DNA of 64,000 nt from Streptomyces sp. M92 (GTDB taxonomy: Bacteria > Actinomycetota > Actinomycetes > Streptomycetales > Streptomycetaceae): NCBI RefSeq assembly GCF_028473745.1, contig NZ_CP101137.1, forward strand, positions 6,951,501 to 7,015,500. Reading direction: 5' to 3'. Of the stretch, positions 1 to 64,000 are shown one piece after another. The position numbers and the translations under genes are program-made. The number at the start of each line of letters is the position of its first letter. Positions within the stretch are counted from its first letter, which is position 1. Below the pieces are notes generated by a model that was given only the letters and a program-made list of their open reading frames with translations, was not told the origin of the DNA and did no database searches.

Positions 1-2660
1 TCCGCCACGAGGCGCTCGACGGCGTCGACGGCCTCGCCGATGGCGGCCGGGTTCTGGCCACCGCCCTGGGCGACGTCCGGCTTGCCGCCACCGCCACCGC
101 CGAGCGTCTTGGCGGCGGTGCGCACCAGGTCGCCGGCCTTGAGCCCGCGGTCGCGGGCGGCGTCGTTGGTGGCGATGACGGTGAGGGGCTTGCCGTTCAC
201 CGTGGTGAACAGGGCGACGACCGCGGCCCGGCCGCCCTGGATACGGCCGCGCACGTCGAGGACGAGCTTGCGCAGGTCGTCGGCGGTGGTGCCGTCCGGG
301 ACCTGGCCGGTGACGACGGCCACGCCGCGTACGTCCTTGGCGGACTCGGCGAGACCGGCGGCGGCCTGGAGGACCTTCTCGGCGCGGAACTTCTCGATCT
401 CCTTCTCGGCGTCCTTGAGCTTGCCGAGCATGGCGGAGACCTTCTCGGGAAGCTCCTCCGGGCGGCCCTTGATCAGCTCCTGGAGCTGGGCGACGACCGT
501 GTGCTCGCGGGCCAGGAAGTTGTAGGCGTCCACGCCGACCAGGGCCTCGATACGGCGCACACCGGAGCCGATGGAGGACTCGCCGAGCAGCTTGACCAGG
601 CCGAGCTGGGCGGTGTTGTGCACGTGGGTGCCGCCGCACAGCTCCTTGGAGAAGTCGCCGATGGTGACGACGCGCACGCGCTCGCCGTACTTCTCGCCGA
701 ACTCGGCGATGGCGCCCTGCTTCTTGGCCTCGTCGATGCCCATGACCTCGGCCTGCACGTCCAGGTCGCGGGCGAGCACCGCGTTGATCTTCTGCTCGAC
801 GTCGGTCATCACGGCCGTGGGTACGGCGGACGGTGAGCCGAAGTCGAAGCGGAAACGGCCGGGCTGGTTCTCGGAACCGGCCTGGGCGGCCGTCGGGCCG
901 AGGGCGTCGCGCAGCGCCTGGTGGGTGAGGTGGGTGGCCGAGTGGGCGCGGGCGATGGCCTTGCGGCGCCGGTCGTCGATGGAGGCGTGGGCCTTGGCGC
1001 CGACGGTGATCTCGCCGACCTGGACGACACCCTTGTGGACGTAGACGCCCGGGACCGGCTTCTGGCAGTCGCGCACCTCGATGACGGCACCGGAGTCGAC
1101 CTTGATCCGGCCGGTGTCGCCGATCTGGCCGCCGCCCTCGGCGTAGAACGGGGTGCGGTCGAGGACGATCTCGACCTCGTCGCCCTCGGTGGCGGCCGGC
1201 GAGGAGGCGCCGTCGACGAGGATGCCGACGATCGTGGACTCGCTCTCGGTGTCCGTGTAGCCGACGAAGTCGGTGGCACCGGCCTGGTCGGCGATCTCGC
1301 GGTAGGCGCCGGCACCGGCGTGGCCGGTCTTCTTGGCCTGGGCGTCGGCCTTGGCGCGCTCCCGCTGCTCCTTCATCAGGCGCCGGAAACCGTCCTCGTC
1401 CACGGACAGCCCCTGCTCGGCGGCCATCTCCAGGGTGAGGTCGATCGGGAAGCCCCAGGTGTCGTGGAGCAGGAAGGCCTTGTCGCCGGCGAGGACGGTG
1501 CCGCCGGAGGCCTTGGTGTCGCTGACGGCGGTGTCGAGGATGTTGGTACCGGCCTTCAGCGTCTTGAGGAAGGCGTTCTCCTCGGCGAGGGCGACCTTCT
1601 CGATCCGCTCGCGGTCGGTGATCAGCTCGGGGTACTGCTGCCCCATCATGCCGATGACGACGTCGATCAGGTCCTTGACGACCGGGCCGGTGGCGCCGAG
1701 CAGGCGCATGTTGCGGATGGCGCGGCGCATGATGCGGCGCAGCACGTAGCCGCGGCCCTCGTTGCCCGGGGTGACGCCGTCGCCGATGAGCATCACGGAG
1801 GTGCGCATGTGGTCGGTGACCACGCGCAGGGAGACGTCCGAGGCCTGGGCGTCGCCGTAGGCCACGCCGGTCAGCTCGGTGGCCTTCTTGATGACGGCCA
1901 TGGAGGTGTCGATCTCGTACATGTTCTGCACGCCCTGCAGAATCATGGCGAGGCGTTCCAGGCCGAGGCCCGTGTCGATGTTCTTGCTCGGCAGCTCCCC
2001 GAGGATCTCGAAGTCCTCCTTGCCGATGCCCTCGCCCCGCTCGTACTGCATGAAGACGAGGTTCCAGATCTCCACGTACCGCTCGTCGTTGACGGCGGGG
2101 CCGCCCTCGGCGCCGAACTCGGGGCCGCGGTCGTAGTTGATCTCGGAGCAGGGGCCGCAGGGGCCGGGGACGCCCATGGACCAGTAGTTGTCCTTCTTGC
2201 CGAGGCGCTGGATGCGCTCGGAGGGGACGCCCACGACGTCGTGCCAGATGCGTTCGGCCTCGTCGTCGTCCTGGTAGACGGTGATCCACAGGCGCTCGGG
2301 GTCGAGGCCGTAACCGCCCTTGTCCTGGGCGCCGGTGAGCAGCTCCCAGGCGAGTTTGATGGCGCCTTCCTTGAAGTAGTCGCCGAAGGAGAAGTTGCCG
2401 CACATCTGGAAGAACGTGCCGTGGCGCGTGGTCTTGCCGACCTCTTCGATGTCCGGCGTGCGCACGCACTTCTGCACACTGGTGGCGCGGTCGAAGGGCG
2501 GCTTGACCTCACCCAGGAAGTAGGGCTTGAACGGCACCATGCCGGCCGGGACGAGGAGCAGAGTCGGGTCGTCCGCGATGAGCGACGCCGAAGGGACGAC
2601 GGTGTGACCGCGCTCCTCGAAGAAGCTCAACCAGCGGCGACGAATCTCGGCCGACTCCAT
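1..2660 (-). CDS. alaS: alanyl-tRNA synthetase (3' end beyond window)
   Basis: Charges tRNA-Ala in the cytoplasm and hydrolyses mischarged Ser/Gly-tRNA. The ATG is at 2658-2660 and 886 full codons are visible. The frame runs off the left edge without a stop; the family is about 890 aa, so only a few residues are missing. The class II catalytic core is at the N-terminus. The editing domain shows the metal-site motifs HSATH (about residue 572) and CGGTH (about 674). A glycine-rich GGGGGGKPD segment typical of the C-Ala domain lies just before the edge. The start overlaps the stop of the upstream gene (TGATG), so it is the last visible gene of a three-gene operon. Family assignment is secure. 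Confidence 0.98.
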
Positions 2661-3016
2661 CAGTGGTCCTCATTCCGGTTGTACGAGTACGTCGTCTGCA
2701 CGTCGACGACGGACTTCGGGTCGTTGCGGTTCTCGATGGCGGCGTGGTGCCGCAGTGCGGGCAGTTCACGGTCGACGGGGGTGTTCAGCCCGAGCACGTC
2801 GTCCAGTTCGGCCTCCCGCTGGGCCATGTTCTCGCGGACGTCGAGGGCGAAGCCCACCGCGCGGTCCTTGAGCCGGGTGCCCGCGTCCAGCGCCTTGTTC
2901 GCCGCGGTCGCGGCGAGGCTGTCCGGGGTCAGCTGCTTGAGCTTCCGGTTGACCTTTGTGGTGGCCCACACACCGGCGGCGACACCGGTGCCGAACCAGA
3001 ACGTACGGCGGAACAT
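2660..3016 (-). CDS. small membrane-anchored protein, DUF6167-like
   Basis: 118 aa, function unknown. The N-terminus has one short hydrophobic segment ([15 protein letters not shown]), then a basic, helical cytoplasmic-type region, and the tail is polar (YSYNRNEDH). It resembles the actinobacterial DUF6167 proteins found immediately upstream of alaS. Its stop codon shares a base with the alaS ATG (TGATG) and its start lies 7 bp after the upstream gene, so translation is probably coupled. Placement next to alaS and a DUF948 protein is conserved in Streptomyces, but sequence gives no biochemical role. Confidence 0.85.
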
Positions 3017-3023
3017 CGCTGGA

Positions 3024-3467
3024 TCAGTCCTTCTTCCGCTTCGTCCGCCGCGCGGCCGGGATCGTACGGCCGACGATCACGGTGCGCCGCGGCTGCTTGG
3101 CCGGGCCCGCGGGCACGTCCTCCTTGCGGCCGCCGAGTGCCCGGCGCACGCCGTACCCGAACGCGGCGACCTTGACCAGGGGGCCGCCGAAGGTGGAGGC
3201 CACGGTGGTGGACAGCGCCGAGGCGTTCGACGTGACCTCCTGGACGTCCGAGGCGATCGCGTCGACACGGTCGATCTGGGTCTGCGCGGAACGCACCGCC
3301 GACGAGGCGTCGGCCAGCAACGGGACGGCCTGGTCGGTCACGTCCGCCACCAGCTTGGTGGTCGCCCTGAGCGTCTGGGCCAGCCTCGCCAGTGCCACGG
3401 CGAGGAAGGAGACCAGGATCGCCCAGAAGACGGCCACCAGGATTCCGGCCACCTCGCCACCGGACAC
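3024..3467 (-). CDS. DUF948 membrane protein
   Basis: 147 aa from the GTG at 3465-3467, which has a GGGAG 11 nt upstream. The frame is open further upstream, but the extra 24 residues have no ribosome-binding site and are unlike the family. The N-terminal transmembrane helix (GILVAVFWAILVSFLAVALARL) is followed by a long amphipathic or coiled-coil region with heptad-like Ala/Val/Thr spacing and a very basic C-terminus (RRTKRKKD). This matches DUF948, single-pass proteins of unknown function. It is first in the operon with the DUF6167-like gene and alaS. Confidence 0.87.
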   Translation of the reverse strand: MSGGEVAGILVAVFWAILVSFLAVALARLAQTLRATTKLVADVTDQAVPLLADASSAVRSAQTQIDRVDAIASDVQEVTSNASALSTTVASTFGGPLVKVAAFGYGVRRALGGRKEDVPAGPAKQPRRTVIVGRTIPAARRTKRKKD

Positions 3468-3600
3468 TGTCGCACCCGCTCCCTGAAAGACGTGCCTGAA
3501 CATCAAAAAGTCGTGCACCGAGCCTATCGCGCCGGGCACGGGGCTCCGTACCGGATTACCGTCCGCGTCCTGGGGAGAACGTGCGAGTCGGGCGAAGCGA

Positions 3601-3630
3601 TTGTACGGAGTGAATACGGTTCAGTACGCT
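3601..3630 (+). promoter_or_regulatory. promoter giving a probable leaderless transcript
   Basis: TTGTAC (3601-3606), an 18-bp spacer and TACGCT (3625-3630) make a good vegetative-type promoter. The expected transcription start falls at about 3636-3640, and ATG begins at 3640. There is no Shine-Dalgarno before that ATG, so the mRNA is probably leaderless. Inferred from sequence only. Confidence 0.5.
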
Positions 3631-3639
3631 CCGTGTCTC

Positions 3640-5826
3640 ATGCGAGACCTTCGGCGCGACCGCATCCCCCACGGCAACCTCCCGCTGGAACTGGACGCCT
3701 TCGTGGGAAGAGCCGCGGAACTCGCGGAGCTGGTCCGGGCGCTGGGCTCGGGGCGGCTGGTGACGTTGACCGGGGCGGGCGGGGTCGGGAAGTCCCGGCT
3801 GGCGGTGCGGACGGCCGCGCGGTGCGCGCCCCGGGACGGCGTGTGGCGGGTGGAGCTGGCTCCGGTGCGCGACGAGGAGTTCGTCGACTACGCGGTGGTG
3901 GAGGCGCTGGGCCTGGTCGACCACACCACCCGGCTGCCGCGCGAGACGCTGCTGGCGCACCTCGCCGACCGGGAGCTGCTGCTGGTCCTGGACGGGGTCG
4001 AGCACCTGGTGGACGCCTGCGCCTCGCTGGTGGCCGAGCTGCTGGGCCGTGCCCCCGGGCTGCGGGTGCTGGCCGTGGGCCGCAGGCCGCTGGCGGTGGC
4101 CGGGGAGCGGGTGCTGCCGCTGGCTCCGCTGCGGCCGGAGGAGGCGGTGGAGCTGCTGGCGGTCCGGGCGGGGCAGCGGCACGCGGGCGCCGGCCGCGAC
4201 GCCCTGGACGAGGACCGGGAGGAGGTGCGCGAGCTGTGCCGGCGCCTGGACGGCATTCCGCTGGCCATCGAACTGGCGGCGGGCCGGCTGAGCGCGCTGT
4301 CCCCGCGGCAGATGCTGCAACGGCTGGACGACCGGTTCCGCCTGCTCACCGGCGGTGACCGCACCGCGCTCCCCCGCCACCGGACGCTGCGCACGGCGAT
4401 CGGCTGGAGTCACGAGCTGTGCACGCCCGGGGAGCGGCTGCTGTGGGCGCGGCTGTCGGTGTTCACGGGCTCGTTCGACCTGGAGGCGGCCGAGTACGTG
4501 TGCAGCGGTGACGGGCTGCCCGCCGACGAGGTGCTGGACGTCCTGTCCGCGCTGCTCGCCCAGTCCCTGCTGGCCCGCGAGGAGACCCCGGCCGGGGTGC
4601 GCTACCGGATGCTCGACACGGTGCGGGCCTACGGCGCCGACTGGCTGGAGGCGACGGGGGACGCGGCGCGGCTGCGGCGCCGGCACCGGGACTGGTTCGT
4701 GGGCCTGGCGACCTGGTGCGAGCTGGAGTGGTTCTCGCCGCGCCAGCTGGAGGTCGCCGCGCGGGTGGAGGCGGAGCTGCCGAATCTGCGCGGGGCCCTG
4801 GAGCACTCCTTGACCGAGCCGGACGAGGCGCACCTGGGCCAGTACCTCGCGGGCGCCCTGTGGTTCCACTGGGTCGGCTGCGGACGGCTGTCGGAGGGGC
4901 GGCGGTGGCTGGAGCAGGCGGTGCGGCTGGAGGCGGAGGGCACCGCGGGCGAGCAGTCCCGGCTCAAGGCGCTGTGGGTGCTCGGCTACGTGGCGGTCCT
5001 CCAGGGCGACACCGCGCACGCGTTCGCGGCGCTCCAGGAGTGCCGGGAGGAGGCCGAACGGTCGGCCAACCCGACGGCGGTGGCGTACGCGGAGCATCGC
5101 ACCGGTTGTCTGGCGCTGGTCACGGACGACATGCCGCGTGCGGAGACGCTGTTGCGCTCGGCGCTGCACCGCTACCGGGAGATCGGCGAGCTCAACAGCA
5201 ACGTCCTGATGGGGCAGGTTGAGCTGGCGATGACCCTGGCGTTCCAGGGCGACCTGCCGGACGCGGTGCGCCTGTGCGAGGACGTGCGCCGGGTGTGCGA
5301 GGACCACGGGGAGCGCTGGGCCCGGGGCTACGCCCTGTACGTGCTGGCCTACGCGGCCTGGAACGACGGCGAGCCGGCACGGGCCCGCGAGTTGCTGGTC
5401 GACTGTCTGCGCGGCGCGCACCGCTTTCGGGACCAGCTGGGATCGGTGCTGGCGGTGGAGCTGCTGGCCCTGGTCACCGTGGCGGAGGGCGACGCCGCGG
5501 AGGCGGCGGTGCTGCAGGGCGGGGCGGCGCTGATGTGGCCGTCGGTGGGGCTGCCGCTGTTCGGCTCGGCGCACTACAACGCGCCGCACGAGCTGTGCGA
5601 GGCGGCGGCGCGGGAGCAGCTGGGCGACGAGCGCTACGAGGAGTGCGTACGGCACGGGGCCCGGCTCGGCCGTCGGGAGGTGGTGACGCGGGCGCTCAGG
5701 CGGCCGGGGACGGCACCGGTCCCGCTGCCCGTGCCGCGCGGGAGCGCGCGCCGGGCCGCCGCGGGCGCGGGGACGGCGAAGCCCGCCGCCTCGCCCACCC
5801 GGAAGGGCGGGGAGACGGCGGGCTGA
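3640..5826 (+). CDS. NB-ARC/AfsR-like ATPase with TPR-type repeats, no DNA-binding domain
   Basis: 728 aa from ATG 3640; an upstream in-frame extension to 3601 overlaps the promoter and is unlikely. The Walker A motif GAGGVGKSRL lies near residue 45. LVLDGVEHL is a Walker B-like segment, and GIPLAIELAAGRL is the GxP motif of NB-ARC/AP-ATPases. The C-terminal half is helical and TPR-like, rich in paired A/L/Y positions. Relatives in Streptomyces are SARP or LuxR-family regulators, but here there is no N-terminal BTAD/OmpR domain and no C-terminal LuxR helix-turn-helix. The tail is Ala/Pro/Arg-rich and basic. It is probably a signalling ATPase or scaffold. It lies opposite to, and inside, an otherwise collinear rpsD-alaS block. 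Confidence 0.85.
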   Translation: MRDLRRDRIPHGNLPLELDAFVGRAAELAELVRALGSGRLVTLTGAGGVGKSRLAVRTAARCAPRDGVWRVELAPVRDEEFVDYAVVEALGLVDHTTRLPRETLLAHLADRELLLVLDGVEHLVDACASLVAELLGRAPGLRVLAVGRRPLAVAGERVLPLAPLRPEEAVELLAVRAGQRHAGAGRDALDEDREEVRELCRRLDGIPLAIELAAGRLSALSPRQMLQRLDDRFRLLTGGDRTALPRHRTLRTAIGWSHELCTPGERLLWARLSVFTGSFDLEAAEYVCSGDGLPADEVLDVLSALLAQSLLAREETPAGVRYRMLDTVRAYGADWLEATGDAARLRRRHRDWFVGLATWCELEWFSPRQLEVAARVEAELPNLRGALEHSLTEPDEAHLGQYLAGALWFHWVGCGRLSEGRRWLEQAVRLEAEGTAGEQSRLKALWVLGYVAVLQGDTAHAFAALQECREEAERSANPTAVAYAEHRTGCLALVTDDMPRAETLLRSALHRYREIGELNSNVLMGQVELAMTLAFQGDLPDAVRLCEDVRRVCEDHGERWARGYALYVLAYAAWNDGEPARARELLVDCLRGAHRFRDQLGSVLAVELLALVTVAEGDAAEAAVLQGGAALMWPSVGLPLFGSAHYNAPHELCEAAAREQLGDERYEECVRHGARLGRREVVTRALRRPGTAPVPLPVPRGSARRAAAGAGTAKPAASPTRKGGETAG

Positions 5827-5858
5827 GGTACCGCGGGTGTACTGCGCCGGGGCTGGGA

Positions 5859-6473
5859 TCAGCGGGCGTAGTACTCGACGACGAGCTGCTCGTCGCAGAT
5901 CACCGGGATCTCCTTGCGGTTCGGCTCACGGTCCAGGCGGAACGCCAGGGCCTTGAGGTTCACCTGGAGGTAGCGCGGGGTCTCGCCGTCGGGGGCGAAG
6001 CCGCCCTCACGAGCGATCGTGAAGAGGGTCTTCTCCTTGGAGCGCTCGCGCACCTGCACGACGTCGTCCGGACGGACGCGGAAGGACGGCTTGTCGACCT
6101 TCTGGCCGTTGACCTGGATGTGGCCGTGGACGACCATCTGGCGGGCCTGGTAGATCGTGCGGGCGATGCCCGAACGCAGGACCAGCGCGTCGAGACGGCG
6201 CTCGAGCTCGATGACCAGGGCCTCGCCGGTCTTCATGTTGGTCTTGGAGGCACGCTCGTAGGCGCGGACGAGCTGGCGCTCGCTGAGGTCGTACTGCGCG
6301 CGCAGACGCTGCTTCTCGAGCAGACGGACCTTGTAGTCCGAGTTCTGCTTGCGGCCGCGGCCGTGCTCACCCGGCGGGTAGGGGCGGGCCTCGAAGTACT
6401 TGACGGCCTTCGGCGTCAGCGCGATGCCGAGGGCACGCGACTTCTTGACCTTGGGGCGGGACTGGTTCGCCAC
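5859..6473 (-). CDS. rpsD: 30S ribosomal protein S4, cysteine-free form
   Basis: 204 aa, GTG start at 6471-6473 preceded by GGAAAGAG. Primary 16S rRNA-binding protein that nucleates 30S assembly. It contains the S4 RNA-binding fold ([10 protein letters not shown]... [14 protein letters not shown]) and ends in the usual VVEYYAR. The N-terminus ([16 protein letters not shown]) has no cysteines, so this is the zinc-independent C-minus paralogue type. No second S4 gene is visible in the window. A roughly 270-nt transcribed leader precedes it. Confidence 0.98.
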
Positions 6474-6757
6474 TGTGTCTCTTTCCTAGTTCTCCGGCTT
6501 GTCAGGGTTGAGGGAGGTCGCAATCCGCAGCCGGGGAAACCCGCCGGGCCCGTGTTGGGACCTGCCGGGCAGCCGCTCCCCTGGTCTGGGCACATACGTG
6601 CAGCACGCGAGTGGCCCACCGACCTCTCCCGGAGCCCCGGGTGGTGGTGGGCTGCCCGCGACACCATCGACGGTGCGCGACGCTCCTGGAACCCCGAAGG
6701 GTTCCGGCCGGTTGTCCCGTTCTGACTGCACGGGACTCGGCACTCCGGGCGATTCTA
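6474..6757 (-). promoter_or_regulatory. rpsD promoter and long structured leader
   Basis: This 292-bp gap has no convincing gene. On the minus strand TAGAAT (6757-6752) is a strong -10 box just inside the end of the rarA region; the -35 is weak. Transcription from about 6745 would give a leader of about 270 nt with several GC hairpins, including GGAACC-CCGAAG-GGTTCC near 6689-6706. S4 autoregulates through leader binding in E. coli and Bacillus. That role here is inference. Confidence 0.4.
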
Positions 6758-6765
6758 CAGGCTGC

Positions 6766-8121
6766 TCAGGACCGCTTGCGACCGAGGTGCCCGCGGGTCC
6801 ACTCCACCGCGTCCGCGTACCGGGCCTCGGCGCCGTGCCGGGTCGGGGTGTAGTAGCTGCGGTCCTTCAGCTCGTCCGGGGCGTACTGCTGGGCGGCGAT
6901 GCCCTCCGGCAGGTCGTGCGGGTACACGTACCCCTGCCCGTGCCCGAGCTTTCCGGCGCCCTTGTAGTGGCTGTCGCGCAGGTGGGCCGGGACCGGCCCG
7001 GCGTGTCCCTTGCGCACGTCGTCCAGGGCGGCGCCGATGGCGGTGGTGGCGGCGTTGGACTTGGGGGCGAGGGCCAGGGCGATGGTGGCGTGGCTGAGGG
7101 TGAGGGCGGCCTCGGGAAATCCGATCATGGCGACGGCCTGGGCGGCGGCCACGGCGATCGGCAGGGCGTTCGGGTCCGCGAGGCCGATGTCCTCGCTGGC
7201 GGAGATCATCAGGCGGCGGGCGATGAAGCGGGGGTCCTCACCGGCCTCGATCATGCGGGCCAGGTAGTGCAGGGCGGCGTCCACGTCGGAGCCGCGGATG
7301 GACTTGATCAGGGCGCTGGCTACGTCGTAGTGCTGGTCGCCGTCGCGGTCGTACTTCACCGCGGCCCGGTCGACGGTCGCCTCCAGCGTCGCCAGGGTGA
7401 CCTCGGCCTCGTCCTGGTCGAGCGCGGCCCCGGCGGCGGCCTCCAGCGCCGTCAGCGCGCGACGGGCGTCGCCGCCGGCGATGCGCAGCAGGTGGTCCTC
7501 GGTGTCCTCGGGGAGCGTGACGGCCTCCCCCAGGCCGCGTGCGTCGGTCAGGGCGCGGCGCAGCAGGCCCCGGACGTCGTCGTCGGTGAGCGGTTCGAGG
7601 GTGAGGAGGAGGGAGCGGGACAGCAGGGGGGAGATCACCGAGAAGTACGGGTTCTCCGTGGTGGCGGCGATGAGGGTGACCCAGCGGTTCTCCACCGCCG
7701 GGAGGAGGGAGTCCTGCTGGGCCTTGCTGAAGCGGTGGATCTCGTCGAGGAAGAGGACGGTCTCCTTGCCGTACCCGCCGACCGCGCGGCGGGCGCCGTC
7801 GATGACCGCCCGGACCTCCTTGACGCCCGCGGTGATCGCCGACAGCTCCACGAAGCGCTTGTTGGTGGCCTTTGAGACGACGTACGCCAGCGTGGTCTTG
7901 CCGGTGCCGGGCGGTCCCCAGAGGATGACCGAGGAGGGGCCCGCGGGGCCGGAGCCGCCCTCTCCGACCAGTCGGCGCAGGGGGGAACCGGGCTTGAGCA
8001 GGTGCTGCTGGCCGACGACCTCGTCGAGGGTGCGCGGACGCATCCGCACGGCGAGAGGGCTGCCGGTCGGGTCCTTCTCCTGGCGTTCTTCTGCTGCGGC
8101 GGTGAACAGGTCGGGCTCCAC
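6766..8121 (-). CDS. rarA: replication-associated recombination ATPase RarA/MgsA
   Basis: 451 aa AAA+ ATPase acting at stalled replication forks. Walker A GPPGTGKT is at about 69-76, Walker B and DEIH at about 123-129, and sensor 1 TTENPYF follows. The C-terminal half carries the MgsA tetramerisation/helical domain ([25 protein letters not shown] and the [23 protein letters not shown]-type block). Length fits the family (about 430-450 aa). It is transcribed after the VKOR gene and ahead of rpsD, but rpsD has its own promoter. Confidence 0.95.
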
Positions 8122-8163
8122 GGACTGAACCCTAAATCACCGCACTGACAAGCGAGCCGCCCG

Positions 8164-8826
8164 TCAGCTGGTCCAGAAGTCCCACCAGCGGGTCAGGATC
8201 ATCATGCCGATGATCCCGATGTGCAGCACCGGCAGGACCCAGGTGAACTCGCCGAAGAAGCTCTTGAGCCAGCCCGGCGCGGGCAGGAAGCCCTTGCGGA
8301 CGTTGAAGGAGGTCACGTACCAGAACATGATGATCGTCGCGGCCCAGGCCAGGCAGCACCACAGGCACAGGGCATTGATCCGGTACAGCGACTGAAACTG
8401 CAGCCAGGTGACGAACCCGACACCGAACAAGCAGCCGACGTTGAAGGTCAGCCAGTACCAGCGCGGGAACCGGGCCCCGGCGAGCAGGCTCATGCCGACG
8501 CAGACGACGATGCCGTAGGTCACCAGGCCGAGCATCGGGTTGGGGAAGCCGAATACGGAGGCCTGGTCGCTCTCCATGATCGGTCCGCATGCGACGACGG
8601 GGTTGAGGCTGCACCCGGGCGTGAAGGTCTCGCCCGCCACCTTCGCCTCGAGCAGCTTGAACTTGTCGAGCGTGATGACCCACGCGGCGAGCACTCCGGC
8701 CGCCCCCGTGATCACCAGCAGCAGTGCGAGGGCGCGGCTGCCGCCCTCGGTACGCGGGGTGCGGGTGCCGGGGTCCGGCGCGGACTCTGCCACGGTGGAG
8801 ACGTCCTTCACTGTCGTCTTGCTCAT
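8164..8826 (-). CDS. vitamin K epoxide reductase (VKOR) family membrane protein
   Basis: 220 aa from the ATG at 8824-8826 (MSKTTVKD). The frame continues 20 codons upstream, but that part is Pro/Arg-rich and atypical. Four or five transmembrane helices. The conserved loop cysteine pair (CSLNPVVACG) and the active-site CxxC (CLWCC) before a helix are present. Actinobacterial VKOR homologues reoxidise DsbA-like thiol oxidoreductases with quinone as acceptor, supporting disulfide formation outside the membrane. No DsbA partner is adjacent; a DsbA-like protein at 49.5 kb lacks an export signal. Confidence 0.93.
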   Translation of the reverse strand: MSKTTVKDVSTVAESAPDPGTRTPRTEGGSRALALLLVITGAAGVLAAWVITLDKFKLLEAKVAGETFTPGCSLNPVVACGPIMESDQASVFGFPNPMLGLVTYGIVVCVGMSLLAGARFPRWYWLTFNVGCLFGVGFVTWLQFQSLYRINALCLWCCLAWAATIIMFWYVTSFNVRKGFLPAPGWLKSFFGEFTWVLPVLHIGIIGMMILTRWWDFWTS

Positions 8827-8971
8827 CACGCCGATTCCGTCACTGGAGGGTCGGACCTGCTTCGGGCAGGGGCCATTGTGCCGCACGGACCTGTATGACC
8901 ACCGTTCGATGAACCTATGAACGGGTCGGCGCTCACCCGGGAGCGGTGCGTTCCGGCCACCACCCGTTCCC

Positions 8972-9005
8972 CAGGGGCACGCGCGAGCGAATGCACGTGC
9001 CCCTG
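8972..9005 (-). terminator. hisS terminator hairpin
   Basis: CAGGGGCACG (8972-8981) pairs perfectly with CGTGCCCCTG (8996-9005) across a 14-nt loop, 16 bp after the hisS stop. Intrinsic terminators of Streptomyces often lack a U-run, as here. Confidence 0.6.
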
Positions 9006-9020
9006 GAGGGTGTCGCTACG

Positions 9021-10283
9021 CTAGCCGAGCCGCGACTCCAGCTCCGCGACGATCTCGTTGACACCGATCGCGGTCTGCTCGCCGGACTCCATGTCCTTGA
9101 GCTGGACGACGCCCTCGGCCAGGTCGCGCTCGCCCAGGACCAGGGTGTAGCGGGCGCCGGAGCGGTTGGCGGCCTTCATCGCGGCCTTCAGGCCCTTGCC
9201 GCCGTAGGAGAAGTCGGCGGCGACGCCGTTCTTGCGCAGCTCGGTGACCTTGGCGAACAGGATCCGGCGGGCCTCCTCGCCCAGCGGGACCGCGAAGACG
9301 GAGGTCGCGGACGGGATGTCCAGTTCGATCCCCTCCGCCTCCAGGGCGAGGACGGTGCGGTCGACGCCGAGGGCCCAGCCCACGGACGGGAGGGACGGGC
9401 CGCCGATCATCTCGGACAGGCCGTCGTAGCGGCCGCCGCCGCCCACCGCGGACTGCGAGCCGAGGCCGTCGTGGACGAACTCGAACGTCGTGCGGGTGTA
9501 GTAGTCCAGGCCGCGCACCAGCTTCGGGTCGTCCTCGAAGACGACGCCGGCCGCCGTGATCAGTTCGCGGACCTCCTCGTGGTACGCCTTGCAGGCGTCG
9601 CACAGGTAGTCGCGCAGCAGCGGGGCGTCGGTGAGCTGCTTCTGGACCTCCGGGCGCTTGTCGTCCAGGACGCGCAGCGGGTTGATCTCCGCGCGGCGCA
9701 GCGTGTCCTCGTCCAGGTCCAGGCCGCGCAGGAAGTCCTGGAGCGCGGCGCGGTAGACCGGGCGGCACTCCTTGTCGCCCAGGGAGTTGAGGAGGATGCG
9801 GAAGTTCCGCAGGCCCAGGGCGCGGTACGACTGGTCGGCGAGGATGATCAGTTCGGCGTCCAGCGCCGGGTCCTCCGCGCCGATCGCCTCGGCGCCGACC
9901 TGGGAGAAGTGGCGGTAACGGCCCTTCTGGGGGCGCTCGTAGCGGTACTGCGAGCCGGAGTACCAGACCTTGACCGGCAGGTTGCCCGCCTTGTGCAGGT
10001 TGGCCTCCAGGACCGCGCGCAGCACGGGAGCGGTGGTCTCCGGGCGCAGGGCGAGGCGGTCACCGCCCTTGGTCTCGAAGACGTACATCTCCTTGGTCAC
10101 GATGTCGGTCGACTCGCCGACACCGCGCGCGAAGAGCTCGACGTTCTCGAAGCCGGGCGTCTCGATGTAGCCGTAGCCGGAGTTGCGCAGCGGGGCGGCG
10201 ATCGCCTCGCGGACCGCCAGGAACTTGGCGGAGTCGGGCGGCAGCAGGTCGTACGTGCCCTTGGGGGCCTTGAAGGTGCTCAC
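9021..10283 (-). CDS. hisS: histidyl-tRNA synthetase
   Basis: 420 aa class II synthetase. Class II motif 2 region ([16 protein letters not shown]), the histidine-binding [12 protein letters not shown] motif and the [11 protein letters not shown] motif 3 region are visible, followed by the HGTP anticodon-binding domain. I chose the GTG at 10281-10283 ([15 protein letters not shown]) because the protein then begins as in homologues; the ribosome-binding site is weak (AGGA further upstream). It follows the metallo-hydrolase gene by 11 bp, so the two are likely cotranscribed. Confidence 0.97.
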
Positions 10284-10294
10284 GGGAGGTCTCG

Positions 10295-11002
10295 TCACAT
10301 TCCTCGTCGGGGAGCCCCGGGGGCTCCCTGGCCGGCCGCCACCTGCCGCAGGTAGGGGTTGGTGGCGCGTTCCTGGCCGATGGTCGTCTGGGGGCCGTGC
10401 CCGGACAGCACCACGGTCGAGTCGTCGAGCGGCAGGCACACACGTGCCAGGGACTCGAGCATGTCGTCCATGGAGCCACCGGGGAAGTCGGTGCGTCCGA
10501 TGGAGCCGGCGAACAGCAGGTCGCCCGAGAACATGACCGGCGGGATGTCCGCCGCCTCGGGCAGGCCGAAGGTCACCGACCCCTTGGTATGGCCCGGCGC
10601 GTGCGCGACCGACAGGTTCAGACCGGCCAGCTCCAGCCGCGCTCCGTCGGTCAGCTCCCTGACGTCGTCCGGCTCCCCGACGGTCAGCTCGCCCATGAGC
10701 GGCATCCCGATGGTACGGCCGATCCCCTTCTCGGGATCGCTCATCATGTAGCGGTCCCGAGGGTGGATCCAGGCGGGCACGTCGTGCGCGCCGCACACCG
10801 GGACGACCGAGGCCACGTGGTCGATGTGGCCGTGGGTGAGGACGACGGCGACGGGCTTGAGCCGATGCTTCTGGATCGCTTCCTCGACTCCGGGGGCCGC
10901 CTGGTGGCCCGGGTCGATGATCACGCACTCCTCACCGGCGGCCGGGGCGACGAGATAACAGTTCGTCCCCCAGGCTCCGGCGGGGAACCCGGCAATGAGC
11001 AC
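10295..11002 (-). CDS. MBL-fold hydrolase, glyoxalase II-like
   Basis: 235 aa from the GTG at 11000-11002, which has AAGGA 5 nt upstream. The metallo-beta-lactamase signature THGHIDH provides the metal ligands. Further ligands are [16 protein letters not shown] and the terminal SGHGPQT. The fold and size match glyoxalase II-like or persulfide dioxygenase-like hydrolases; the substrate cannot be fixed from sequence. The gene is immediately upstream of hisS, a common actinobacterial order (relA, cyclophilin, MBL, hisS). Confidence 0.92.
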
Positions 11003-11185
11003 GATCGTCCTTCGTTTGTGTCGGTTCGGGTGGGCTTGCGGAACGACCGCGCCCATGGTCAGAGCCTACCGGCGGTGCCGATTCCTCAGCGAACCCATAT
11101 ACGGTACGGGGCTACACGCCCACGGTCGGCTCATCGCACCCACGCGTACCGGTCGGCACTCGAAGACGCATGAGGAGAGAACCCG

Positions 11186-12010
11186 GTGGTCAGCCAGGAG
11201 CAGCGGCGGCGTCAGCTCGCCCGGGAGAAGTTCTTGCGGCAGCAGCAGCGACGCACGTCCGCGCGACGCAAGGCGCGCATGCGCAACGCTGCGATCGCGT
11301 CGGTGCTCGGCGTGATTCTGATCGGCAGCCTCGCGCTGTACACGACGGGCGTGGTCCTGGGGGACGACGACAGCAAGACGAACGCGAGCTCGGAGGTCAC
11401 GCCGAGCGCCTCCGCGCCCAGCAAGGCGCCGGACCCGTGCGACAAGCCGGCCGAGGGCAAGGTCAAGACGCAGACCTGGGAGAAGGAACCTGCGATGACC
11501 ATCGACAAGTCGGCGAAGTACACGATGAAGCTGGCGACGACCTGCGGCGACATCGACATCGCGCTGAAGGCGAAGGCGGCGCCGCACACCGTCAACTCGT
11601 TCAACTTCCTGGCGGGCAAGGGCTACTTCGACCACACCAAGTGCCACCGGCTCACCACCCAGGGCATCTACGTGCTCCAGTGCGGCGACCCCACCGCCCA
11701 GGGCAACGGCGGCCCCGGCTACAACATCCCGGACGAGAACCTGAAGGACAAGAGCCTCAAGGACAACATGTACCCGGCGGGCACAGTGGCGATGGCCAAC
11801 ACCAGCCAGCCGGACTCCGGCGGCAGCCAGTTCTTCCTCGTGTACCAGAACAGCCCGCTGCCGCCCAGCTACACGCCGTTCGGCACCATCTCGGACGAGG
11901 GCATGACGGTGCTGAAGAAGATCGCCTCCGCGGGCGAGAGCACCGGCGCGGGCGACGGGGCACCCAACGCGACGGTCGTCATCGACAAGGCCACCGTCAC
12001 GAAATCCTGA
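11186..12010 (+). CDS. membrane-anchored cyclophilin-type peptidyl-prolyl isomerase
   Basis: 274 aa, GTG 11186 with GGAGAG 8 nt upstream. A basic cytoplasmic N-terminus (RRRQLAREKFLRQQQRRTSARRKARMR) precedes one transmembrane helix (about residues 38-58). A Ser/Ala linker and then a cyclophilin domain should lie outside the membrane. Recognisable cyclophilin segments are VNSFNFLAGKGYFDHTKCHRL, the GSQFF core and a FGTISDEGM strand. The usual FMIQGGDP is YVLQCGDPT. It probably catalyses proline isomerisation in exported proteins. It is divergent from the MBL gene. Confidence 0.93.
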   Translation: MVSQEQRRRQLAREKFLRQQQRRTSARRKARMRNAAIASVLGVILIGSLALYTTGVVLGDDDSKTNASSEVTPSASAPSKAPDPCDKPAEGKVKTQTWEKEPAMTIDKSAKYTMKLATTCGDIDIALKAKAAPHTVNSFNFLAGKGYFDHTKCHRLTTQGIYVLQCGDPTAQGNGGPGYNIPDENLKDKSLKDNMYPAGTVAMANTSQPDSGGSQFFLVYQNSPLPPSYTPFGTISDEGMTVLKKIASAGESTGAGDGAPNATVVIDKATVTKS

Positions 12011-12043
12011 CCCTCATCAGCGAAAGTTCGGTCGCGCGGGATG

Positions 12044-12129
12044 CGGACAGGCCCCCCGCCGGTCGCCTATGTTGGCCGTGACGAAACTGTGGACGATGCC
12101 CGGGGGTAGCGAAGCCCCCCGCAGGCATC
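12044..12129 (+). promoter_or_regulatory. promoter and leader hairpin of the DUF349 gene
   Basis: CGGACA (12044-12049), an 18-bp spacer and TATGTT (12068-12073) resemble a vegetative promoter. The resulting leader of about 65 nt holds a strong hairpin: GATGCC (12095-12100) pairs with GGCATC (12124-12129), and inside it GGGGG (12102-12106) pairs with CCCCC in 12115-12120. It ends 5 nt before the GGAGGAG ribosome-binding site. It could be a cyclophilin terminator or a translational control element. Confidence 0.5.
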
Positions 12130-12145
12130 ATGTGGAGGAGGCGCT

Positions 12146-13375
12146 GTGAGCAGCGACCCGTGGGGCCGCGTCGACGAGACGGGGACCGTGTACGTGCGTA
12201 CGGCCGACGGCGAGAAGGTCGTCGGTTCCTGGCAGGCGGGCTCCCCCGAGGAGGCGCTGGCCTATTTCGAGCGCAAGTACGAAGGCCTGGTTGTCGAGAT
12301 CGGCCTCCTCGAGAAGCGCGTGAAGACCACCGACCTGTCGGCGAAGGACGCCCAGACCGCCATCGACCACCTGCGCGAGCAGGTCGACGCGCACCACGCG
12401 GTGGGCGACCTGGACGCCCTGCGGACCCGGCTGGACAAGCTCGTCGAGCTGGTGGAGAAGCGCCGCGAGGAGCGGAAGGTCCAGCGGGCGAAGCAGTCCG
12501 ACGAGGCGCGTGCCGCCAAGGAGGCGCTGGTCGCCGAGGCCGAGGAGCTGGCCCGGTCCGACCAGTGGCGGTCGGCCGGTGAGCGGCTGCGGTCCCTGGT
12601 GGACACCTGGAAGGGTCTGCCGCGGCTGGACCGCAAGTCCGACGACGAGCTGTGGCACCGCTTCTCGCACGCGCGGTCGGCGTTCTCCAAGCGGCGCAAG
12701 CAGCACTTCGCCCAGCTGGACGCCCAGCGCGAGGAGGCCCGCCGGACCAAGGAACGGCTGGTCTCCGAGGCGGAGGCGCTGTCGAACTCGACGGACTGGG
12801 GACCGACGGCCGCGCGCTACCGCGACCTGATGTCCGAGTGGAAGGCCGCGGGCCGCGCGCAGCGCGAGCACGAGGACGACCTGTGGAACCGCTTCCGCGG
12901 CGCCCAGGACGTGTTCTTCGCCGCCCGCAGCTCGGTCTTCGCCGAGCGCGACGCCGAGCAGGCGGAGAACCTCAAGCTGAAGGAGGAGCTGGCCGAGGAG
13001 GCCGAGAAGCTCCTGCCGGTCACCGACCTGAAGGCGGCCCGCGCCGCGTTCCGCTCGGTGAACGAGCGCTGGGAGGCCATCGGCCACGTGCCGCGCGACG
13101 CCCGGCCCAAGGTCGAGGGCCGGATGCACGCCGTGGAGCGGGCGCTCCAGGAGGCCGAGGAGACCGAGTGGCGCCGGACGAACCCGGAGGCACGCGCGCG
13201 TGCCGAGGGTCTGACCGGTCAGCTGCAGGCCGCCGTCGACAAGCTCCGGGGCCAGATCGAGCAGGCCCGCTCCCAGGGCAACAACGCGAAGGCCGACAAG
13301 CTGGAGCGTGAGCTGGAGGGTCGGCAGGCACTGCTGGACCAGGCGCTGAAGGGGCTGCACGAGTTCGGCGGCTGA
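12146..13375 (+). CDS. DUF349 coiled-coil protein
   Basis: 409 aa, GTG 12146 with GGAGGAG upstream. After an N-terminal beta-rich domain (PWGRVDETGTVYVRTADGEK), the protein is almost entirely helical, with two or more DUF349 repeats (RLRSLVDTWKGLPRLDRKSDDELWHRF and RYRDLMSEWKAAGRAQREHEDDLWNRF). Charged heptads follow (EELAEEAEKLLP) and a C-terminal coil. No enzyme motif. DUF349 proteins are abundant in actinobacteria and have no settled biochemical function. Highly charged and probably cytoplasmic. Confidence 0.93.
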   Translation: MSSDPWGRVDETGTVYVRTADGEKVVGSWQAGSPEEALAYFERKYEGLVVEIGLLEKRVKTTDLSAKDAQTAIDHLREQVDAHHAVGDLDALRTRLDKLVELVEKRREERKVQRAKQSDEARAAKEALVAEAEELARSDQWRSAGERLRSLVDTWKGLPRLDRKSDDELWHRFSHARSAFSKRRKQHFAQLDAQREEARRTKERLVSEAEALSNSTDWGPTAARYRDLMSEWKAAGRAQREHEDDLWNRFRGAQDVFFAARSSVFAERDAEQAENLKLKEELAEEAEKLLPVTDLKAARAAFRSVNERWEAIGHVPRDARPKVEGRMHAVERALQEAEETEWRRTNPEARARAEGLTGQLQAAVDKLRGQIEQARSQGNNAKADKLERELEGRQALLDQALKGLHEFGG

Positions 13376-13388
13376 CGGGTTCACGAGC

Positions 13389-13423
13389 GAGGGGCTTCCG
13401 TACGACGCGTACGGAAGCCCCTC
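13389..13423. terminator. bidirectional terminator between DUF349 gene and relA
   Basis: A perfect 16-bp stem, GAGGGGCTTCCGTACG (13389-13404) against its complement (13408-13423), with a 3-nt loop. It sits between the two convergent stop codons and should serve both genes. Confidence 0.9.
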
Positions 13424-13441
13424 TGCCGTGTCTGTCGCGGC

Positions 13442-15985
<2,544 letters not shown>

Positions 15986-16098
15986 GAGGACTCCTCGTGC
16001 GCGATCCGGGTCCCCCGGTCAGGCTCCGGAGTCCCCATGGTAGCGATCCCGCACCCCGGGATCGCCTTCAGGCCGATGTGAGGGCCGTCAACCCGTGA

Positions 16099-16124
16099 AA
16101 CGCCTGGGGCGGGCGCCGGATTCC
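16099..16124 (-). promoter_or_regulatory. sigma-R type promoter of relA
   Basis: On the minus strand GGAAT (16124-16120), exactly 18 bp, then GTT (16101-16099). This is the sigma-R (thiol-oxidative stress) consensus GGAAT-N18/19-GTT. A relA promoter under sigma-R control has been reported in S. coelicolor, which supports the call. The promoter overlaps the apt terminator stem-loop. Confidence 0.8.
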
Positions 16125-16143
16125 TCCGGGCCCGCCCCAGGCG
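16101..16143 (-). terminator. terminator after apt
   Basis: Arms CGCCTGGGGCGGGC (16101-16114) and GCCCGCCCCAGGCG (16130-16143) form a perfect 14-bp stem with a 15-nt loop, starting 14 bp after the apt stop. It should limit read-through from the sec-apt operon into relA. Confidence 0.75.
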
Positions 16144-16157
16144 TGCGGCAGGTGCGC

Positions 16158-16706
16158 TCAGACGGTGAGCAGCGCCTTCAGCGGCGCTCCGGCCAGGGCC
16201 GGCTCCAGACGGGTCCGGCCGTTCAAAAACCCCAGCTCCATCAGGACGGCGAGGCCGCAGACCTCGGCACCGGCCCGGCGGATGAGCTCCACCGAGGCCT
16301 CGGCGGTGCCACCGGTGGCGAGGACGTCGTCGACGACCAGCACGCGGTCGCCCGCGCTCAGGTCCTCGGCGTGCACCTCGATCTCGGCGGAGCCGTACTC
16401 CAGGTCGTAGGCCTGGCTCAGGGTGGCTCCGGGGAGCTTGCCCGCCTTGCGTACGGGGATGAAACCGAGGTCGGCCCGCAGCGCCACGGGGGCGCCCAGG
16501 ATGAAGCCCCGGGCCTCCAGGCCGACGACCTTGGTGGCGCCGGTGTCCCGGGCCACCTCGGCGAGCGCGCCGGTGAGCGCGGCGAAGGCGGCCGGGTCCG
16601 CCAGGAGCGGGGTGATGTCCTTGAACACCACGCCCGGCTCCGGGTGGTCCACCACGTCCCGGATGCGGCTGAGCAGCAGCTCCGTGAGGTCGGTCGTCTC
16701 GGTCAT
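16158..16706 (-). CDS. apt: adenine phosphoribosyltransferase
   Basis: 182 aa. Converts adenine and PRPP to AMP in purine salvage. Start ATG 16704-16706 overlaps the secF stop (ATGA). The substrate segment PEPGVVFKDITPLLAD and the PRPP-binding loop VLVVDDVLATGGTA are intact, as is the EARGF motif. Length is normal for the family. Placement secD-secF-apt-relA is the standard actinobacterial order, linking purine salvage with (p)ppGpp metabolism. Confidence 0.97.
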   Translation of the reverse strand: MTETTDLTELLLSRIRDVVDHPEPGVVFKDITPLLADPAAFAALTGALAEVARDTGATKVVGLEARGFILGAPVALRADLGFIPVRKAGKLPGATLSQAYDLEYGSAEIEVHAEDLSAGDRVLVVDDVLATGGTAEASVELIRRAGAEVCGLAVLMELGFLNGRTRLEPALAGAPLKALLTV

Positions 16707-17827
16707 CGGCGCTTCCCCGAGGGTCGGCCGCGGCCCCGGGCGCGGGCGGCGGGCTGGGTGCGCGGGCCGACGACGGCGGGGGCCACGTCGCCGGGCTCGT
16801 CGGTCTCGTCGTCGTAGCGCTCGTCGTCGTGCGACTCCACCGGCTCGCCCTTGGCTCCTGCCTGGGCGCGCTTGGCGAGGACACGCTTCTTGAGGGACTT
16901 CATCTGCGGCTCGGCCTCCTTGAGGTCGGCGACGAGCGGCGTGGCGATGAAGATCGACGAGTAGGCGCCGGCCGCGAGACCCACGAACAGCGACAGCGAG
17001 ATGTCGTTGAGCATGCCGGCCCCGAGGACACCGCCACCGATGAACAGCAGGCCCGCCACCGGCAGCAGCGCGACCACCGTGGTGTTGACGGAACGGACCA
17101 GGGTGCTGTTGATCGAGCGGTTGGCGATCTCGCCGTACGTCCAGCGGGTCTGTTTGGTGATGTCTCTCGTCTGTTCCTTGAGGCTGTCGAAGACGACGAC
17201 CGTGTCGTAGAGCGAGTAGCCGAGGATCGTGAGCAGACCGATCACCGTGCCGGGCGTGACCTCGAAGCCGACGAGGGCGTAGATGCCGACGGTGATGGTG
17301 ATGTCGTGGACCAGCGCGACGAACGCGGCCAGTGCCATGCGCCACTCGAAGGCGATGGCCAGGTAGATGACCACGAGGACCATGAAGATCCCGAGGCCCT
17401 GCCACGCCTTGTTCGCGATCTGGTCGCCCCAACTCGGGCCGACCAGGTCGGCGGCGATCTTCGACGCCGGGACGTCGAGGTCCTTGGAGAGCTCTTCCTT
17501 GATCTGGTCCGAGGCCGCTGTGTCGGTGCCCGAGATCTGGATGCGGAGGCTGCCGTCACCGAGCTTCTGGACGATCGCGTCGTGGCCCGAGGCCTCTTCC
17601 GCGTAGGTCTCGGCCTGGGAGACCGAGGCGCTCACGTTCTTCGGGGTGGTGAAGACCGCGCCGCCCTGGAACTCGATGCCCATGTGCAGGCCGCGCACCG
17701 CCAGACCGACGATCGCCGTGATGGTGATCAGGATGGAGATGCCGTACCAGAGCTTGCGGTTCTTGACGAAGTCGTAGCCGACCTCACCGTGGTGCAGTCG
17801 GGCGCCGAGGTTGCCGAGCTTTCCCAT
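16703..17827 (-). CDS. secF: protein translocase subunit SecF
   Basis: 374 aa inner-membrane partner of SecD that drives late steps of Sec export with the proton-motive force. Six transmembrane helices are expected: one before the periplasmic P1 loop and five clustered after GIFMVLVVIYLAI. The signature ILGYSLYDTVVVFD and the NTTVVALLPVAGLLFIGGG segment are present. The C-terminal tail is cytoplasmic, basic and acidic mixed, and longer than in E. coli. A Shine-Dalgarno (AAGGAGG) lies in the end of secD one base before; it overlaps apt downstream. Confidence 0.97.
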   Translation of the reverse strand: MGKLGNLGARLHHGEVGYDFVKNRKLWYGISILITITAIVGLAVRGLHMGIEFQGGAVFTTPKNVSASVSQAETYAEEASGHDAIVQKLGDGSLRIQISGTDTAASDQIKEELSKDLDVPASKIAADLVGPSWGDQIANKAWQGLGIFMVLVVIYLAIAFEWRMALAAFVALVHDITITVGIYALVGFEVTPGTVIGLLTILGYSLYDTVVVFDSLKEQTRDITKQTRWTYGEIANRSINSTLVRSVNTTVVALLPVAGLLFIGGGVLGAGMLNDISLSLFVGLAAGAYSSIFIATPLVADLKEAEPQMKSLKKRVLAKRAQAGAKGEPVESHDDERYDDETDEPGDVAPAVVGPRTQPAARARGRGRPSGKRR

Positions 17828-17828
17828 C

Positions 17829-19631
17829 TCACGCCTCCTTCGGGTCGACGGGGCCGGCGACGGGGCGCGCGGGACGGCGGGTACGGCGCAGCGGCGGCTT
17901 GGCGCCCAGGCTCTTCGGGTCGAGGCCGGACCACTTGTGGCCGCTCGCGAAGAACTTGCGGCGGGCCATCAGCGTCAGCAGCGGCTTGGTGAAGAGGAAC
18001 ACCACCACCACGTCGAGCAGGGTGGTCAGGCCGAGCGTGAACGCGAAACCCTGGACCTTGCCGACGGTGACGACGAACAGGACCGCGGCGGCGAGGAAGG
18101 AGACGAAGTCGGAGACCAGGATGGTGCGCCGGGCGCGCGGCCAGGCCCGCTCGACGGCGGGTCGCAACGAGCGGCCCTCCCGGATCTCGTCGCGGACGCG
18201 TTCGAAGTACACGATGAACGAGTCCGCCGTGATGCCGATCGCGACGATGGCACCGCACACGGCCGGCAGGTTGAGCGCGAAGCCGATGGCCGGGCCGAGC
18301 AGCGACATGATCACGTACGTGAGCCCCGCGGAGACGAAGAGCGAGGCGACGGCGATGAACGACAGGCCGCGGTAGTACACCAGCAGGTACATGATGACCA
18401 GGGCGAGGCCGATCGCACCGGCGATCAGACCGGCCTTGAGCTGGTCACCGCCGAGCGCGGCGGTGACGGTGGTGACGCTGTCCTCCTTGAAGGTCAGCGG
18501 CAGGGCACCGTAGGAGAGCATGTTGGCGAGGCCCTCGGCCTCCTCCTGGTCGAAGTTGCCGGAGATCTCCGCGCTGCCGCCGGTGAGCGCCTGACTGACG
18601 TAGGGATCGGAGACGACCTCGTTGTCCAGGACGATGGCGAACTGGTTCTGCGGGGACTGGTTCTGGGCGAGCTTGCCGGTGATGTCGGCGAACTTCTTGG
18701 CGCCCTCGTCCGTGAACTTCATGGTCACGGTCCAGCCGGCACCGGTCTGGGTGTTCAGTACGGCTTCGGACTCGTCGACGTCCGTGCCGTCGACCGCGGC
18801 GGGGCCGAGGATGTACTTCTGCCACTGGCCCTGCGCGTTCTGACCGCAGGCGACCATCGACTCGCCGGGCTTGGCACCGTCACCGGCCTTGGCGCGGGCG
18901 CCCGCGTCGGTGCAGTCCAGCTTCGCGTACTGCTCCTGCAGCTTGGCGGCCGCGTCGTCGCCGGAGGCGCTGGCGCTCGGGGACGGGGATGCGCCGTCGG
19001 ACTCCTTGGCGGAGGCGGAGGGGCTGGGGTCGGCCTTGAGGGCGTCGCTCGCGGCGCGGCCCTGGGGACTGGCGCTCGCCGACGCGGCGTCGGACGGCGC
19101 GTCGCTCGCCTTGCCGCCGTCGGTGGCCTTGTCCTCGTCCGCGCCGTCCGTCGCCTTGTCCGTCGGCTCGCCGGAGGCGTTCCCGGTGGCGCTCGGCGAG
19201 GGGCTGCCGGTCGCGCCGGGGCCGGACAGCTCCGTGGCTACGACCGGGCGGAAGTAGAGCTTGGCGGTGGTGCCGACCTGCTCCCGGGCCTTCTCGGAAT
19301 TCGTGCCCTTGGGAATGTTGACGATGATGTTCCGGTCGCCTTGGGTCTGAACCTCGGCTTCGGACACACCCAGACCATTGACACGGCGCTCCATGATGCC
19401 GACCGCGGTGTTCATGTTGGTCTTGTTGATCGCCGATTCCTGGCCCTCTTCCGGAACCGCACGGAGCGTGATGCTCGTGCCGCCGGCGAGGTCGATACCG
19501 AGACGCGGAGTCGTGTGTCCGGAGGCGAACATGCCCCCGGTGAGCGCCACGATGGCGATCAGGATCAGGGCCAGCGAGCGCCCGGGCCTACTCTGAGCGC
19601 TCGCGTTCTTTCCCTTTTTAGGTGCTACCAC
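17829..19631 (-). CDS. secD: protein translocase subunit SecD
   Basis: 600 aa, GTG start. The first transmembrane helix (about 20-36) is followed by the D1 motif LGIDLAGGTSITL. The C-terminal membrane bundle has GLIAGAIGLALVIMYLLVYYR and the ADSFIVYFERVRDE signature. Residues about 136-225 are an inserted Ser/Ala/Asp/Pro-rich stretch of low complexity inside the periplasmic domain, absent from E. coli SecD. Works with SecF. Cotranscribed with secF, and probably with yajC despite a hairpin between them. Confidence 0.97.
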   Translation of the reverse strand: MVAPKKGKNASAQSRPGRSLALILIAIVALTGGMFASGHTTPRLGIDLAGGTSITLRAVPEEGQESAINKTNMNTAVGIMERRVNGLGVSEAEVQTQGDRNIIVNIPKGTNSEKAREQVGTTAKLYFRPVVATELSGPGATGSPSPSATGNASGEPTDKATDGADEDKATDGGKASDAPSDAASASASPQGRAASDALKADPSPSASAKESDGASPSPSASASGDDAAAKLQEQYAKLDCTDAGARAKAGDGAKPGESMVACGQNAQGQWQKYILGPAAVDGTDVDESEAVLNTQTGAGWTVTMKFTDEGAKKFADITGKLAQNQSPQNQFAIVLDNEVVSDPYVSQALTGGSAEISGNFDQEEAEGLANMLSYGALPLTFKEDSVTTVTAALGGDQLKAGLIAGAIGLALVIMYLLVYYRGLSFIAVASLFVSAGLTYVIMSLLGPAIGFALNLPAVCGAIVAIGITADSFIVYFERVRDEIREGRSLRPAVERAWPRARRTILVSDFVSFLAAAVLFVVTVGKVQGFAFTLGLTTLLDVVVVFLFTKPLLTLMARRKFFASGHKWSGLDPKSLGAKPPLRRTRRPARPVAGPVDPKEA

Positions 19632-19725
19632 CTTTGCGTACTCCCTCTCGGGCCGCGTCGCGCCGGGTAGGCGTCACCGGCGGCCATCACATGGTGTCGG
19701 AATCCGTGCGAGCCGCGCGTCGCAC

Positions 19726-19754
19726 GGGGTGCGCGGGAACGGTCCGCGCACCCC
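19726..19754 (-). terminator. hairpin between yajC and secD
   Basis: GGGGTGCGCGG (19726-19736) pairs perfectly with CCGCGCACCCC (19744-19754), 7-nt loop, 10 bp after the yajC stop. It may attenuate read-through from yajC into secDF; it has no U-run. Confidence 0.5.
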
Positions 19755-19764
19755 GGAGCACGGC

Positions 19765-20277
19765 TTACTTCGCCTCGGAACCGCCGTCGGACTTCTTCGC
19801 CTGCTCGTCCGCCTTGGCCTCGGCGGACGTGGCGCCGGCCGTCGGCTCGTCGGCCGACGTGTCGTCGGCGTCCTTCTTGCCGAGGTCGACGGACTTGTCG
19901 CCGGAGGCGTCAGCGGCGTCGGCGGAGGCGTCGGTCCCGGTGAGGGAGGAGGCATCGTCCGGGACGATGTCGGAGTCGGACTTCAGGTCGTGCTCGATGC
20001 CGTGGACGATGCGGTTGTACTCCTCGTCCGTGAGGACGGCACCGATGGAGTTCTTGGCGAAGAGGAGTTCCACACCCGGGCCGGCGTCAAGGAGGACCGT
20101 GTCGTCGTTGACCTCCTTGACCGTGGCGTACATGCCCCCGATGGTGCGGACGCCGGAACCGGGCTGCATCTGGTTCCGCATGTCGACGGCCTGCTGCTGC
20201 TTCTTCTTCGCCGACCGGGTCATCAGGAACATGGCCCCGATGAGCACGATGAACGGGAGGAGGGTCACGAGACTCAC
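19765..20277 (-). CDS. yajC: preprotein translocase accessory subunit YajC
   Basis: 170 aa, GTG start, TAA stop. A single N-terminal transmembrane helix (LLPFIVLIGAMFLMT) is followed by the basic RSAKKKQQQAVDMRN region and the beta-rich GSGVRTIGGMYATVKEV domain typical of YajC. The C-terminal third (about 110-170) is an acidic Ala/Asp/Ser/Lys-rich extension, longer than in proteobacterial YajC (about 110 aa). YajC associates with SecDF; gene order supports this. Confidence 0.95.
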   Translation of the reverse strand: MSLVTLLPFIVLIGAMFLMTRSAKKKQQQAVDMRNQMQPGSGVRTIGGMYATVKEVNDDTVLLDAGPGVELLFAKNSIGAVLTDEEYNRIVHGIEHDLKSDSDIVPDDASSLTGTDASADAADASGDKSVDLGKKDADDTSADEPTAGATSAEAKADEQAKKSDGGSEAK

Positions 20278-20453
20278 GGGTCGGTACTTCCTTCACACGA
20301 CCGCAATTGGTGAGCGGCCTGATGGTTGGGGGTGTGTACGCCGCCGACAAGGGCGGCATCGGCGGAGTCTAAGCGAGTCCGCGCGCATGGAACAACGCTC
20401 AGCATGGCACCGGGGTTCCTGCTCCGGCGAATGTCCTCTTCGTGACGGTGCCG

Positions 20454-21527
20454 TCACGTCCCGAACAAGTCCTGTTGTCCGTTTCCGGAACTCTGCGCGC
20501 GCGGCGGGGTGAGGCCGAGATGCGCCCATGCCGCCGGGGTCGCCACCCGTCCGCGCGGGGTGCGGGCCAGCAGGCCCTCCCGTACGAGGAACGGTTCGGC
20601 GACCTCTTCCACTGTCTCACGCTCCTCCCCCACGGCGACGGCGAGCGTGGACAGGCCGACCGGGCCGCCGCCGAACAGCTTGAGCAGGGCTTCCAGCACG
20701 CCCCGGTCCAGCCGGTCCAGGCCCCGGGCGTCGACCTCGTAGACCGCGAGGGCGGCGGCGGCGATCTCCTGGGTGATCAGGCCGTCGGCCTTGACCTGGG
20801 CGTAGTCGCGGACCCGGCGCAGCAGGCGGTTGGCGATGCGGGGGGTGCCGCGGGAGCGGCCGGCGATCTCGGCGGCACCGGCCGGGTCGATCTCGACGTC
20901 GAGCAGGCCGGCGGAGCGGTGGACGACCCGTTCCAGTTCGGCCGGTCCGTAGAACTCCATGTGGGCGGTGAAGCCGAAGCGGTCACGCAGCGGGGGCGGC
21001 AGCAGGCCCGCGCGCGTCGTGGCGCCGACGAGGGTGAAGGGGGGCAGCTCCAGGGGGATGGCGGTGGCGCCCGGTCCCTTGCCGACGATGACGTCGACGC
21101 GGAAGTCCTCCATCGCCATGTAGAGCATCTCCTCGGCGGGCCGCGACATGCGGTGGATCTCGTCGAGGAAGAGGACCTCGCCCTCCTGGAGGGAGGAGAG
21201 GATCGCCGCGAGGTCGCCGGCGTGCTGGATGGCGGGGCCGGAGGTGATGCGGATGGGGGCGCCCATCTCGGCAGCGATGATCATCGAGAGGGTGGTCTTG
21301 CCGAGGCCGGGGGCGCCCGAGAGCAGGACGTGGTCGGCGGTCGCCCCTCGCGCGCGGGCGGCGCGCAGGACGAGGTCGAGCTGCTCACGGACCTTTTCCT
21401 GGCCGATAAACTCGCCCAGGTCCTTGGGGCGCAGGGCGGCCTCGACGGCCTGGTCCTCGCCGTCGGCGGCCGGACCCACCAGCCGGTCGGCGGCTTCGGT
21501 GCCGGTCGTGTCGTCGTCCCAGTTCAC
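20454..21527 (-). CDS. ruvB: Holliday junction branch-migration ATPase RuvB
   Basis: 357 aa AAA+ motor, GTG start. Walker [10 protein letters not shown] at about 71-79, Walker B FLDEIHRM, sensor 1 GATTRAGLL and the arginine-finger region ([13 protein letters not shown]), then a winged-helix DNA-binding domain ending in the LGLTPP segment. Last of ruvC-ruvA-ruvB. It starts 20 bp after ruvA, indicating one transcript. Confidence 0.98.
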
Positions 21528-21547
21528 GGTGTGAGTCTCCTAGCCGG

Positions 21548-22153
21548 CTATCGGGCGCGGTTGAGCGTCTGGAGGGCCGCCTTCAGCAGCTGTCCCACCT
21601 GGGGCGTGCCCTCGGCGGCCTCCGCCTGGGGCGTCACGGCGGTGACGGCCTCGTCGGCCTCGCGGGTGGCGTACCCGAGGCCGATCAGGGCGGCGTGCAG
21701 CTGGTCGCGCCAGCCGGCGCTGACCGGGGCGCCGACGGCGGGGGCGCCGACCGGTTCGCCGAGGCGGTCCTTCAGCTCCAGCAGCAGTTTCTGGGCGCCC
21801 TTCTTGCCGATGCCGGGGACGGCGGTGAGCGCCTTCTCGTCGCCGGTGGACACCGCCCTGCGCAGGGCGTCGGGACTGTGCACGGCCAGCATCGCCTGCG
21901 CGAGGCGGGGGCCCACGCCGCTGGCGGTCTGGAGGAGCTCGAAGACCTGGCGCTCGTCGTCGTCGGCGAAGCCGTACAGGGTGAGCGAGTCCTCGCGCAC
22001 GACGAGTGAGGTGGCGAGTTTGGCGGGCTTGCCGAGCCGGAGCGTGGAGAGCGTGTTCGGCGTGCACTGGACGGCCATGCCGACGCCGCCGACCTCGACC
22101 ACCGCGGCGTCGGGGGCGAGGGCGGCGACGGTGCCGCTGACGAAGGCGATCAT
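21548..22153 (-). CDS. ruvA: Holliday junction-binding protein RuvA
   Basis: 201 aa from ATG 22151-22153 ([12 protein letters not shown]). The N-terminal OB-fold, tandem helix-hairpin-helix motifs ([17 protein letters not shown] and [19 protein letters not shown]) and a C-terminal RuvB-binding helical domain ([17 protein letters not shown]) are in the usual order. Forms the tetramer that docks RuvB on four-way junctions. Its start overlaps the ruvC stop by four bases. Confidence 0.98.
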
Positions 22154-22707
22154 GTCGTACGGCCTTTCGGGACGTGCGGGGTGCGGGGGGCACGGGACGC
22201 GTGCAGGGCCACGGCCTGCTGGAGCCGGTTCTGCGCGGGGGCGCGCCAGATGTGGCAGATGGCGAGGGCGAGGGCGTCCGCGGCGTCGGCCGGCTTCGGG
22301 GGCGCGGCGAGCCGCAGCAGACGGGTGACCATGGCGCCGACCTGCGCCTTGTCCGCGCGGCCGCTGCCGGTGACGGCGGCCTTGACCTCGCTCGGGGTGT
22401 GCAGGGCGACGGGGATGCCGCGGCGGGAGGCGCACAGGATCGCCACGGCGCTGGCCTGGGCGGTGCCCATGACCGTGCGGACGTTGTGCTGGCTGAAGAC
22501 GCGCTCCACGGCGACGAACTCCGGCCGGTGCTCGTCGAGCCACTGGTCGATGCCCTGCTCGACGGCGACGAGGCGGTGGCCGAGGTCCGCGTCCGCCGGC
22601 GTGCGGACGACGCCCACGCCGACCATGGTGAGCGGTCTGCCCGCCACCCCCTCGACGACCCCGACCCCGCACCGGGTCAGGCCGGGGTCCACCCCCAGTA
22701 CGCGCAC
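22150..22707 (-). CDS. ruvC: Holliday junction resolvase RuvC
   Basis: 185 aa RNase H-fold endonuclease. I chose the GTG at 22705-22707 ([14 protein letters not shown]), with GGAGG 8 nt upstream; an in-frame ATG 15 nt earlier overlaps that ribosome-binding site. Catalytic acidic residues are visible in LGVDPG, AVERVF and the C-terminal [12 protein letters not shown]. Cuts Holliday junctions symmetrically with RuvAB. First of the ruvCAB operon. Confidence 0.97.
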
Positions 22708-22766
22708 GGCCGCCCCTCCCATCGATCACCTGTTTGTGCAGGCTATCGGGTGGCACTGACAAAGCG

Positions 22767-22798
22767 GCGGGCCGACGGGGTGTGTCCCGTCGGCCCGC
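22767..22798 (-). terminator. terminator after yebC
   Basis: GCGGGCCGACGGG (22767-22779) pairs perfectly with its complement (22786-22798), 6-nt loop, 16 bp beyond the yebC stop. It separates pdxST-yebC from ruvCAB. Confidence 0.75.
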
Positions 22799-22814
22799 TG
22801 AGCCAGTGGACGCG

Positions 22815-23567
22815 TTACGCGTCGACCTTCTCCATGACCTCGTCGCTCACGTCGAAGTTGGCGAAGACGTTCTGCACGTCGTCGCTGTCCTCCAGGGCGT
22901 CGATCAGCTTGAAGATCTTCCGGGCGCCGTCCTCGTCCAGCTCGACCTGCATGGTCGGGACGAAGTTGGCGTCGGCGGACTCGTAGTCGATGCCGGCGTC
23001 CTGGAGGGCCGTGCGGACGGCGACCAGGTCGGTGGCCTCGCTGAGCACCTCGAAGGACTCGCCGAGGTCGTTGACCTCCTCGGCGCCCGCGTCGAGGACG
23101 GCACCGAGGACGTCGTCCTCGCCGAGGTCGCCCTTGGGGACGATCACGACGCCCTTGCGGTTGAACAGGTACGACACCGAGCCGGGGTCGGCCATGGAGC
23201 CGCCGTTGCGGGTCATGGCGACGCGGACGTCGGAGGCGGCGCGGTTGCGGTTGTCGGTGAGGCACTCGATGAGCACCGCGACACCGTTCGGACCGTAGCC
23301 CTCGTACATGATCGTCTCGTAGTCGGCGCCACCGGCCTCGAGGCCGGCGCCGCGCTTGACCGCGGAGTCGATGTTCTTGTTCGGGACCGACTGCTTCTTC
23401 GCCTTCTGGATGGCGTCGTACAGCGTCGGGTTGCCGTCGATGTCGGCACCGCCCATGCGGGCCGCGACTTCGATGTTCTTGATCAGCTTCGCGAAGAGCT
23501 TGCCGCGCTTGGCATCGATGACGGCCTTCTTGTGCTTCGTCGTGGCCCATTTAGAGTGGCCGGACAT
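22815..23567 (-). CDS. YebC/PmpR family protein
   Basis: 250 aa. Begins with the family signature [23 protein letters not shown], then [21 protein letters not shown] and [19 protein letters not shown]. Members have been described as DNA-binding transcription factors and, more recently, as ribosome-associated factors that relieve proline stalling; sequence cannot decide between the two here. Commonly next to ruvC, as here. It follows pdxT with a 47-bp gap. Confidence 0.95.
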
Positions 23568-23614
23568 CTGCCTGTCTCCTTCGCGTAACCCGTCTTTGTA
23601 CGAACGGGGGAATC

Positions 23615-24223
23615 CTACAAGGACTCCGGGGCCCCGTTCGCGCGCACCATGTCTGCGAAGAGGCGGTGCACGCGGTGGTCGCCGGTCAGCTCCGGGTGGA
23701 ACGACGTGGCCAGCGCGTTGCCCTGGCGGACGGCGACGATGTGGCCGTCGTGCTCGGCGAGCACCTCGACCGAGGCGCCCACGGACTCGACCCAGGGGGC
23801 GCGGATGAAGACGCCCTCCACCGGATCGCCACCGACGCCCCTGACGTCGACGGCCGCCTCGAAGGACTCGTTCTGCCGCCCGAAGGCGTTGCGGCGCACG
23901 ATCATGTCGATGCCGCCGACCGTCTCCTGCCCGGAGCGCGGGTCGAGGATCTTGTCGGCCAGCATGATCATGCCGGCGCAGGTGCCGTAGACCGGCATGC
24001 CGTTCCGCACGCGCGCGCGCAGGGGCTCCATCACTTTGAAGAGGACGGCCAGTTTGGAGATGGTGGTGGACTCGCCGCCGGGGACGACCAGGCCGTCGAC
24101 CTCGGCGAGTTCTTCGGGGCGCCTCACCGGCCTGGCCACGGCGTCGGCCGCGGCCAGGGCGACGAGGTGTTCCCGTACATCGCCCTGGAGGGCCAGGACG
24201 CCGATCACGGGGGTGTCACTCAT
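23615..24223 (-). CDS. pdxT: pyridoxal 5'-phosphate synthase glutaminase subunit
   Basis: 202 aa class I glutamine amidotransferase that feeds ammonia to PdxS in the deoxyxylulose-independent PLP pathway. [12 protein letters not shown] at the N-terminus, the oxyanion GGESTT, the nucleophile Cys in [10 protein letters not shown], and His/Glu in SFHPELTGD are all present. Start ATG 24221-24223 lies 12 bp after the pdxS stop. Confidence 0.97.
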
Positions 24224-24235
24224 GGGATCGGTGCC

Positions 24236-25147
24236 TTACCAGCCGCGGTTGGCGTAGCGCTCGGTCTCGGGCAGGGTGTCGCAGTTGATGCCGACCATGG
24301 CCTCGCCGAGGTTGCGGGAGGCGTCCGCGACGATCTTCGGGTCGTCGTAGAAGGTGGTCGCCTTCACGATGGCGGCGGCGCGCTTGGCGGGGTCGCCGGA
24401 CTTGAAGATGCCGGAGCCGACGAAGACGCCCTCGGCGCCGAGCTGGCGCATGAGCGCGGCGTCGGCGGGAGTGGCGACACCGCCGGCGGAGAAGAGGACC
24501 ACCGGCAGCTTGCCCAGCTCGGAGACCTCCTTGACCAGCTCGTACGGGGCGCGCAGTTCCTTGGCGGCGGCGTACAGCTCGTTGTTGTCGTAGCCGCGCA
24601 GGCGGGCGATCTCGTTCTTGATCTGGCGCAGGTGGCGGACGGCCTCGACGACGTTGCCGGTGCCGGCCTCGCCCTTGGAGCGGATCATCGCGGCACCCTC
24701 GGCGATGCGGCGCAGGGCCTCGCCGAGGTTGGTGGCGCCGCAGACGAAGGGCGTCGTGAAGGCGAACTTGTCGCTGTGGTTGACCTCGTCGGCCGGGGTG
24801 AGGACCTCGGACTCGTCGATGTAGTCCACGCCGAGGGACTGCAGGACCTGGGCCTCGACGAAGTGGCCGATGCGGGACTTGGCCATCACCGGGATGGAGA
24901 CCGCCTCGATGATGCCCTCGATCATGTCCGGGTCGGACATCCGGGCCACGCCGCCGTCCTTGCGGATGTCGGCGGGGACGCGCTCCAGGGCCATGACGGC
25001 GACGGCGCCCGCGTCCTCGGCGATCTTCGCCTGCTCGGGCGTGACGACGTCCATGATCACGCCGCCCTTGAGCTGCTCGGCCATGCCGCGCTTCACGCGG
25101 GCGGTGCCGGTCTCGGGGGCCTGGTCTTCAAAGAGCGTGCTGGACAC
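24236..25147 (-). CDS. pdxS: pyridoxal 5'-phosphate synthase lyase subunit
   Basis: 303 aa (beta/alpha)8 synthase that builds PLP from ribose 5-phosphate, glyceraldehyde 3-phosphate and ammonia. The GTG at 25145-25147 has GAGG 5 nt upstream; open frame upstream of this is not homologous in character. Diagnostic segments: [45 protein letters not shown] and [17 protein letters not shown]. Operon with pdxT and yebC. Confidence 0.98.
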
Positions 25148-25258
25148 GGGTACCTCGCTGGGAGAAGGGGGTTTCTGCAGCAACGAGGAAACGTGAGGGG
25201 ACCAGGCCACAGCAAGGGCCAATGAGAAGGCGGTGGATCGTTTTCGGTGTCGGGGCCG

Positions 25259-25801
25259 CTACGCGGCCCGCTCGACCAGCGCGGTCGGGGACTCGTCGTC
25301 CATCTCGAACGCCAGCGGGAACGGCGCGTGCCCGGCGAGGCGGAACCAGCGGACCTTGCGGTGCTCGCGCAGCCGGCGCGCGGCTCCCACCGCGTCGTTG
25401 TGGAAGCGCCGGGCCATCGGGACCCGTCGCACGGCCTCGGCCAGCTCGTGGGCCGCCTCCACTCCCCCGGGCGCCTCGCGCAGGGCGTCCACCTGCTGCG
25501 GCTCGGCGAACACCGCGCGCAGCGCCTGGCTCAGCTCGCTCTCGGCGACCTCCCGCTGCTCCTCCTCCGCCTGCCGGGCGGCGTGCGCCGCCTCGTACAG
25601 GACGATGGAGGCGGCCGGGTCGAGGACGCCGGAGGTGGCCAGTTCCTGGGCCACGGACGCCCTGCGCAGCAGCTGCGCGTCGAGGGCGGCACGCGCCGCG
25701 TCGATCCGGGCGTGCAGGCGGTCCAGGCGGCCGGCCGTCCAGCTGAGGTAGAGGCCGACGGCCACGAGGACGACCAGGATCCAGATGAGAGTTGCGGTCA
25801 C
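25259..25801 (-). CDS. single-pass membrane protein of unknown function, LemA-like topology
   Basis: 180 aa from the GTG at 25799-25801, with AGGG 9 nt upstream; a TTG three codons earlier is a less likely start. The N-terminal transmembrane helix (ATLIWILVVLVAVGLYLSW) is followed by a long helical domain with LDRLHARIDAARAALDAQLLRRA and RRVPMARRFHNDAVGAARRLREH, which resembles the LemA pattern (membrane helix then helical bundle with an FN-A motif). The C-terminal PFPLAFEMDDE is also LemA-like. It lies between the mannosyltransferase gene and pdxS. No function can be inferred. Confidence 0.85.
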   Translation of the reverse strand: MTATLIWILVVLVAVGLYLSWTAGRLDRLHARIDAARAALDAQLLRRASVAQELATSGVLDPAASIVLYEAAHAARQAEEEQREVAESELSQALRAVFAEPQQVDALREAPGGVEAAHELAEAVRRVPMARRFHNDAVGAARRLREHRKVRWFRLAGHAPFPLAFEMDDESPTALVERAA

Positions 25802-25879
25802 GGGCCGCAACCCTAGTCAACCCCGGGCGGGCCGGGAATTCCGACGTCCCTTCGGAAGCCTGCCTCCGGGGCCCCGCGC

Positions 25880-27043
25880 TCAGTCCCTCGCCAGCCCGAA
25901 GCGGGCGCGCAGGCCCGTCGCCCGGTCGTCCGTCGCCACGGCCGCCGCGCCCGCCGTCACCGTCTCGTAGACGGACAGGATGTCCGCGCCGACCGTGGAC
26001 CAGTCGAAGCGCCGTACGTGGGCACTGCCGCGCTCGCGCAGCGCCGCCCGGCGTTGTGGGTCCGCCAGCAGCCGCACGGCCGCCTCGGCCAGCGCGTCGG
26101 CGTCCTCGTTGGGGAACAGTTCGCCGGCCGCCCCCTGGTCGAGGACCTGGGCGAAGGCGTCGAGGTCCGAAGCGAGCACGGGGGCGCCGGCCGACATGGC
26201 CTCGACGAGGATGATGCCGAAGCTCTCGCCGCCGGTGTTGGGGGCGACGTACAGGTCGACGCTGCGCAGGAAGCGGGCCTTGTCCTCGTCGCTGACCATG
26301 CCGAGGAACTCCACGCGTGAGCGCAGCTCGGCGGGCAGGGAGGCCACCGCCTCCTTCTCGTCGCCGCGTCCGGCGACCAGCAGCCGGGCCTGCGGGCGGG
26401 CGGCGAGGATCTTCGGCAGGGCCCGCATGAGCACCGGCAGCCCCTTGCGGGGCTCGTCGATACGGCCGACGAAGCCGATGGTGTCCCCCTGCCACTCGGG
26501 CTTGGGCTCGGCGTCGGCGAAGAAGTCGACGTCGACGCCGTTGGGGATGACGACCGCGTCCCCGCCGAGGTGCTCGACGAGGGTGCGACGGGCGTACTCG
26601 CTCACCGCGATCCGGGCGCTGATCTTCTCCAGGGCGGCCTGGAGGATCGAGTACGCGGCGATCATCGCGCGGGAGCGCGGGTTGGACGTGTGGAAGGTGG
26701 CCACGATCGGGCCCTGCGCGGCCCAGCAGGTGAGCAGGCCGAGCGAGGGCGAGGTCGGCTCGTGGATGTGGATCACGTCGAAGCCGCCGTCGTGCAGCCA
26801 GCGCCGTACCCGGGCCGCCGACAGGAAGCCGAAGTTGAGGCGGGCCACCGAGCCGTTGTACGGCACCGGCACCGCGCGGCCGGCCGAGACGACGTACGGG
26901 GGCAGCGGGGTGTCGTCGTCGGCCGGGGCGAGGACGGACACCTCGTGGCCGAGGCGGATGAAGTACTCGGCCAGGTCCCGGATGTGGAACTGGACGCCGC
27001 CCGGCACGTCCCAGGAGTACGGGCAGACGATGCCGATCCTCAC
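25880..27043 (-). CDS. pimA: phosphatidylinositol alpha-mannosyltransferase (PimA-like GT4)
   Basis: 387 aa from the GTG at 27041-27043, overlapping the upstream stop as GTGA. GT-B fold, family GT4: N-terminal glycine-rich acceptor loop in PYSWDVPGGVQFHIRDLA, the HIHEPTSPSLG segment, and the donor-binding ESFGIILVEAMSAGAPV motif near the C-terminus. PimA transfers the first mannose from GDP-mannose to phosphatidylinositol at the inner membrane surface. The assignment rests on the conserved PIS-acyltransferase-PimA gene order, as in mycobacteria. Confidence 0.93.
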   Translation of the reverse strand: MRIGIVCPYSWDVPGGVQFHIRDLAEYFIRLGHEVSVLAPADDDTPLPPYVVSAGRAVPVPYNGSVARLNFGFLSAARVRRWLHDGGFDVIHIHEPTSPSLGLLTCWAAQGPIVATFHTSNPRSRAMIAAYSILQAALEKISARIAVSEYARRTLVEHLGGDAVVIPNGVDVDFFADAEPKPEWQGDTIGFVGRIDEPRKGLPVLMRALPKILAARPQARLLVAGRGDEKEAVASLPAELRSRVEFLGMVSDEDKARFLRSVDLYVAPNTGGESFGIILVEAMSAGAPVLASDLDAFAQVLDQGAAGELFPNEDADALAEAAVRLLADPQRRAALRERGSAHVRRFDWSTVGADILSVYETVTAGAAAVATDDRATGLRARFGLARD

Positions 27044-27969
27044 CGGTCGCCCCGCTCGCGCGCCCCGGGTGCCTTGGCCGGGTCGAGATCCTTCAGCCAC
27101 AAGCGCTGCAGCATGTGCCAGTCCTCCGGGTGCTCGGCGATTCCCGTGGCGAAGGCGTCGGCCAGCGCCTGTGTCATGACAGACGTCTTCTCGGCCCGGG
27201 TACCTGACTCGGGGGCCTCGACCGGCGGATGCACCCGGCCCTGCATCACGGGCGAGTCGTCGTACCAGAGCGTCACGGGCAGGAGCCGTGCGCCGGTCTG
27301 CTGGGCGAGCAGGGCGGGGCCGGCGGGCATGCGGGCCGTCTCGCCGAAGAAGTCGACCTCCACGCCGGATGCGGAAAGGTCGCGGTCGGCGACCAGGCAG
27401 ACCAGGCCGCCGTCGCGCAGTCGCCGGGCCAGCGTGCCGAAGGCGGTGCCGCCGCTGTGCGGCAGGACCTCCATGCCGAGCCCTTCGCGGTAGGCGACGA
27501 AGCGGTCGTACAGGGTCTCCGGCTTGAGGCGCTCGGCGACCGTCGTGAAGGGGATGCCGAGTTTGGTGGTGACCCAGGCGCCGGCCAGGTCCCAGTTGGC
27601 CAGGTGCGGCAGGGCGAGGATCACGCCCTTGCCCGCGTCCATGCCGTCGGTGAGGTGGTGCAGGTCCTTGGGGGCGAAGCCCGCCTCGACGCGCTCGGTG
27701 CTCCACGCCGGGAGACGGAAGGACTCCATCCAGTAGCGCAGGTAGGACCGCATGCCCGCGCGGGAGAGCGCGGCGAGCCGCTCGGGGCCCGCCTCGGGCA
27801 CCACGCGCGCGTAGTTGCCCTCCAGCCGCCGCACACCCGTGCCGCGCTGCTTCCAGGCGACGTCCGCGATGGTGCGGCCCAGGCGCACGGCGACCGGCTC
27901 GGGCAGCTTCTTGACGGTGCTCCAGCCGGCGCCGTACAGGGCGTCGGCCAGCCGGTCCCGAGTGCTCAC
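27040..27969 (-). CDS. PIM acyltransferase (PatA-like, lipid A acyltransferase family)
   Basis: 309 aa from the GTG at 27967-27969 (GTGA overlap with the upstream gene). Family of LpxL/HtrB-type acyltransferases, with the catalytic HX4D-like motif LPHLANWDLAG and a conserved RYWMESFRLP segment. In mycobacteria PatA acylates the 6-position of a mannose on PIM1/PIM2. Location between the PI-phosphate synthase and PimA genes supports that role; acyl specificity is unknown. Confidence 0.92.
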   Translation of the reverse strand: MSTRDRLADALYGAGWSTVKKLPEPVAVRLGRTIADVAWKQRGTGVRRLEGNYARVVPEAGPERLAALSRAGMRSYLRYWMESFRLPAWSTERVEAGFAPKDLHHLTDGMDAGKGVILALPHLANWDLAGAWVTTKLGIPFTTVAERLKPETLYDRFVAYREGLGMEVLPHSGGTAFGTLARRLRDGGLVCLVADRDLSASGVEVDFFGETARMPAGPALLAQQTGARLLPVTLWYDDSPVMQGRVHPPVEAPESGTRAEKTSVMTQALADAFATGIAEHPEDWHMLQRLWLKDLDPAKAPGARERGDR

Positions 27970-28634
27970 TTCGCCGCCTCGGTGCCCTGGCTGTTCTGCG
28001 CGGCGGCGTCGGCCTCGGCGGCCTCGCGGCGGACCGTGACGACGCGCTGGACCAACGTGACCAGGCTGCCGACGGCGACGATCCACAGGGCGACGGGCAG
28101 CAGGTACTGGATGCCGGGCACGCCGAACGCGTGCAGGCCCGCGAACCCGGCGGCGACCAGCGAGACGACCAGGCGCTCGGCCCGCTCGACCAGGCCGTTG
28201 ACCGCGACCGGCAGCCCGATCGACTCGCCGCGCGCCTTGGTGTACGACACCACCTGGCCGCTCGCCAGGCAGAAGATGGACACGGCGCACAGCGCGATGT
28301 TGTCGCCCGCGCCCGCGTACCAGAGGGCGAAGCCGCCGAAGATCGCGCCGTCGGCGACCCGGTCCAGCGTGGAGTCCAGGAACGCGCCCCAGCGGCTGGA
28401 GCGGCCGAGCTGGCGGGCCATGTTGCCGTCGACCAGGTCGGAGAAGACGAAGAGCGTGATCACGACCGTGCCCCAGAAGAACTCGCCCATGGGGTAGAAG
28501 ACCAGCGCTCCCGCGACCACACCCGCGGTGCCGAGCAGCGTGACCGTGTCCGGGCTCACGCCCCGGCGGATGAGAAACGCGGCGAACGGTGTGAGGACAC
28601 GCGTAAAAAATGCACGCGCGTACTTGTTCAGCAT
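27966..28634 (-). CDS. pgsA: phosphatidylinositol phosphate synthase, CDP-alcohol phosphatidyltransferase
   Basis: 222 aa integral membrane enzyme condensing CDP-diacylglycerol with inositol phosphate. The family motif DX2DGX2ARX8GX3DX3D is intact (DLVDGNMARQ, then GAFLDSTLD). About six hydrophobic helices. A short C-terminal Ala/Glu-rich tail (EAAEADAAAQNSQGTEAAK). First gene of the PIM trio; its stop overlaps the acyltransferase start. The symbol follows actinobacterial usage and is less certain than the function. Confidence 0.94.
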   Translation of the reverse strand: MLNKYARAFFTRVLTPFAAFLIRRGVSPDTVTLLGTAGVVAGALVFYPMGEFFWGTVVITLFVFSDLVDGNMARQLGRSSRWGAFLDSTLDRVADGAIFGGFALWYAGAGDNIALCAVSIFCLASGQVVSYTKARGESIGLPVAVNGLVERAERLVVSLVAAGFAGLHAFGVPGIQYLLPVALWIVAVGSLVTLVQRVVTVRREAAEADAAAQNSQGTEAAK

Positions 28635-28896
28635 GGCCTTCCCGACGGTCGGTGTGGCCGCGGCCCCTGCTGGCCACCGGCTGGCCCATCGTAGTCACGC
28701 ACGCGCGCGGGCGACGGACGGGCACCCGGACCCGCTGGTGGGCGGCCGGCGGGCGGCGGGATCGGGTCCTTCGTATGGACGCCGCGTGACGGGAGTGGAA
28801 AGCTCGAAGAACCGCGGGCGTCGCCGGAGCCGCCAGTGCACGCGGTGCCGCGTGTCCGCGCCCACAGTGACCTCACCGTGCACGGGAGGCAAGGAC

Positions 28897-31095
28897 ATGG
28901 GCGACAAGGCACACACCCACCCCGGAGCCGCCGGCAGGGCAACGGCGGCCGACCGTCCCGCGTCCGTACGGAACGTGGTGCTGGTCGGCCACTCCGGAGC
29001 GGGCAAGACGACTCTGGTGGAAGCCCTCGCGCTGACGGCGGGGGCGGTGAACCGGGCGGGCCGCGTGGAGGACGGCGGCTGCGTCTCGGACTACGACGAG
29101 ATGGAGCACCGGCAGCAGCGCTCCGTACAGCTCTCCCTGGTGCCCGTCGAATGGGACGGCATCAAGGTCAACCTCCTGGACACCCCCGGGTACGCCGACT
29201 TCGTCGGTGAGCTGAGGGCCGGTCTGCGCGCGGCGGACGCGGCCCTCTTCGTCGTCTCGGCCTCCGACGGGGTGGACGGCTCGACGCGCATGGTCTGGGA
29301 GGAGTGCGCCGCCGTCGGCATGCCCCGCGCCATCGTGGTCACGCACCTGGAGGCCGCCCGCGCGGACTTCGAGGAGATGACCCGGATCTGCGCGGAGGCC
29401 TTCGGCGGGGACGACCCCGACGCCGTGCTGCCGCTGTACCTGCCGCTGCACGGCCCGCCGGCGCCCGACGGGCACGCGCCCGTGACGGGGCTCACCGGAC
29501 TGCTGACGCGGAAGCTGTTCGACTACGCCTCGGGCGAGCGCGTGGAGTCCGAGCCGGGCGAGGAGCAGCTGCCGCGGATCGACGAGGCCCGTTCCCTGCT
29601 GATCGAGGGGATCATCTCGGAGAGCGAGGACGAGACCCTCATGGAGCGCTACCTCGGCGGCGAACAGGTCGACGTCAAGACGCTCGTCGAGGACCTGGAG
29701 CGGGCCGTGGCGCGCGGCGTGTTCTTCCCCGTCCTGGCCGCCGCCCCCGCCGCCGAGGGCGCCCGGCAGGGGCTCGGCACGGTCGAGCTGCTGGAGCTGG
29801 TCACCCGGGGCTTCCCCACGCCCCTGGAGCGCGCGGCGCCCCGGGTCACCACGCCCGACGGTGTGCCGCGCGAGCTGCGGCTGTGCGACCCCGAGGAGTC
29901 GCTGGTCGCGGAGGTCGTCAAGACGTCCTCCGACCCGTACGTGGGGCGGATCTCGCTGGTCCGGGTGTTCTCCGGCACCCTGCGCGCCGACCAGACGGTG
30001 CACGTCTCCGGGCACGGACTGGCCGACCGGGGCCACGAGGACCATGACGTCGACGAGCGGATCGGCGCCCTGTCCACGCCGTTCGGCAAGCAGCAACGGC
30101 CGGTCCCGCACGTGATCGCGGGCGACCTGGCGTGCGTGGCCAAGCTGAGCCGCGCGGAGACCGGGGACACGATCTCGGCCAAGGACGACCCGCTGCTGAT
30201 GGCCCCGTGGGAGATGCCCGACCCACTGCTGCCGCTCGCCATCCAGGCGCACAGCAAACCCGACGAGGACAAGCTCTCCCAGGGCCTGGCACGGCTGGTC
30301 GCCGAGGACCCGACGATGCGCCTGGAGCAGAACCAGGACACCCACCAGGTGGTCCTGTGGTGCCTGGGCGAGGCGCACGCCGACGTCGCCCTGGAACGGC
30401 TGCGCAGCCGCTACGGCGTCCAGGTCGACGTCGTACCCCACCGGGTCTGCCTGCGGGAGACGTTCGGCGGCAGGGCGGCCGGGCGGGGACGGCATGTCAA
30501 GCAGTCCGGCGGGCACGGACAGTACGCCATCTGCGAGATCGAGGTGGAGCCGCTGCCGGGCGGCTCGGGCATCGAGTTCGTGGACAAGGTGGTCGGCGGC
30601 GCCGTGCCCCGGCAGTTCATCCCGTCCGTCGAGAAGGGCGTGCGCGCACAGGCCGCCAAGGGCGTCGCCGCGGGCCACCCGCTGATCGACGTGCGGGTGA
30701 CGCTGCTGGACGGCAAGGCGCACTCCGTGGACTCCTCCGACGCCGCCTTCCAGACGGCGGGCGCGCTGGCGCTGCGGGAGGCCGCCGCCGAGGCGAAGAT
30801 CCACCTGCTGGAGCCGGTCGCCGAGGTGAGCGTGCTGGTCGGCGACGACTACGTGGGCGCCGTGATGAGCGACCTGTCGGGGCGGCGCGGCAAGGTGCTC
30901 GGCACCGAGCAGACCAGCGGCGGGCGGACCGTGGTCCGGGCCGAGGTGCCCGAGATGGAGATCGGCCGGTACGCGGTGGACCTGCGCTCCCTCTCGCACG
31001 GCACCGCGCGCTTCGACCGCCGCTACGCACGGCACGAACCGATGCCGCAGCAGGTCGCGGAGCGCCTGCGGGAGGAACTGCGAGCCGCGTCCTGA
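28897..31095 (+). CDS. EF-G-like translational GTPase homologue (EF-G2/FusA2 group)
   Basis: 732 aa; ATG 28897 with GGGAGG 8 nt upstream. P-loop GHSGAGKT at 31-38 and G3 DTPG at 95-98 are intact. The G4 site, normally NKxD, reads THLE (149-152), so guanine recognition is doubtful. EF-G domains II to V follow, including KQSGGHGQYAICEIEVEP (domain IV) and a C-terminal SDLSGRRGKVLG segment. The group is a second, non-essential EF-G-like family of actinobacteria with no established elongation role. It is divergent from the PIM operon. Confidence 0.93.
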   Translation: MGDKAHTHPGAAGRATAADRPASVRNVVLVGHSGAGKTTLVEALALTAGAVNRAGRVEDGGCVSDYDEMEHRQQRSVQLSLVPVEWDGIKVNLLDTPGYADFVGELRAGLRAADAALFVVSASDGVDGSTRMVWEECAAVGMPRAIVVTHLEAARADFEEMTRICAEAFGGDDPDAVLPLYLPLHGPPAPDGHAPVTGLTGLLTRKLFDYASGERVESEPGEEQLPRIDEARSLLIEGIISESEDETLMERYLGGEQVDVKTLVEDLERAVARGVFFPVLAAAPAAEGARQGLGTVELLELVTRGFPTPLERAAPRVTTPDGVPRELRLCDPEESLVAEVVKTSSDPYVGRISLVRVFSGTLRADQTVHVSGHGLADRGHEDHDVDERIGALSTPFGKQQRPVPHVIAGDLACVAKLSRAETGDTISAKDDPLLMAPWEMPDPLLPLAIQAHSKPDEDKLSQGLARLVAEDPTMRLEQNQDTHQVVLWCLGEAHADVALERLRSRYGVQVDVVPHRVCLRETFGGRAAGRGRHVKQSGGHGQYAICEIEVEPLPGGSGIEFVDKVVGGAVPRQFIPSVEKGVRAQAAKGVAAGHPLIDVRVTLLDGKAHSVDSSDAAFQTAGALALREAAAEAKIHLLEPVAEVSVLVGDDYVGAVMSDLSGRRGKVLGTEQTSGGRTVVRAEVPEMEIGRYAVDLRSLSHGTARFDRRYARHEPMPQQVAERLREELRAAS

Positions 31096-31213
31096 CGCTG
31101 TCGGACCGGCGCGGGGCTCCCCGTCCCCTCCCCCGCGCCCGGCGCGCTCCCCCGGCGCACGGGGGCGCACCCCTGCGCCGACCCGCGCGTGCGGGGGCGC
31201 CTTTGGCCGTCCG

Positions 31214-31243
31214 GTGACGCACGTCGGTGCCTGCGGATACGCT
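31214..31243 (+). promoter_or_regulatory. candidate promoter of the 551-aa membrane protein gene
   Basis: GTGACG (31214-31219), 18 bp, TACGCT (31238-31243). The transcription start would be near 31250, giving a 75-nt leader. The preceding 31096-31210 is extremely GC-rich with repeated CCCCCG/CGGGGG blocks that could form the terminator of the EF-G-like gene; no gene is visible there. Confidence 0.4.
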
Positions 31244-31323
31244 GATGACCTGATCAACAGGTGTGCGGGGCAGGGAAGTCGGGAAGGCCGCAGGAGCGAC
31301 AGTGGTGGCGATCGGGGGCGGGA

Positions 31324-32979
31324 ATGACCGTTGACGGCGGTTACGCGGACTTCTTCGGACCGCAGGTACCGCGTACGGACGACGGCGGGCAGACGGCCAC
31401 GTTCGCGCTGGCCTCGGCCGCCTACCGGGACAGCGAGGCCGAGGAGATACTCAAGGCCGACAGCGAGTGGCACAAGTCGACCGTGAGCAAGCCCCGGATC
31501 AAGCTGTTCCGGCCCAACCTGGGCGAGGCGTACTCACGGGCGATCATCGACCGGATGCTGGGCCCCAAGCGGGCCCCGCTCATCCAGTCCTTCGGCACCC
31601 AGCCGCAGGTGGTCGTGGAGCACAGCCTCGCGGCCCACCGCATCCGCAGGGAACGGGACAACTGGCTCAGCGCCGTCATGGTGCTGTGCGGACTGCTGTT
31701 CCTGCCCGGGCTGCTGATCTGGCTCCTGGTCTTCCAGATCCGCACCACCGTCGCCCGGCGCGAGGACAAGCGGGCCGGCACGCTCGCCACCGCGCTGCTC
31801 GTCGCGGTGGCGGTGCTCGCCGTGCTGTTCCTGCTCAGAATGCCCTTCGACGGCTTCTGGGCCTGGTACGCGCGTGCCTGCGTCGTCGCCCCGGTGATCG
31901 GCTGGTTCTGGGCCAAGCGGATCTGTGAGCGCACGGCACGGGACCTCCGGGAGCGCTGGAGCGGCCTGCTGTCCGGCGCGGGCGTGGGTGCCAAGGTGCC
32001 CGAGGCGGTGCCGAGCAGCCCTGGTGAGACGGCCGCCGAGGAGCTGCGGCAGTCGCTGGCCCGCCTCAGCGCCGAGCAGCAGTCGAACTCCGTCTTCTAC
32101 GCCGGCCCCAAGGGGATCCTCGGCATGGGGACCCGCTGGGGCAGCTGGCAGCTCGCCGAGGAGCTGGTCCCCGTCGACCCGGACCGGGAGATCAACCCGT
32201 TCCGCAGCTGGGACGTCATCAAGGCCATCCACGACCGGCTGCGCATGCTGGAACGGGGCCCGCTGCACACCGGCGGCTTCCCCAAGCCGACGGTACGGCA
32301 CTGGATCGTGACCCCGATCGGGGAGAACGCCGACTCGGTGTCCCGTCCCGAGGGCACCGACGTCGAGGCGTACCAGGTCAAGCCGCACGCGATACAGGAG
32401 ATCTGCGACAAGCAGCAGTTCGGCGCCGGCGACCGGCACTACCTGGGCGTCCAGTGGACCCTGTGGGACGGCCAGTTGGTCATCTCCATGCTGATCACGG
32501 TCACGGTGCTGCACGAGACGCTGCGCATCGAGGTCACCGGGCACGCCCTCGGGCCGGTGCACTCCCTGTTCACCAGCAAGCCCGCGGCCAAGGAGAAGAC
32601 GGTCCAGAAGTCGGTCAAGTTCTGGGAGACCCGCACGGTGAAGCTCCCGCTGGTGGACACCGACGAGGTGGTGCGGCTGGCCGCACGGGCGCCGCTGACC
32701 TGGTATCCCCCGCTGCTGTACTGGCTGGGCGGCAAGCTCACGCTGCCCGAGCCCTTCGGCGTGCGGCACGCCTGGGCGGACCGGCCGTGGCGGCACCGCT
32801 TCATGGCCGACGACGCGCTGCGCGCGGCCACGCCGGTCCTCCGCGCGGTGCACACGGCGGCGATCAAGGTGCTGAAGGAGAACGGCGTGGACACGGAGAA
32901 GTTCGGTGCCCGCGCGGGCGGTCTGAGCGGGGCGGTGCAGGAGGCGGTGCCGAAGAAGGCGGACGTCTACGACGCGTAG
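31324..32979 (+). CDS. large membrane protein of unknown function
   Basis: 551 aa from ATG 31324 (weak GGGGGCGGGA ribosome-binding site). Three hydrophobic helices at about 115-138, 153-171 and 178-196 split a soluble N-terminal part (SKPRIKLFRPNLGEAYSRAIIDRML) from a large C-terminal soluble domain of about 350 residues. That domain has HWIVTPIGENADSVSRPEGT and WTLWDGQLVISMLITVTVLHETL segments and no motif I can name. The protein is rich in W and R. Homologues of this shape occur across Streptomyces as hypothetical proteins. Convergent with the HIT gene. Confidence 0.85.
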   Translation: MTVDGGYADFFGPQVPRTDDGGQTATFALASAAYRDSEAEEILKADSEWHKSTVSKPRIKLFRPNLGEAYSRAIIDRMLGPKRAPLIQSFGTQPQVVVEHSLAAHRIRRERDNWLSAVMVLCGLLFLPGLLIWLLVFQIRTTVARREDKRAGTLATALLVAVAVLAVLFLLRMPFDGFWAWYARACVVAPVIGWFWAKRICERTARDLRERWSGLLSGAGVGAKVPEAVPSSPGETAAEELRQSLARLSAEQQSNSVFYAGPKGILGMGTRWGSWQLAEELVPVDPDREINPFRSWDVIKAIHDRLRMLERGPLHTGGFPKPTVRHWIVTPIGENADSVSRPEGTDVEAYQVKPHAIQEICDKQQFGAGDRHYLGVQWTLWDGQLVISMLITVTVLHETLRIEVTGHALGPVHSLFTSKPAAKEKTVQKSVKFWETRTVKLPLVDTDEVVRLAARAPLTWYPPLLYWLGGKLTLPEPFGVRHAWADRPWRHRFMADDALRAATPVLRAVHTAAIKVLKENGVDTEKFGARAGGLSGAVQEAVPKKADVYDA

Positions 32980-33017
32980 GCCTCCGGCGGTCGGGCGGGG
33001 GTTTCCGGGGCGGACGT

Positions 33018-33089
33018 CTCTGGGGGCCGCCGCCCCCGGACCCCCGCTTCGGCCTGGACGGCCTCGTCCTCAAACGCCGGACGGGCTGG
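33018..33089. repeat. dispersed Streptomyces intergenic repeat
   Basis: A GGGGGCCGCCGCCCCCGGACCCCCG block followed by CTTCGGCC, GGACGGCCTCG and CCTCAAACGCCGGACGGGCTG. This wording recurs in very many Streptomyces intergenic regions (established pattern). Here it fills the 90-bp gap between convergent genes and runs into the end of the HIT gene, whose final codons and TGA it encodes. Confidence 0.65.
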
Positions 33090-33630
33090 AGGGCCAGGCT
33101 TCCGCCAGCATCTTGCGGGTGTCGCCCAGCAGCTGGGGCAGCACCCGCGTGTGGCCGATCACGGGAAGGAAATTGGTGTCGCCGCCCCAGCGTGGCACCA
33201 CATGCTGGTGCAGGTGGGCGGCGATACCGGCGCCCGCCACCGCCCCCTGGTTCATGCCCAGGTTGAACCCCTGGGCCCCGGAGGCCGTGCGCAGGGCCGT
33301 CATCGCCTGCTTGGTCAGCTCGGCCAGCTCGGCGGTCTCCACGGTGTTCAGCTCGGTGTAGTCGGCGACGTGGCGATAGGGCACGGTCATCAGGTGACCG
33401 CCGTTGTAGGGGTACAGATTCAGCACCGCGTACACGTGCTCGCCGCGCCGGACGATCAGACCGTCCTCGTCGGACTTGGCCGGGATCGAGCAGAAGGGGC
33501 AGCCGTCGTCGGCGCCGGGGCCGCTCGGCTTGTTCTCGCCCTGGATGTAGGCCATCCGGTGGGGCGTCCACAGACGCTGGAACGCGTCCGGTGTCCCCAC
33601 CCCCAGCTGCTGCTCCGGCTCACTCGTCAT
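33070..33630 (-). CDS. HIT-family nucleotide hydrolase/phosphorylase
   Basis: 186 aa from ATG 33628-33630 (MTSEPEQQ). The HIT motif HLHQHVV is intact, preceded by the CPFC pair and the substrate-binding LYPYNGGHLMTVPYRHV segment. The set resembles actinobacterial Ap4A phosphorylase/hydrolase-like proteins encoded next to thrS and the PIM genes in mycobacteria (Rv2613c neighbourhood). The C-terminal SPSGV and stop are contributed by an intergenic repeat. Downstream of thrS but separated by a terminator-like hairpin. Confidence 0.93.
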   Translation of the reverse strand: MTSEPEQQLGVGTPDAFQRLWTPHRMAYIQGENKPSGPGADDGCPFCSIPAKSDEDGLIVRRGEHVYAVLNLYPYNGGHLMTVPYRHVADYTELNTVETAELAELTKQAMTALRTASGAQGFNLGMNQGAVAGAGIAAHLHQHVVPRWGGDTNFLPVIGHTRVLPQLLGDTRKMLAEAWPSSPSGV

Positions 33631-33668
33631 GCGTGCAGCATATGGCGTCGGCGCTGGGAAACCGAAAG

Positions 33669-33695
33669 GGCCCCCGGGAGCCTCTCCCGGGGGCC
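33669..33695 (-). terminator. thrS terminator
   Basis: GGCCCCCGGGAG (33669-33680) pairs perfectly with CTCCCGGGGGCC (33684-33695), 3-nt loop. On the minus strand the stem is followed by CTTTCGGTTTCC, a U-rich tail, so it should stop thrS transcription before the HIT gene. Confidence 0.8.
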
Positions 33696-33780
33696 GATCC
33701 CCGCGTGTGCGGGGAGCAACGCACCTTCGTGTGTCCGACAACCGGTATGAACGGACCATCCCCGCGGCGGCGGGGAACAC
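33691..33780. CRISPR. two-repeat CRISPR-like remnant (type I-E-like repeats)
   Basis: Two 29-bp units, 33691-33719 and 33752-33780, each contain ATCCCCGC-(6 nt)-GGGGA, the stem pattern of type I-E repeats. They match at about 21 of 29 positions and are separated by a 32-bp unique spacer (33720-33751), so the period is 61 bp, exactly the I-E unit. No third repeat is present 61 bp either side, and no cas gene is in the window. The second unit ends one base before the thrS stop codon. Could be chance palindromes. Confidence 0.5.
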
Positions 33781-33781
33781 A

Positions 33782-35761
33782 TCACACCTGAACCCGGCGC
33801 TCCACCACGTCAACGAGCTTCGCCAGTGCCTGGTCACGCGGAATGCCGTTCTCCTGCGAACCGTCGCGGTAGCGGAACGACACCGTGCCCCCGTGCATGT
33901 CCTCGTCACCCACGATGATCATGAACGGGACCTTCTGCTTCTGCTGCGTGCGGATCTTCTTCTGCATCCGGTCCGAGGAGGAATCCACGTCGACACGCAG
34001 CCCCTTGCGCCGCGCCTCCGCCGCGAACTCCTCCAGGTACTGCACGTGAGCGTCCCCGACCGGGATGCCCACCGCCTGCACCGGCGCCAGCCAGGCCGGG
34101 AAGGCGCCCGCGTAGTGCTCCAGGAGCACGCCGAAGAACCGCTCGATGGAGCCGAACAGAGCCCGGTGGATCATGACGGGCTGCTGGCGCGAGCCGTCGG
34201 CCGCCGTGTACTCCAGGTTGAAGCGCTTGGGCTGGTTGAAGTCGACCTGGATGGTCGACATCTGCCAGGACCGGCCGATGGCGTCGCGCGCCTGCACAGA
34301 GATCTTCGGACCGTAGTAGGCGGCGCCCCCCGGGTCCGGGACCAGCGGCAGGTTCTGCTTCTCCGCGGCCTGGCGCAGCGCCTCCGTGGCCTCCGCCCAG
34401 TCCTCGTCCGTGCCGATGAACTTGTCGGAGTCGTCGCGGGTGGACAACTCCAGCTCGAACTCGTTCAGGCCGTAGTCGCGCAGCAGGTCGAGGACGAAGG
34501 TCAGGAGGGTGTCCAGCTCCTGGGGCATCTGCTCCTTGGTGCAGTAGATGTGCGAGTCGTCCTGAGTGAAGCCGCGTGAGCGGGTGAGGCCGTGCACGAC
34601 GCCCGACTTCTCGTACCGGTACACCGTGCCGAACTCGAACAACCTGAGCGGCAGCTCCCGGTAGGAACGGCCCCGCGACTTGAAGATCAGGTTGTGCATC
34701 GGGCAGTTCATCGCCTTGAGGCGGTAGTTCTGCTCGTCGAACTGGATGGGCGGGAACATGCCCTCCGCGTAGTGCGGCAGGTGCCCGGAGATCTCGAAGA
34801 GGTGCTCCTTCGAGATGTGCGGGGTGTTGACGAACTCGTAGCCGGAGACCTCGTGCTGCCTGCGCGAGTAGTCCTCCATGACCTTGCGGATCACGCCGCC
34901 CTTGGGATGGAACACCGCGAGGCCGGGGCCCAACTCGTCGGGGAAGGAGAACAGGTCCAGCTCGGCTCCGAGCTTGCGGTGGTCCCGCTTCTCCGCCTCG
35001 GCGAGGAAGTCCAGGTGGGCCTTCAGCTCGTCCTTGGAGGGCCAGGCGGTGCCGTAGATCCGCTGGAGCTGCGGGTTCTTCTCGCTGCCGCGCCAGTAGG
35101 CGGCGGCCGAGCGCATCAGCTTGAAGGCCGGGATGTTGCGCGTGGTGGGCAGGTGCGGACCACGGCACAAGTCCTTCCAGCACAGCTCGCCGGTCTTGGC
35201 GTCCAGGTTGTCGTAGATGGTCAGCTCGCCGCTGCCCACCTCCGCGTCAGCGCCGTCGGCGGCCTGCGCGGCGTTGCCCTTGAGGCCGATCAACTCGAGC
35301 TTGTACGGCTCGTCGGCGAGCTCCTCGCGGGCGGCGTCGTCACTGGTGACGCGGCGCGAGAAGCGCTGGCCGCGCTTCTGGATCTCCTGCATCCGCTTCT
35401 CGACGCGCTTGAGATCCTCGGGAGTGAAGGGCTCCTTGACGTCGAAGTCGTAGTAGAAGCCGTCCCGGATGGGCGGGCCGATGCCCAGCTTGGCCTCGGG
35501 GAACAGCTCCTGCACCGCCTGGGCCATGACGTGCGCGGTCGAGTGGCGCAGGATGTTCAGGCCGTCCTCGGAGGAGATCTCGACGCCCTCGACGGTCTCG
35601 CCGTCCTTGACCTCGTAGGCGAGGTCCTTGAGCTCACCGGCCACCCGCGCCGCGATGATCGAGCGCTGGCCGGCGAAGAGCTCGGCGGCCGTAGTGCCCG
35701 TCGTCACCACGCGTTCTTCCTGCTCCGAATCGCGTTGGATGATCACACGGACGTCTGACAC
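33782..35761 (-). CDS. thrS: threonyl-tRNA synthetase
   Basis: 659 aa from the GTG at 35759-35761, with AGGAGA 5 nt upstream. Domains in order: TGS, the second additional (editing) domain with [15 protein letters not shown] and the DLCRGPHLP metal site, the class II core with [22 protein letters not shown] (zinc Cys in MNCPMH) and [14 protein letters not shown], then the HGTP anticodon domain ([18 protein letters not shown]). Full length. No T-box leader is visible upstream. Confidence 0.98.
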
Positions 35762-35853
35762 CGGTCTCTCCTGACTGAAGGTGGGGCCGCGGCGCCATAC
35801 CGGAGCGCACGCATGAGGGCGATCGTACCGACCGGGACCCGTGCACCGCGAAA

Positions 35854-37128
35854 TCAATACCCGCGGTCCCCACCGTCCGCTCCCTCCTCGCCGTCCCCGC
35901 CGCAGGTCTCCTCGAAGAAGGCGGCCACCTCCACGTGCTCCTGCACCGCCTTCAGCAGCCGGTCCCGTTCCGCGTCGTCGACCGGAAGGGGGGCGATCTC
36001 ACAGGCCCCGGTGAGCCGCCGGAAGCCGCCCCGGCTCTCCAGGCGGCCCAGTACCCGCACCGGCAGCCCGAGGAGGTGGGCGTGCCCGGCGATCCGGTAG
36101 GCCTCCTCGTCCAGGGTGATCCGCACGTGCGGCACCTCCGCCCCGGCCAGCACCCGCAGCCGTACGGTGCCCGCGCCGCGCGGCCCCGGTCGGCGCATGC
36201 GGACGACGGTGCCGGTGAGGCGCACCGGCACGGAGGGTTCGGCGCGCAGGTAGCGGGCGGCGGCCTCGCGCAGGGCGGGCAGGTCGCCGGGCGAGAACTC
36301 GACGGGTTCGGAGAGGGCGGCGCAGCCCTCGGGGACGCCCGCGGCCGGTGCCCAGTCGATGCCGACGCGGGCGCCCTGGGTGCCGCGGACCAGGGCGACG
36401 AGCGCGTCGGTGAGTTCGTGGCTGACGCCGGCCGCCACGGCCGCGTCGAAGGCCTCCATGCCGCCGGTGGCCCGCCGGTAGTCGACGGCCTCGCGAGCCG
36501 CGTACAGGGCCTGGTGGAGGCGTACGGCGAGCGGGCGGCCGGTGGTGACGGGCACGAACGCCGTGAGCCGGCGGCCGCCGGGGGCGGTACCGACCAGGAC
36601 GTTCTCCAGGACCTCGGCGGCGGAGCGCCGGTGCCGGGCACCGTAGTAGCCCGCACGCGCGCGCGTGGCGAGTGCTCCGGCGAGCAGCATCCGGCGGGCG
36701 GCGGAGCGCAACTGCTCCTCGGCGGGCCAGGACGCGGCGTCACCGGGCCCGGACGCCGGTACGTCGCGGCCCCAGCGGATCTCGTCGCTGGGCACGGCGA
36801 GGGAGACCAGGATCTCGCGGGCGGCGGGGGTGCCGCTGCGGGAGAGGGCGAGCAGGGCTTCGGCGAGCAGGTCGTCGCTGTCGGGGAAGGCACGGCTGAC
36901 GGGAACCAGCAGGCTGGTGGGGCCGGCGCCCGGCCCCGGCGGGGTCCAGCGGCCGTAGCGGCCGGGTGCGCCGCCGCGCCGCCGCCAGCCGTGCCGGTCG
37001 AGCAGGGCGGACAGCACGGCCGGGTCGACGGTGCCGGGCTCGGGCGGCCGGCCGTCGTACCAGGCACTGGCGTCGGCCGGGTGGGGCCGCACGGCGCGCA
37101 GGGGCTCTCCGGTCGGGCGGTGCGTCAT
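35854..37128 (-). CDS. unknown protein, partner of the DUF4365 gene
   Basis: 424 aa, ATG 37126-37128 with GGGAGGG 5 nt upstream; the start overlaps the DUF4365 stop (ATGA), so the pair is translationally coupled. No transmembrane segment. N-terminal and central regions are helical and Ala/Arg-rich with conserved-looking [25 protein letters not shown]-type blocks. Residues about 310-395 look beta-rich with two VRxxGxV strands ([14 protein letters not shown] and [14 protein letters not shown]), suggesting an OB-like fold. Acidic C-terminus. I do not recognise the family. A nucleic-acid-related role is inference from the partner gene. Confidence 0.8.
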
Positions 37129-37691
37129 GGTTTCCCTCCCGTCCCGACCCGCGTCATGATCTCGCACAGCGCCCGGTCGTCGAAGATCCGCGCGGTCGGT
37201 ATCCGCACGGTGGTGCGTCGCCGGCCGGTGACCGGGTGTCCGGCGAGGTTGGTCCAGTAGCAGCAGTGCCTGAGGTCGAGCCGGTCGTGGCCGGCGCACA
37301 GCCACTGGTCCCGGGACCGGGGGACGATCATCACGACGAGGATCTTGTGCACGGAGACCGGGGTGCGGGCGAGCTTCGCCAGGTGGTCGTTGTCGAGGGT
37401 GAAGGAGAAGAAGCGGCCGGGTGGGCCCGGCGGTATCTGGTACGTCGCCTTCAGCTGCACCTTGATGGTGACCTCGTCGTCGACCGTGTGCCCTGGGGCG
37501 CTGTGGCTGACGTGCCAGTCGATGCCGTTGTCCGGGAAGGGCTGGGAAAGCGAGCAGCCCGCCGCGGCGGCGACCGCGTGGAGGTAGCCGACCTGCAAGG
37601 TCTCCATGCAGGCGGTGGTGGCGAGGGAGCCGCGTATGGGCGCGGTGCGCTCGGGCAGCAGCCCGCCCCGTTCGGGCTGCGCTATGGCCAT
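37125..37691 (-). CDS. DUF4365 protein, PD-(D/E)XK nuclease-like
   Basis: 188 aa from ATG 37689-37691 (GGAAGG 9 nt upstream). The DUF4365 core is visible: MxTLQVGYLHAVAAAAG, then GIDW (56-59) and VQLKAT (78-83), matching the D...QxK pattern of PD-(D/E)XK nuclease folds, and a later LVVMIVPRS strand. The family occurs in hypothetical and defence-associated contexts and none is biochemically well known. Followed by a coupled unknown gene. Confidence 0.85.
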   Translation of the reverse strand: MAIAQPERGGLLPERTAPIRGSLATTACMETLQVGYLHAVAAAAGCSLSQPFPDNGIDWHVSHSAPGHTVDDEVTIKVQLKATYQIPPGPPGRFFSFTLDNDHLAKLARTPVSVHKILVVMIVPRSRDQWLCAGHDRLDLRHCCYWTNLAGHPVTGRRRTTVRIPTARIFDDRALCEIMTRVGTGGKP

Positions 37692-37862
37692 GACCAACAG
37701 CCTTCCAGAACTGGTGTATCCCCGCTGCGGGCCTGTGAACTGCAAAGACCCTCACTCCTGTTGTGTCCTTCCGGCGTACGGCGCAAACAGCCCGGGTATC
37801 ACCGAACCGGGACAGAGGACGGCGCGTCAGCCGCCGTGCCGGGACGAGGAGTTGAGTGCCCT

Positions 37863-38588
37863 ATGACGTGCTGGTTCGAGGGGCCGCTGGCCGCCTTCGA
37901 CACGGAGACGACGGGTGTGGACGTCGAGACCGACCGGATCGTGTCGGCGGCCCTCGTCGTCCAGGACGCCCCCGGGCTCAGGCCGCGGGTCACCCGGTGG
38001 CTGGTGAACCCGGGTGTGCCGGTGCCCGAGGCGGCGACGGCGGTGCACGGGCTGACCGAGGAGCATCTGCACCGGCACGGCCGGTGGCCCGCGCCGGTGA
38101 TGTGGGAGATAGCCGAGGCGCTGAGCGATCAGGCACGCGCCGGACGCCCGCTGGTGGTGATGAACGCGCCGTTCGACCTGACGCTGCTGGACCGGGAGTT
38201 GCGCCGGCACCGTGCCTCGTCGCTGGGGCGCTGGCTGGAGCAGAGGTCGCTGCACGTGCTGGACCCGAGGGTGCTCGACAAGCACTTCGACCGGTACCGC
38301 AAGGGCCGCCGCACCCTGACCGACCTGTGCGCGCACTACGGCGTCGAGCTGGCCGGCGCGCACGACGCGGCGGCCGACGCGCAGGCGGCGCTGGAGGTCG
38401 TACGGGCGGTGGGCCGCCGCTTCCCGTCGCGGCTGGAGCGTCTGTCCGCCGCGGAGCTGCACACGCTGCAGGCGGTGTGGCACGCGGGGCAGGCGCGGGG
38501 TCTGCAGGCGTGGTTCGCGCTCAACGGGACCGAGGAGGCGGTCGACCCGGCGTGGCCGCTGCGGCCGGACCTGCGGGCGGCGGCGTGA
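37863..38588 (+). CDS. DnaQ-like 3'-5' exonuclease
   Basis: 241 aa, ATG 37863 with AGGAG 12 nt upstream. DEDDh exonuclease: Exo I FDTETTGVD, Exo II MNAPFDLTLLD and Exo III HDAAADAQAAL (catalytic His and Asp). Probably trims DNA 3' ends using two metal ions. Not fused to a polymerase or other domain, so it may be a proofreading subunit or a stand-alone repair nuclease. The C-terminal helix (AELHTLQAVWHAGQARGLQAWF) is typical of Streptomyces homologues. Divergent from the DUF4365 operon. Confidence 0.93.
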   Translation: MTCWFEGPLAAFDTETTGVDVETDRIVSAALVVQDAPGLRPRVTRWLVNPGVPVPEAATAVHGLTEEHLHRHGRWPAPVMWEIAEALSDQARAGRPLVVMNAPFDLTLLDRELRRHRASSLGRWLEQRSLHVLDPRVLDKHFDRYRKGRRTLTDLCAHYGVELAGAHDAAADAQAALEVVRAVGRRFPSRLERLSAAELHTLQAVWHAGQARGLQAWFALNGTEEAVDPAWPLRPDLRAAA

Positions 38589-38679
38589 CGGTACTCTTCC
38601 GGCCCACGGCGACGCCAGGGGCCGGGGGTGTGGGTGGCGGAGCCCCCACTGCGCGCGGCGAAGCCGCGCAAATCACGAA

Positions 38680-38723
38680 GAGAGCGACGTGGTCCGCGTT
38701 GTCTGCGGACACACGTCGCTCTC
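38680..38723 (-). terminator. terminator of tRNA-Val (copy 1)
   Basis: Arms 38680-38697 and 38705-38723 form an 18-bp stem with a single bulged base and a 7-nt loop, 6 bp beyond the mature tRNA 3' end. Confidence 0.8.
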
Positions 38724-38729
38724 GCGAGC

Positions 38730-38801
38730 GTGGGCGATACTGGGTTCGAACCAGTGACCTCTTCGGTGTGAACGAAGCGCTCTCCCACTGAGCTAATCGC
38801 C
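38730..38801 (-). tRNA. tRNA-Val(CAC), copy 1
   Basis: 72-nt cloverleaf: acceptor GGGCGAT/ATCGCCC, D-arm TAGCTCAGTGGG, anticodon loop TTCACAC with CAC at 38769-38767, T-loop GGTTCGAACC, discriminator A. No encoded CCA. Identical to the copy at 46328-46399. Confidence 0.97.
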
Positions 38802-38814
38802 CGGGAACGCACTG

Positions 38815-38844
38815 AACAATACAGGTCCCGGCGGGCTTCCTTCA
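38815..38844 (-). promoter_or_regulatory. promoter of tRNA-Val copy 1
   Basis: Minus strand TTGAAG (38844-38839), 18 bp, TATTGT (38820-38815), 13 nt before the tRNA. The -35 overlaps the stop of the SRPBCC gene. Confidence 0.6.
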
Positions 38845-39288
38845 AACCGCTTCCAGGTGGGCGGCAAGTCCGCGCCGTCCCGCCCGCATCATCAGCCGGT
38901 GGTTGGCCCGGAACAGGGGCCGCCCCGGCACCGCGAGGCGGCGCAGGAGCGGCTTGCGTACGACGACCTCCTGGTCGTATCGGGCGAGCGTGCCGGTGCC
39001 GTGCTCGGTGACCGTCCAGCGTGCCCAGCCCTCCAGGTCCCCGCTCATCACGACCTCCAGCACGCCCGCCGCCGGGTCGCGCCTGCCCTCGCGCAGGGTC
39101 GTGGTCAGGTCGTACGGGAGCAGTGAGCGGACCCTCAGGACGGCGGTGCTGTCGTCGAGGCGGGTGACCTCACGGGTCTGGGGCCACCAGCGGGGGTAGT
39201 CCTCGAGCCGTTCCAGTTCCCGGTAGACCGCCAAGGCGGGCGCGGGCAGGGTCCACAGGCTGCGGAATCGGTAATGGTTCCAGTCCAC
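38842..39288 (-). CDS. SRPBCC (polyketide cyclase/START-like) family protein
   Basis: 148 aa. The helix-grip pattern starts with SLWTLPAPALAVYRELERLEDYPRWWPQTREV, then alternating strands and a long C-terminal helix (RANHRLMMRAGRRGLAAHLEAV). The fold binds hydrophobic ligands; no ligand or reaction can be read from the sequence. No signal peptide. Lies just inside the left tRNA-Val gene, downstream of the PL26-like gene (39-bp gap) on the same strand. Confidence 0.9.
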   Translation of the reverse strand: MDWNHYRFRSLWTLPAPALAVYRELERLEDYPRWWPQTREVTRLDDSTAVLRVRSLLPYDLTTTLREGRRDPAAGVLEVVMSGDLEGWARWTVTEHGTGTLARYDQEVVVRKPLLRRLAVPGRPLFRANHRLMMRAGRRGLAAHLEAV

Positions 39289-39327
39289 CCGGGAAGTGTG
39301 CCCGCACCCGCGCCCGTCAGGGGCCGG

Positions 39328-42063
39328 CTACGGCATCCGGTCCCCCAGAAGTGCCAGGTTCTCGATGGCGGCGAGGCCGTAGAGCGCGGTGTCGTTGGTG
39401 GCGACCCAGGTCGCCTCGCTGCCGGGCACCAGGGCGGTCGGGCCGCTCACCTTCTCGGTCGTCCAGGGAGCCGACTCCTTGTAGCCGTCGGAGTCGTAGA
39501 ACTTCTGCCAGGCGCGGGCGGCGAGCTTGGCGTCCCCGGTCTGTACGGCGGCGTAGGCGTCGAGGCGCGAGTGGCCCTGGAAGAGGATGAGGCTGCCGAA
39601 GTTGCTGCCGTAGCGGGCCGCCTGTTCGGTCTTGGAGGCGTTGAAGTAGCGGCAGTAGTCGTAGTAGGCCTCGTTGAACTCCGGCATGTCGACGAGGTCG
39701 ATGAGTTCGGCGCACAGTTCGTTCAGGCCGAAGACGGCCGACAGGTGGGAGACCTCGACCTTCGGGGTGTCGGCGATCGCGAACCGGCCGGTGTCGAGAT
39801 CGTAGAGGCCGCTGCCCTGGACGAAGCCGTTGGGCTGGGCGGCGATGGTCTCCATCGTGGACAGGACGCGCGCCTTGGCCTTCTCCCACTTGGGGCCCTT
39901 GCGTTCCCACTCGGTCAGCCACGCCGAGACCAGGCCGCTCCAGTCGGTGCCGAAGCCGACCGACAGGGCGTTGCGGTCGGGGGTGTAGGGCTCGGTGCGG
40001 ATCTTGCGGAGCGGGTCGAGGGCGAGGAACGTCTCGTCGGAGTCGACGTTGGCGTGCATGAGGTCGCCGACGCGTTCGTCGGCGGTGAGGAAGTAGTAGA
40101 AGCGCCGGTAGGTGGTGTTGGCGATCCGCTGCTGCTTGGCGCTGTCGGCGTAGTGCTGGACGCCGTGGCGGGTGCCGAGGCCGGCCCATTCGCCGAGGTG
40201 GTAGACGTCGACCTCGCCGGTGTGCCGGGTCATGGCCTCGGCGAAGCGGAAGATGTCGGCGCGGCCGGAGCGCAGGTAGGCGTACCAGAGCCAGAGGTCC
40301 GGGGAGAGTTCGGAGTTGTCCCAGGCGTAGCCGCCGATGTCGTAGCGCCACTGGTGCCGGGCGGCGTCGTAGGTGTGCATGATGTCGCCGTAGTCCCAGA
40401 AGCCGTACCAGCGGCGCTGCTCCACCTGGTCCTTGTAGTAGGTGAAGAGGAAGTCGAGGTGGTCCTCGATCTTCGCCTTGGCGGGGGTGGAGCGGTCGGG
40501 CTTCGAGTAGAGGCCGGGGCCGAAGACGCCGGCCTTGATGAGCTGCTCGGGCGGGGCGGCCAGCTGCGGCAGGACGCGTACGGCCTCGACCTGTTCGGCG
40601 AGCTGCTCGGCGCTCGGAGTGGCGGCGTTGGCCCAGAAGAGCAGCTCGGAGGTGCGGGCGATGCCGTAGGGGGTGCCGAAGCCGGGTTCGTAGTCCTCGT
40701 AGGTGATGTTGAGGCCTTCCAGCTGTTCCTCGTACGTGTCCTGGCCCAGGCCGTCGTGGTAGAAGCGCAGGTCCATGGGCTGGGCCTCGGGCGACCAGAG
40801 CCAGAGGGTGACCTCGGCCTCGTCGGTCTGCGCGTCGCGGATGTCGAGCTGGGCGGGGTACTTCTCCCAGAAGTCGCGCAGGCCGAAGGAGAGGCCGCCG
40901 CTCACACCGCCGACGTAGCCGAAGCCGGAGGCGCGCCGTCCGCCGCCGGCGCCGATCCAGCCGTGGCCCTTCTTGGTGCGCTTGCGCAGGGTGAAGCCGT
41001 CGGCGGAGAGCTGGGAGAGGGTGTAGTCGCCCCACTCCGGGATGTACTGGAGCCGGGTGGTGACGCGTTGGTCCCAGGTGGACGGGTCGGGCAGCTTCTG
41101 CCCCGCGTACTGAGCCGCCTGCACGGCGGCGCCCGGGTCGCGGCGCAGGCCGGTGATGCCCTTGACGGCCTCGCGCAGCAGGCCGGTGCCCTCGCCGCCG
41201 ACGCGGATGTGGCGGTCGTAGGACTCGTCGCGCATCGGGACGGTGAAGCGGACGCCGAGGCCCCGGATGAAGTCGCCGCTCGCCTTCCCGGGCTCCTGCT
41301 TCCCGTCGAAGGTGATGGTGTGCACCATGCGGAAGGAGTCGGCGCCCGCGTAGAAGTACAGGCGGACGGAGAAGGGGAGCCAGCCTCGGTGGCCCTTGCG
41401 GTGTCTGCCGTCGATGCGGACGACGGCGCGGACCGGGCCCTCCTGCTCGACCTTCACCTCGTCGATGGCGCCGTCGAAGCGCTCGTACTTCACCGTGCCC
41501 TGGTCGCCGTCCTCGATCTCGGGCTGGCGCAGGAGGACGAGGCGGCCGTTCTTCGCGATCTCGGTGGTGCCTCTGGTGACCGACTTGATCAGTGTCGATC
41601 CCGACTTGCCGATTCTGGCGGTGATGACGCCGGTCGATATGTCGATGGTGCCGCCCCGCTGATCGACGGCGACCTTCTTGGCGGGGGCCGCCGAGGTGCC
41701 GGCGGTCAGGGTGAGCTCGCCGTTGCCGGAGCCGACGGCGTGGGCGGTCCACTTCAGGGAGCCGTCGGGCCAGTAGGCGAGGGGCCAGGACTGGGTGGGT
41801 ACGGCCTTGCCGTCCGCGTCCGTGACGGCGAAGGTCTGGCCCTCCCGGTAGGTGCCCTTGGGCCAGGGGACGCCGACGGTGGAGCCGGGGGCGGCGCCGA
41901 GGCCGCCGTCCTCCAGCCAGGTCAGGGTGACGGGGCTGTCGTCGGCGGTCTCGGCGGCGGGGGCGGCCTGGGCGTTCTTGGCGCCGAGAGCCCAGCTGAA
42001 CTGGGCGGCGGCTCCGGCGACGGCCGCCGCCTTGAGGAGGGACCTGCGGGGGATGGGGGACAT
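39328..42063 (-). CDS. Tat-exported PcRGLX/YetA-like (PL26-type) protein, candidate exo-rhamnogalacturonan lyase
   Basis: 911 aa, ATG 42061-42063 with GGAAAGG upstream. A twin-arginine signal (MSPIPRRSLLKAAAVAG) ends in AQA about residue 33. The mature protein fits the three-part YetA/PcRGLX layout: N-terminal RIFT-type beta domain, central beta-sandwich (WGDYTLSQLSADGFTLRKRTKKG) and a C-terminal alpha/alpha toroid (ELSPDLWLWYAYLRSGRADIFRFAEAM, HLGEWAGLGTRHGVQHY). Penicillium PcRGLX is an exo-rhamnogalacturonan lyase; activity here is inferred. Neighbours are a YesL-like protein and a CUT1 sugar importer, matching Bacillus lpl/yet and yes loci. Confidence 0.8.
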   Translation of the reverse strand: MSPIPRRSLLKAAAVAGAAAQFSWALGAKNAQAAPAAETADDSPVTLTWLEDGGLGAAPGSTVGVPWPKGTYREGQTFAVTDADGKAVPTQSWPLAYWPDGSLKWTAHAVGSGNGELTLTAGTSAAPAKKVAVDQRGGTIDISTGVITARIGKSGSTLIKSVTRGTTEIAKNGRLVLLRQPEIEDGDQGTVKYERFDGAIDEVKVEQEGPVRAVVRIDGRHRKGHRGWLPFSVRLYFYAGADSFRMVHTITFDGKQEPGKASGDFIRGLGVRFTVPMRDESYDRHIRVGGEGTGLLREAVKGITGLRRDPGAAVQAAQYAGQKLPDPSTWDQRVTTRLQYIPEWGDYTLSQLSADGFTLRKRTKKGHGWIGAGGGRRASGFGYVGGVSGGLSFGLRDFWEKYPAQLDIRDAQTDEAEVTLWLWSPEAQPMDLRFYHDGLGQDTYEEQLEGLNITYEDYEPGFGTPYGIARTSELLFWANAATPSAEQLAEQVEAVRVLPQLAAPPEQLIKAGVFGPGLYSKPDRSTPAKAKIEDHLDFLFTYYKDQVEQRRWYGFWDYGDIMHTYDAARHQWRYDIGGYAWDNSELSPDLWLWYAYLRSGRADIFRFAEAMTRHTGEVDVYHLGEWAGLGTRHGVQHYADSAKQQRIANTTYRRFYYFLTADERVGDLMHANVDSDETFLALDPLRKIRTEPYTPDRNALSVGFGTDWSGLVSAWLTEWERKGPKWEKAKARVLSTMETIAAQPNGFVQGSGLYDLDTGRFAIADTPKVEVSHLSAVFGLNELCAELIDLVDMPEFNEAYYDYCRYFNASKTEQAARYGSNFGSLILFQGHSRLDAYAAVQTGDAKLAARAWQKFYDSDGYKESAPWTTEKVSGPTALVPGSEATWVATNDTALYGLAAIENLALLGDRMP

Positions 42064-42170
42064 GGCCTTTCCTTTCCGTTCCGTGCGGATGCGGAGGGGT
42101 GGTCAAGATGTCAAGGGCATGACAGGCGGAGGCGCGGCGCCGGGGCGCCGGCCTTCGGGAGGCAGGGCCG

Positions 42171-42782
42171 TCAGCGGCGCCGGTAACGCTCCTCCACGGC
42201 GACGGCGGCCGCGGCGACGGCGCCCAGGACGGCGACCGCCAGCGGCGCGCTGAACCAGGCGGAGCAGACCACCACGGCCAGCCCGCCGACGATCAGGAAG
42301 GAACCGGCCGGGTCGAGCACGGTGCGCCGGCCGGCCCGCGCGAGCAGCGCACGCCAGGAGGCCCCGGGATGCCAGGTCGCCGCCGCGCGCAGCCCGGCCA
42401 CGGTGGCGGCGATCAGGGCGAGCACCCCGACGGCGCCCACGAACGGACCGCCCGGCAGCCCGCTGCGTACGGCCTGGACGTCCACCCACACGGCGGCCAG
42501 GGCGGCCCACCCGGCGACTCCGACGAGCCACCCGCGGCGCGCCGCCGACCGGAAGTCGGCGGTGAACTCCCGCCAGCCACCGCGCTCATGGGCGAGCCGG
42601 CGCCCGAGGTGCCGCGCCCCCGCCGCGAACGCGGCCGGGTAGGTGACCAGCGGCAGCGAGGCCACGGCGATCCACACGCCGGTGAGCAGGCACTCGGCGA
42701 ACAGCGCGAACCCCTCGCCGAACCGCGACTCGCGCCGCTCCCCCGCCCGCTCCGCACGGGCCTTCGCACGCACCTCGGTCAT
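42171..42782 (-). CDS. YesL-like DUF624 membrane protein
   Basis: 203 aa with about five hydrophobic helices (CLLTGVWIAVASLPLVTYPAAFAAGARHL near the start is the DUF624 hallmark). YesL proteins accompany sugar ABC permeases in Firmicutes and actinobacteria, and their role is unknown. It starts 12 bp after the permease stop, so it is part of the operon. Acidic/basic polar N-terminus and a basic VEERYRRR C-terminus. Confidence 0.85.
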   Translation of the reverse strand: MTEVRAKARAERAGERRESRFGEGFALFAECLLTGVWIAVASLPLVTYPAAFAAGARHLGRRLAHERGGWREFTADFRSAARRGWLVGVAGWAALAAVWVDVQAVRSGLPGGPFVGAVGVLALIAATVAGLRAAATWHPGASWRALLARAGRRTVLDPAGSFLIVGGLAVVVCSAWFSAPLAVAVLGAVAAAAVAVEERYRRR

Positions 42783-42794
42783 GATCGGTTCACC

Positions 42795-43685
42795 TCAGCC
42801 CTTCAGGCCGGACGTGGCCATGCCGTCGATCAGATAGCGCTGGAAGGCCAGGAAGAAGGCGAGGACGGGCAGCAGGGCGACGAGCGACATGGCGATCATG
42901 CCGCCGTAGTTCGCCAGCCCTTCCTGGTCCACGAACATCTTCAGGCCGAGGGAGACGGTGTACTTGCCGGGCTCGTTGAGGTAGATCAGCGGGCCCATGA
43001 AGTCGTTCCACGAGTTGATGAAGGTGAAGATCGCGCTGGTGATCAGGGCCGGGCGGCACAGCGGCAGCACGATCGACCAGTAGATGCGGAAGTGTCCGCA
43101 GCCGTCCAGGCGCGCCGCCTCGTCCAGCTCCTTGGGGAGGTTCCGCATGAACTGCACCATCAGAAAGACGAAGAACGCCTCCGTGGCCAGGTACTTCCCC
43201 AGCAGCAGCGGGGTGTACGTGTTGATCATGTCCATGTTGCGGAAGAGCACGTACTGCGGGATGAGCAGAACGTGGTACGGCAGCAGGAGCGTGCCGATCA
43301 TCAGTGTGAAGAGCAGGTTGCGGCCGGCGAACCGGATCTTCGCGAAGGCGTACGCGGTCAGCGAGCAGGACGCCACGATCCCGATCACCGAACCCACCGC
43401 GAGGACGAGCGAGTTGACGAAGAAGGTGGAGATCGAGATGTCGGCGATGCCGTCGGCGAGACCCGTGTAGTTCGAGATGATCGGGTCGGCCGGGAACAGG
43501 TCCAGGCTGCCGACGATGTCCCCGCTCTCCTTGAGGGAGCCGCCGATGACCCAGAGCACCGGGTAGAGGATCACCGCCAGGATCGCCAGCGACCCGATGT
43601 GCCAGGCGAGCGAGCCCGGCAGCCCGCGCCGCAGGGCGCCCTTCGCGGTCGGGGCCGGCGTGACGTCGGTGGCCTGTGCGCTCAT
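42795..43685 (-). CDS. carbohydrate ABC transporter permease (MalG type)
   Basis: 296 aa, ATG 43683-43685 overlapping the upstream permease stop (ATGA). Six transmembrane helices and the EAA loop (DEAARLDGCGHFRIYWSIVLPL) that docks the ATPase. The N-terminal ILYPVLWVIGGSLK and terminal MATSGLKG are typical of CUT1 MalG-like subunits. No ATPase gene is nearby; Streptomyces CUT1 importers usually share the MsiK ATPase, which is encoded elsewhere. Confidence 0.95.
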   Translation of the reverse strand: MSAQATDVTPAPTAKGALRRGLPGSLAWHIGSLAILAVILYPVLWVIGGSLKESGDIVGSLDLFPADPIISNYTGLADGIADISISTFFVNSLVLAVGSVIGIVASCSLTAYAFAKIRFAGRNLLFTLMIGTLLLPYHVLLIPQYVLFRNMDMINTYTPLLLGKYLATEAFFVFLMVQFMRNLPKELDEAARLDGCGHFRIYWSIVLPLCRPALITSAIFTFINSWNDFMGPLIYLNEPGKYTVSLGLKMFVDQEGLANYGGMIAMSLVALLPVLAFFLAFQRYLIDGMATSGLKG

Positions 43686-44683
43686 CGGCCGCCCTCCTCG
43701 TAGTGCACCCAGCGCTTCTGCGACCAGAACAGCACCGCGGTGACCAGGGCGACCGCGACCAGCAGCATCCACGCCATGGCGGAGGCCAGGCCCATGCGGC
43801 TGTTCTCGAAGCCCTGGATGTACAGGTAACAGGTGTAGACCATGGTCCCGTCGGCCGGTCCGCAGGAACTGCCGCCCGCGCCGCCGCCGACGATGTAGGC
43901 GGAGCTGAAGATCTGGAAGGAGTGGATGGTCTCCAGCAGGACGTTGAAGAAGAGGACCGGGGAGATCATCGGCAGCGTGATGTTCCAGAACTGCCGCAGC
44001 TTGCTCGCGCCGTCCACGTCGGCGGCCTCGTACAGCTCGCGCGGCACCTGCTTGAGGCCGGCCAGGAAGATGACCATCGGGGCGCCGAACTGCCAGACGG
44101 TGAGCGCCACCAGGCTGTAGATGATCAGGTCCGGGTCGCCGGTCCAGCCGCCGGCGTCGATCCCGAAGAGCTGCTGCGTCCGGTCGACGACCGCGTCGTC
44201 CGAGAAGATCGCCTTCCACACGATGGCGACGGACACGCTCGCGCCGATCAGCGACGGGGCGTAGAAGGCGGCCCGGTAGAAGGCCTGCCCGCGCCGCTTC
44301 TGGGCCAGCAGCAGGGCCACGCCGAGCGCGGCGATCAGCTTGATCGGCGTGCCGACGACCACGTACCAGAGCGTGACCTGGACCGAGTGGCGCCAGCGCG
44401 GGTCGCCGAACATCTCGGAGAAGTTGTCCAGGCCGATCCACCGGGGCGCGTCGAACAGGTTGTAGTCGGTGAACGCGAAGTAGAGCGAGGCGGCCATCGG
44501 TCCGGCCGTCAGCAGCAGGAAGCCGGCGATCCAGGGGGACATGAAGAGGTAGCCGGCGAGGTTCTCCCGGCGGCGCCGCCGCTTGTGTTCGGCGGGGCGC
44601 GGGGACTTCGCCGGACCGTGTCGCGGCTGGGACTCCTCGAGCGGGTCCTCCACGGCGGGGGCGTGTGTCACGGCGCTTCCCAT
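43682..44683 (-). CDS. carbohydrate ABC transporter permease (MalF type)
   Basis: 333 aa, ATG 44681-44683, sharing one base with the lipoprotein stop (TGATG). A basic cytoplasmic N-terminus (EHKRRRRREN), then six transmembrane helices and the EAA loop EAADVDGASKLRQFWNITLPMI. Between helices near 250-270 a glycine-rich, cysteine-containing loop (YIVGGGAGGSSCGPADGTMVYTC region) is unusual and could hold a disulfide outside the membrane. Pairs with the MalG-type subunit. Confidence 0.95.
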   Translation of the reverse strand: MGSAVTHAPAVEDPLEESQPRHGPAKSPRPAEHKRRRRRENLAGYLFMSPWIAGFLLLTAGPMAASLYFAFTDYNLFDAPRWIGLDNFSEMFGDPRWRHSVQVTLWYVVVGTPIKLIAALGVALLLAQKRRGQAFYRAAFYAPSLIGASVSVAIVWKAIFSDDAVVDRTQQLFGIDAGGWTGDPDLIIYSLVALTVWQFGAPMVIFLAGLKQVPRELYEAADVDGASKLRQFWNITLPMISPVLFFNVLLETIHSFQIFSSAYIVGGGAGGSSCGPADGTMVYTCYLYIQGFENSRMGLASAMAWMLLVAVALVTAVLFWSQKRWVHYEEGGR

Positions 44684-45972
44684 CAGCCGGCGAGAGCCGT
44701 CTTCGACTCGGAGAAGAACTGCTTGACCGCGTCCTCGACCGAGCGCTCGCCGAGTGCCATCTCCTCGGCGATGCGCAGGAAGGCGGCCTCGCAGATGTCG
44801 GCGCCGTTGGGGTGCGGGGTGATGGTCTCCAGGACGCCCGCGTCGACGAGGGACTGCTCGTAGGCGGCGATCGCCTTGTTGACCGGGTCGGTGGGCCGAT
44901 ACGCGTCGTACTGGGCCTGCGTCGCCGGCACCCCGCGGTCGTAGCCCATGATCTTGGCGACCTCGGGGTCGTGGACCATGAAGTCGATGAACTGGGCGAC
45001 TTCCTTCGGGTGCTCGGTGCGCCGGTAGCCGCTGAGCATCAGCGAGCCGAGGTACTGGCCGGTGCGCTTGCCGTCGGTGGTGGGGATCGGCGCGAGGCCG
45101 TACTCGCTCTTGCCCTCGGAGGTGTAGCGGACGGTGAAGTTGTCCCAGGTGAACTCGCTGCCGGCGAGTTCGGCGGAGAGCGCCGACTTGGGCTTGATCT
45201 GGGCGACCTTCTTCGGGTCGGCGAACAGGCCGGATTTCACGCCCTTCTCCGCCTTCGTCCACCAGGCGGTCAGGTCGGCCTCGGTGAAGCCGAGTCCGTC
45301 CTCGGTGAAGAACGCCTTGCCGTTCTGACGCAGATACAGGTCGTAGAGGTACATGACGCCGTACATGCCGCTGTCGCCGGCCCGGCCGGTCCGGTCCCGG
45401 ACGCTCGCCATCGCCTTGTCGAAGTCGTCCCACGTCCAGCCCTGTTCGGGCTTGGCGCCGGCCCGGGTGTAGACGGGCTTGTCGATGACGAGCGCCATCG
45501 AGTTCGAACCGACGGGCACGCCGAGGAGCTTGCCGTCGATCTCGCCGAACGTCTCCAGGCCCGCCCGGAAGCCGTCCATGGTGAGATTGCCCGCCTCGAC
45601 CTGTTCGCTCAGGTCGAGCAGTACATTCTTGGCATCGTATTTCCGGAGAAATCCGATGGCATTCTGGAAGACGTCCGGCGGATTCCCCCCTGAGGCCTGC
45701 GTGTTGAACTTCTTCCAGAAGTCGGTGTACGGCTGGAAGTCGGTCTTCACCTTGATCTTCGGGTACTTCTTCTCGAAGAGCGCGATGGTCTTGTTGATGC
45801 GTTCCGCCCGGTCCTCGGCACCCCACCAGGAGTAACGAATCGTCACCGTCCCGTCCCCGGATCCGCTGCCGCCGCCGCACGCGGTGGCCGTCGCCCCCAG
45901 CCCCGCGACGGCCAGCGAGGCCCCCGCCGCCTTGAGGATCGTCCGCCTCTCCACATTCCCGCCCTGCTGCAT
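44683..45972 (-). CDS. extracellular sugar-binding lipoprotein of the ABC importer
   Basis: 429 aa from ATG 45970-45972 with GGAGG 5 nt upstream. The signal peptide carries a twin arginine (NVERRTILKAAG) and a lipobox ending ATAC at Cys32, so it is probably a Tat-exported lipoprotein. Mature part is a cluster-B substrate-binding protein: IRYSWWGAEDRAERINKTIALFEKKYP, then PPDVFQNA, and a C-terminal MALGERSVEDAVKQFFSESK helix. Ligand unknown; rhamnogalacturonan oligosaccharides are suggested by the YetA-like gene. First gene of the operon. Confidence 0.95.
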   Translation of the reverse strand: MQQGGNVERRTILKAAGASLAVAGLGATATACGGGSGSGDGTVTIRYSWWGAEDRAERINKTIALFEKKYPKIKVKTDFQPYTDFWKKFNTQASGGNPPDVFQNAIGFLRKYDAKNVLLDLSEQVEAGNLTMDGFRAGLETFGEIDGKLLGVPVGSNSMALVIDKPVYTRAGAKPEQGWTWDDFDKAMASVRDRTGRAGDSGMYGVMYLYDLYLRQNGKAFFTEDGLGFTEADLTAWWTKAEKGVKSGLFADPKKVAQIKPKSALSAELAGSEFTWDNFTVRYTSEGKSEYGLAPIPTTDGKRTGQYLGSLMLSGYRRTEHPKEVAQFIDFMVHDPEVAKIMGYDRGVPATQAQYDAYRPTDPVNKAIAAYEQSLVDAGVLETITPHPNGADICEAAFLRIAEEMALGERSVEDAVKQFFSESKTALAG

Positions 45973-46004
45973 ACGAGCCTCCCCGCGACGTCGCGTCCGC
46001 CTCA

Positions 46005-46027
46005 TGAATCGTTTCAAGTAAGCGCTT
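46005..46027 (-). promoter_or_regulatory. tandem LacI-type operator-like palindromes upstream of the sugar operon
   Basis: TGAATCGTTTCA (46005-46016) is a CG-centred palindrome with two mismatches and AAGCGCTT (46020-46027) is perfect. Both match the style of LacI/GalR-family operators (TGAAANCG...). They lie 33-55 bp upstream of the lipoprotein ATG, where repression would act. No LacI gene is in the window. A weak TTGTGC -35-like element lies just outside. Confidence 0.55.
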
Positions 46028-46086
46028 GCTGGCACAAGGTACGGAGGGCCCCGGGGCGCGTCAATGATTCGGACAGGAATTGACGG

Positions 46087-46213
46087 GCGCCGCCTCTCGG
46101 CGACGGGACCGCCCCCTGAACGGCCACCCGCCGACAGCCGGGAAGAACTCCCTGGTCGACGCCGCGCGACCGAGGAGCCGAACGCGGGCGGACCCGTCGC
46201 CGAGAGGCGGCGC
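46087..46213. repeat. 21-bp perfect inverted repeat with 85-nt spacer
   Basis: Arm 46087-46107 (begins GCGCCGCCTCTCGG, ends CGACGGG) is the exact reverse complement of 46193-46213. TGAC (46081-46084) and GTCA (46219-46222) extend the symmetry after a gap. No coding sequence is evident between. It is either a large RNA stem or a small terminal-inverted-repeat element. Confidence 0.85.
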
Positions 46214-46281
46214 GGCAGGTCACGGTTGGATGACGGCGGACGGAAGCGGAATGCCCGGGCGCCCGGACGGCCCACACACGA

Positions 46282-46317
46282 AGGCGGCCCGGCTCACGAT
46301 CGTGAGCCGGGCCGCCT
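46282..46317 (-). terminator. terminator of tRNA-Val (copy 2), 36-bp perfect palindrome
   Basis: AGGCGGCCCGGCTCACGA and its exact complement, with no loop spacing, end 10 bp before the tRNA 3' end (minus strand). It serves the tRNA transcript. Confidence 0.8.
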
Positions 46318-46327
46318 GATGATCCGG

Positions 46328-46399
46328 TGGGCGATACTGGGTTCGAACCAGTGACCTCTTCGGTGTGAACGAAGCGCTCTCCCACTGAGCTAATCGCCC
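46328..46399 (-). tRNA. tRNA-Val(CAC), copy 2
   Basis: 72 nt, identical over the whole gene to 38730-38801: acceptor GGGCGAT/ATCGCCC, anticodon CAC, T-loop GGTTCGAACC, no CCA. A TAATGT -10 box lies about 15 bp upstream on the minus strand. Flanking sequences differ from those of copy 1 apart from a few bases. Confidence 0.97.
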
Positions 46400-46479
46400 G
46401 GACGCAGGAAGAACATTACCCCATGTCAGGGGGTGCCCGTGACCAGCGGGGGGCCGGGTCGCCGCACCGCCGCCGCGGA

Positions 46480-46935
46480 TCACTGGTCCTCGATGTTCCA
46501 GGGCAACTGGAGGCCGAACTTCCACAGGTAGATCCCCGCCACCGCGGCCACGATCACCAGGCCGACGGAGGTCAGGATGATGTTCCGGCGCCGCACCTTG
46601 GGGTCGAGGGCCCGTTGGGCCGCCTCGGTGACCTTGCGCTTGGTCCAGCGCAGGACGAGCTGCGCCCAGACGAACTCGGTCGCCCAGATCGCCATGCCGC
46701 CGAAGATCACGACCCAGCCCGGACCGGGCAGCACCAACATGGCGGCGCCGGCCGCGACGACCGCCAGCCCGACGATGAAGACGCCGACCTGCCAGCTCAG
46801 ATGCAGGGCGCGGCGCGCCTTGATGAAGTCCGGAGCACGCGAACCGAGCGCCTGCGCGGGCGCCGCCTCGTCGTCCGTCCCCGTACGGTCTTCCGCCACG
46901 GCAGCCTCGCCGGGCTTGTTACTCCCCGTGTTCAT
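46480..46935 (-). CDS. PGPGW-motif membrane protein (TIGR02611-like)
   Basis: 151 aa from ATG 46933-46935. No Shine-Dalgarno is visible, but TAGTGT ends 8 nt before the ATG, so the message may be leaderless. Two or three transmembrane helices: VFIVGLAVVAAGAAMLVLPGPGWVVIFGG containing the LPGPGW signature, and a C-terminal ILTSVGLVIVAAVAGIYLW. Actinobacterial family of unknown function. Divergent from ssgB. Confidence 0.88.
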   Translation of the reverse strand: MNTGSNKPGEAAVAEDRTGTDDEAAPAQALGSRAPDFIKARRALHLSWQVGVFIVGLAVVAAGAAMLVLPGPGWVVIFGGMAIWATEFVWAQLVLRWTKRKVTEAAQRALDPKVRRRNIILTSVGLVIVAAVAGIYLWKFGLQLPWNIEDQ

Positions 46936-47041
46936 ACGGCCAAACACTACCGGAGCGAAACCTGTCACCGGAATGGGCGCAGGACCCGAACGACCGCTCG
47001 GCCGGAAGAGTTACCTAAACACACGCAAAACACTCAGAGGG

Positions 47042-47065
47042 GTTTACAACGGCACCGTAGGTGGC
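47042..47065 (+). promoter_or_regulatory. ssgB: candidate stress-sigma promoter of ssgB
   Basis: GTTT (47042-47045), 14 bp, GGTGGC (47060-47065), loosely like the sigma-H/sigma-B consensus GTTT-N13-15-GGGTAT. Sigma-H control of ssgB is published for S. coelicolor; the match here is imperfect in the -10. Confidence 0.35.
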
Positions 47066-47126
47066 ATGTCGATTTCGCCGACGTGCGAATCCCCGAGCGC
47101 ACACTGAGCGAAAGGCCCTGGCGCTT

Positions 47127-47540
47127 ATGAACACCACGGTCAGCTGCGAGCTGCACCTGCGCCTCGTTGTGTCGAGCGAGTCCTCCCTGCCTGTCCCCGC
47201 AGGCCTGCGGTACGACACGGCCGACCCCTACGCCGTGCACGCCACCTTCCACACCGGAGCCGAGGAGACCGTCGAGTGGGTGTTCGCCCGCGACCTCCTC
47301 GCCGAAGGCCTCCACCGCCCCACCGGCACCGGCGACGTCCGCGTCTGGCCGTCCCGGAGTCATGGCCAGGGGGTCGTGTGCATCGCCCTGAGCTCCCCGG
47401 AGGGCGAGGCACTGCTCGAGGCCCCGGCGCGGGCCCTGGAGTCCTTCCTGAAGCGCACAGACGCCGCCGTGCCGCCCGGCACGGAACACCGGCATTTCGA
47501 TCTCGATCAGGAGCTGTCGCACATCCTGGCGGAAAGCTAG
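47127..47540 (+). CDS. ssgB: sporulation septation protein SsgB
   Basis: 137 aa, ATG 47127 (MNTTVSCELHLRLVV). SsgB is a SALP family member that marks septum sites with SsgA and recruits FtsZ during sporulation-specific division. Family segments PVPAGLRYDTADPYAV, EWVFARDLLAEGL and the C-terminal LDQELSHILAES are present. It is small, with no membrane helix. This gene is almost diagnostic for a morphologically complex actinomycete. Monocistronic; followed by terminator-like hairpins. Confidence 0.97.
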   Translation: MNTTVSCELHLRLVVSSESSLPVPAGLRYDTADPYAVHATFHTGAEETVEWVFARDLLAEGLHRPTGTGDVRVWPSRSHGQGVVCIALSSPEGEALLEAPARALESFLKRTDAAVPPGTEHRHFDLDQELSHILAES

Positions 47541-47860
47541 AGCGATGCTCCGTGAAGCCGCCCGTCGCCGTCGACTCGGGGTGACGGCACGGGCCCGGAC
47601 AACCGCATAACGGCACACACCGGCGTCGTCGCCGCGGTCCTCCGCGGGGGCGGCGCCGGTGCGTGTGCGGGCGCGGGGGCCGCCTCTCGGTCCCTGCGGG
47701 AACGGGGGGCGGCCTGCAGCCGTTGTACGGGCACCGACGGCGGTAAGGGCGTTCCGCGGCCGGGACCGGCGCATCGGAGCCGGTTCCCCCCGTCGAGGAA
47801 GCCACTACCATCGGCCAGCATCGGCGGGCGCCCGCCCGACCCCAGGCCAGGGAGTGAGAT
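47541..47860. other. intergenic region with ssgB terminator hairpins and downstream promoter
   Basis: 320 bp without a gene. GCACACACCGGCG pairs with a downstream CGCCGGTGCGTGTGC (about 47610-47675), and GGCCGCC with GGGCGGCC (about 47688-47713), both likely terminators of ssgB. A TACCAT -10-like box near 47807 with TTCCCC upstream may drive the next gene. Confidence 0.45.
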
Positions 47861-48421
47861 GTGCTGATCACCCACGACGCCCGGTGTGCCCTCGACACCG
47901 TGGTGGATCTGGTGAACACCGTGCCGGAGGACGATTCGGCGCCGGACGGGCTGCCGGATGTCACGGCCCTCCAGGAATTCGTGGGAACGCACGAAATCAG
48001 CGACGTCGGCGTACTCTCCGGGCTCGACCTGTCGGCGGTGCGCAAGATCCGCGGCCAGTTCGCCGCCGTTTTCGCGGCACCCGACGCCCTGGCGGCCGCC
48101 GGCCTGATCAACGACCTGGTCGCCGCCGCCGGCACCACACCGCGGCTCACCGACCACGACGGGTACGACTGGCACATCCACTACTTCGCGCCGGGCGCCT
48201 CCGTCGCCGACCACCTCGCCGCGGACTGCGGGATGGCGCTGGCCTTCTTCGTGGTCGCCGGGGAGCAGGAGCGGCTGCGGCGGTGCGAGGCTCCCGACTG
48301 CCGGCGCGCCTTCGTCGACCTCTCGCGAAACCGCTCGCGGCGGTACTGCGACAGCCGCACGTGCGGGAACCGCCTGCACGTGGCCGCGTACCGGGCACGG
48401 CGCAAGGAGGCGGCCGGCTGA
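47861..48421 (+). CDS. CGNR zinc-finger protein (ABATE domain)
   Basis: 186 aa, GTG 47861 with AGGGAG 7 nt upstream. N-terminal alpha-helical ABATE domain (VVDLVNTVPEDD... LPDVTALQEFV) and C-terminal CGNR zinc finger: RCEAPDCRRAFVDLSRN, then YCDSRTCGNRLHVAAYRARR, giving four cysteines. Such proteins are presumed transcription regulators in actinobacteria, with no defined ligand. ssgB-distal, same strand. Confidence 0.93.
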   Translation: MLITHDARCALDTVVDLVNTVPEDDSAPDGLPDVTALQEFVGTHEISDVGVLSGLDLSAVRKIRGQFAAVFAAPDALAAAGLINDLVAAAGTTPRLTDHDGYDWHIHYFAPGASVADHLAADCGMALAFFVVAGEQERLRRCEAPDCRRAFVDLSRNRSRRYCDSRTCGNRLHVAAYRARRKEAAG

Positions 48422-48499
48422 CGTCCGCCCTGCGGCACCGGGCACACCCCGGTGGCGACGCGGCCCCCGGCGGGTGGCGCCGGGGAGCGCGGGTACGGC

Positions 48500-48679
48500 T
48501 CACAGCAACAGCAGATCGTGCAACGAGGCCATGAGCAGCAGACACCCGATCACCGCAAGGAAGATCATGAGCGGTGGCTGGGAAAGGGCGAAGAGGCAGC
48601 CGCGCGGTTCGTCCTGCGCCCGCGTGGTTTCGCTCTGTCTCGTGTCCAGCTGGGTATCCAGCTGAGTGGTGTCCGGCAT
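48500..48679 (-). CDS. small membrane protein, 59 aa
   Basis: ATG 48677-48679, stop 48500-48502. A polar N-terminus with a repeated TQLDTQLDTRQSETT pattern is followed by a hydrophobic helix (PPLMIFLAVIGCLLLMASL) and ends DLLLL. Codon third positions keep the Streptomyces bias. Ribosome-binding site weak (GGCGAG). Similar small proteins occur in other Streptomyces, but function is unknown. It faces the CGNR gene. Confidence 0.65.
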   Translation of the reverse strand: MPDTTQLDTQLDTRQSETTRAQDEPRGCLFALSQPPLMIFLAVIGCLLLMASLHDLLLL

Positions 48680-48851
48680 CTCGCCGTGATGATGACGCAG
48701 TGACCAGGGCCTACGCGATCAACACGCCCGCGAAGACCGGGAGTTCGTTGAAATCCGCAATATCCGTTCGGATCTTGATCACTACGGAGCGTGCTCTGAC
48801 GGCCTCGGACCGCTGTGTCGTTTCAGCCCGGGCATCGGCGCCGACAGCGGA

Positions 48852-48880
48852 CACCGGCACCGGCACCGGCACCGGCACCG
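48852..48880. repeat. CACCGG tandem hexamer repeat
   Basis: 4.8 copies of CACCGG just after the stop of the 151-aa membrane protein gene (minus strand); it should vary in length between strains. Confidence 0.85.
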
Positions 48881-48884
48881 ACGG

Positions 48885-49340
48885 TCATATGCCGTGCTTC
48901 TTGAGAATGGCCTCGATGTCGCTGAAGTCGTCCTCGCCGCCGGTCGGCTTGGCCGGACGGGAGGCGGGCCGGGAGGCCGGGCGGGCACCGGCACCGGGGC
49001 CGAGGGAGGGCTCCGAGGCCGCCGGGGCCACCGCGTCGCGCTGTGCCGCGGCGCGGGCCTCCTTGCGCTCCTTGCGGGTGCCGCCGCGGCGGCGCTCCAC
49101 GGCACGCGTGGTCATGAACAACGCCCACGACACGCCCAGCACCGCGAAGCCGGCCCAGGCCACGGGGCTGAACGCCGTGTCCGCCAGCCACTCGACCACT
49201 CCGGTCATGACCAGGCCGACCGGGACCAGCGAGTAGGCGGCGATACGGGCCGCGGTGAGGAAACGCCTGCGGTACGCGGTGACCGCCGCGATGCCCAGGC
49301 CGGCCGCGGACACCGCGGAACAGACGGTCTCGGCAATCAT
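48885..49340 (-). CDS. small membrane protein of unknown function, 151 aa
   Basis: ATG 49338-49340 with a perfect GGAGG 5 nt upstream; an in-frame ATG at 49368-49370 lacks one. Three hydrophobic segments: ETVCSAVSAAGLGIAAVTAY, IAAYSLVPVGLVMTGVVEWL and VAWAGFAVLGVSWALFMTT. Then a basic, Ala/Arg/Pro-rich cytoplasmic tail (RRRGGTRKERKEARAAAQRD, ASRPASRPAKP) and an acidic end DDFSDIEAILKKHGI. This conserved-looking C-terminal motif may bind a partner. Divergent from the DsbA-like gene. Confidence 0.87.
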   Translation of the reverse strand: MIAETVCSAVSAAGLGIAAVTAYRRRFLTAARIAAYSLVPVGLVMTGVVEWLADTAFSPVAWAGFAVLGVSWALFMTTRAVERRRGGTRKERKEARAAAQRDAVAPAASEPSLGPGAGARPASRPASRPAKPTGGEDDFSDIEAILKKHGI

Positions 49341-49528
49341 CCGGTCCTCCAGGGCGGGTCGGTCGGGCATGAGTACTTCGTCCCTTCCATCCTGCACCGT
49401 CGGGACCCGCTCGGGCCATGCCGCGTCCCCGAGATCAGGGAGATCTCGGGGTCCGCTCCTCCCCAGGTGCCGGTGGCCGCCGTACGGCCTGGTCGGGACG
49501 ACACCCTCCGGGCTGGGAGAATGGAGCC

Positions 49529-50053
49529 ATGAGCGACTCCTCCACCGCCCGGCCCGCCATCCCCGTCCTCGACGTCTGGTGCGAGCTCCAGTGCACGGAC
49601 TGCCACACCGCCCTGGACGACCTCCGCGCCCTGCGCGCCCGCTACGGCGACCGTCTGGAGCTGCGGCTGCGGCACTTCCCGCTGGAGAAGCACAAGCACT
49701 CCTTCGCCGCCGCGCAGGCCGCCGAGGAGGCCGCGGCACAGGGACAGGGGTGGCCGTACGCGGAGGCCGTGCTGAACCGGGTCGCCGAACTGGACCGCGA
49801 GGGCGAACCCTTCCTGGTCGAGGTCGCCCGGGAACTGGGACTGGACGCCGAGGAGTTCGACACGGCCCTGATCGACGGCCGGCACATCCTGATCGTCGAC
49901 GCCGACCAGGCCGAGGGCAAGGCGATCGGCGTGACCGGCACCCCCACGTACGTGATCGGCGGCGAGCGCCTCGACGGCGGCAAGAGCCAGGAAGGGCTGC
50001 GCGAGCGCGTCGAGCGGATCGCGGACCGGCTGCTGGCCGAGCGGCAGGACTGA
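49529..50053 (+). CDS. DsbA-like thioredoxin-fold protein (cytoplasmic)
   Basis: 174 aa, ATG 49529 with GGGAGA upstream. The thioredoxin-fold CxxC (LQCTDCHTALDDL) follows the first strand PVLDVWCE, and the DsbA helical insert and cis-Pro loop (GVTGTPTYVIGG) are present. No signal peptide or membrane helix, so it is a cytoplasmic FrnE-type or protein-disulfide protein rather than an envelope oxidase. Alone between divergent and convergent neighbours. Confidence 0.93.
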   Translation: MSDSSTARPAIPVLDVWCELQCTDCHTALDDLRALRARYGDRLELRLRHFPLEKHKHSFAAAQAAEEAAAQGQGWPYAEAVLNRVAELDREGEPFLVEVARELGLDAEEFDTALIDGRHILIVDADQAEGKAIGVTGTPTYVIGGERLDGGKSQEGLRERVERIADRLLAERQD

Positions 50054-50079
50054 CGGACCGGCGCCGCCGGAGCGTACGC

Positions 50080-50904
50080 CTACAGCAGCGGTTTGCTGCA
50101 GTAGAAGCGCGTGGTCTCGTAGCCGAGCGACTCGTAGAGCCGTTCGGCCGCGGTGTTGCCCGCGAAGACGTTGAGGCCGATCAGTCGTCGGCCGGCGTCG
50201 ACGGCCTGGGCCTCGGCCAGCGCCATCAGCGTCCGTCCGTGCCCCCGGCCCCGGTGCGCCGCGTCGGTCTCGACGTCGAAGACGAAGGCGTGGTCCTCGC
50301 GCAGCGCCAGCCACAGGACACCGACCCGCGTCCCCTCGTGCTCGACCACGCTGAACAGCATGTTCTCGGTGTCCTGCCCCTGCGGCAGCAGCAACTCGTG
50401 ATCTCTGCGCGCCTTCGCGTACGCCTCGTCCTCGGGGACGCCCCGCTCGATCCAGGTACGGGCGTACTGCTGCGACTGGTGGGCATGCCAGGTGGCGAAC
50501 TCGTCGGCCGTCATCGGCCGTGCCCGGCTGCCCGCGGGCAGGGCGGGCGCGGTGCCGTCGAGCGGTTTGGCCATGGCGCGGTTGCGCACGACGTAGCCGA
50601 GCGCCTTGGTCAGGCGCAGGCCCGCGTGGGCGTCGGGAGCCAGGTTCGTCTCGATCCGCCGGCAGCCCCAGCCCCGCACGACCTCCTCGGCCGCGAGAGC
50701 CGCCACCGTGCCGCGGCCGCGCCGCCGGTCCGGTTCGTCGATGCTCAGGTGGTGGATCACGGCCACCGAATCGCCGAAGGCCTGTGAGGTGCCGAGGTGT
50801 ATCGCGCCGACGGGCCGGCTGTTCACGCACACCTGGTAGTGGCGCGAACGCGTCCCGTCGGCGGCGCGCTGGAGCGGCTCGGTCGGCCGCAGGGTGGTGG
50901 TCAT
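50080..50904 (-). CDS. double-GNAT N-acetyltransferase
   Basis: 274 aa from ATG 50902-50904. Two acetyl-CoA binding motifs: RRRGRGTVAALA in the N-terminal half and HRGRGHGRTLMALAEA in the C-terminal half, the latter followed by LNVFAGNTAAERLYESLGYE, a typical motif B. The first GNAT unit may be degenerate. Substrate unknown. Convergent with the DsbA-like gene, just downstream of pabC. Confidence 0.9.
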   Translation of the reverse strand: MTTTLRPTEPLQRAADGTRSRHYQVCVNSRPVGAIHLGTSQAFGDSVAVIHHLSIDEPDRRRGRGTVAALAAEEVVRGWGCRRIETNLAPDAHAGLRLTKALGYVVRNRAMAKPLDGTAPALPAGSRARPMTADEFATWHAHQSQQYARTWIERGVPEDEAYAKARRDHELLLPQGQDTENMLFSVVEHEGTRVGVLWLALREDHAFVFDVETDAAHRGRGHGRTLMALAEAQAVDAGRRLIGLNVFAGNTAAERLYESLGYETTRFYCSKPLL

Positions 50905-50977
50905 CACCGGAGTTCTACCCGGCGACGGGGCCCGAGTCAGCCTCATTTTCGGGGCCTTGCCGGGTCCGCGGGCGCGC

Positions 50978-51799
50978 TTACGGGTCCAGGTCGTTCCCGG
51001 AGCGCTCCTCGAAGATCCGCATGGCCTTGGCGGTCACCGGCCCCGGGGCGCCCGGCAGTTCGCGGCCGTCGACGCGGTGCACGGCCTGCACGTCCCGGAG
51101 GGTCGAGGTCAGGAAGACCTCGTCGGCGCGGTCCAGGACGTCCATCGGGAGGTCGGTCTCGCGGGCGCCGGTCCACTCGACGGCCAGGGCGCGGGTGATC
51201 CCGGCGAGGCAGCCGGAGGCGACCGGCGGGGTGTGGATCTCGCCGTCGAGGACGACGAAGACGTTGGAGCCGGTGCCCTCGCACAGCTGTCCCACCGTGT
51301 TGCCGAACAGCGCCTCGGTGGCGCCCCGTTCGCGGGCGCGGGCCAGGGCGACGACGTTCTCCGCGTAGGAGGTGGTCTTCAGGCCGGTGAGCGCGCCGCG
51401 CTCGTTGCGGGTCCACGGCACCGTGATCACGGCCGTCGAGTCGGGGTGCCGGCCGGTCTCGCCGAGGGCGACGACGAGGGTCGTGCCGTGCTCGCCCCGG
51501 TCGGAGCCGAGCGGGCCGTGACCGCCGGTGTACGTGATGCGCAGCCTGCCCAGCGGCATGGGATTGGCCTCGATGACGGCGGCGCAGGCGCGGCGCACCT
51601 CGTCGAGGTCGGGGTCCGGCAGGCCGAGGCCGCGGGCCGAGCGGGTCAGCCGGTCGAGGTGCCGGGTCAGGGCGAACGGCCTGCCGTCCACCGCCTTCAC
51701 GGTCTCGAAAATGCCGTCGCCCACGGTCAGCCCGTGGTCGAGGACGGAGACGCGGGCGGACTCGATGTCCTGGAGCCCGCCGTCGAGCCAGATCTTCAC
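50978..51799 (-). CDS. pabC: aminodeoxychorismate lyase / class IV aminotransferase
   Basis: 273 aa from GTG 51797-51799 (GTGA overlap with the PabB stop). Fold type IV PLP enzyme: VLDHGLTVGDGIFETVKAV at the N-terminus, the PLP lysine in LTGLKTTSYAENV, and the GTGSNVFVV phosphate-binding segment. Coupling to PabB points to conversion of 4-amino-4-deoxychorismate to p-aminobenzoate, for folate. A branched-chain transaminase activity cannot be excluded from sequence. Confidence 0.9.
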   Translation of the reverse strand: MKIWLDGGLQDIESARVSVLDHGLTVGDGIFETVKAVDGRPFALTRHLDRLTRSARGLGLPDPDLDEVRRACAAVIEANPMPLGRLRITYTGGHGPLGSDRGEHGTTLVVALGETGRHPDSTAVITVPWTRNERGALTGLKTTSYAENVVALARARERGATEALFGNTVGQLCEGTGSNVFVVLDGEIHTPPVASGCLAGITRALAVEWTGARETDLPMDVLDRADEVFLTSTLRDVQAVHRVDGRELPGAPGPVTAKAMRIFEERSGNDLDP

Positions 51800-52842
51800 G
51801 CCTGTGTTCCCTCTCCACTCACCTCGTACGTCCCCGACGCTACCGCGAGCAGCCGGGACGCCTTCAGTTCCGTCTCCCTCCACTCCCCCTCCGGGTCGGA
51901 CCCCCAGGTGATGCCGGCGCCGGTCCCGAAGCGCAGCACCCCCTCGGCACGGTCGATCCAGAAGGTGCGGATGCCGACGGCGAGCTCGGCGGCGCCCCGG
52001 TCGGCGTCGACCCAGCCGATGCCGCCGCAGTACGGGCCCCGGGGGGCGGTCTCCAGGGCGTCGATGATCCGCAGGGCGCTGGACTTGGGGGCGCCCGTGA
52101 CGGACCCGGGCGGGAAGGCCGCGGCGAGCAGCTCCGGCCAGTCGGCGTCGGCGCGCAGCTCGCCGCGGACCGACGACACCAGGTGCACGAGCCCCGGGTG
52201 CTTCTCGACGGCGCAGAGGTCGGGAACGGTCACGCTGCCGGTGGCGCAGACCCGCCCGATGTCGTTGCGGACGAGGTCCACGATCATGACGTTCTCGGCG
52301 TAGTCCTTCTCCAGCAGGTCGGCCTCGGTCCGTCCGGTCCCCTTGATCGGCCCGGACTCGACGGTCCGGCCGTCGCGGCGCAGGAACAGCTCGGGCGAGG
52401 CGGTGGCGATCTCGACGCCGTGGCCGGGCAGCCGGATCGTCCCGGCGTACGGCGCCGGGTTGCCGCGGGCCAGCAGGGCGGTGAGGGCGTCCACGTCCGC
52501 GCCGGGGGCGACGGGCGCCGAGAGCACCCGGCAGAGGTTGGCCTGGTAGACCTCGCCGGCGGCGATGTGCTCGCGTATGCGCCGCACGGCCGCCGTGTAC
52601 GCGGCGTGGTCGAGGGAGGACGTCCAGTCGCCGACGGCCGGTCCCCGCCACCGGCCGGGTGCGGGAGCCGGCACCGGCCGCGTCCGTACGTCCGCGAAGC
52701 GCGCGCAGGTCAGACGGCCTTCGAAGTCCGCGCAGACGGCCCAGAAGCCCTCGGATTCGAGGGCGGCGGGATCGCTGGTGACGTCGAGGAGGCCGGTGGC
52801 GAGACGCTCGCCGAAGCGGGCGAGGGGAGGGAGGTCGAGCAC
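51796..52842 (-). CDS. pabB: aminodeoxychorismate synthase component I
   Basis: 348 aa, GTG 52840-52842. Chorismate-binding domain: IAAGEVYQANLCRVL, SPELFLRRDG, ESGPIKGTGRTE (the PIKGT motif typical of PabB rather than TrpE), NDIGRVCATGSV, AAFPPGSVTGAPKSSAL. It is shorter than E. coli PabB (about 450), lacking part of the N-terminal domain. With pabC downstream it makes p-aminobenzoate; the glutaminase PabA is not in the window. Confidence 0.93.
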   Translation of the reverse strand: MLDLPPLARFGERLATGLLDVTSDPAALESEGFWAVCADFEGRLTCARFADVRTRPVPAPAPGRWRGPAVGDWTSSLDHAAYTAAVRRIREHIAAGEVYQANLCRVLSAPVAPGADVDALTALLARGNPAPYAGTIRLPGHGVEIATASPELFLRRDGRTVESGPIKGTGRTEADLLEKDYAENVMIVDLVRNDIGRVCATGSVTVPDLCAVEKHPGLVHLVSSVRGELRADADWPELLAAAFPPGSVTGAPKSSALRIIDALETAPRGPYCGGIGWVDADRGAAELAVGIRTFWIDRAEGVLRFGTGAGITWGSDPEGEWRETELKASRLLAVASGTYEVSGEGTQA

Positions 52843-52950
52843 GTGTCCGAGTCTAGGACGGTGGCCCGGAGGTGACCCGTACGTGTCCCTCCGGGTGCCC
52901 TGACCAGGCCCTCGGCCGGACGCACCGCAGCACGCTGCACAAACGCGTTT

Positions 52951-52978
52951 TTGTACTGGCCCAGGAATCCGCTAGAGT
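52951..52978 (+). promoter_or_regulatory. promoter of the tRNA operon
   Basis: TTGTAC (52951-52956), 16 bp, TAGAGT (52973-52978), preceded by an A/T-rich GTTTTT. Transcription should start near 52985, 35 nt before tRNA-Gly. Confidence 0.75.
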
Positions 52979-53019
52979 TCAACACGTCGCCGGGACGCGG
53001 AAGCGGACCGAACCGACAG

Positions 53020-53092
53020 GCGGACGTAGCTCAGTTGGTAGAGCGCAACCTTGCCAAGGTTGAGGTCGCGAGTTCGAGCCTCGTCGTCCGCT
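53020..53092 (+). tRNA. tRNA-Gly(GCC)
   Basis: 73 nt: acceptor GCGGACG/CGTCCGC, D-arm TAGCTCAGTTGGTA, anticodon loop TTGCCAA with GCC at 53053-53055, T-loop AGTTCGAGCC, discriminator T. First gene of the operon. Confidence 0.97.
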
Positions 53093-53130
53093 CGCAGGAA
53101 CAGAGGGCCTCCCGGGCCCTCTACACTCCT

Positions 53131-53201
53131 GGTGGAGTGGCCGAGAGGCGAGGCAACGGCCTGCAAAGCCGTCTACACGGGTTCAAATCCCGTCTCCACC
53201 T
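53131..53201 (+). tRNA. tRNA-Cys(GCA)
   Basis: 71 nt: acceptor GGTGGAG/CTCCACC, anticodon loop CTGCAAA with GCA at 53163-53165, T-arm GGGTTCAAATCCC, discriminator T. 38 nt after tRNA-Gly. Confidence 0.97.
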
Positions 53202-53205
53202 CCAA

Positions 53206-53277
53206 GGACGATTAGCTCAGCGGGAGAGCGCTTCCCTGACACGGAAGAGGTCACTGGTTCAATCCCAGTATCGTCCA
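53206..53277 (+). tRNA. tRNA-Val(GAC), copy 1
   Basis: 72 nt: acceptor GGACGAT/ATCGTCC, anticodon loop CTGACAC with GAC at 53238-53240, T-arm TGGTTCAATCCCA, discriminator A. Only 4 nt after tRNA-Cys. Confidence 0.97.
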
Positions 53278-53313
53278 CTGGTCCGCAAGGATCACCGATC
53301 CGTATGGATCCCC

Positions 53314-53385
53314 GCGCGATTAGCTCAGCGGGAGAGCGCTTCCCTGACACGGAAGAGGTCACTGGTTCAATCCCAGTATCGCGCA
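53314..53385 (+). tRNA. tRNA-Val(GAC), copy 2
   Basis: 72 nt; body identical to the other two GAC copies, but the acceptor is GCGCGAT/ATCGCGC. Both strands of the stem change together, so pairing is kept. Anticodon GAC 53346-53348. Confidence 0.97.
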
Positions 53386-53410
53386 CGCAGTACCGCACCT
53401 GGTGCTCCCA

Positions 53411-53482
53411 GGACGATTAGCTCAGCGGGAGAGCGCTTCCCTGACACGGAAGAGGTCACTGGTTCAATCCCAGTATCGTCCA
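53411..53482 (+). tRNA. tRNA-Val(GAC), copy 3
   Basis: 72 nt, identical to copy 1 (acceptor GGACGAT/ATCGTCC, anticodon GAC 53443-53445). Last of the operon, 8 nt before the terminator. Confidence 0.97.
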
Positions 53483-53490
53483 CACCGACC

Positions 53491-53525
53491 GAAGCCCCCG
53501 GCCGTCTCGTACGGCCGGGGGCTTC
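53491..53525. terminator. terminator of the tRNA operon
   Basis: GAAGCCCCCGGCCGT (53491-53505) pairs perfectly with ACGGCCGGGGGCTTC (53511-53525), 5-nt loop. Placed between the tRNAs and a convergent gene, so it may act both ways. Confidence 0.9.
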
Positions 53526-53551
53526 GTCGTGGCTCGGATCAGCGAGTGAGG

Positions 53552-53848
53552 TCAGCTGGAGAAGAGCATGTGGCCGAAGCTCTTGTGACGGTGGTGACCG
53601 TGGTGGCCGTGACCGCCGTGCGGGGCGCCCCAGGCGGGCGCGGGAGCGGCCGGGTAGGCCTGCGGGGCGGCGGGCGGGGCCGGTGGGACGGCGGGCGGGG
53701 CGGGCTGGGACCACTGGGCCTCCAGGCGGGTCAGCGACTCCAGCTCGCCGTAGTCCAGGAAGATCCCTCGGCAGCCGCTGCACTGCTCTATCTGAACGCC
53801 GTTGCGGTTGTAGGTGTGCATCGGCGCACGGCACTTGGGGCACTGCAT
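53552..53848 (-). CDS. TFIIB-type zinc-ribbon protein with His-rich tail
   Basis: 98 aa, ATG 53846-53848, GAGGAG 11 nt upstream. Cys3/Cys6 and Cys23/Cys26 (CPKC...CSGC) form a zinc ribbon, followed by RGIFLDYGELESL, which matches the zf-TFIIB (DUF) proteins common in bacteria. A Pro/Ala spacer leads to a histidine cluster GGHGHHGHHRHKSFGH. Function unknown; the tail could bind metal. Convergent with the tRNA operon. Confidence 0.92.
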   Translation of the reverse strand: MQCPKCRAPMHTYNRNGVQIEQCSGCRGIFLDYGELESLTRLEAQWSQPAPPAVPPAPPAAPQAYPAAPAPAWGAPHGGHGHHGHHRHKSFGHMLFSS

Positions 53849-53949
53849 CGTCGGCTCAACTCCTCGCCGGTCGGTCCTGCTTCGCGTATCGCCAGGACAG
53901 ACTCTGTCCGGCTACGGGTCGGTTGCACCCTACGTCGTGGAAACTCGGT

Positions 53950-54897
53950 TCAACCGTGCGGGGCGGAGGGGCTGACGGAGCTCATTCGGGAGCAGGCGTC
54001 GACCAGGGACTGCTCCACCTCGTCGAGGAGGCGGCCCGCCTCGACGGCCTTGGTGACGGCACGGGCGGCGGTCTGCGCGGTGAGGGCGCGGGCCGGAACG
54101 TCCAGCGCGGGCCAGGGGTCCTCGTTGGACGGGACGGCGGGGCCGCCGGCCGCGCGGTAGGCGGTCAGGAAGCGGTGCCAGTCCTCGGGCGGGAGCAGTC
54201 CGCACGCGTACCAGGCGGCCGGGCGGGCCAGGTCCCAGGCCGGGGCACCGGTCCCGAGGTCGTCCACGTCTATCAGCAGCCAGGAGCCGTCGGGCGAGGG
54301 GTGGCGCACGAGTTGGCCGAGGTGGAAGTCGCCGTGGCAGAGGCCGGCCGCGTCCGGCACGGCGGCCTCGCCGCGGGCCCAGGCCGGGAGGGCGGTCCAG
54401 GCCCGCAGGACGGGGGCGGTGGCGGGATGGTGCGGGGCGGTCGTCCGGAGGCGGGCGACCGCGTGGGCTGCCTTCGCGGGGCCGCGCATGGGCGGTACGG
54501 CGGTGGGGGCGGCGGTCCGGTGCAGGCGCGCGAGGAGGGCGGCGGCGGCCTCCCATGGCGCGGCGTCCGGGTCCTCGGGGTCGACGGGAGTGCCGTAGGG
54601 CCAGTACGTGACGAGTCTCCCGTGCAGGGCGACGGGCGACGGGCGCAACGGGGGCAGCAGGACGCCGGGGAGCCGGGCGGCGACGGTGACACGGCCGGCC
54701 AGCTCGGCGGCGTCGGCATCCGCCGCGTGGGCCTTGGCGACGGTCCCGGCATGCCGGACGACGGTGCCGTCGGGGCGGTCGGCGAGAGTGGTGTCGCCCG
54801 GGGCGGCCGCCGCTTGGCAGGGGCAGACCGGGGCGCGGGCGTGGGCTGCTTCTCTGACGCGGAGCGTCAGTGCGGGGAGGAGGGCGTCCGTCGTCAC
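53950..54897 (-). CDS. aminoglycoside phosphotransferase (APH)-family kinase
   Basis: 315 aa from GTG 54895-54897. The APH fold: LCHGDFHLGQLV (Brenner-type catalytic loop, Asp in HGDFH) and IDVDDLGTGAPAWDLA (metal-binding DxD). The N-terminal lobe is rich in Ala/Pro/Val with a weak nucleotide-binding Lys (GTVAKAHAADADAAELA). Streptomyces carry many such kinases acting on small metabolites, and most are not resistance genes; the substrate here is unknown. The frame stays open far upstream, but that region is the repeat block. Confidence 0.9.
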   Translation of the reverse strand: MTTDALLPALTLRVREAAHARAPVCPCQAAAAPGDTTLADRPDGTVVRHAGTVAKAHAADADAAELAGRVTVAARLPGVLLPPLRPSPVALHGRLVTYWPYGTPVDPEDPDAAPWEAAAALLARLHRTAAPTAVPPMRGPAKAAHAVARLRTTAPHHPATAPVLRAWTALPAWARGEAAVPDAAGLCHGDFHLGQLVRHPSPDGSWLLIDVDDLGTGAPAWDLARPAAWYACGLLPPEDWHRFLTAYRAAGGPAVPSNEDPWPALDVPARALTAQTAARAVTKAVEAGRLLDEVEQSLVDACSRMSSVSPSAPHG

Positions 54898-55400
54898 GGG
54901 GTGAGCGTACGCAGGTGTTCCCCCGCAGGGGGCTCGTGGTGCGGGGCCCTTGCCGGGCGGGGTGCGCTTCCGCCGAGGGGCGGCCCGCGGTCGGGGTGTT
55001 CCCAGGGTTGGCTTGGGGCGCGGGACCTGCCTGCCGGAGGGCGAGCCTGCCATCCGGGACGCTCCCGCCGGGGGACGGGCCCACGGGCATCGGGGTGCTG
55101 CCGTCGGAGGACGGGCCTGCGGATCGGGGCATCCTCGCGGAAGGGCGAACCTGCCGTGCAAGACCCTTCCGCCAGAGGATCGGCCCGCGGTCGGGGTGTT
55201 CCCAGGGTTGGCTTGGGGCGCGGGACCTTCCTGCCGGAGGGCGAGCCTGCCATCCGGGACGCTCCCGCCGGAGGACGGGCCCACGGGCCGGGGTGTTCCC
55301 GCCGGAGGACGGGCCTACGGTCGGGGAGCTTCAGAGGCGACGTGTCATTGGAGGGAGGGGGCGGACGCGGAAGGGGACTCGCGGGCGGGGCCTTGTGGGA
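54898..55400. repeat. repeat-rich non-coding region with 107-bp direct repeats
   Basis: 54981-55087 and 55181-55287 are 107-bp direct repeats, exactly 200 bp apart, differing at two bases. Inside and between them runs a shorter motif of the type GCCGGAGGACGGGCC-(T/C)-(A/G)CGG, spaced at irregular intervals of about 35-45 bp. No convincing coding sequence: open frames on both strands are low-complexity Pro/Gly/Arg. Confidence 0.8.
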
Positions 55401-55405
55401 AGAGC

Positions 55406-55439
55406 AATGCCGGCGCAGCTCCCCAGCTGCGCCGGCATT
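55406..55439. terminator. strong terminator with T-run
   Basis: AATGCCGGCGCAGCT (55406-55420) pairs perfectly with its complement (55425-55439), 4-nt loop CCCC, followed on the plus strand by a run of four T. On the minus strand it ends the small membrane protein transcript. The plus-strand T-run has no obvious upstream gene. Confidence 0.85.
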
Positions 55440-55525
55440 TTGCCGTCCGCCGCACCCCCGTCCCCACGGGGTTTCATGGATGGATGTCCCCGCCCGGACC
55501 GCTCTTCCGGGCCTGGGGTCGCCGC

Positions 55526-55708
55526 TCAGCGCCCCAGCATCACACCCACGGACGACGCTTGTGTGGCCACTGTCTCCCACCCGTCGAAGACGAGGAGGAG
55601 CAGGACCGCCAGGGGCAGGGCCATGACCGTCGCCACCAAGGGGTGACGGCGTCCCTGACGGCGGCTGTCGCGTGTGCGGACCAGCGTCCGCGGTACCGTC
55701 TGGGCCAT
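55526..55708 (-). CDS. small membrane protein, 60 aa
   Basis: ATG 55706-55708 with GGAGAGGG upstream. Basic N-terminus (RTLVRTRDSRRQGRRHP), then one hydrophobic helix (VATVMALPLAVLLLLVFDGW) and a short VATQASSVGVMLGR tail. Probably a membrane protein of the tail-in or single-pass type; no family recognised. Codon bias is Streptomyces-like and the ribosome-binding site is good. Its own terminator lies downstream at 55406-55439. Confidence 0.7.
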   Translation of the reverse strand: MAQTVPRTLVRTRDSRRQGRRHPLVATVMALPLAVLLLLVFDGWETVATQASSVGVMLGR

Positions 55709-56304
55709 GGTCCCTCTCCTGACCGTTTCCGTTGTTCTGGCAGCGGCGGGCGTCTGACCTCGGGGGACGAGTGCTGCACCCGCCGCTTGACCTCAAATCT
55801 AGGCGTCCGGCGGTCTCCGGACGTCATGCCCTCGTACCGAATGCCGGGCCTCCCGGAGGATGAGCCATGCCCCGGGGCGTACTCCCCTGGGTGGAGACCG
55901 GGCCCCGGACCTCGGGGTCTTCCCGGAAGGGGTGTCCACTGCGTCCCGGTTTCTCCGTACTGTCCGGTGACATCCCTCACTTCACCATCGTCCCAGCCCA
56001 CCTCCGCCTCCTCCCACCGCAGGTCACCACCCGCCGCCACACCGCGGAGGCTCGACGGCCCGACGGCTCCACGGCACCCCGCACCGCTTCCGTCCGCTCA
56101 CTCGCACCCGTCCCAATCCCCGCGCCACGGCGGCCGGTTGGGAACACCCGTGCGCCCGGGCCGGACGGCGCCCGCGTTCCCTGACCGCCCCTCAACTCTC
56201 CCACCCGGCACTGACAATCCCTCGCCCCGAGAGGGCGCGGCCTCTGCGCGCGGGCGGCCGTGGAAACGTAAGCTGTGGCTCGTCACAGGGACCGGGCAGC
56301 GGGG
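55709..56304. other. intergenic region between divergent genes
   Basis: 596 bp with no credible gene. A TAGATT -10-like box (minus strand, about 55800) may drive the small membrane protein gene. Upstream of the kinase a weak TAAGCT lies at about 56268. The remainder is C-rich with only shadow-type open frames. Confidence 0.5.
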
Positions 56305-57762
56305 ATGAACATGGCGATGATGCGCCTGAGGCGCGAGGACCCGCGCGTCGTCGGCTCGTTCAGGCTTCACAGGCGGCTCGGCGCGGGTGGAATGGGCGTG
56401 GTCTACCTGGGCTCCGACAAGAAGGGGCAGCGGGTCGCGCTGAAGGTCATCCGGCCCGACCTGGCCGAGGACCAGGAGTTCCGCTCGCGGTTCGCACGCG
56501 AGGTCTCCGCCGCCCGGCGCATCCGGGGCGGCTGCACCGCACGTCTGGTCGCCGCGGACCTGGAGGCGGACCGTCCCTGGTTCGCCACGCAGTACGTGCC
56601 CGGCCCCTCCCTCCACGACAAGGTCGTCGACGGAGGCCCGCTCGGCGCGGCCGACGTCGCCGCGGTGGGTGCCGCCCTGTCCGAGGGACTGGTCGCCGTG
56701 CACGAGGCGGGGGTGGTCCACCGGGACCTGAAGCCCTCCAACATCCTGCTGTCCCCGAAGGGGCCGCGGATCATCGACTTCGGCATCGCCTGGGCCACCG
56801 GCGCCTCCACTCTCACCCACGTCGGCACAGCGGTCGGCTCCCCCGGGTTCCTCGCGCCGGAGCAGGTGCGGGGAGCGGCGGTCACACCGGCCACGGACGT
56901 GTTCTCGCTCGGCGCCACACTGGCGTACGCGTCGATGGGCGACTCGCCCTTCGGGCACGGCAGTTCCGAGGTGATGCTGTACCGCGTGGTGCACGAGGAG
57001 GCCCAGCTGCACGGCGTCCCGGACGCCATCGCTCCGCTGGTGCGGGCCTGCCTGGCCAAGGATCCCGAGGAGCGCCCGAGCACACTGCAACTGTCCTTGC
57101 GGCTCAAGGAGATCGCCGCCCGGGAGGCCCAGGGCCTGGCCGACGTACGGCCTCCGGCGCCGCGCAGCGCCGAGGCGGACACGCCGACGGGGCGGCTCGC
57201 CGACACCTATCCGGAGCGGGCACAGCGACGCCCGCAGGGGCGGCCGGGCGCGCCCGGCACCCCCGCTCCGCGGAGCGGGTCCGGTTCCCGCGGCCCCGTG
57301 CCCGCCCGTGGTTCCGACGGGTCGCGCGGCGGCACACCCTCGCGCGGTGGCGCACCGTCGCGGGGCGGGGCCGGGGCGCGGGGTGGCAGCGCGTCACGCG
57401 GTGGCGGTGCGGGCTCGCGGGGCGGTTCACGGTCCACGACCCCCTCCCGCGGCAACCCGGGACGGAACGGGTCCCGCCACGACAGCGGCGGCCGGTCCTC
57501 GCCACGCAGCGGGGCCGGCCGTACGGCGCCGAGGACCACCGGGACCGGCTGGCGGCGGCCAGCGAACCCGCGGCTGCTGCGGCAGCGCCTGTTCGTGTTC
57601 GTGGTCGTGACACTGCTGGTCGCGCTGGGCATCGCCGCCGCGCAGGGCTGCCAGGGGCCGTCCCGCGGGCTCGGCGACGAGCGCGACGGGGTCCGGAACC
57701 AGCAGGAGCAGGTGGACGTACGGGGCGACACGCCCGGGCAGCGTCAGGTGCCCGGGCTGTGA
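56305..57762 (+). CDS. membrane Ser/Thr protein kinase (Hanks type)
   Basis: 485 aa from ATG 56305 (weak ribosome-binding site; ATGs at 56311 and 56317 are alternatives). Kinase domain about residues 15-270: glycine loop LGAGGMGVVYLG, catalytic Lys in VALKVI, HRDLKPSN and DFG all intact, plus the activation-loop GSPGFLAPEQ. A Ser/Gly/Arg linker (about 290-420) with SRGG-type repeats precedes one transmembrane helix (LFVFVVVTLLVALGIAAAQG) and a short outside tail. Likely active; the sensor part is minimal and lacks PASTA domains. Confidence 0.94.
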   Translation: MNMAMMRLRREDPRVVGSFRLHRRLGAGGMGVVYLGSDKKGQRVALKVIRPDLAEDQEFRSRFAREVSAARRIRGGCTARLVAADLEADRPWFATQYVPGPSLHDKVVDGGPLGAADVAAVGAALSEGLVAVHEAGVVHRDLKPSNILLSPKGPRIIDFGIAWATGASTLTHVGTAVGSPGFLAPEQVRGAAVTPATDVFSLGATLAYASMGDSPFGHGSSEVMLYRVVHEEAQLHGVPDAIAPLVRACLAKDPEERPSTLQLSLRLKEIAAREAQGLADVRPPAPRSAEADTPTGRLADTYPERAQRRPQGRPGAPGTPAPRSGSGSRGPVPARGSDGSRGGTPSRGGAPSRGGAGARGGSASRGGGAGSRGGSRSTTPSRGNPGRNGSRHDSGGRSSPRSGAGRTAPRTTGTGWRRPANPRLLRQRLFVFVVVTLLVALGIAAAQGCQGPSRGLGDERDGVRNQQEQVDVRGDTPGQRQVPGL

Positions 57763-57843
57763 GGGAACGGCCAGGAGCCGTGCGTCGGGGGCGCCCATGA
57801 GCCGGAGACCCGGCTCGGCGGTCGCCTCGGGGCCGGGGACCCG

Positions 57844-58662
57844 CTACGCCGAGGGCCGGCCCGTCGTCACCGCGTAGAAGGAAACCGCCGCCGCCGCGCC
57901 CACGTTCAGGGAGTCGACGCCGTGGGACATCGGGATGCGGACCCACTCGTCGGACGCCGCCAGGGCCCGCCGGGACAGGCCCTCGCCCTCGGCGCCCAGC
58001 ATCAGGGCCACCCGGTCCATGCGGTGCGGGGCGACCTCGTCGAGGGACTTGGCCCGCTCGTCGGGGGTGAGGGCGAGCAGCGTGAAGCCCGACTCGCGGA
58101 CCGTGGCGAGGCCGGCCGGCCAGGTGTCGAGGCGGGCGTACGGCACGGAGAAGACGGCGCCCATCGAGACCTTCACGCTGCGCCGGTACAGCGGGTCGGC
58201 GCAGTCCGGGGAGAGGAGTACCGCGTCGATCCCGAGGGCGGCGGCCGAGCGGAAGATGGCGCCGATGTTGGTGTGGTCGTTGACCGACTCCATGACGACG
58301 ACGCGCCGGGCGGTGGTCAGCAGGCCGGCCGCCGCGGGCAGCGGTTTGCGCGCCATCGAGGCGAGCGCGCCGCGGTGCACGTGGTAGCCGGTGACCCGTT
58401 CGGCGAGCGCCGGGTCGACGACGTACACCGGGGCGGGGGCCTCGTCGATGACGTCGCGCATGGTGTCGACCCACTTCGCGGAGAGCAGCATCGAGCGCAT
58501 CGCGTAGCCCGCCTCGCCGGCCCGCCGGATGACCTTCTCGCCCTCGGCGATGAACAGGCCCTCGGCGGGTTCGCGCCGGCGGCGCAGTTCGACGTCGGTC
58601 AGGCCGGTGTAGTCGTGCAGCCGAGGGTCGTCGGGGTCGTGGATGGTGACGAGGTCCGTCAT
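57844..58662 (-). CDS. SpoU/TrmH-family RNA 2'-O-methyltransferase
   Basis: 272 aa from ATG 58660-58662; a GTG three codons upstream is possible. N-terminal SpoU substrate-binding domain (PAEGLFIAEGEKVIRRA) and the C-terminal trefoil-knot SPOUT domain with motifs VMESVNDHTNIGAIFRSAAALG, LMLGAEGEGLS and IPMSHGVDSLNVGAAAAV. Methylates a ribose in tRNA or rRNA; target unknown. Starts 1 bp after the cysG stop, so cotranscribed. Confidence 0.95.
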   Translation of the reverse strand: MTDLVTIHDPDDPRLHDYTGLTDVELRRRREPAEGLFIAEGEKVIRRAGEAGYAMRSMLLSAKWVDTMRDVIDEAPAPVYVVDPALAERVTGYHVHRGALASMARKPLPAAAGLLTTARRVVVMESVNDHTNIGAIFRSAAALGIDAVLLSPDCADPLYRRSVKVSMGAVFSVPYARLDTWPAGLATVRESGFTLLALTPDERAKSLDEVAPHRMDRVALMLGAEGEGLSRRALAASDEWVRIPMSHGVDSLNVGAAAAVSFYAVTTGRPSA

Positions 58663-58663
58663 G

Positions 58664-59899
58664 TCACGCACCGGCCCCGTGCGGGCCTACGCCGACGACC
58701 TCGCCGACGACGATGACGGCGGGCGGCTTGACCTCCTGGGCGACGACCGTCTCGGCGACCGTGGCGAGGGTCGCGTCGACCCGGCGCTGGGCGGCCGTCG
58801 TGCCCTCCTGGACGAGGGCGACCGGCGTCCCGGGGGGTCTGCCGTGCGCGACGAGGGTCTCGGCGATCTTGCCGATCTTGTCGACGCCCATGAGGATCAC
58901 CAGGGTGCCGGTGAGCTTGGCCAGGGACGGCCAGTCGACCAGGGACCGCTCGTCGTCGGGGGCGACATGTCCGCTGACCACGGTGAACTCGTGGGCGACA
59001 CCCCGGTGGGTGACCGGGATGCCGGCCGCGCCGGGGACCGAGATGGAGCTGGAGATGCCGGGGACGACGGTGCACGGGATGCCCGCCTGGGCGAGCGCCT
59101 GCGCCTCCTCCATGCCCCGGCCGAAGACGAACGGGTCGCCGCCCTTCAGCCGTACGACCGCCTTGCCCTGCTCGGCGTGCTCGATCAGCGCGTTGTTGAT
59201 GGCCTCCTGGGCCATGAAGCGCCCGTAGGGGATCTTCGCCGCGTCGATGACCTCCACGTGCGGCGGCAGCTCGGCGAGCAGGTCGCGGGGGCCGAGCCGG
59301 TCGGCGATGACGACGTCGGCCTCGGCGAGCAGCCTGCGGCCCCGGACGGTGATCAGGTCCGGGTCGCCTGGTCCACCGCCGACCAGGGCGACGCCGGCGG
59401 TGCGGGTGCGGTGGTGCGGGGCGACGAGGGTGCCGTCACGCAGGCCCTCCACGACCGCGTCGCGGATGGCGGCGGTGTGCCGGGGGTCCCGGCCGCGGGC
59501 GTCGGTGGTGAGCACGGCGACGGTGACGCCCTCGCTGTGGCCGGTCGCCGGGGTCCAGGCGGTGGCCCGGTCGGCGTCGTCGGAGCGGACGCACCACACA
59601 CGGTGCCGCTCGGCCTCGGCGGAGGCGGCGGCGCTGGCCTCGGCGTCGCTGGTGGCGATCAGTGCGTACCAGGCGTCCGCGAGGTCGCCTTCGGCATACG
59701 GGCGCCGCTCCCAGGTGATCTCCCCGGCGTCCGCCATGGCCTCGACCGAGGGGGTCGCCGCCGGGGACACGAGACGGATGTCGGCGCCCGCCGCGATGAG
59801 GGCAGGGAGGCGGCGCTGGGCCACCTGGCCGCCGCCGAGGACGACCACGCGGCGGCCGGCGAGGCGGAGACCTACGGGGTAGGCGGGGTGTTCGGCCAT
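58664..59899 (-). CDS. cysG: CysG-type sirohaem synthase: precorrin-2 dehydrogenase plus uroporphyrinogen-III methyltransferase
   Basis: 411 aa from ATG 59897-59899, GAGGAG upstream. N-terminal NAD-binding domain (RRVVVLGGGQVAQRRLPALIAAGADIRLVSP) and C-terminal SAM methyltransferase with VGGGPGDPDLITVRG and LKGGDPFVFGRGMEEA. The combination makes precorrin-2 and oxidises it toward sirohaem and cobalamin. Shorter than E. coli CysG (457), consistent with a compact dimerisation region. It faces no other corrinoid gene but cobT is next upstream. Confidence 0.95.
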   Translation of the reverse strand: MAEHPAYPVGLRLAGRRVVVLGGGQVAQRRLPALIAAGADIRLVSPAATPSVEAMADAGEITWERRPYAEGDLADAWYALIATSDAEASAAASAEAERHRVWCVRSDDADRATAWTPATGHSEGVTVAVLTTDARGRDPRHTAAIRDAVVEGLRDGTLVAPHHRTRTAGVALVGGGPGDPDLITVRGRRLLAEADVVIADRLGPRDLLAELPPHVEVIDAAKIPYGRFMAQEAINNALIEHAEQGKAVVRLKGGDPFVFGRGMEEAQALAQAGIPCTVVPGISSSISVPGAAGIPVTHRGVAHEFTVVSGHVAPDDERSLVDWPSLAKLTGTLVILMGVDKIGKIAETLVAHGRPPGTPVALVQEGTTAAQRRVDATLATVAETVVAQEVKPPAVIVVGEVVGVGPHGAGA

Positions 59900-59976
59900 G
59901 AGGGAGCGCTCCTCGTCCTGGCGGTGCGGAGGGCGGCGCTGCGGCAGTGGAGCGGCCCTGACGTGGGGATACGTGG

Positions 59977-59982
59977 ATTCTA
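59977..59982 (-). promoter_or_regulatory. -10 box of the cysG promoter
   Basis: TAGAAT on the minus strand, about 78 bp before the cysG ATG; no convincing -35 at 17 bp. Confidence 0.35.
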
Positions 59983-60056
59983 GGAGACGTGCGCAAGAGG
60001 CACGAGGTCGGTTCGGCGGGCGGCCGGACGGGCCGCCGGTGCGGGGGCTGTGCGAC

Positions 60057-60088
60057 GGGCGCGCCACCGGTTCGCCGGTGGCGCGCCC
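60057..60088 (-). terminator. terminator after the BluB-CobT gene
   Basis: GGGCGCGCCACCGG (60057-60070) and its exact complement (60075-60088) close a TTCG tetraloop: a very stable hairpin, 15 bp beyond the stop. Confidence 0.9.
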
Positions 60089-60103
60089 ATCCCCGCCGTG
60101 GGG

Positions 60104-63100
60104 CTACTTCTCCGTCACACCCGCCGAGTCGAACGTCGCCACCTCGTGCATCGCTCGGGCCGTGCTCTGCACCATGGGGAGGGCGAGCAGCGCGCCCGTC
60201 CCCTCGCCGAGGCGGAGGTCGAGGTCGACCAGGGGGCGCAGGCCGAGCTTGTTGAGCGCGGCGACGTGGCCGGGCTCGGCGCTACGGTGCCCCGCGATGC
60301 AGGCCGCCAGGACCTCGGGGGCGATCGCACGGGCCACCAGTGCGGCGGCGCCGGCGCTGACGCCGTCGAGGATGACCGGCGTGCGCAGGGAGGCACCGCC
60401 GAGCAGCAGGCCGACCATGGCCGCGTGCTCGAAGCCGCCGACCGCGGCGAGGACGCCGATGGGGTCGGCCGGGTCGGGCTGGTGGACTTCCAGCGCGCGG
60501 CGGACGACCTCGGTCTTGCGGGCGAGCGTCTCGTCGTTGATGCCGGTGCCGCGGCCGGTGACCTCGGCCGGGTCGGCGCCGGTGAAGACGGAGATGAGCG
60601 CGGCGGACGCGGTGGTGTTCGCGATGCCCATCTCGCCGGTGAGCAGCGCCTTGTTGCCGGCCGCGACCAGGTCGCGGGCGGTCTCGATGCCGACCTCGAT
60701 GGCCTGCTTGGCCTCCTCGCGGGTCATCGCGGGACCGGCCGTCATGTCGGACGTGCCGGCGCGGACCTTGCGGGGCAGCAGGCCGGGTGTGGCGGGCAGG
60801 TCGGTGGCGACACCGACGTCCACGACGCACACCTCGGCGCCGACCTGGGTGGCGAAGGCGTTGCAGACCGCTCCCCCGCCCAGGAAGTTGGCCACCATCT
60901 GGGCGGTGACCTCCTGGGGCCAGGGGGTGACGCCCTGGGCGTGCACTCCGTGGTCGCCGGCGAAGACGGCGACGGCCGCGGGCTCGGGGATCGGCGGCGG
61001 GCACTGCCGGGACAGCCCGGACAGCTGCGCGGAGATGATCTCCAGCATGCCGAGCGCGCCGGCCGGCTTGGTCATACGCTTCTGGCGCTCCCACGCCTCG
61101 CCGAGCGCCTTGGCGTCGAGCGGGCGGATCTGTGCGACGGTCTCGGCGAGCAGGTCGTGCGGTTCCTCTCCGGGCAGGGCGCGGCGGCCGTAGGTTTCTT
61201 CGTGGACCACCCAGGACAGCGGGCGGCGCTTGGACCAGCCGGCCTGCATCAGCTCGGGCTCGTCCGGGAACTCGTCGACGTACCCGACGCACAGGTAGGC
61301 GACGACGTCCAGGTGCTCGGGCAGGCCGAGGGCACGGACCATCTCGCGCTCGTCGAAGAAGCTGACCCAGCCGACGCCGAGGCCCTCGGCGCGGGCGGCG
61401 AGCCAGAGGTTCTCGACGGCGAGCGCGGAGGAGTACGGCGCCATCTGCGGCTGCGTGTGGCGGCCGAGGGTGTGCCGGCCGCCACGCGTCGGGTCGGCGG
61501 TGACGACGATGTTGACCGGGGTGTCGAGGATGGCCTCGATCTTCAGTTCCTTGAACTGCTTGGCCCGGCCCTTGGGCAGCGACTTCGCGTAAGCGTCGCG
61601 CTGACGCGTCGCCAGCTCGTGCATCGCGCGGCGGGTGTCGGCGGAGCGGATGACGACGAAGTCCCACGGCTGCGAGTGGCCGACGGAGGGCGCCGTGTGC
61701 GCGGCCTCCAGGACGCGGAGCAGCACCTCGTGCGGGATGGGGTCGCTGCGGAAGCCGTTGCGGATGTCACGGCGTTCGCGCATGACCTTGAGTACGGCCT
61801 CGCGTTCGGCGTCGGCGTAGGCGGGGGCCGCCGGACCGGTGGAGCGCCGTGCGTCCGCCTCCGCGGCCGTGCTCACGTCCTCCGGGTCTTCCGGACCTTC
61901 CTGGTCGGCCCGGGTGTCCAGGTCCTCGGCGTTCTGGGCGACCTCGGGGTCCGCCTCACGAGGGGCGGGAACCGGGGCGACGGGCTCCGGGGCCTCCTGA
62001 GTCGCTGGAGTGTCCCACGTCTCCGGCGGTACGACGAGTGCCTCGGGGGGCGTCGGTGCGAGGTGCGGGGTGGTCGGGACCTGGCCGCCGTCGACCGGCA
62101 CGAACTGGCCCACGGGCTGGTCGGGGTGCGGCTGGACGCCACCCGCCGACGCCGCGGCGGCCACTGCGGGTTCGGGCGCGGTCTGCGGAGCTTCCGCTTC
62201 CAGCGCTACGTCGGTTCCCGGTGCTGCGTAGGTGCCGGCGACGGACTGGGGGCCCTGAGCGGGCTGCGCGTCGGCGGCAGGGTGGTCCGGTTCCCGCGCG
62301 GCGGGTTGCGCGACGGCGCCGTCCTGGGCTGCGGCGGCCCGCACGTCCGCGTGCGGACGGTCTCCGGCCACCGGAACGGGCTGCGGCGAGCTCTCCGACG
62401 GTGCGGTCGCCTCCGGCGCCGGTGCGGGCTGCCCGTCGGCCGCCGCGGTCTCCGGGGACGGCTCGTGTCCGGCGGGTTCGCCGGGCGCCAGGTCGGCCTC
62501 GGTGAGGGCGCCGGTGCGGGCGGCCCCGGTCACTCGCGCCTCGGCGGGCGGGACGTCCTGCGGTTCGGGCACCTCGACGGGTTCGGCCGGCTGCGCTGCG
62601 GGCTCGGCAACCTCGCTGGGCCGGGTCGGCGGCGCGGGCTGGGCGGCCTCGGTGGGCTCGGCCGACGGCACGGGCTGGGCAGCCTCCGACGGCTCGGCCG
62701 ACGGCACGGGCTGAACAGCCTCCGACGGCTCGGCCAAAGGCACGGGCTGAACAGCCTCCGACGGCTCGGCCGACGGCACGAGCTGAACAGCCTCCGACGG
62801 CTCGGTGACCGTCTGCACGGGCTCGGGAGCCTGATCCGCACCGGCCGCCTGCTCGGCGCCCGGTACCCGTGTCGGCTCGCCTTCCTGCGCGGCTTCGGGG
62901 GCCCCGGTCGGCTCCACCGCCTGCGCCGGGTCCTGGGCGTCGGCCGACTCGACCGTCTGCGCGGGCCCCTGACCGTCCGCTGGCTCGACCGTCTGCGCGG
63001 GCTCCTGGGCGTCAGCCGACTCGACCGTCTGCGCGGCGTCGGCAGCCTCCCCCGGCTCATCGTCCTGCACAGCCTCGGGATCGACGGCCGGCTCCGCCAC

Positions 63101-64000
63101 CGGCACGGCCTCGGGCGCGACTCCCTCCGGGGTGCTGACGTCCTGGGCCACCGCCGCCACCGGCTGCCCGGCGGCCTCCGCCACGGGCTGGGCGGGCACG
63201 GCCACGGGCTCCTCGGGGCCCGCCTGCGGGGTAGGGGCCGGCTCAACGGCCTCCCCCGCGCCCGTCTCCGGGAGTGCCGCCTGGGTCATCTGCTCGGCCT
63301 CGTGCCCCGGAACGGCGCCGGGTGCGGGCGCTTCGTCCGCCGGCCGCTCGGTCACCGCATCGGGTTCGGGCGCCTCCTCGGCCCGGGGCGCTGCCACGGC
63401 CTCGGGAGCGGTCTCTTCCTCCGCCGCCGGCTCGGCCACGGCCTTCCGCGTCCCGTCGCCGCCCTCGGGCGTTCCCTGGACGTGCGCCGCCTCGGCGCCC
63501 GGTGCGGAACCGGCGCCGTCCGCGTCGCCCGGCGCGCTCAATGCCGGGTCCGGGACGCCGGCGTGGGTGTCCGCGGCCGGGACCTCGGGCTCGCCCGGTC
63601 CGCCGCTCTGCCCGCTCTCCCCGGGCTCCCCGCCCGTCGCCGCCACGGCCTCCGTGGCCACGCGGGTCACCAGTGCCTCCGCGGCGCCCACCGGCTGGGC
63701 GGCCTGGTCCGCTACCGGAATAACCGTTTCCGCACGCACTGCCCCGGCGCCCACCGGCACCTCCGCCGGCTGCTGGGCCTGCGGAGCCGCCTGCGCGGGA
63801 CCCCAGGGCGCCGCCCCCTGCGGAGGCGTCGCGGCGGTCTGCGCGGCGTCGAGGTACTCCGGACCGGCGGCCGGCGGACCGGCGTGACGCACCGGCGCGT
63901 CGGCCGGGCCGCGGTCGGCGAGCGAGCGGACCGGGCTGGCGGAGGTGTCGGGGATCGGCGGACCGAGGTGCAGGGGCCTGCGCGGCGGAGCGGGGACGGA
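60104..64000 (-). CDS. cobT: BluB-CobT fusion with giant low-complexity N-terminus (5' end beyond window)
   Basis: At least 1298 residues are visible; the frame stays open to the right edge through LHLGPPIPDTSASPVRSLADRG, so the true start is outside. 64000 to about 61850 is Ala/Pro/Glu/Val-rich with tandem repeats. About 61830-61200 is a BluB-type flavin nitroreductase (RDIRNGFRSDPIPHEVLLRVLEAAHTAPSVGHSQPWDF), which makes dimethylbenzimidazole from FMN. About 61150-60110 is CobT, the nicotinate-nucleotide-DMB phosphoribosyltransferase, with FAGDHGVHAQGVTPWP, GEMGIANTTASAA and the catalytic LRLGEGTGA. The fusion supplies the lower ligand of cobalamin. Confidence 0.93.
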   Translation of the reverse strand, partial: SVPAPPRRPLHLGPPIPDTSASPVRSLADRGPADAPVRHAGPPAAGPEYLDAAQTAATPPQGAAPWGPAQAAPQAQQPAEVPVGAGAVRAETVIPVADQAAQPVGAAEALVTRVATEAVAATGGEPGESGQSGGPGEPEVPAADTHAGVPDPALSAPGDADGAGSAPGAEAAHVQGTPEGGDGTRKAVAEPAAEEETAPEAVAAPRAEEAPEPDAVTERPADEAPAPGAVPGHEAEQMTQAALPETGAGEAVEPAPTPQAGPEEPVAVPAQPVAEAAGQPVAAVAQDVSTPEGVAPEAVPVAEPAVDPEAVQDDEPGEAADAAQTVESADAQEPAQTVEPADGQGPAQTVESADAQDPAQAVEPTGAPEAAQEGEPTRVPGAEQAAGADQAPEPVQTVTEPSEAVQLVPSAEPSEAVQPVPLAEPSEAVQPVPSAEPSEAAQPVPSAEPTEAAQPAPPTRPSEVAEPAAQPAEPVEVPEPQDVPPAEARVTGAARTGALTEADLAPGEPAGHEPSPETAAADGQPAPAPEATAPSESSPQPVPVAGDRPHADVRAAAAQDGAVAQPAAREPDHPAADAQPAQGPQSVAGTYAAPGTDVALEAEAPQTAPEPAVAAAASAGGVQPHPDQPVGQFVPVDGGQVPTTPHLAPTPPEALVVPPETWDTPATQEAPEPVAPVPAPREADPEVAQNAEDLDTRADQEGPEDPEDVSTAAEADARRSTGPAAPAYADAEREAVLKVMRERRDIRNGFRSDPIPHEVLLRVLEAAHTAPSVGHSQPWDFVVIRSADTRRAMHELATRQRDAYAKSLPKGRAKQFKELKIEAILDTPVNIVVTADPTRGGRHTLGRHTQPQMAPYSSALAVENLWLAARAEGLGVGWVSFFDEREMVRALGLPEHLDVVAYLCVGYVDEFPDEPELMQAGWSKRRPLSWVVHEETYGRRALPGEEPHDLLAETVAQIRPLDAKALGEAWERQKRMTKPAGALGMLEIISAQLSGLSRQCPPPIPEPAAVAVFAGDHGVHAQGVTPWPQEVTAQMVANFLGGGAVCNAFATQVGAEVCVVDVGVATDLPATPGLLPRKVRAGTSDMTAGPAMTREEAKQAIEVGIETARDLVAAGNKALLTGEMGIANTTASAALISVFTGADPAEVTGRGTGINDETLARKTEVVRRALEVHQPDPADPIGVLAAVGGFEHAAMVGLLLGGASLRTPVILDGVSAGAAALVARAIAPEVLAACIAGHRSAEPGHVAALNKLGLRPLVDLDLRLGEGTGALLALPMVQSTARAMHEVATFDSAGVTEK

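Follow-up and report, generated by a model that had tools for sequence, protein, structure and literature searches.

The apt and relA genes lie one behind the other on the minus strand of the analysed window, a stretch of 64,000 nucleotides from Streptomyces sp. M92, with SecF upstream of the pair (gene identities by NCBIfam check; Table 1). The gap between them measures about 172–175 bases (apt stop at 16158) and contains a hairpin whose stem starts 13 bases past the end of the apt stop codon (16158 to 16144). Read from 16144 to 16100, the stem consists of 15 bp, a one-base bulge at 16115 and a further 5 bp; an 86-nt fold of the element reached -58.4 kcal/mol (z -5.48), and none of 200 shuffled sequences folded equally well. 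An exact GGAAT-N18-GTT match, with a spacer of exactly 18 nt, was found on the same strand at 16124–16099, in register with the hairpin such that GGAA forms the loop, the spacer the 3' arm and the GT of the -10 element the closure of the stem. A preliminary description of this DNA had placed a sigma-R signature before relA, with its -35 in the loop and its -10 at the foot of a 14-bp apt terminator stem. Folding and motif matching bear out the signature and its placement, and a stem is present, its length being 20 bp with one bulge and not 14 bp.

Table 1. Coordinates of features at the apt-relA locus (positions in the window)
Feature	Position	Strand	Remarks	Basis
apt (adenine phosphoribosyltransferase)	16158..16706	-	upstream gene	NCBIfam check
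Hairpin, proposed apt terminator	16100..16144	-	20 bp, one bulge (16115)	fold and conservation
GGAA apical loop	16121..16124	-	first four bases of the -35	fold
-35 GGAAT, SigR-type promoter	16120..16124	-		exact motif match
-10 GTT	16099..16101	-	G and first T are the outermost two stem pairs	motif match and fold
Predicted zone of the apt 3' end and of a SigR-dependent relA 5' end	16091..16098	-		inferred from usual distances
relA (RelA/SpoT family)	13442..15985	-	downstream gene; TTG start at 15985	NCBIfam check

In the remainder of the gap, the last 57 bases before relA (15986–16042; TACCATGGG ... GAGGAG) hardly vary across Streptomyces, and a short stem with the loop AGCCTGA is predicted there. 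A search of Rfam at a lax threshold returned four matches far under the gathering scores, none of them credible, and no credible match for 15986–16042 either. A dyad with largely conserved arms, GCGATCC-N9-GGATCGC (16043–16065), lies directly upstream of TACCAT and is possibly the operator of a second relA promoter.

Distribution of the hairpin and the promoter motif in Streptomycetaceae

A sample of 210 Streptomycetaceae apt loci was assembled from 80 named loci, the 30 best others, 40 from 16 other genera and 60 from further Streptomyces, many of them picked by likeness to this apt with the result that close relatives of this strain are over-represented. Six loci without a relA match, eight in which the relA match started too deep and two with runs of N were dropped, leaving 194 with both ends mapped and 190 distinct apt-relA gaps. 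A site was scored as GGAA[TC]-N17-19-GTT. For a strong hairpin, GGAA had to be at the centre and the fold energy no higher than -26 kcal/mol; a separate apt terminator was a hairpin whose energy was -30 kcal/mol or lower and whose start fell no more than 70 nt beyond the apt stop. The site was embedded in a strong hairpin in 95 gaps, present without a strong hairpin in 40 and absent from 55, the corresponding numbers being 91, 40 and 28 for the 159 Streptomyces gaps and 4, 0 and 27 for the 31 gaps from other genera of the family. A separate apt terminator was absent from 86 of the embedded loci and present in nine, whilst one adjoined apt in all 40 loci having the site without a strong hairpin (Fisher p 6e-26, kinship ignored). 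When nine pairs of thresholds were tried, between 0 and 3 non-embedded loci were without a separate terminator. A DNA tree of 135 loci contained 13 switches between the embedded and non-embedded states, and independent pairs drawn from it mostly ran 5 in the same direction against 0 in the opposite one, with a median p of 0.0625, above 0.05; an earlier protein tree had given 3 to 0. The direction of the independent pairs is consistent and the formal test underpowered. This distribution suggests that the overlap persists mainly where apt has no other terminator. In other families, relA was downstream of apt in 18 of the 20 loci fetched and the embedded form was found in none. Three loci from one other actinobacterial family (L293, L294, L298) carry a SigR-like GGAAT or GGAACA ... 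GTGTT shortly before the relA match, with no hairpin over the site.

An exact GGAAT-N18/19-GTT match upstream of a gene is the form expected of a SigR promoter, the consensus being given as GGAAT-N18-19-GTT (PMC9205884, available text), and here the site is conserved independently of the hairpin. Where the site lay precisely at -139 of relA and no strong hairpin was present (29 loci), GGAATC and GTT.C were prominent and the spacer was mostly free; since the letters of the site are held in these loci, the promoter appears to be kept without the hairpin. The site therein behaves like a real promoter motif and is a predicted SigR target in this strain. The accessible part of PMC4921905 lists RelA as a member of the S. 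coelicolor SigR regulon, and SigR control of relA is hence already in print, by citation in that paper; under thiol stress SigR is set free from RsrA, according to the text available from PMC5472188. GGAA[TC] occupied the loop of 113 gap hairpins, and in these GTT was found at a distance of 18 (79 hairpins), 19 (16) or 27 (13) and rarely elsewhere. The separate apt terminators had GGAA[TC] at the loop in one of 40 cases and the full site in none, indicating no general preference for such loops among the apt terminators of Streptomyces. Other lineages carry the loop GGGAACA with CGTT at the foot, resembling the SigH form quoted in the available portion of PMC2375139.

The hairpin is stable, GC-rich and close behind the apt stop codon, as expected of a terminator, and its stem bears compensatory changes, with several Watson-Crick pair types (GC, CG, AT and TA) found at the same 3'-arm positions in different members of a set of 95 loci themselves chosen for having a hairpin. 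It is kept in place in several Streptomyces with a damaged site, namely GTC for GTT (L024), GAAAT (L092), GGACC (L093) and GGAGC (L101), which argues that the hairpin is maintained independently of the promoter. The tail, TTTCACGG, is T-poor, which explains why a simple terminator scan of the window reported nothing at 16100–16144, and with a T-rich tail absent the element is not classed as a canonical intrinsic terminator. Published maps of Streptomyces 3' ends, as far as their available text extends, describe weak T enrichment (PMC6742748) and more read-through at ends lacking U (PMC8269248), and these two properties make leaky termination, with some apt-relA read-through, likely. A strand bias of G-U pairs, as would be expected if RNA folding were selected, was weak (33 loci versus 18, p 0.049, kinship ignored) and was rejected as proof of selection at the RNA level. 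In the comparison across loci, in which a separate terminator accompanied all 40 sites lacking a strong hairpin, the hairpin behaves as a terminator of apt would, and termination of apt is predicted there. The hairpin appears to be lost only where it is replaced and the promoter seems able to decay while the hairpin stays, a combination pointing to two separable functions on one piece of DNA.

Chance level and further cases in this genome

The window contains one GGAAT-N18-GTT against 0.24 expected, and at least one was found in 21 of 100 shuffled sequences; the motif alone is near chance and was rejected as evidence. The joint arrangement, with the site in register with the hairpin, is judged from its conservation to be far beyond chance. 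A background sample of 1.66 Mb from the same genome comprised the window and 80 stretches of 20 kb, and contained 724 strong hairpins, or 1448 when both strands are counted. Of these 1448 oriented hairpins, 22 had GGAA[TC] at the loop (GGAAT in nine, GGAAC in 13), and four, the apt-relA element among them, had the full site at a spacing of 17–19, a number to be read with full sites over-represented since 76 of the 80 stretches had been picked for a GGAAT-GTT site. Of the 788 GGAAT in the sample, 13 were enclosed by a hairpin with an energy of -28 kcal/mol or lower, as were three of the 42 GGAAT sites at spacing 18, the three being those before relA, a pirin-like gene and hflX. A nearly perfect 24-bp hairpin at L222:9510-9560, whose loop carries GGAAT followed by GTT at a spacing of 20, is likely a chance look-alike.

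The second SigR-type promoter motif within a terminator-like hairpin (L242:9724-9850; C1 about 1909756) precedes a gene that we take to be pirin-like from its sequence. A perfectly paired hairpin starts soon after the end of the preceding frame at 9724 and has GGAAT-N18-GTT (L242:9756) at its loop; in contrast to relA, its tail falls within the spacer, and two compensated versions of the stem were observed. Thirty Streptomyces loci of the pirin-like gene were compared: 23 passed at -22 kcal/mol (21 of them at -29 or better), five had the site without such a hairpin, four of these with another upstream hairpin by the rule applied, and two had no site. The pirin rule is looser than that for relA and another hairpin was also present in seven of the 23 passing loci, making the replacement pattern less clean than at relA. 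A GGAAT-N18-GTT was also observed at L274:9241 (C1 about 3731242) before a gene presumed from its sequence to be hflX; the SigR site was present in 30 of 30 loci, 12 of the 30 passed the hairpin rule and the stems were irregular, and hflX is perhaps a third embedded case.

Shared use of the element and alternative readings

The observed anatomy, conservation and replacement pattern are best explained by dual use of the DNA, a reading we regard as probable, in which the hairpin in the apt RNA ends apt and the same duplex serves as the SigR promoter of relA; in many Streptomyces species a 45-base element appears to combine both roles. During growth the apt transcript would fold into the hairpin and end there, and under thiol stress SigR would start the relA transcript at the same spot, a few bases further on. 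Each function would be under its own selection, the loop, the stem foot and the distance of 18 or 19 nt preserving the promoter and the arms being free to change together while pairing holds. Lineages with a second apt terminator could drop the hairpin and retain the promoter. The preliminary description had likewise proposed that the same DNA ends one transcript and starts the other; comparison across loci, with a separate terminator in 40 of 40 non-embedded cases and the site kept without the hairpin, favours that proposal at the level of sequence. As both complexes would need the same DNA, apt transcription and SigR initiation should be momentarily exclusive, and this exclusion is probably a tolerated cost in the apt-relA gap rather than a purpose.

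Two forms of coupling would give the overlap a role of its own. As the preliminary description suggested in proposing mutual interference, polymerases terminating at the hairpin might cover the SigR promoter, or apt transcription might be blocked by SigR holoenzyme already bound, and the overlap would then adjust apt relative to relA. The coincidence of terminator and promoter base for base and the embedded form in 95 of 190 gaps are in keeping with such interference, but the promoter occurs without overlap in 40 of the 190 loci and by inference works there, so relA control does not require interference, which we consider unlikely. Alternatively, core polymerase might stay on the DNA after termination of apt, be captured in place by free SigR and start relA. 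Single-molecule work, in the text available, describes retention after termination, sigma pick-up and reinitiation at nearby promoters (PMC6978380), and coupling at a sense promoter near a terminator is raised in the corresponding part of PMC6978322; here terminator and promoter coincide, with a second such case before the pirin gene. The single-molecule basis is, however, E. coli polymerase with sigma-70 and not SigR, and the separated arrangement in 40 loci also speaks against a hand-off, which we hold to be distinctly improbable. Both forms of coupling are plausible in principle, the 40 separated loci arguing against any that is obligatory; as these loci have the parts separated and the promoter kept, simple sharing of the DNA is the most likely reading.

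GGAA is one of the stable GNRA loops, and the window's single motif is by itself close to the chance level, as would suit a GGAA loop and GTT tail that are merely common in terminators with no promoter present, but the scarcity of GGAA[TC] loops in separate apt terminators (1/40) and genomic hairpins (22/1448), the peaks of GTT spacing at 18 and 19 and the 40 loci keeping the site without the hairpin make this very improbable. Equally remote is a reading of the inverted repeat as a cruciform in the DNA, or as the operator of a protein, that covers the promoter and is no terminator. The long palindrome centred on the -35 and the weak G-U strand bias would suit such a reading, but the arms vary in sequence with pairing preserved, unlike an operator, and the hairpin is absent only where apt has another terminator.

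The dual-use element shares GGAAT-N18/19-GTT with SigR promoters of Streptomyces and SigH promoters of Mycobacterium (PMC9205884, PMC2375139), unlike which it has a terminator over the promoter, an arrangement not mentioned in the available parts of these papers or of PMC4921905. It shares a strong GC stem after the stop codon with Streptomyces hairpin terminators, in which weak T tails are usual (PMC6742748) and U-lacking ends occur (PMC8269248), both according to the text available; unlike in those, both loop and foot are here held by promoter elements. In bidirectional terminators, as described in the accessible text of PMC8269248, one piece of DNA also serves two transcripts, these being opposite-strand transcripts that both end, whereas here one transcript ends and the next begins on the same strand. 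In the work on post-termination recycling and reinitiation (PMC6978380, PMC6978322), again by the portions available, a terminator and a nearby promoter could likewise share polymerase, but the two are separate and here they coincide. No account of a promoter-terminator overlap was found by title or abstract start in the literature searched, most subscription papers lying outside that search.

A broader proposal, that terminator-embedded ECF promoters form a recurrent class in Streptomycetaceae (relA, pirin and perhaps hflX) and that free SigR there captures, in place, the polymerase leaving a housekeeping terminator, is improbable; if true, the steady traffic of a neighbouring gene would feed a stress promoter and termination would become a step of polymerase delivery. 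As a caution, promoter and terminator maps can fall on the same bases. The arrangement is natural, conserved and repeatedly separated; as some species have the overlap at this gene and others lack it, post-termination polymerase recycling, so far studied on built templates, would become testable in cells. Through this common stretch of DNA, control of a stringent-response enzyme would be linked to thiol stress.
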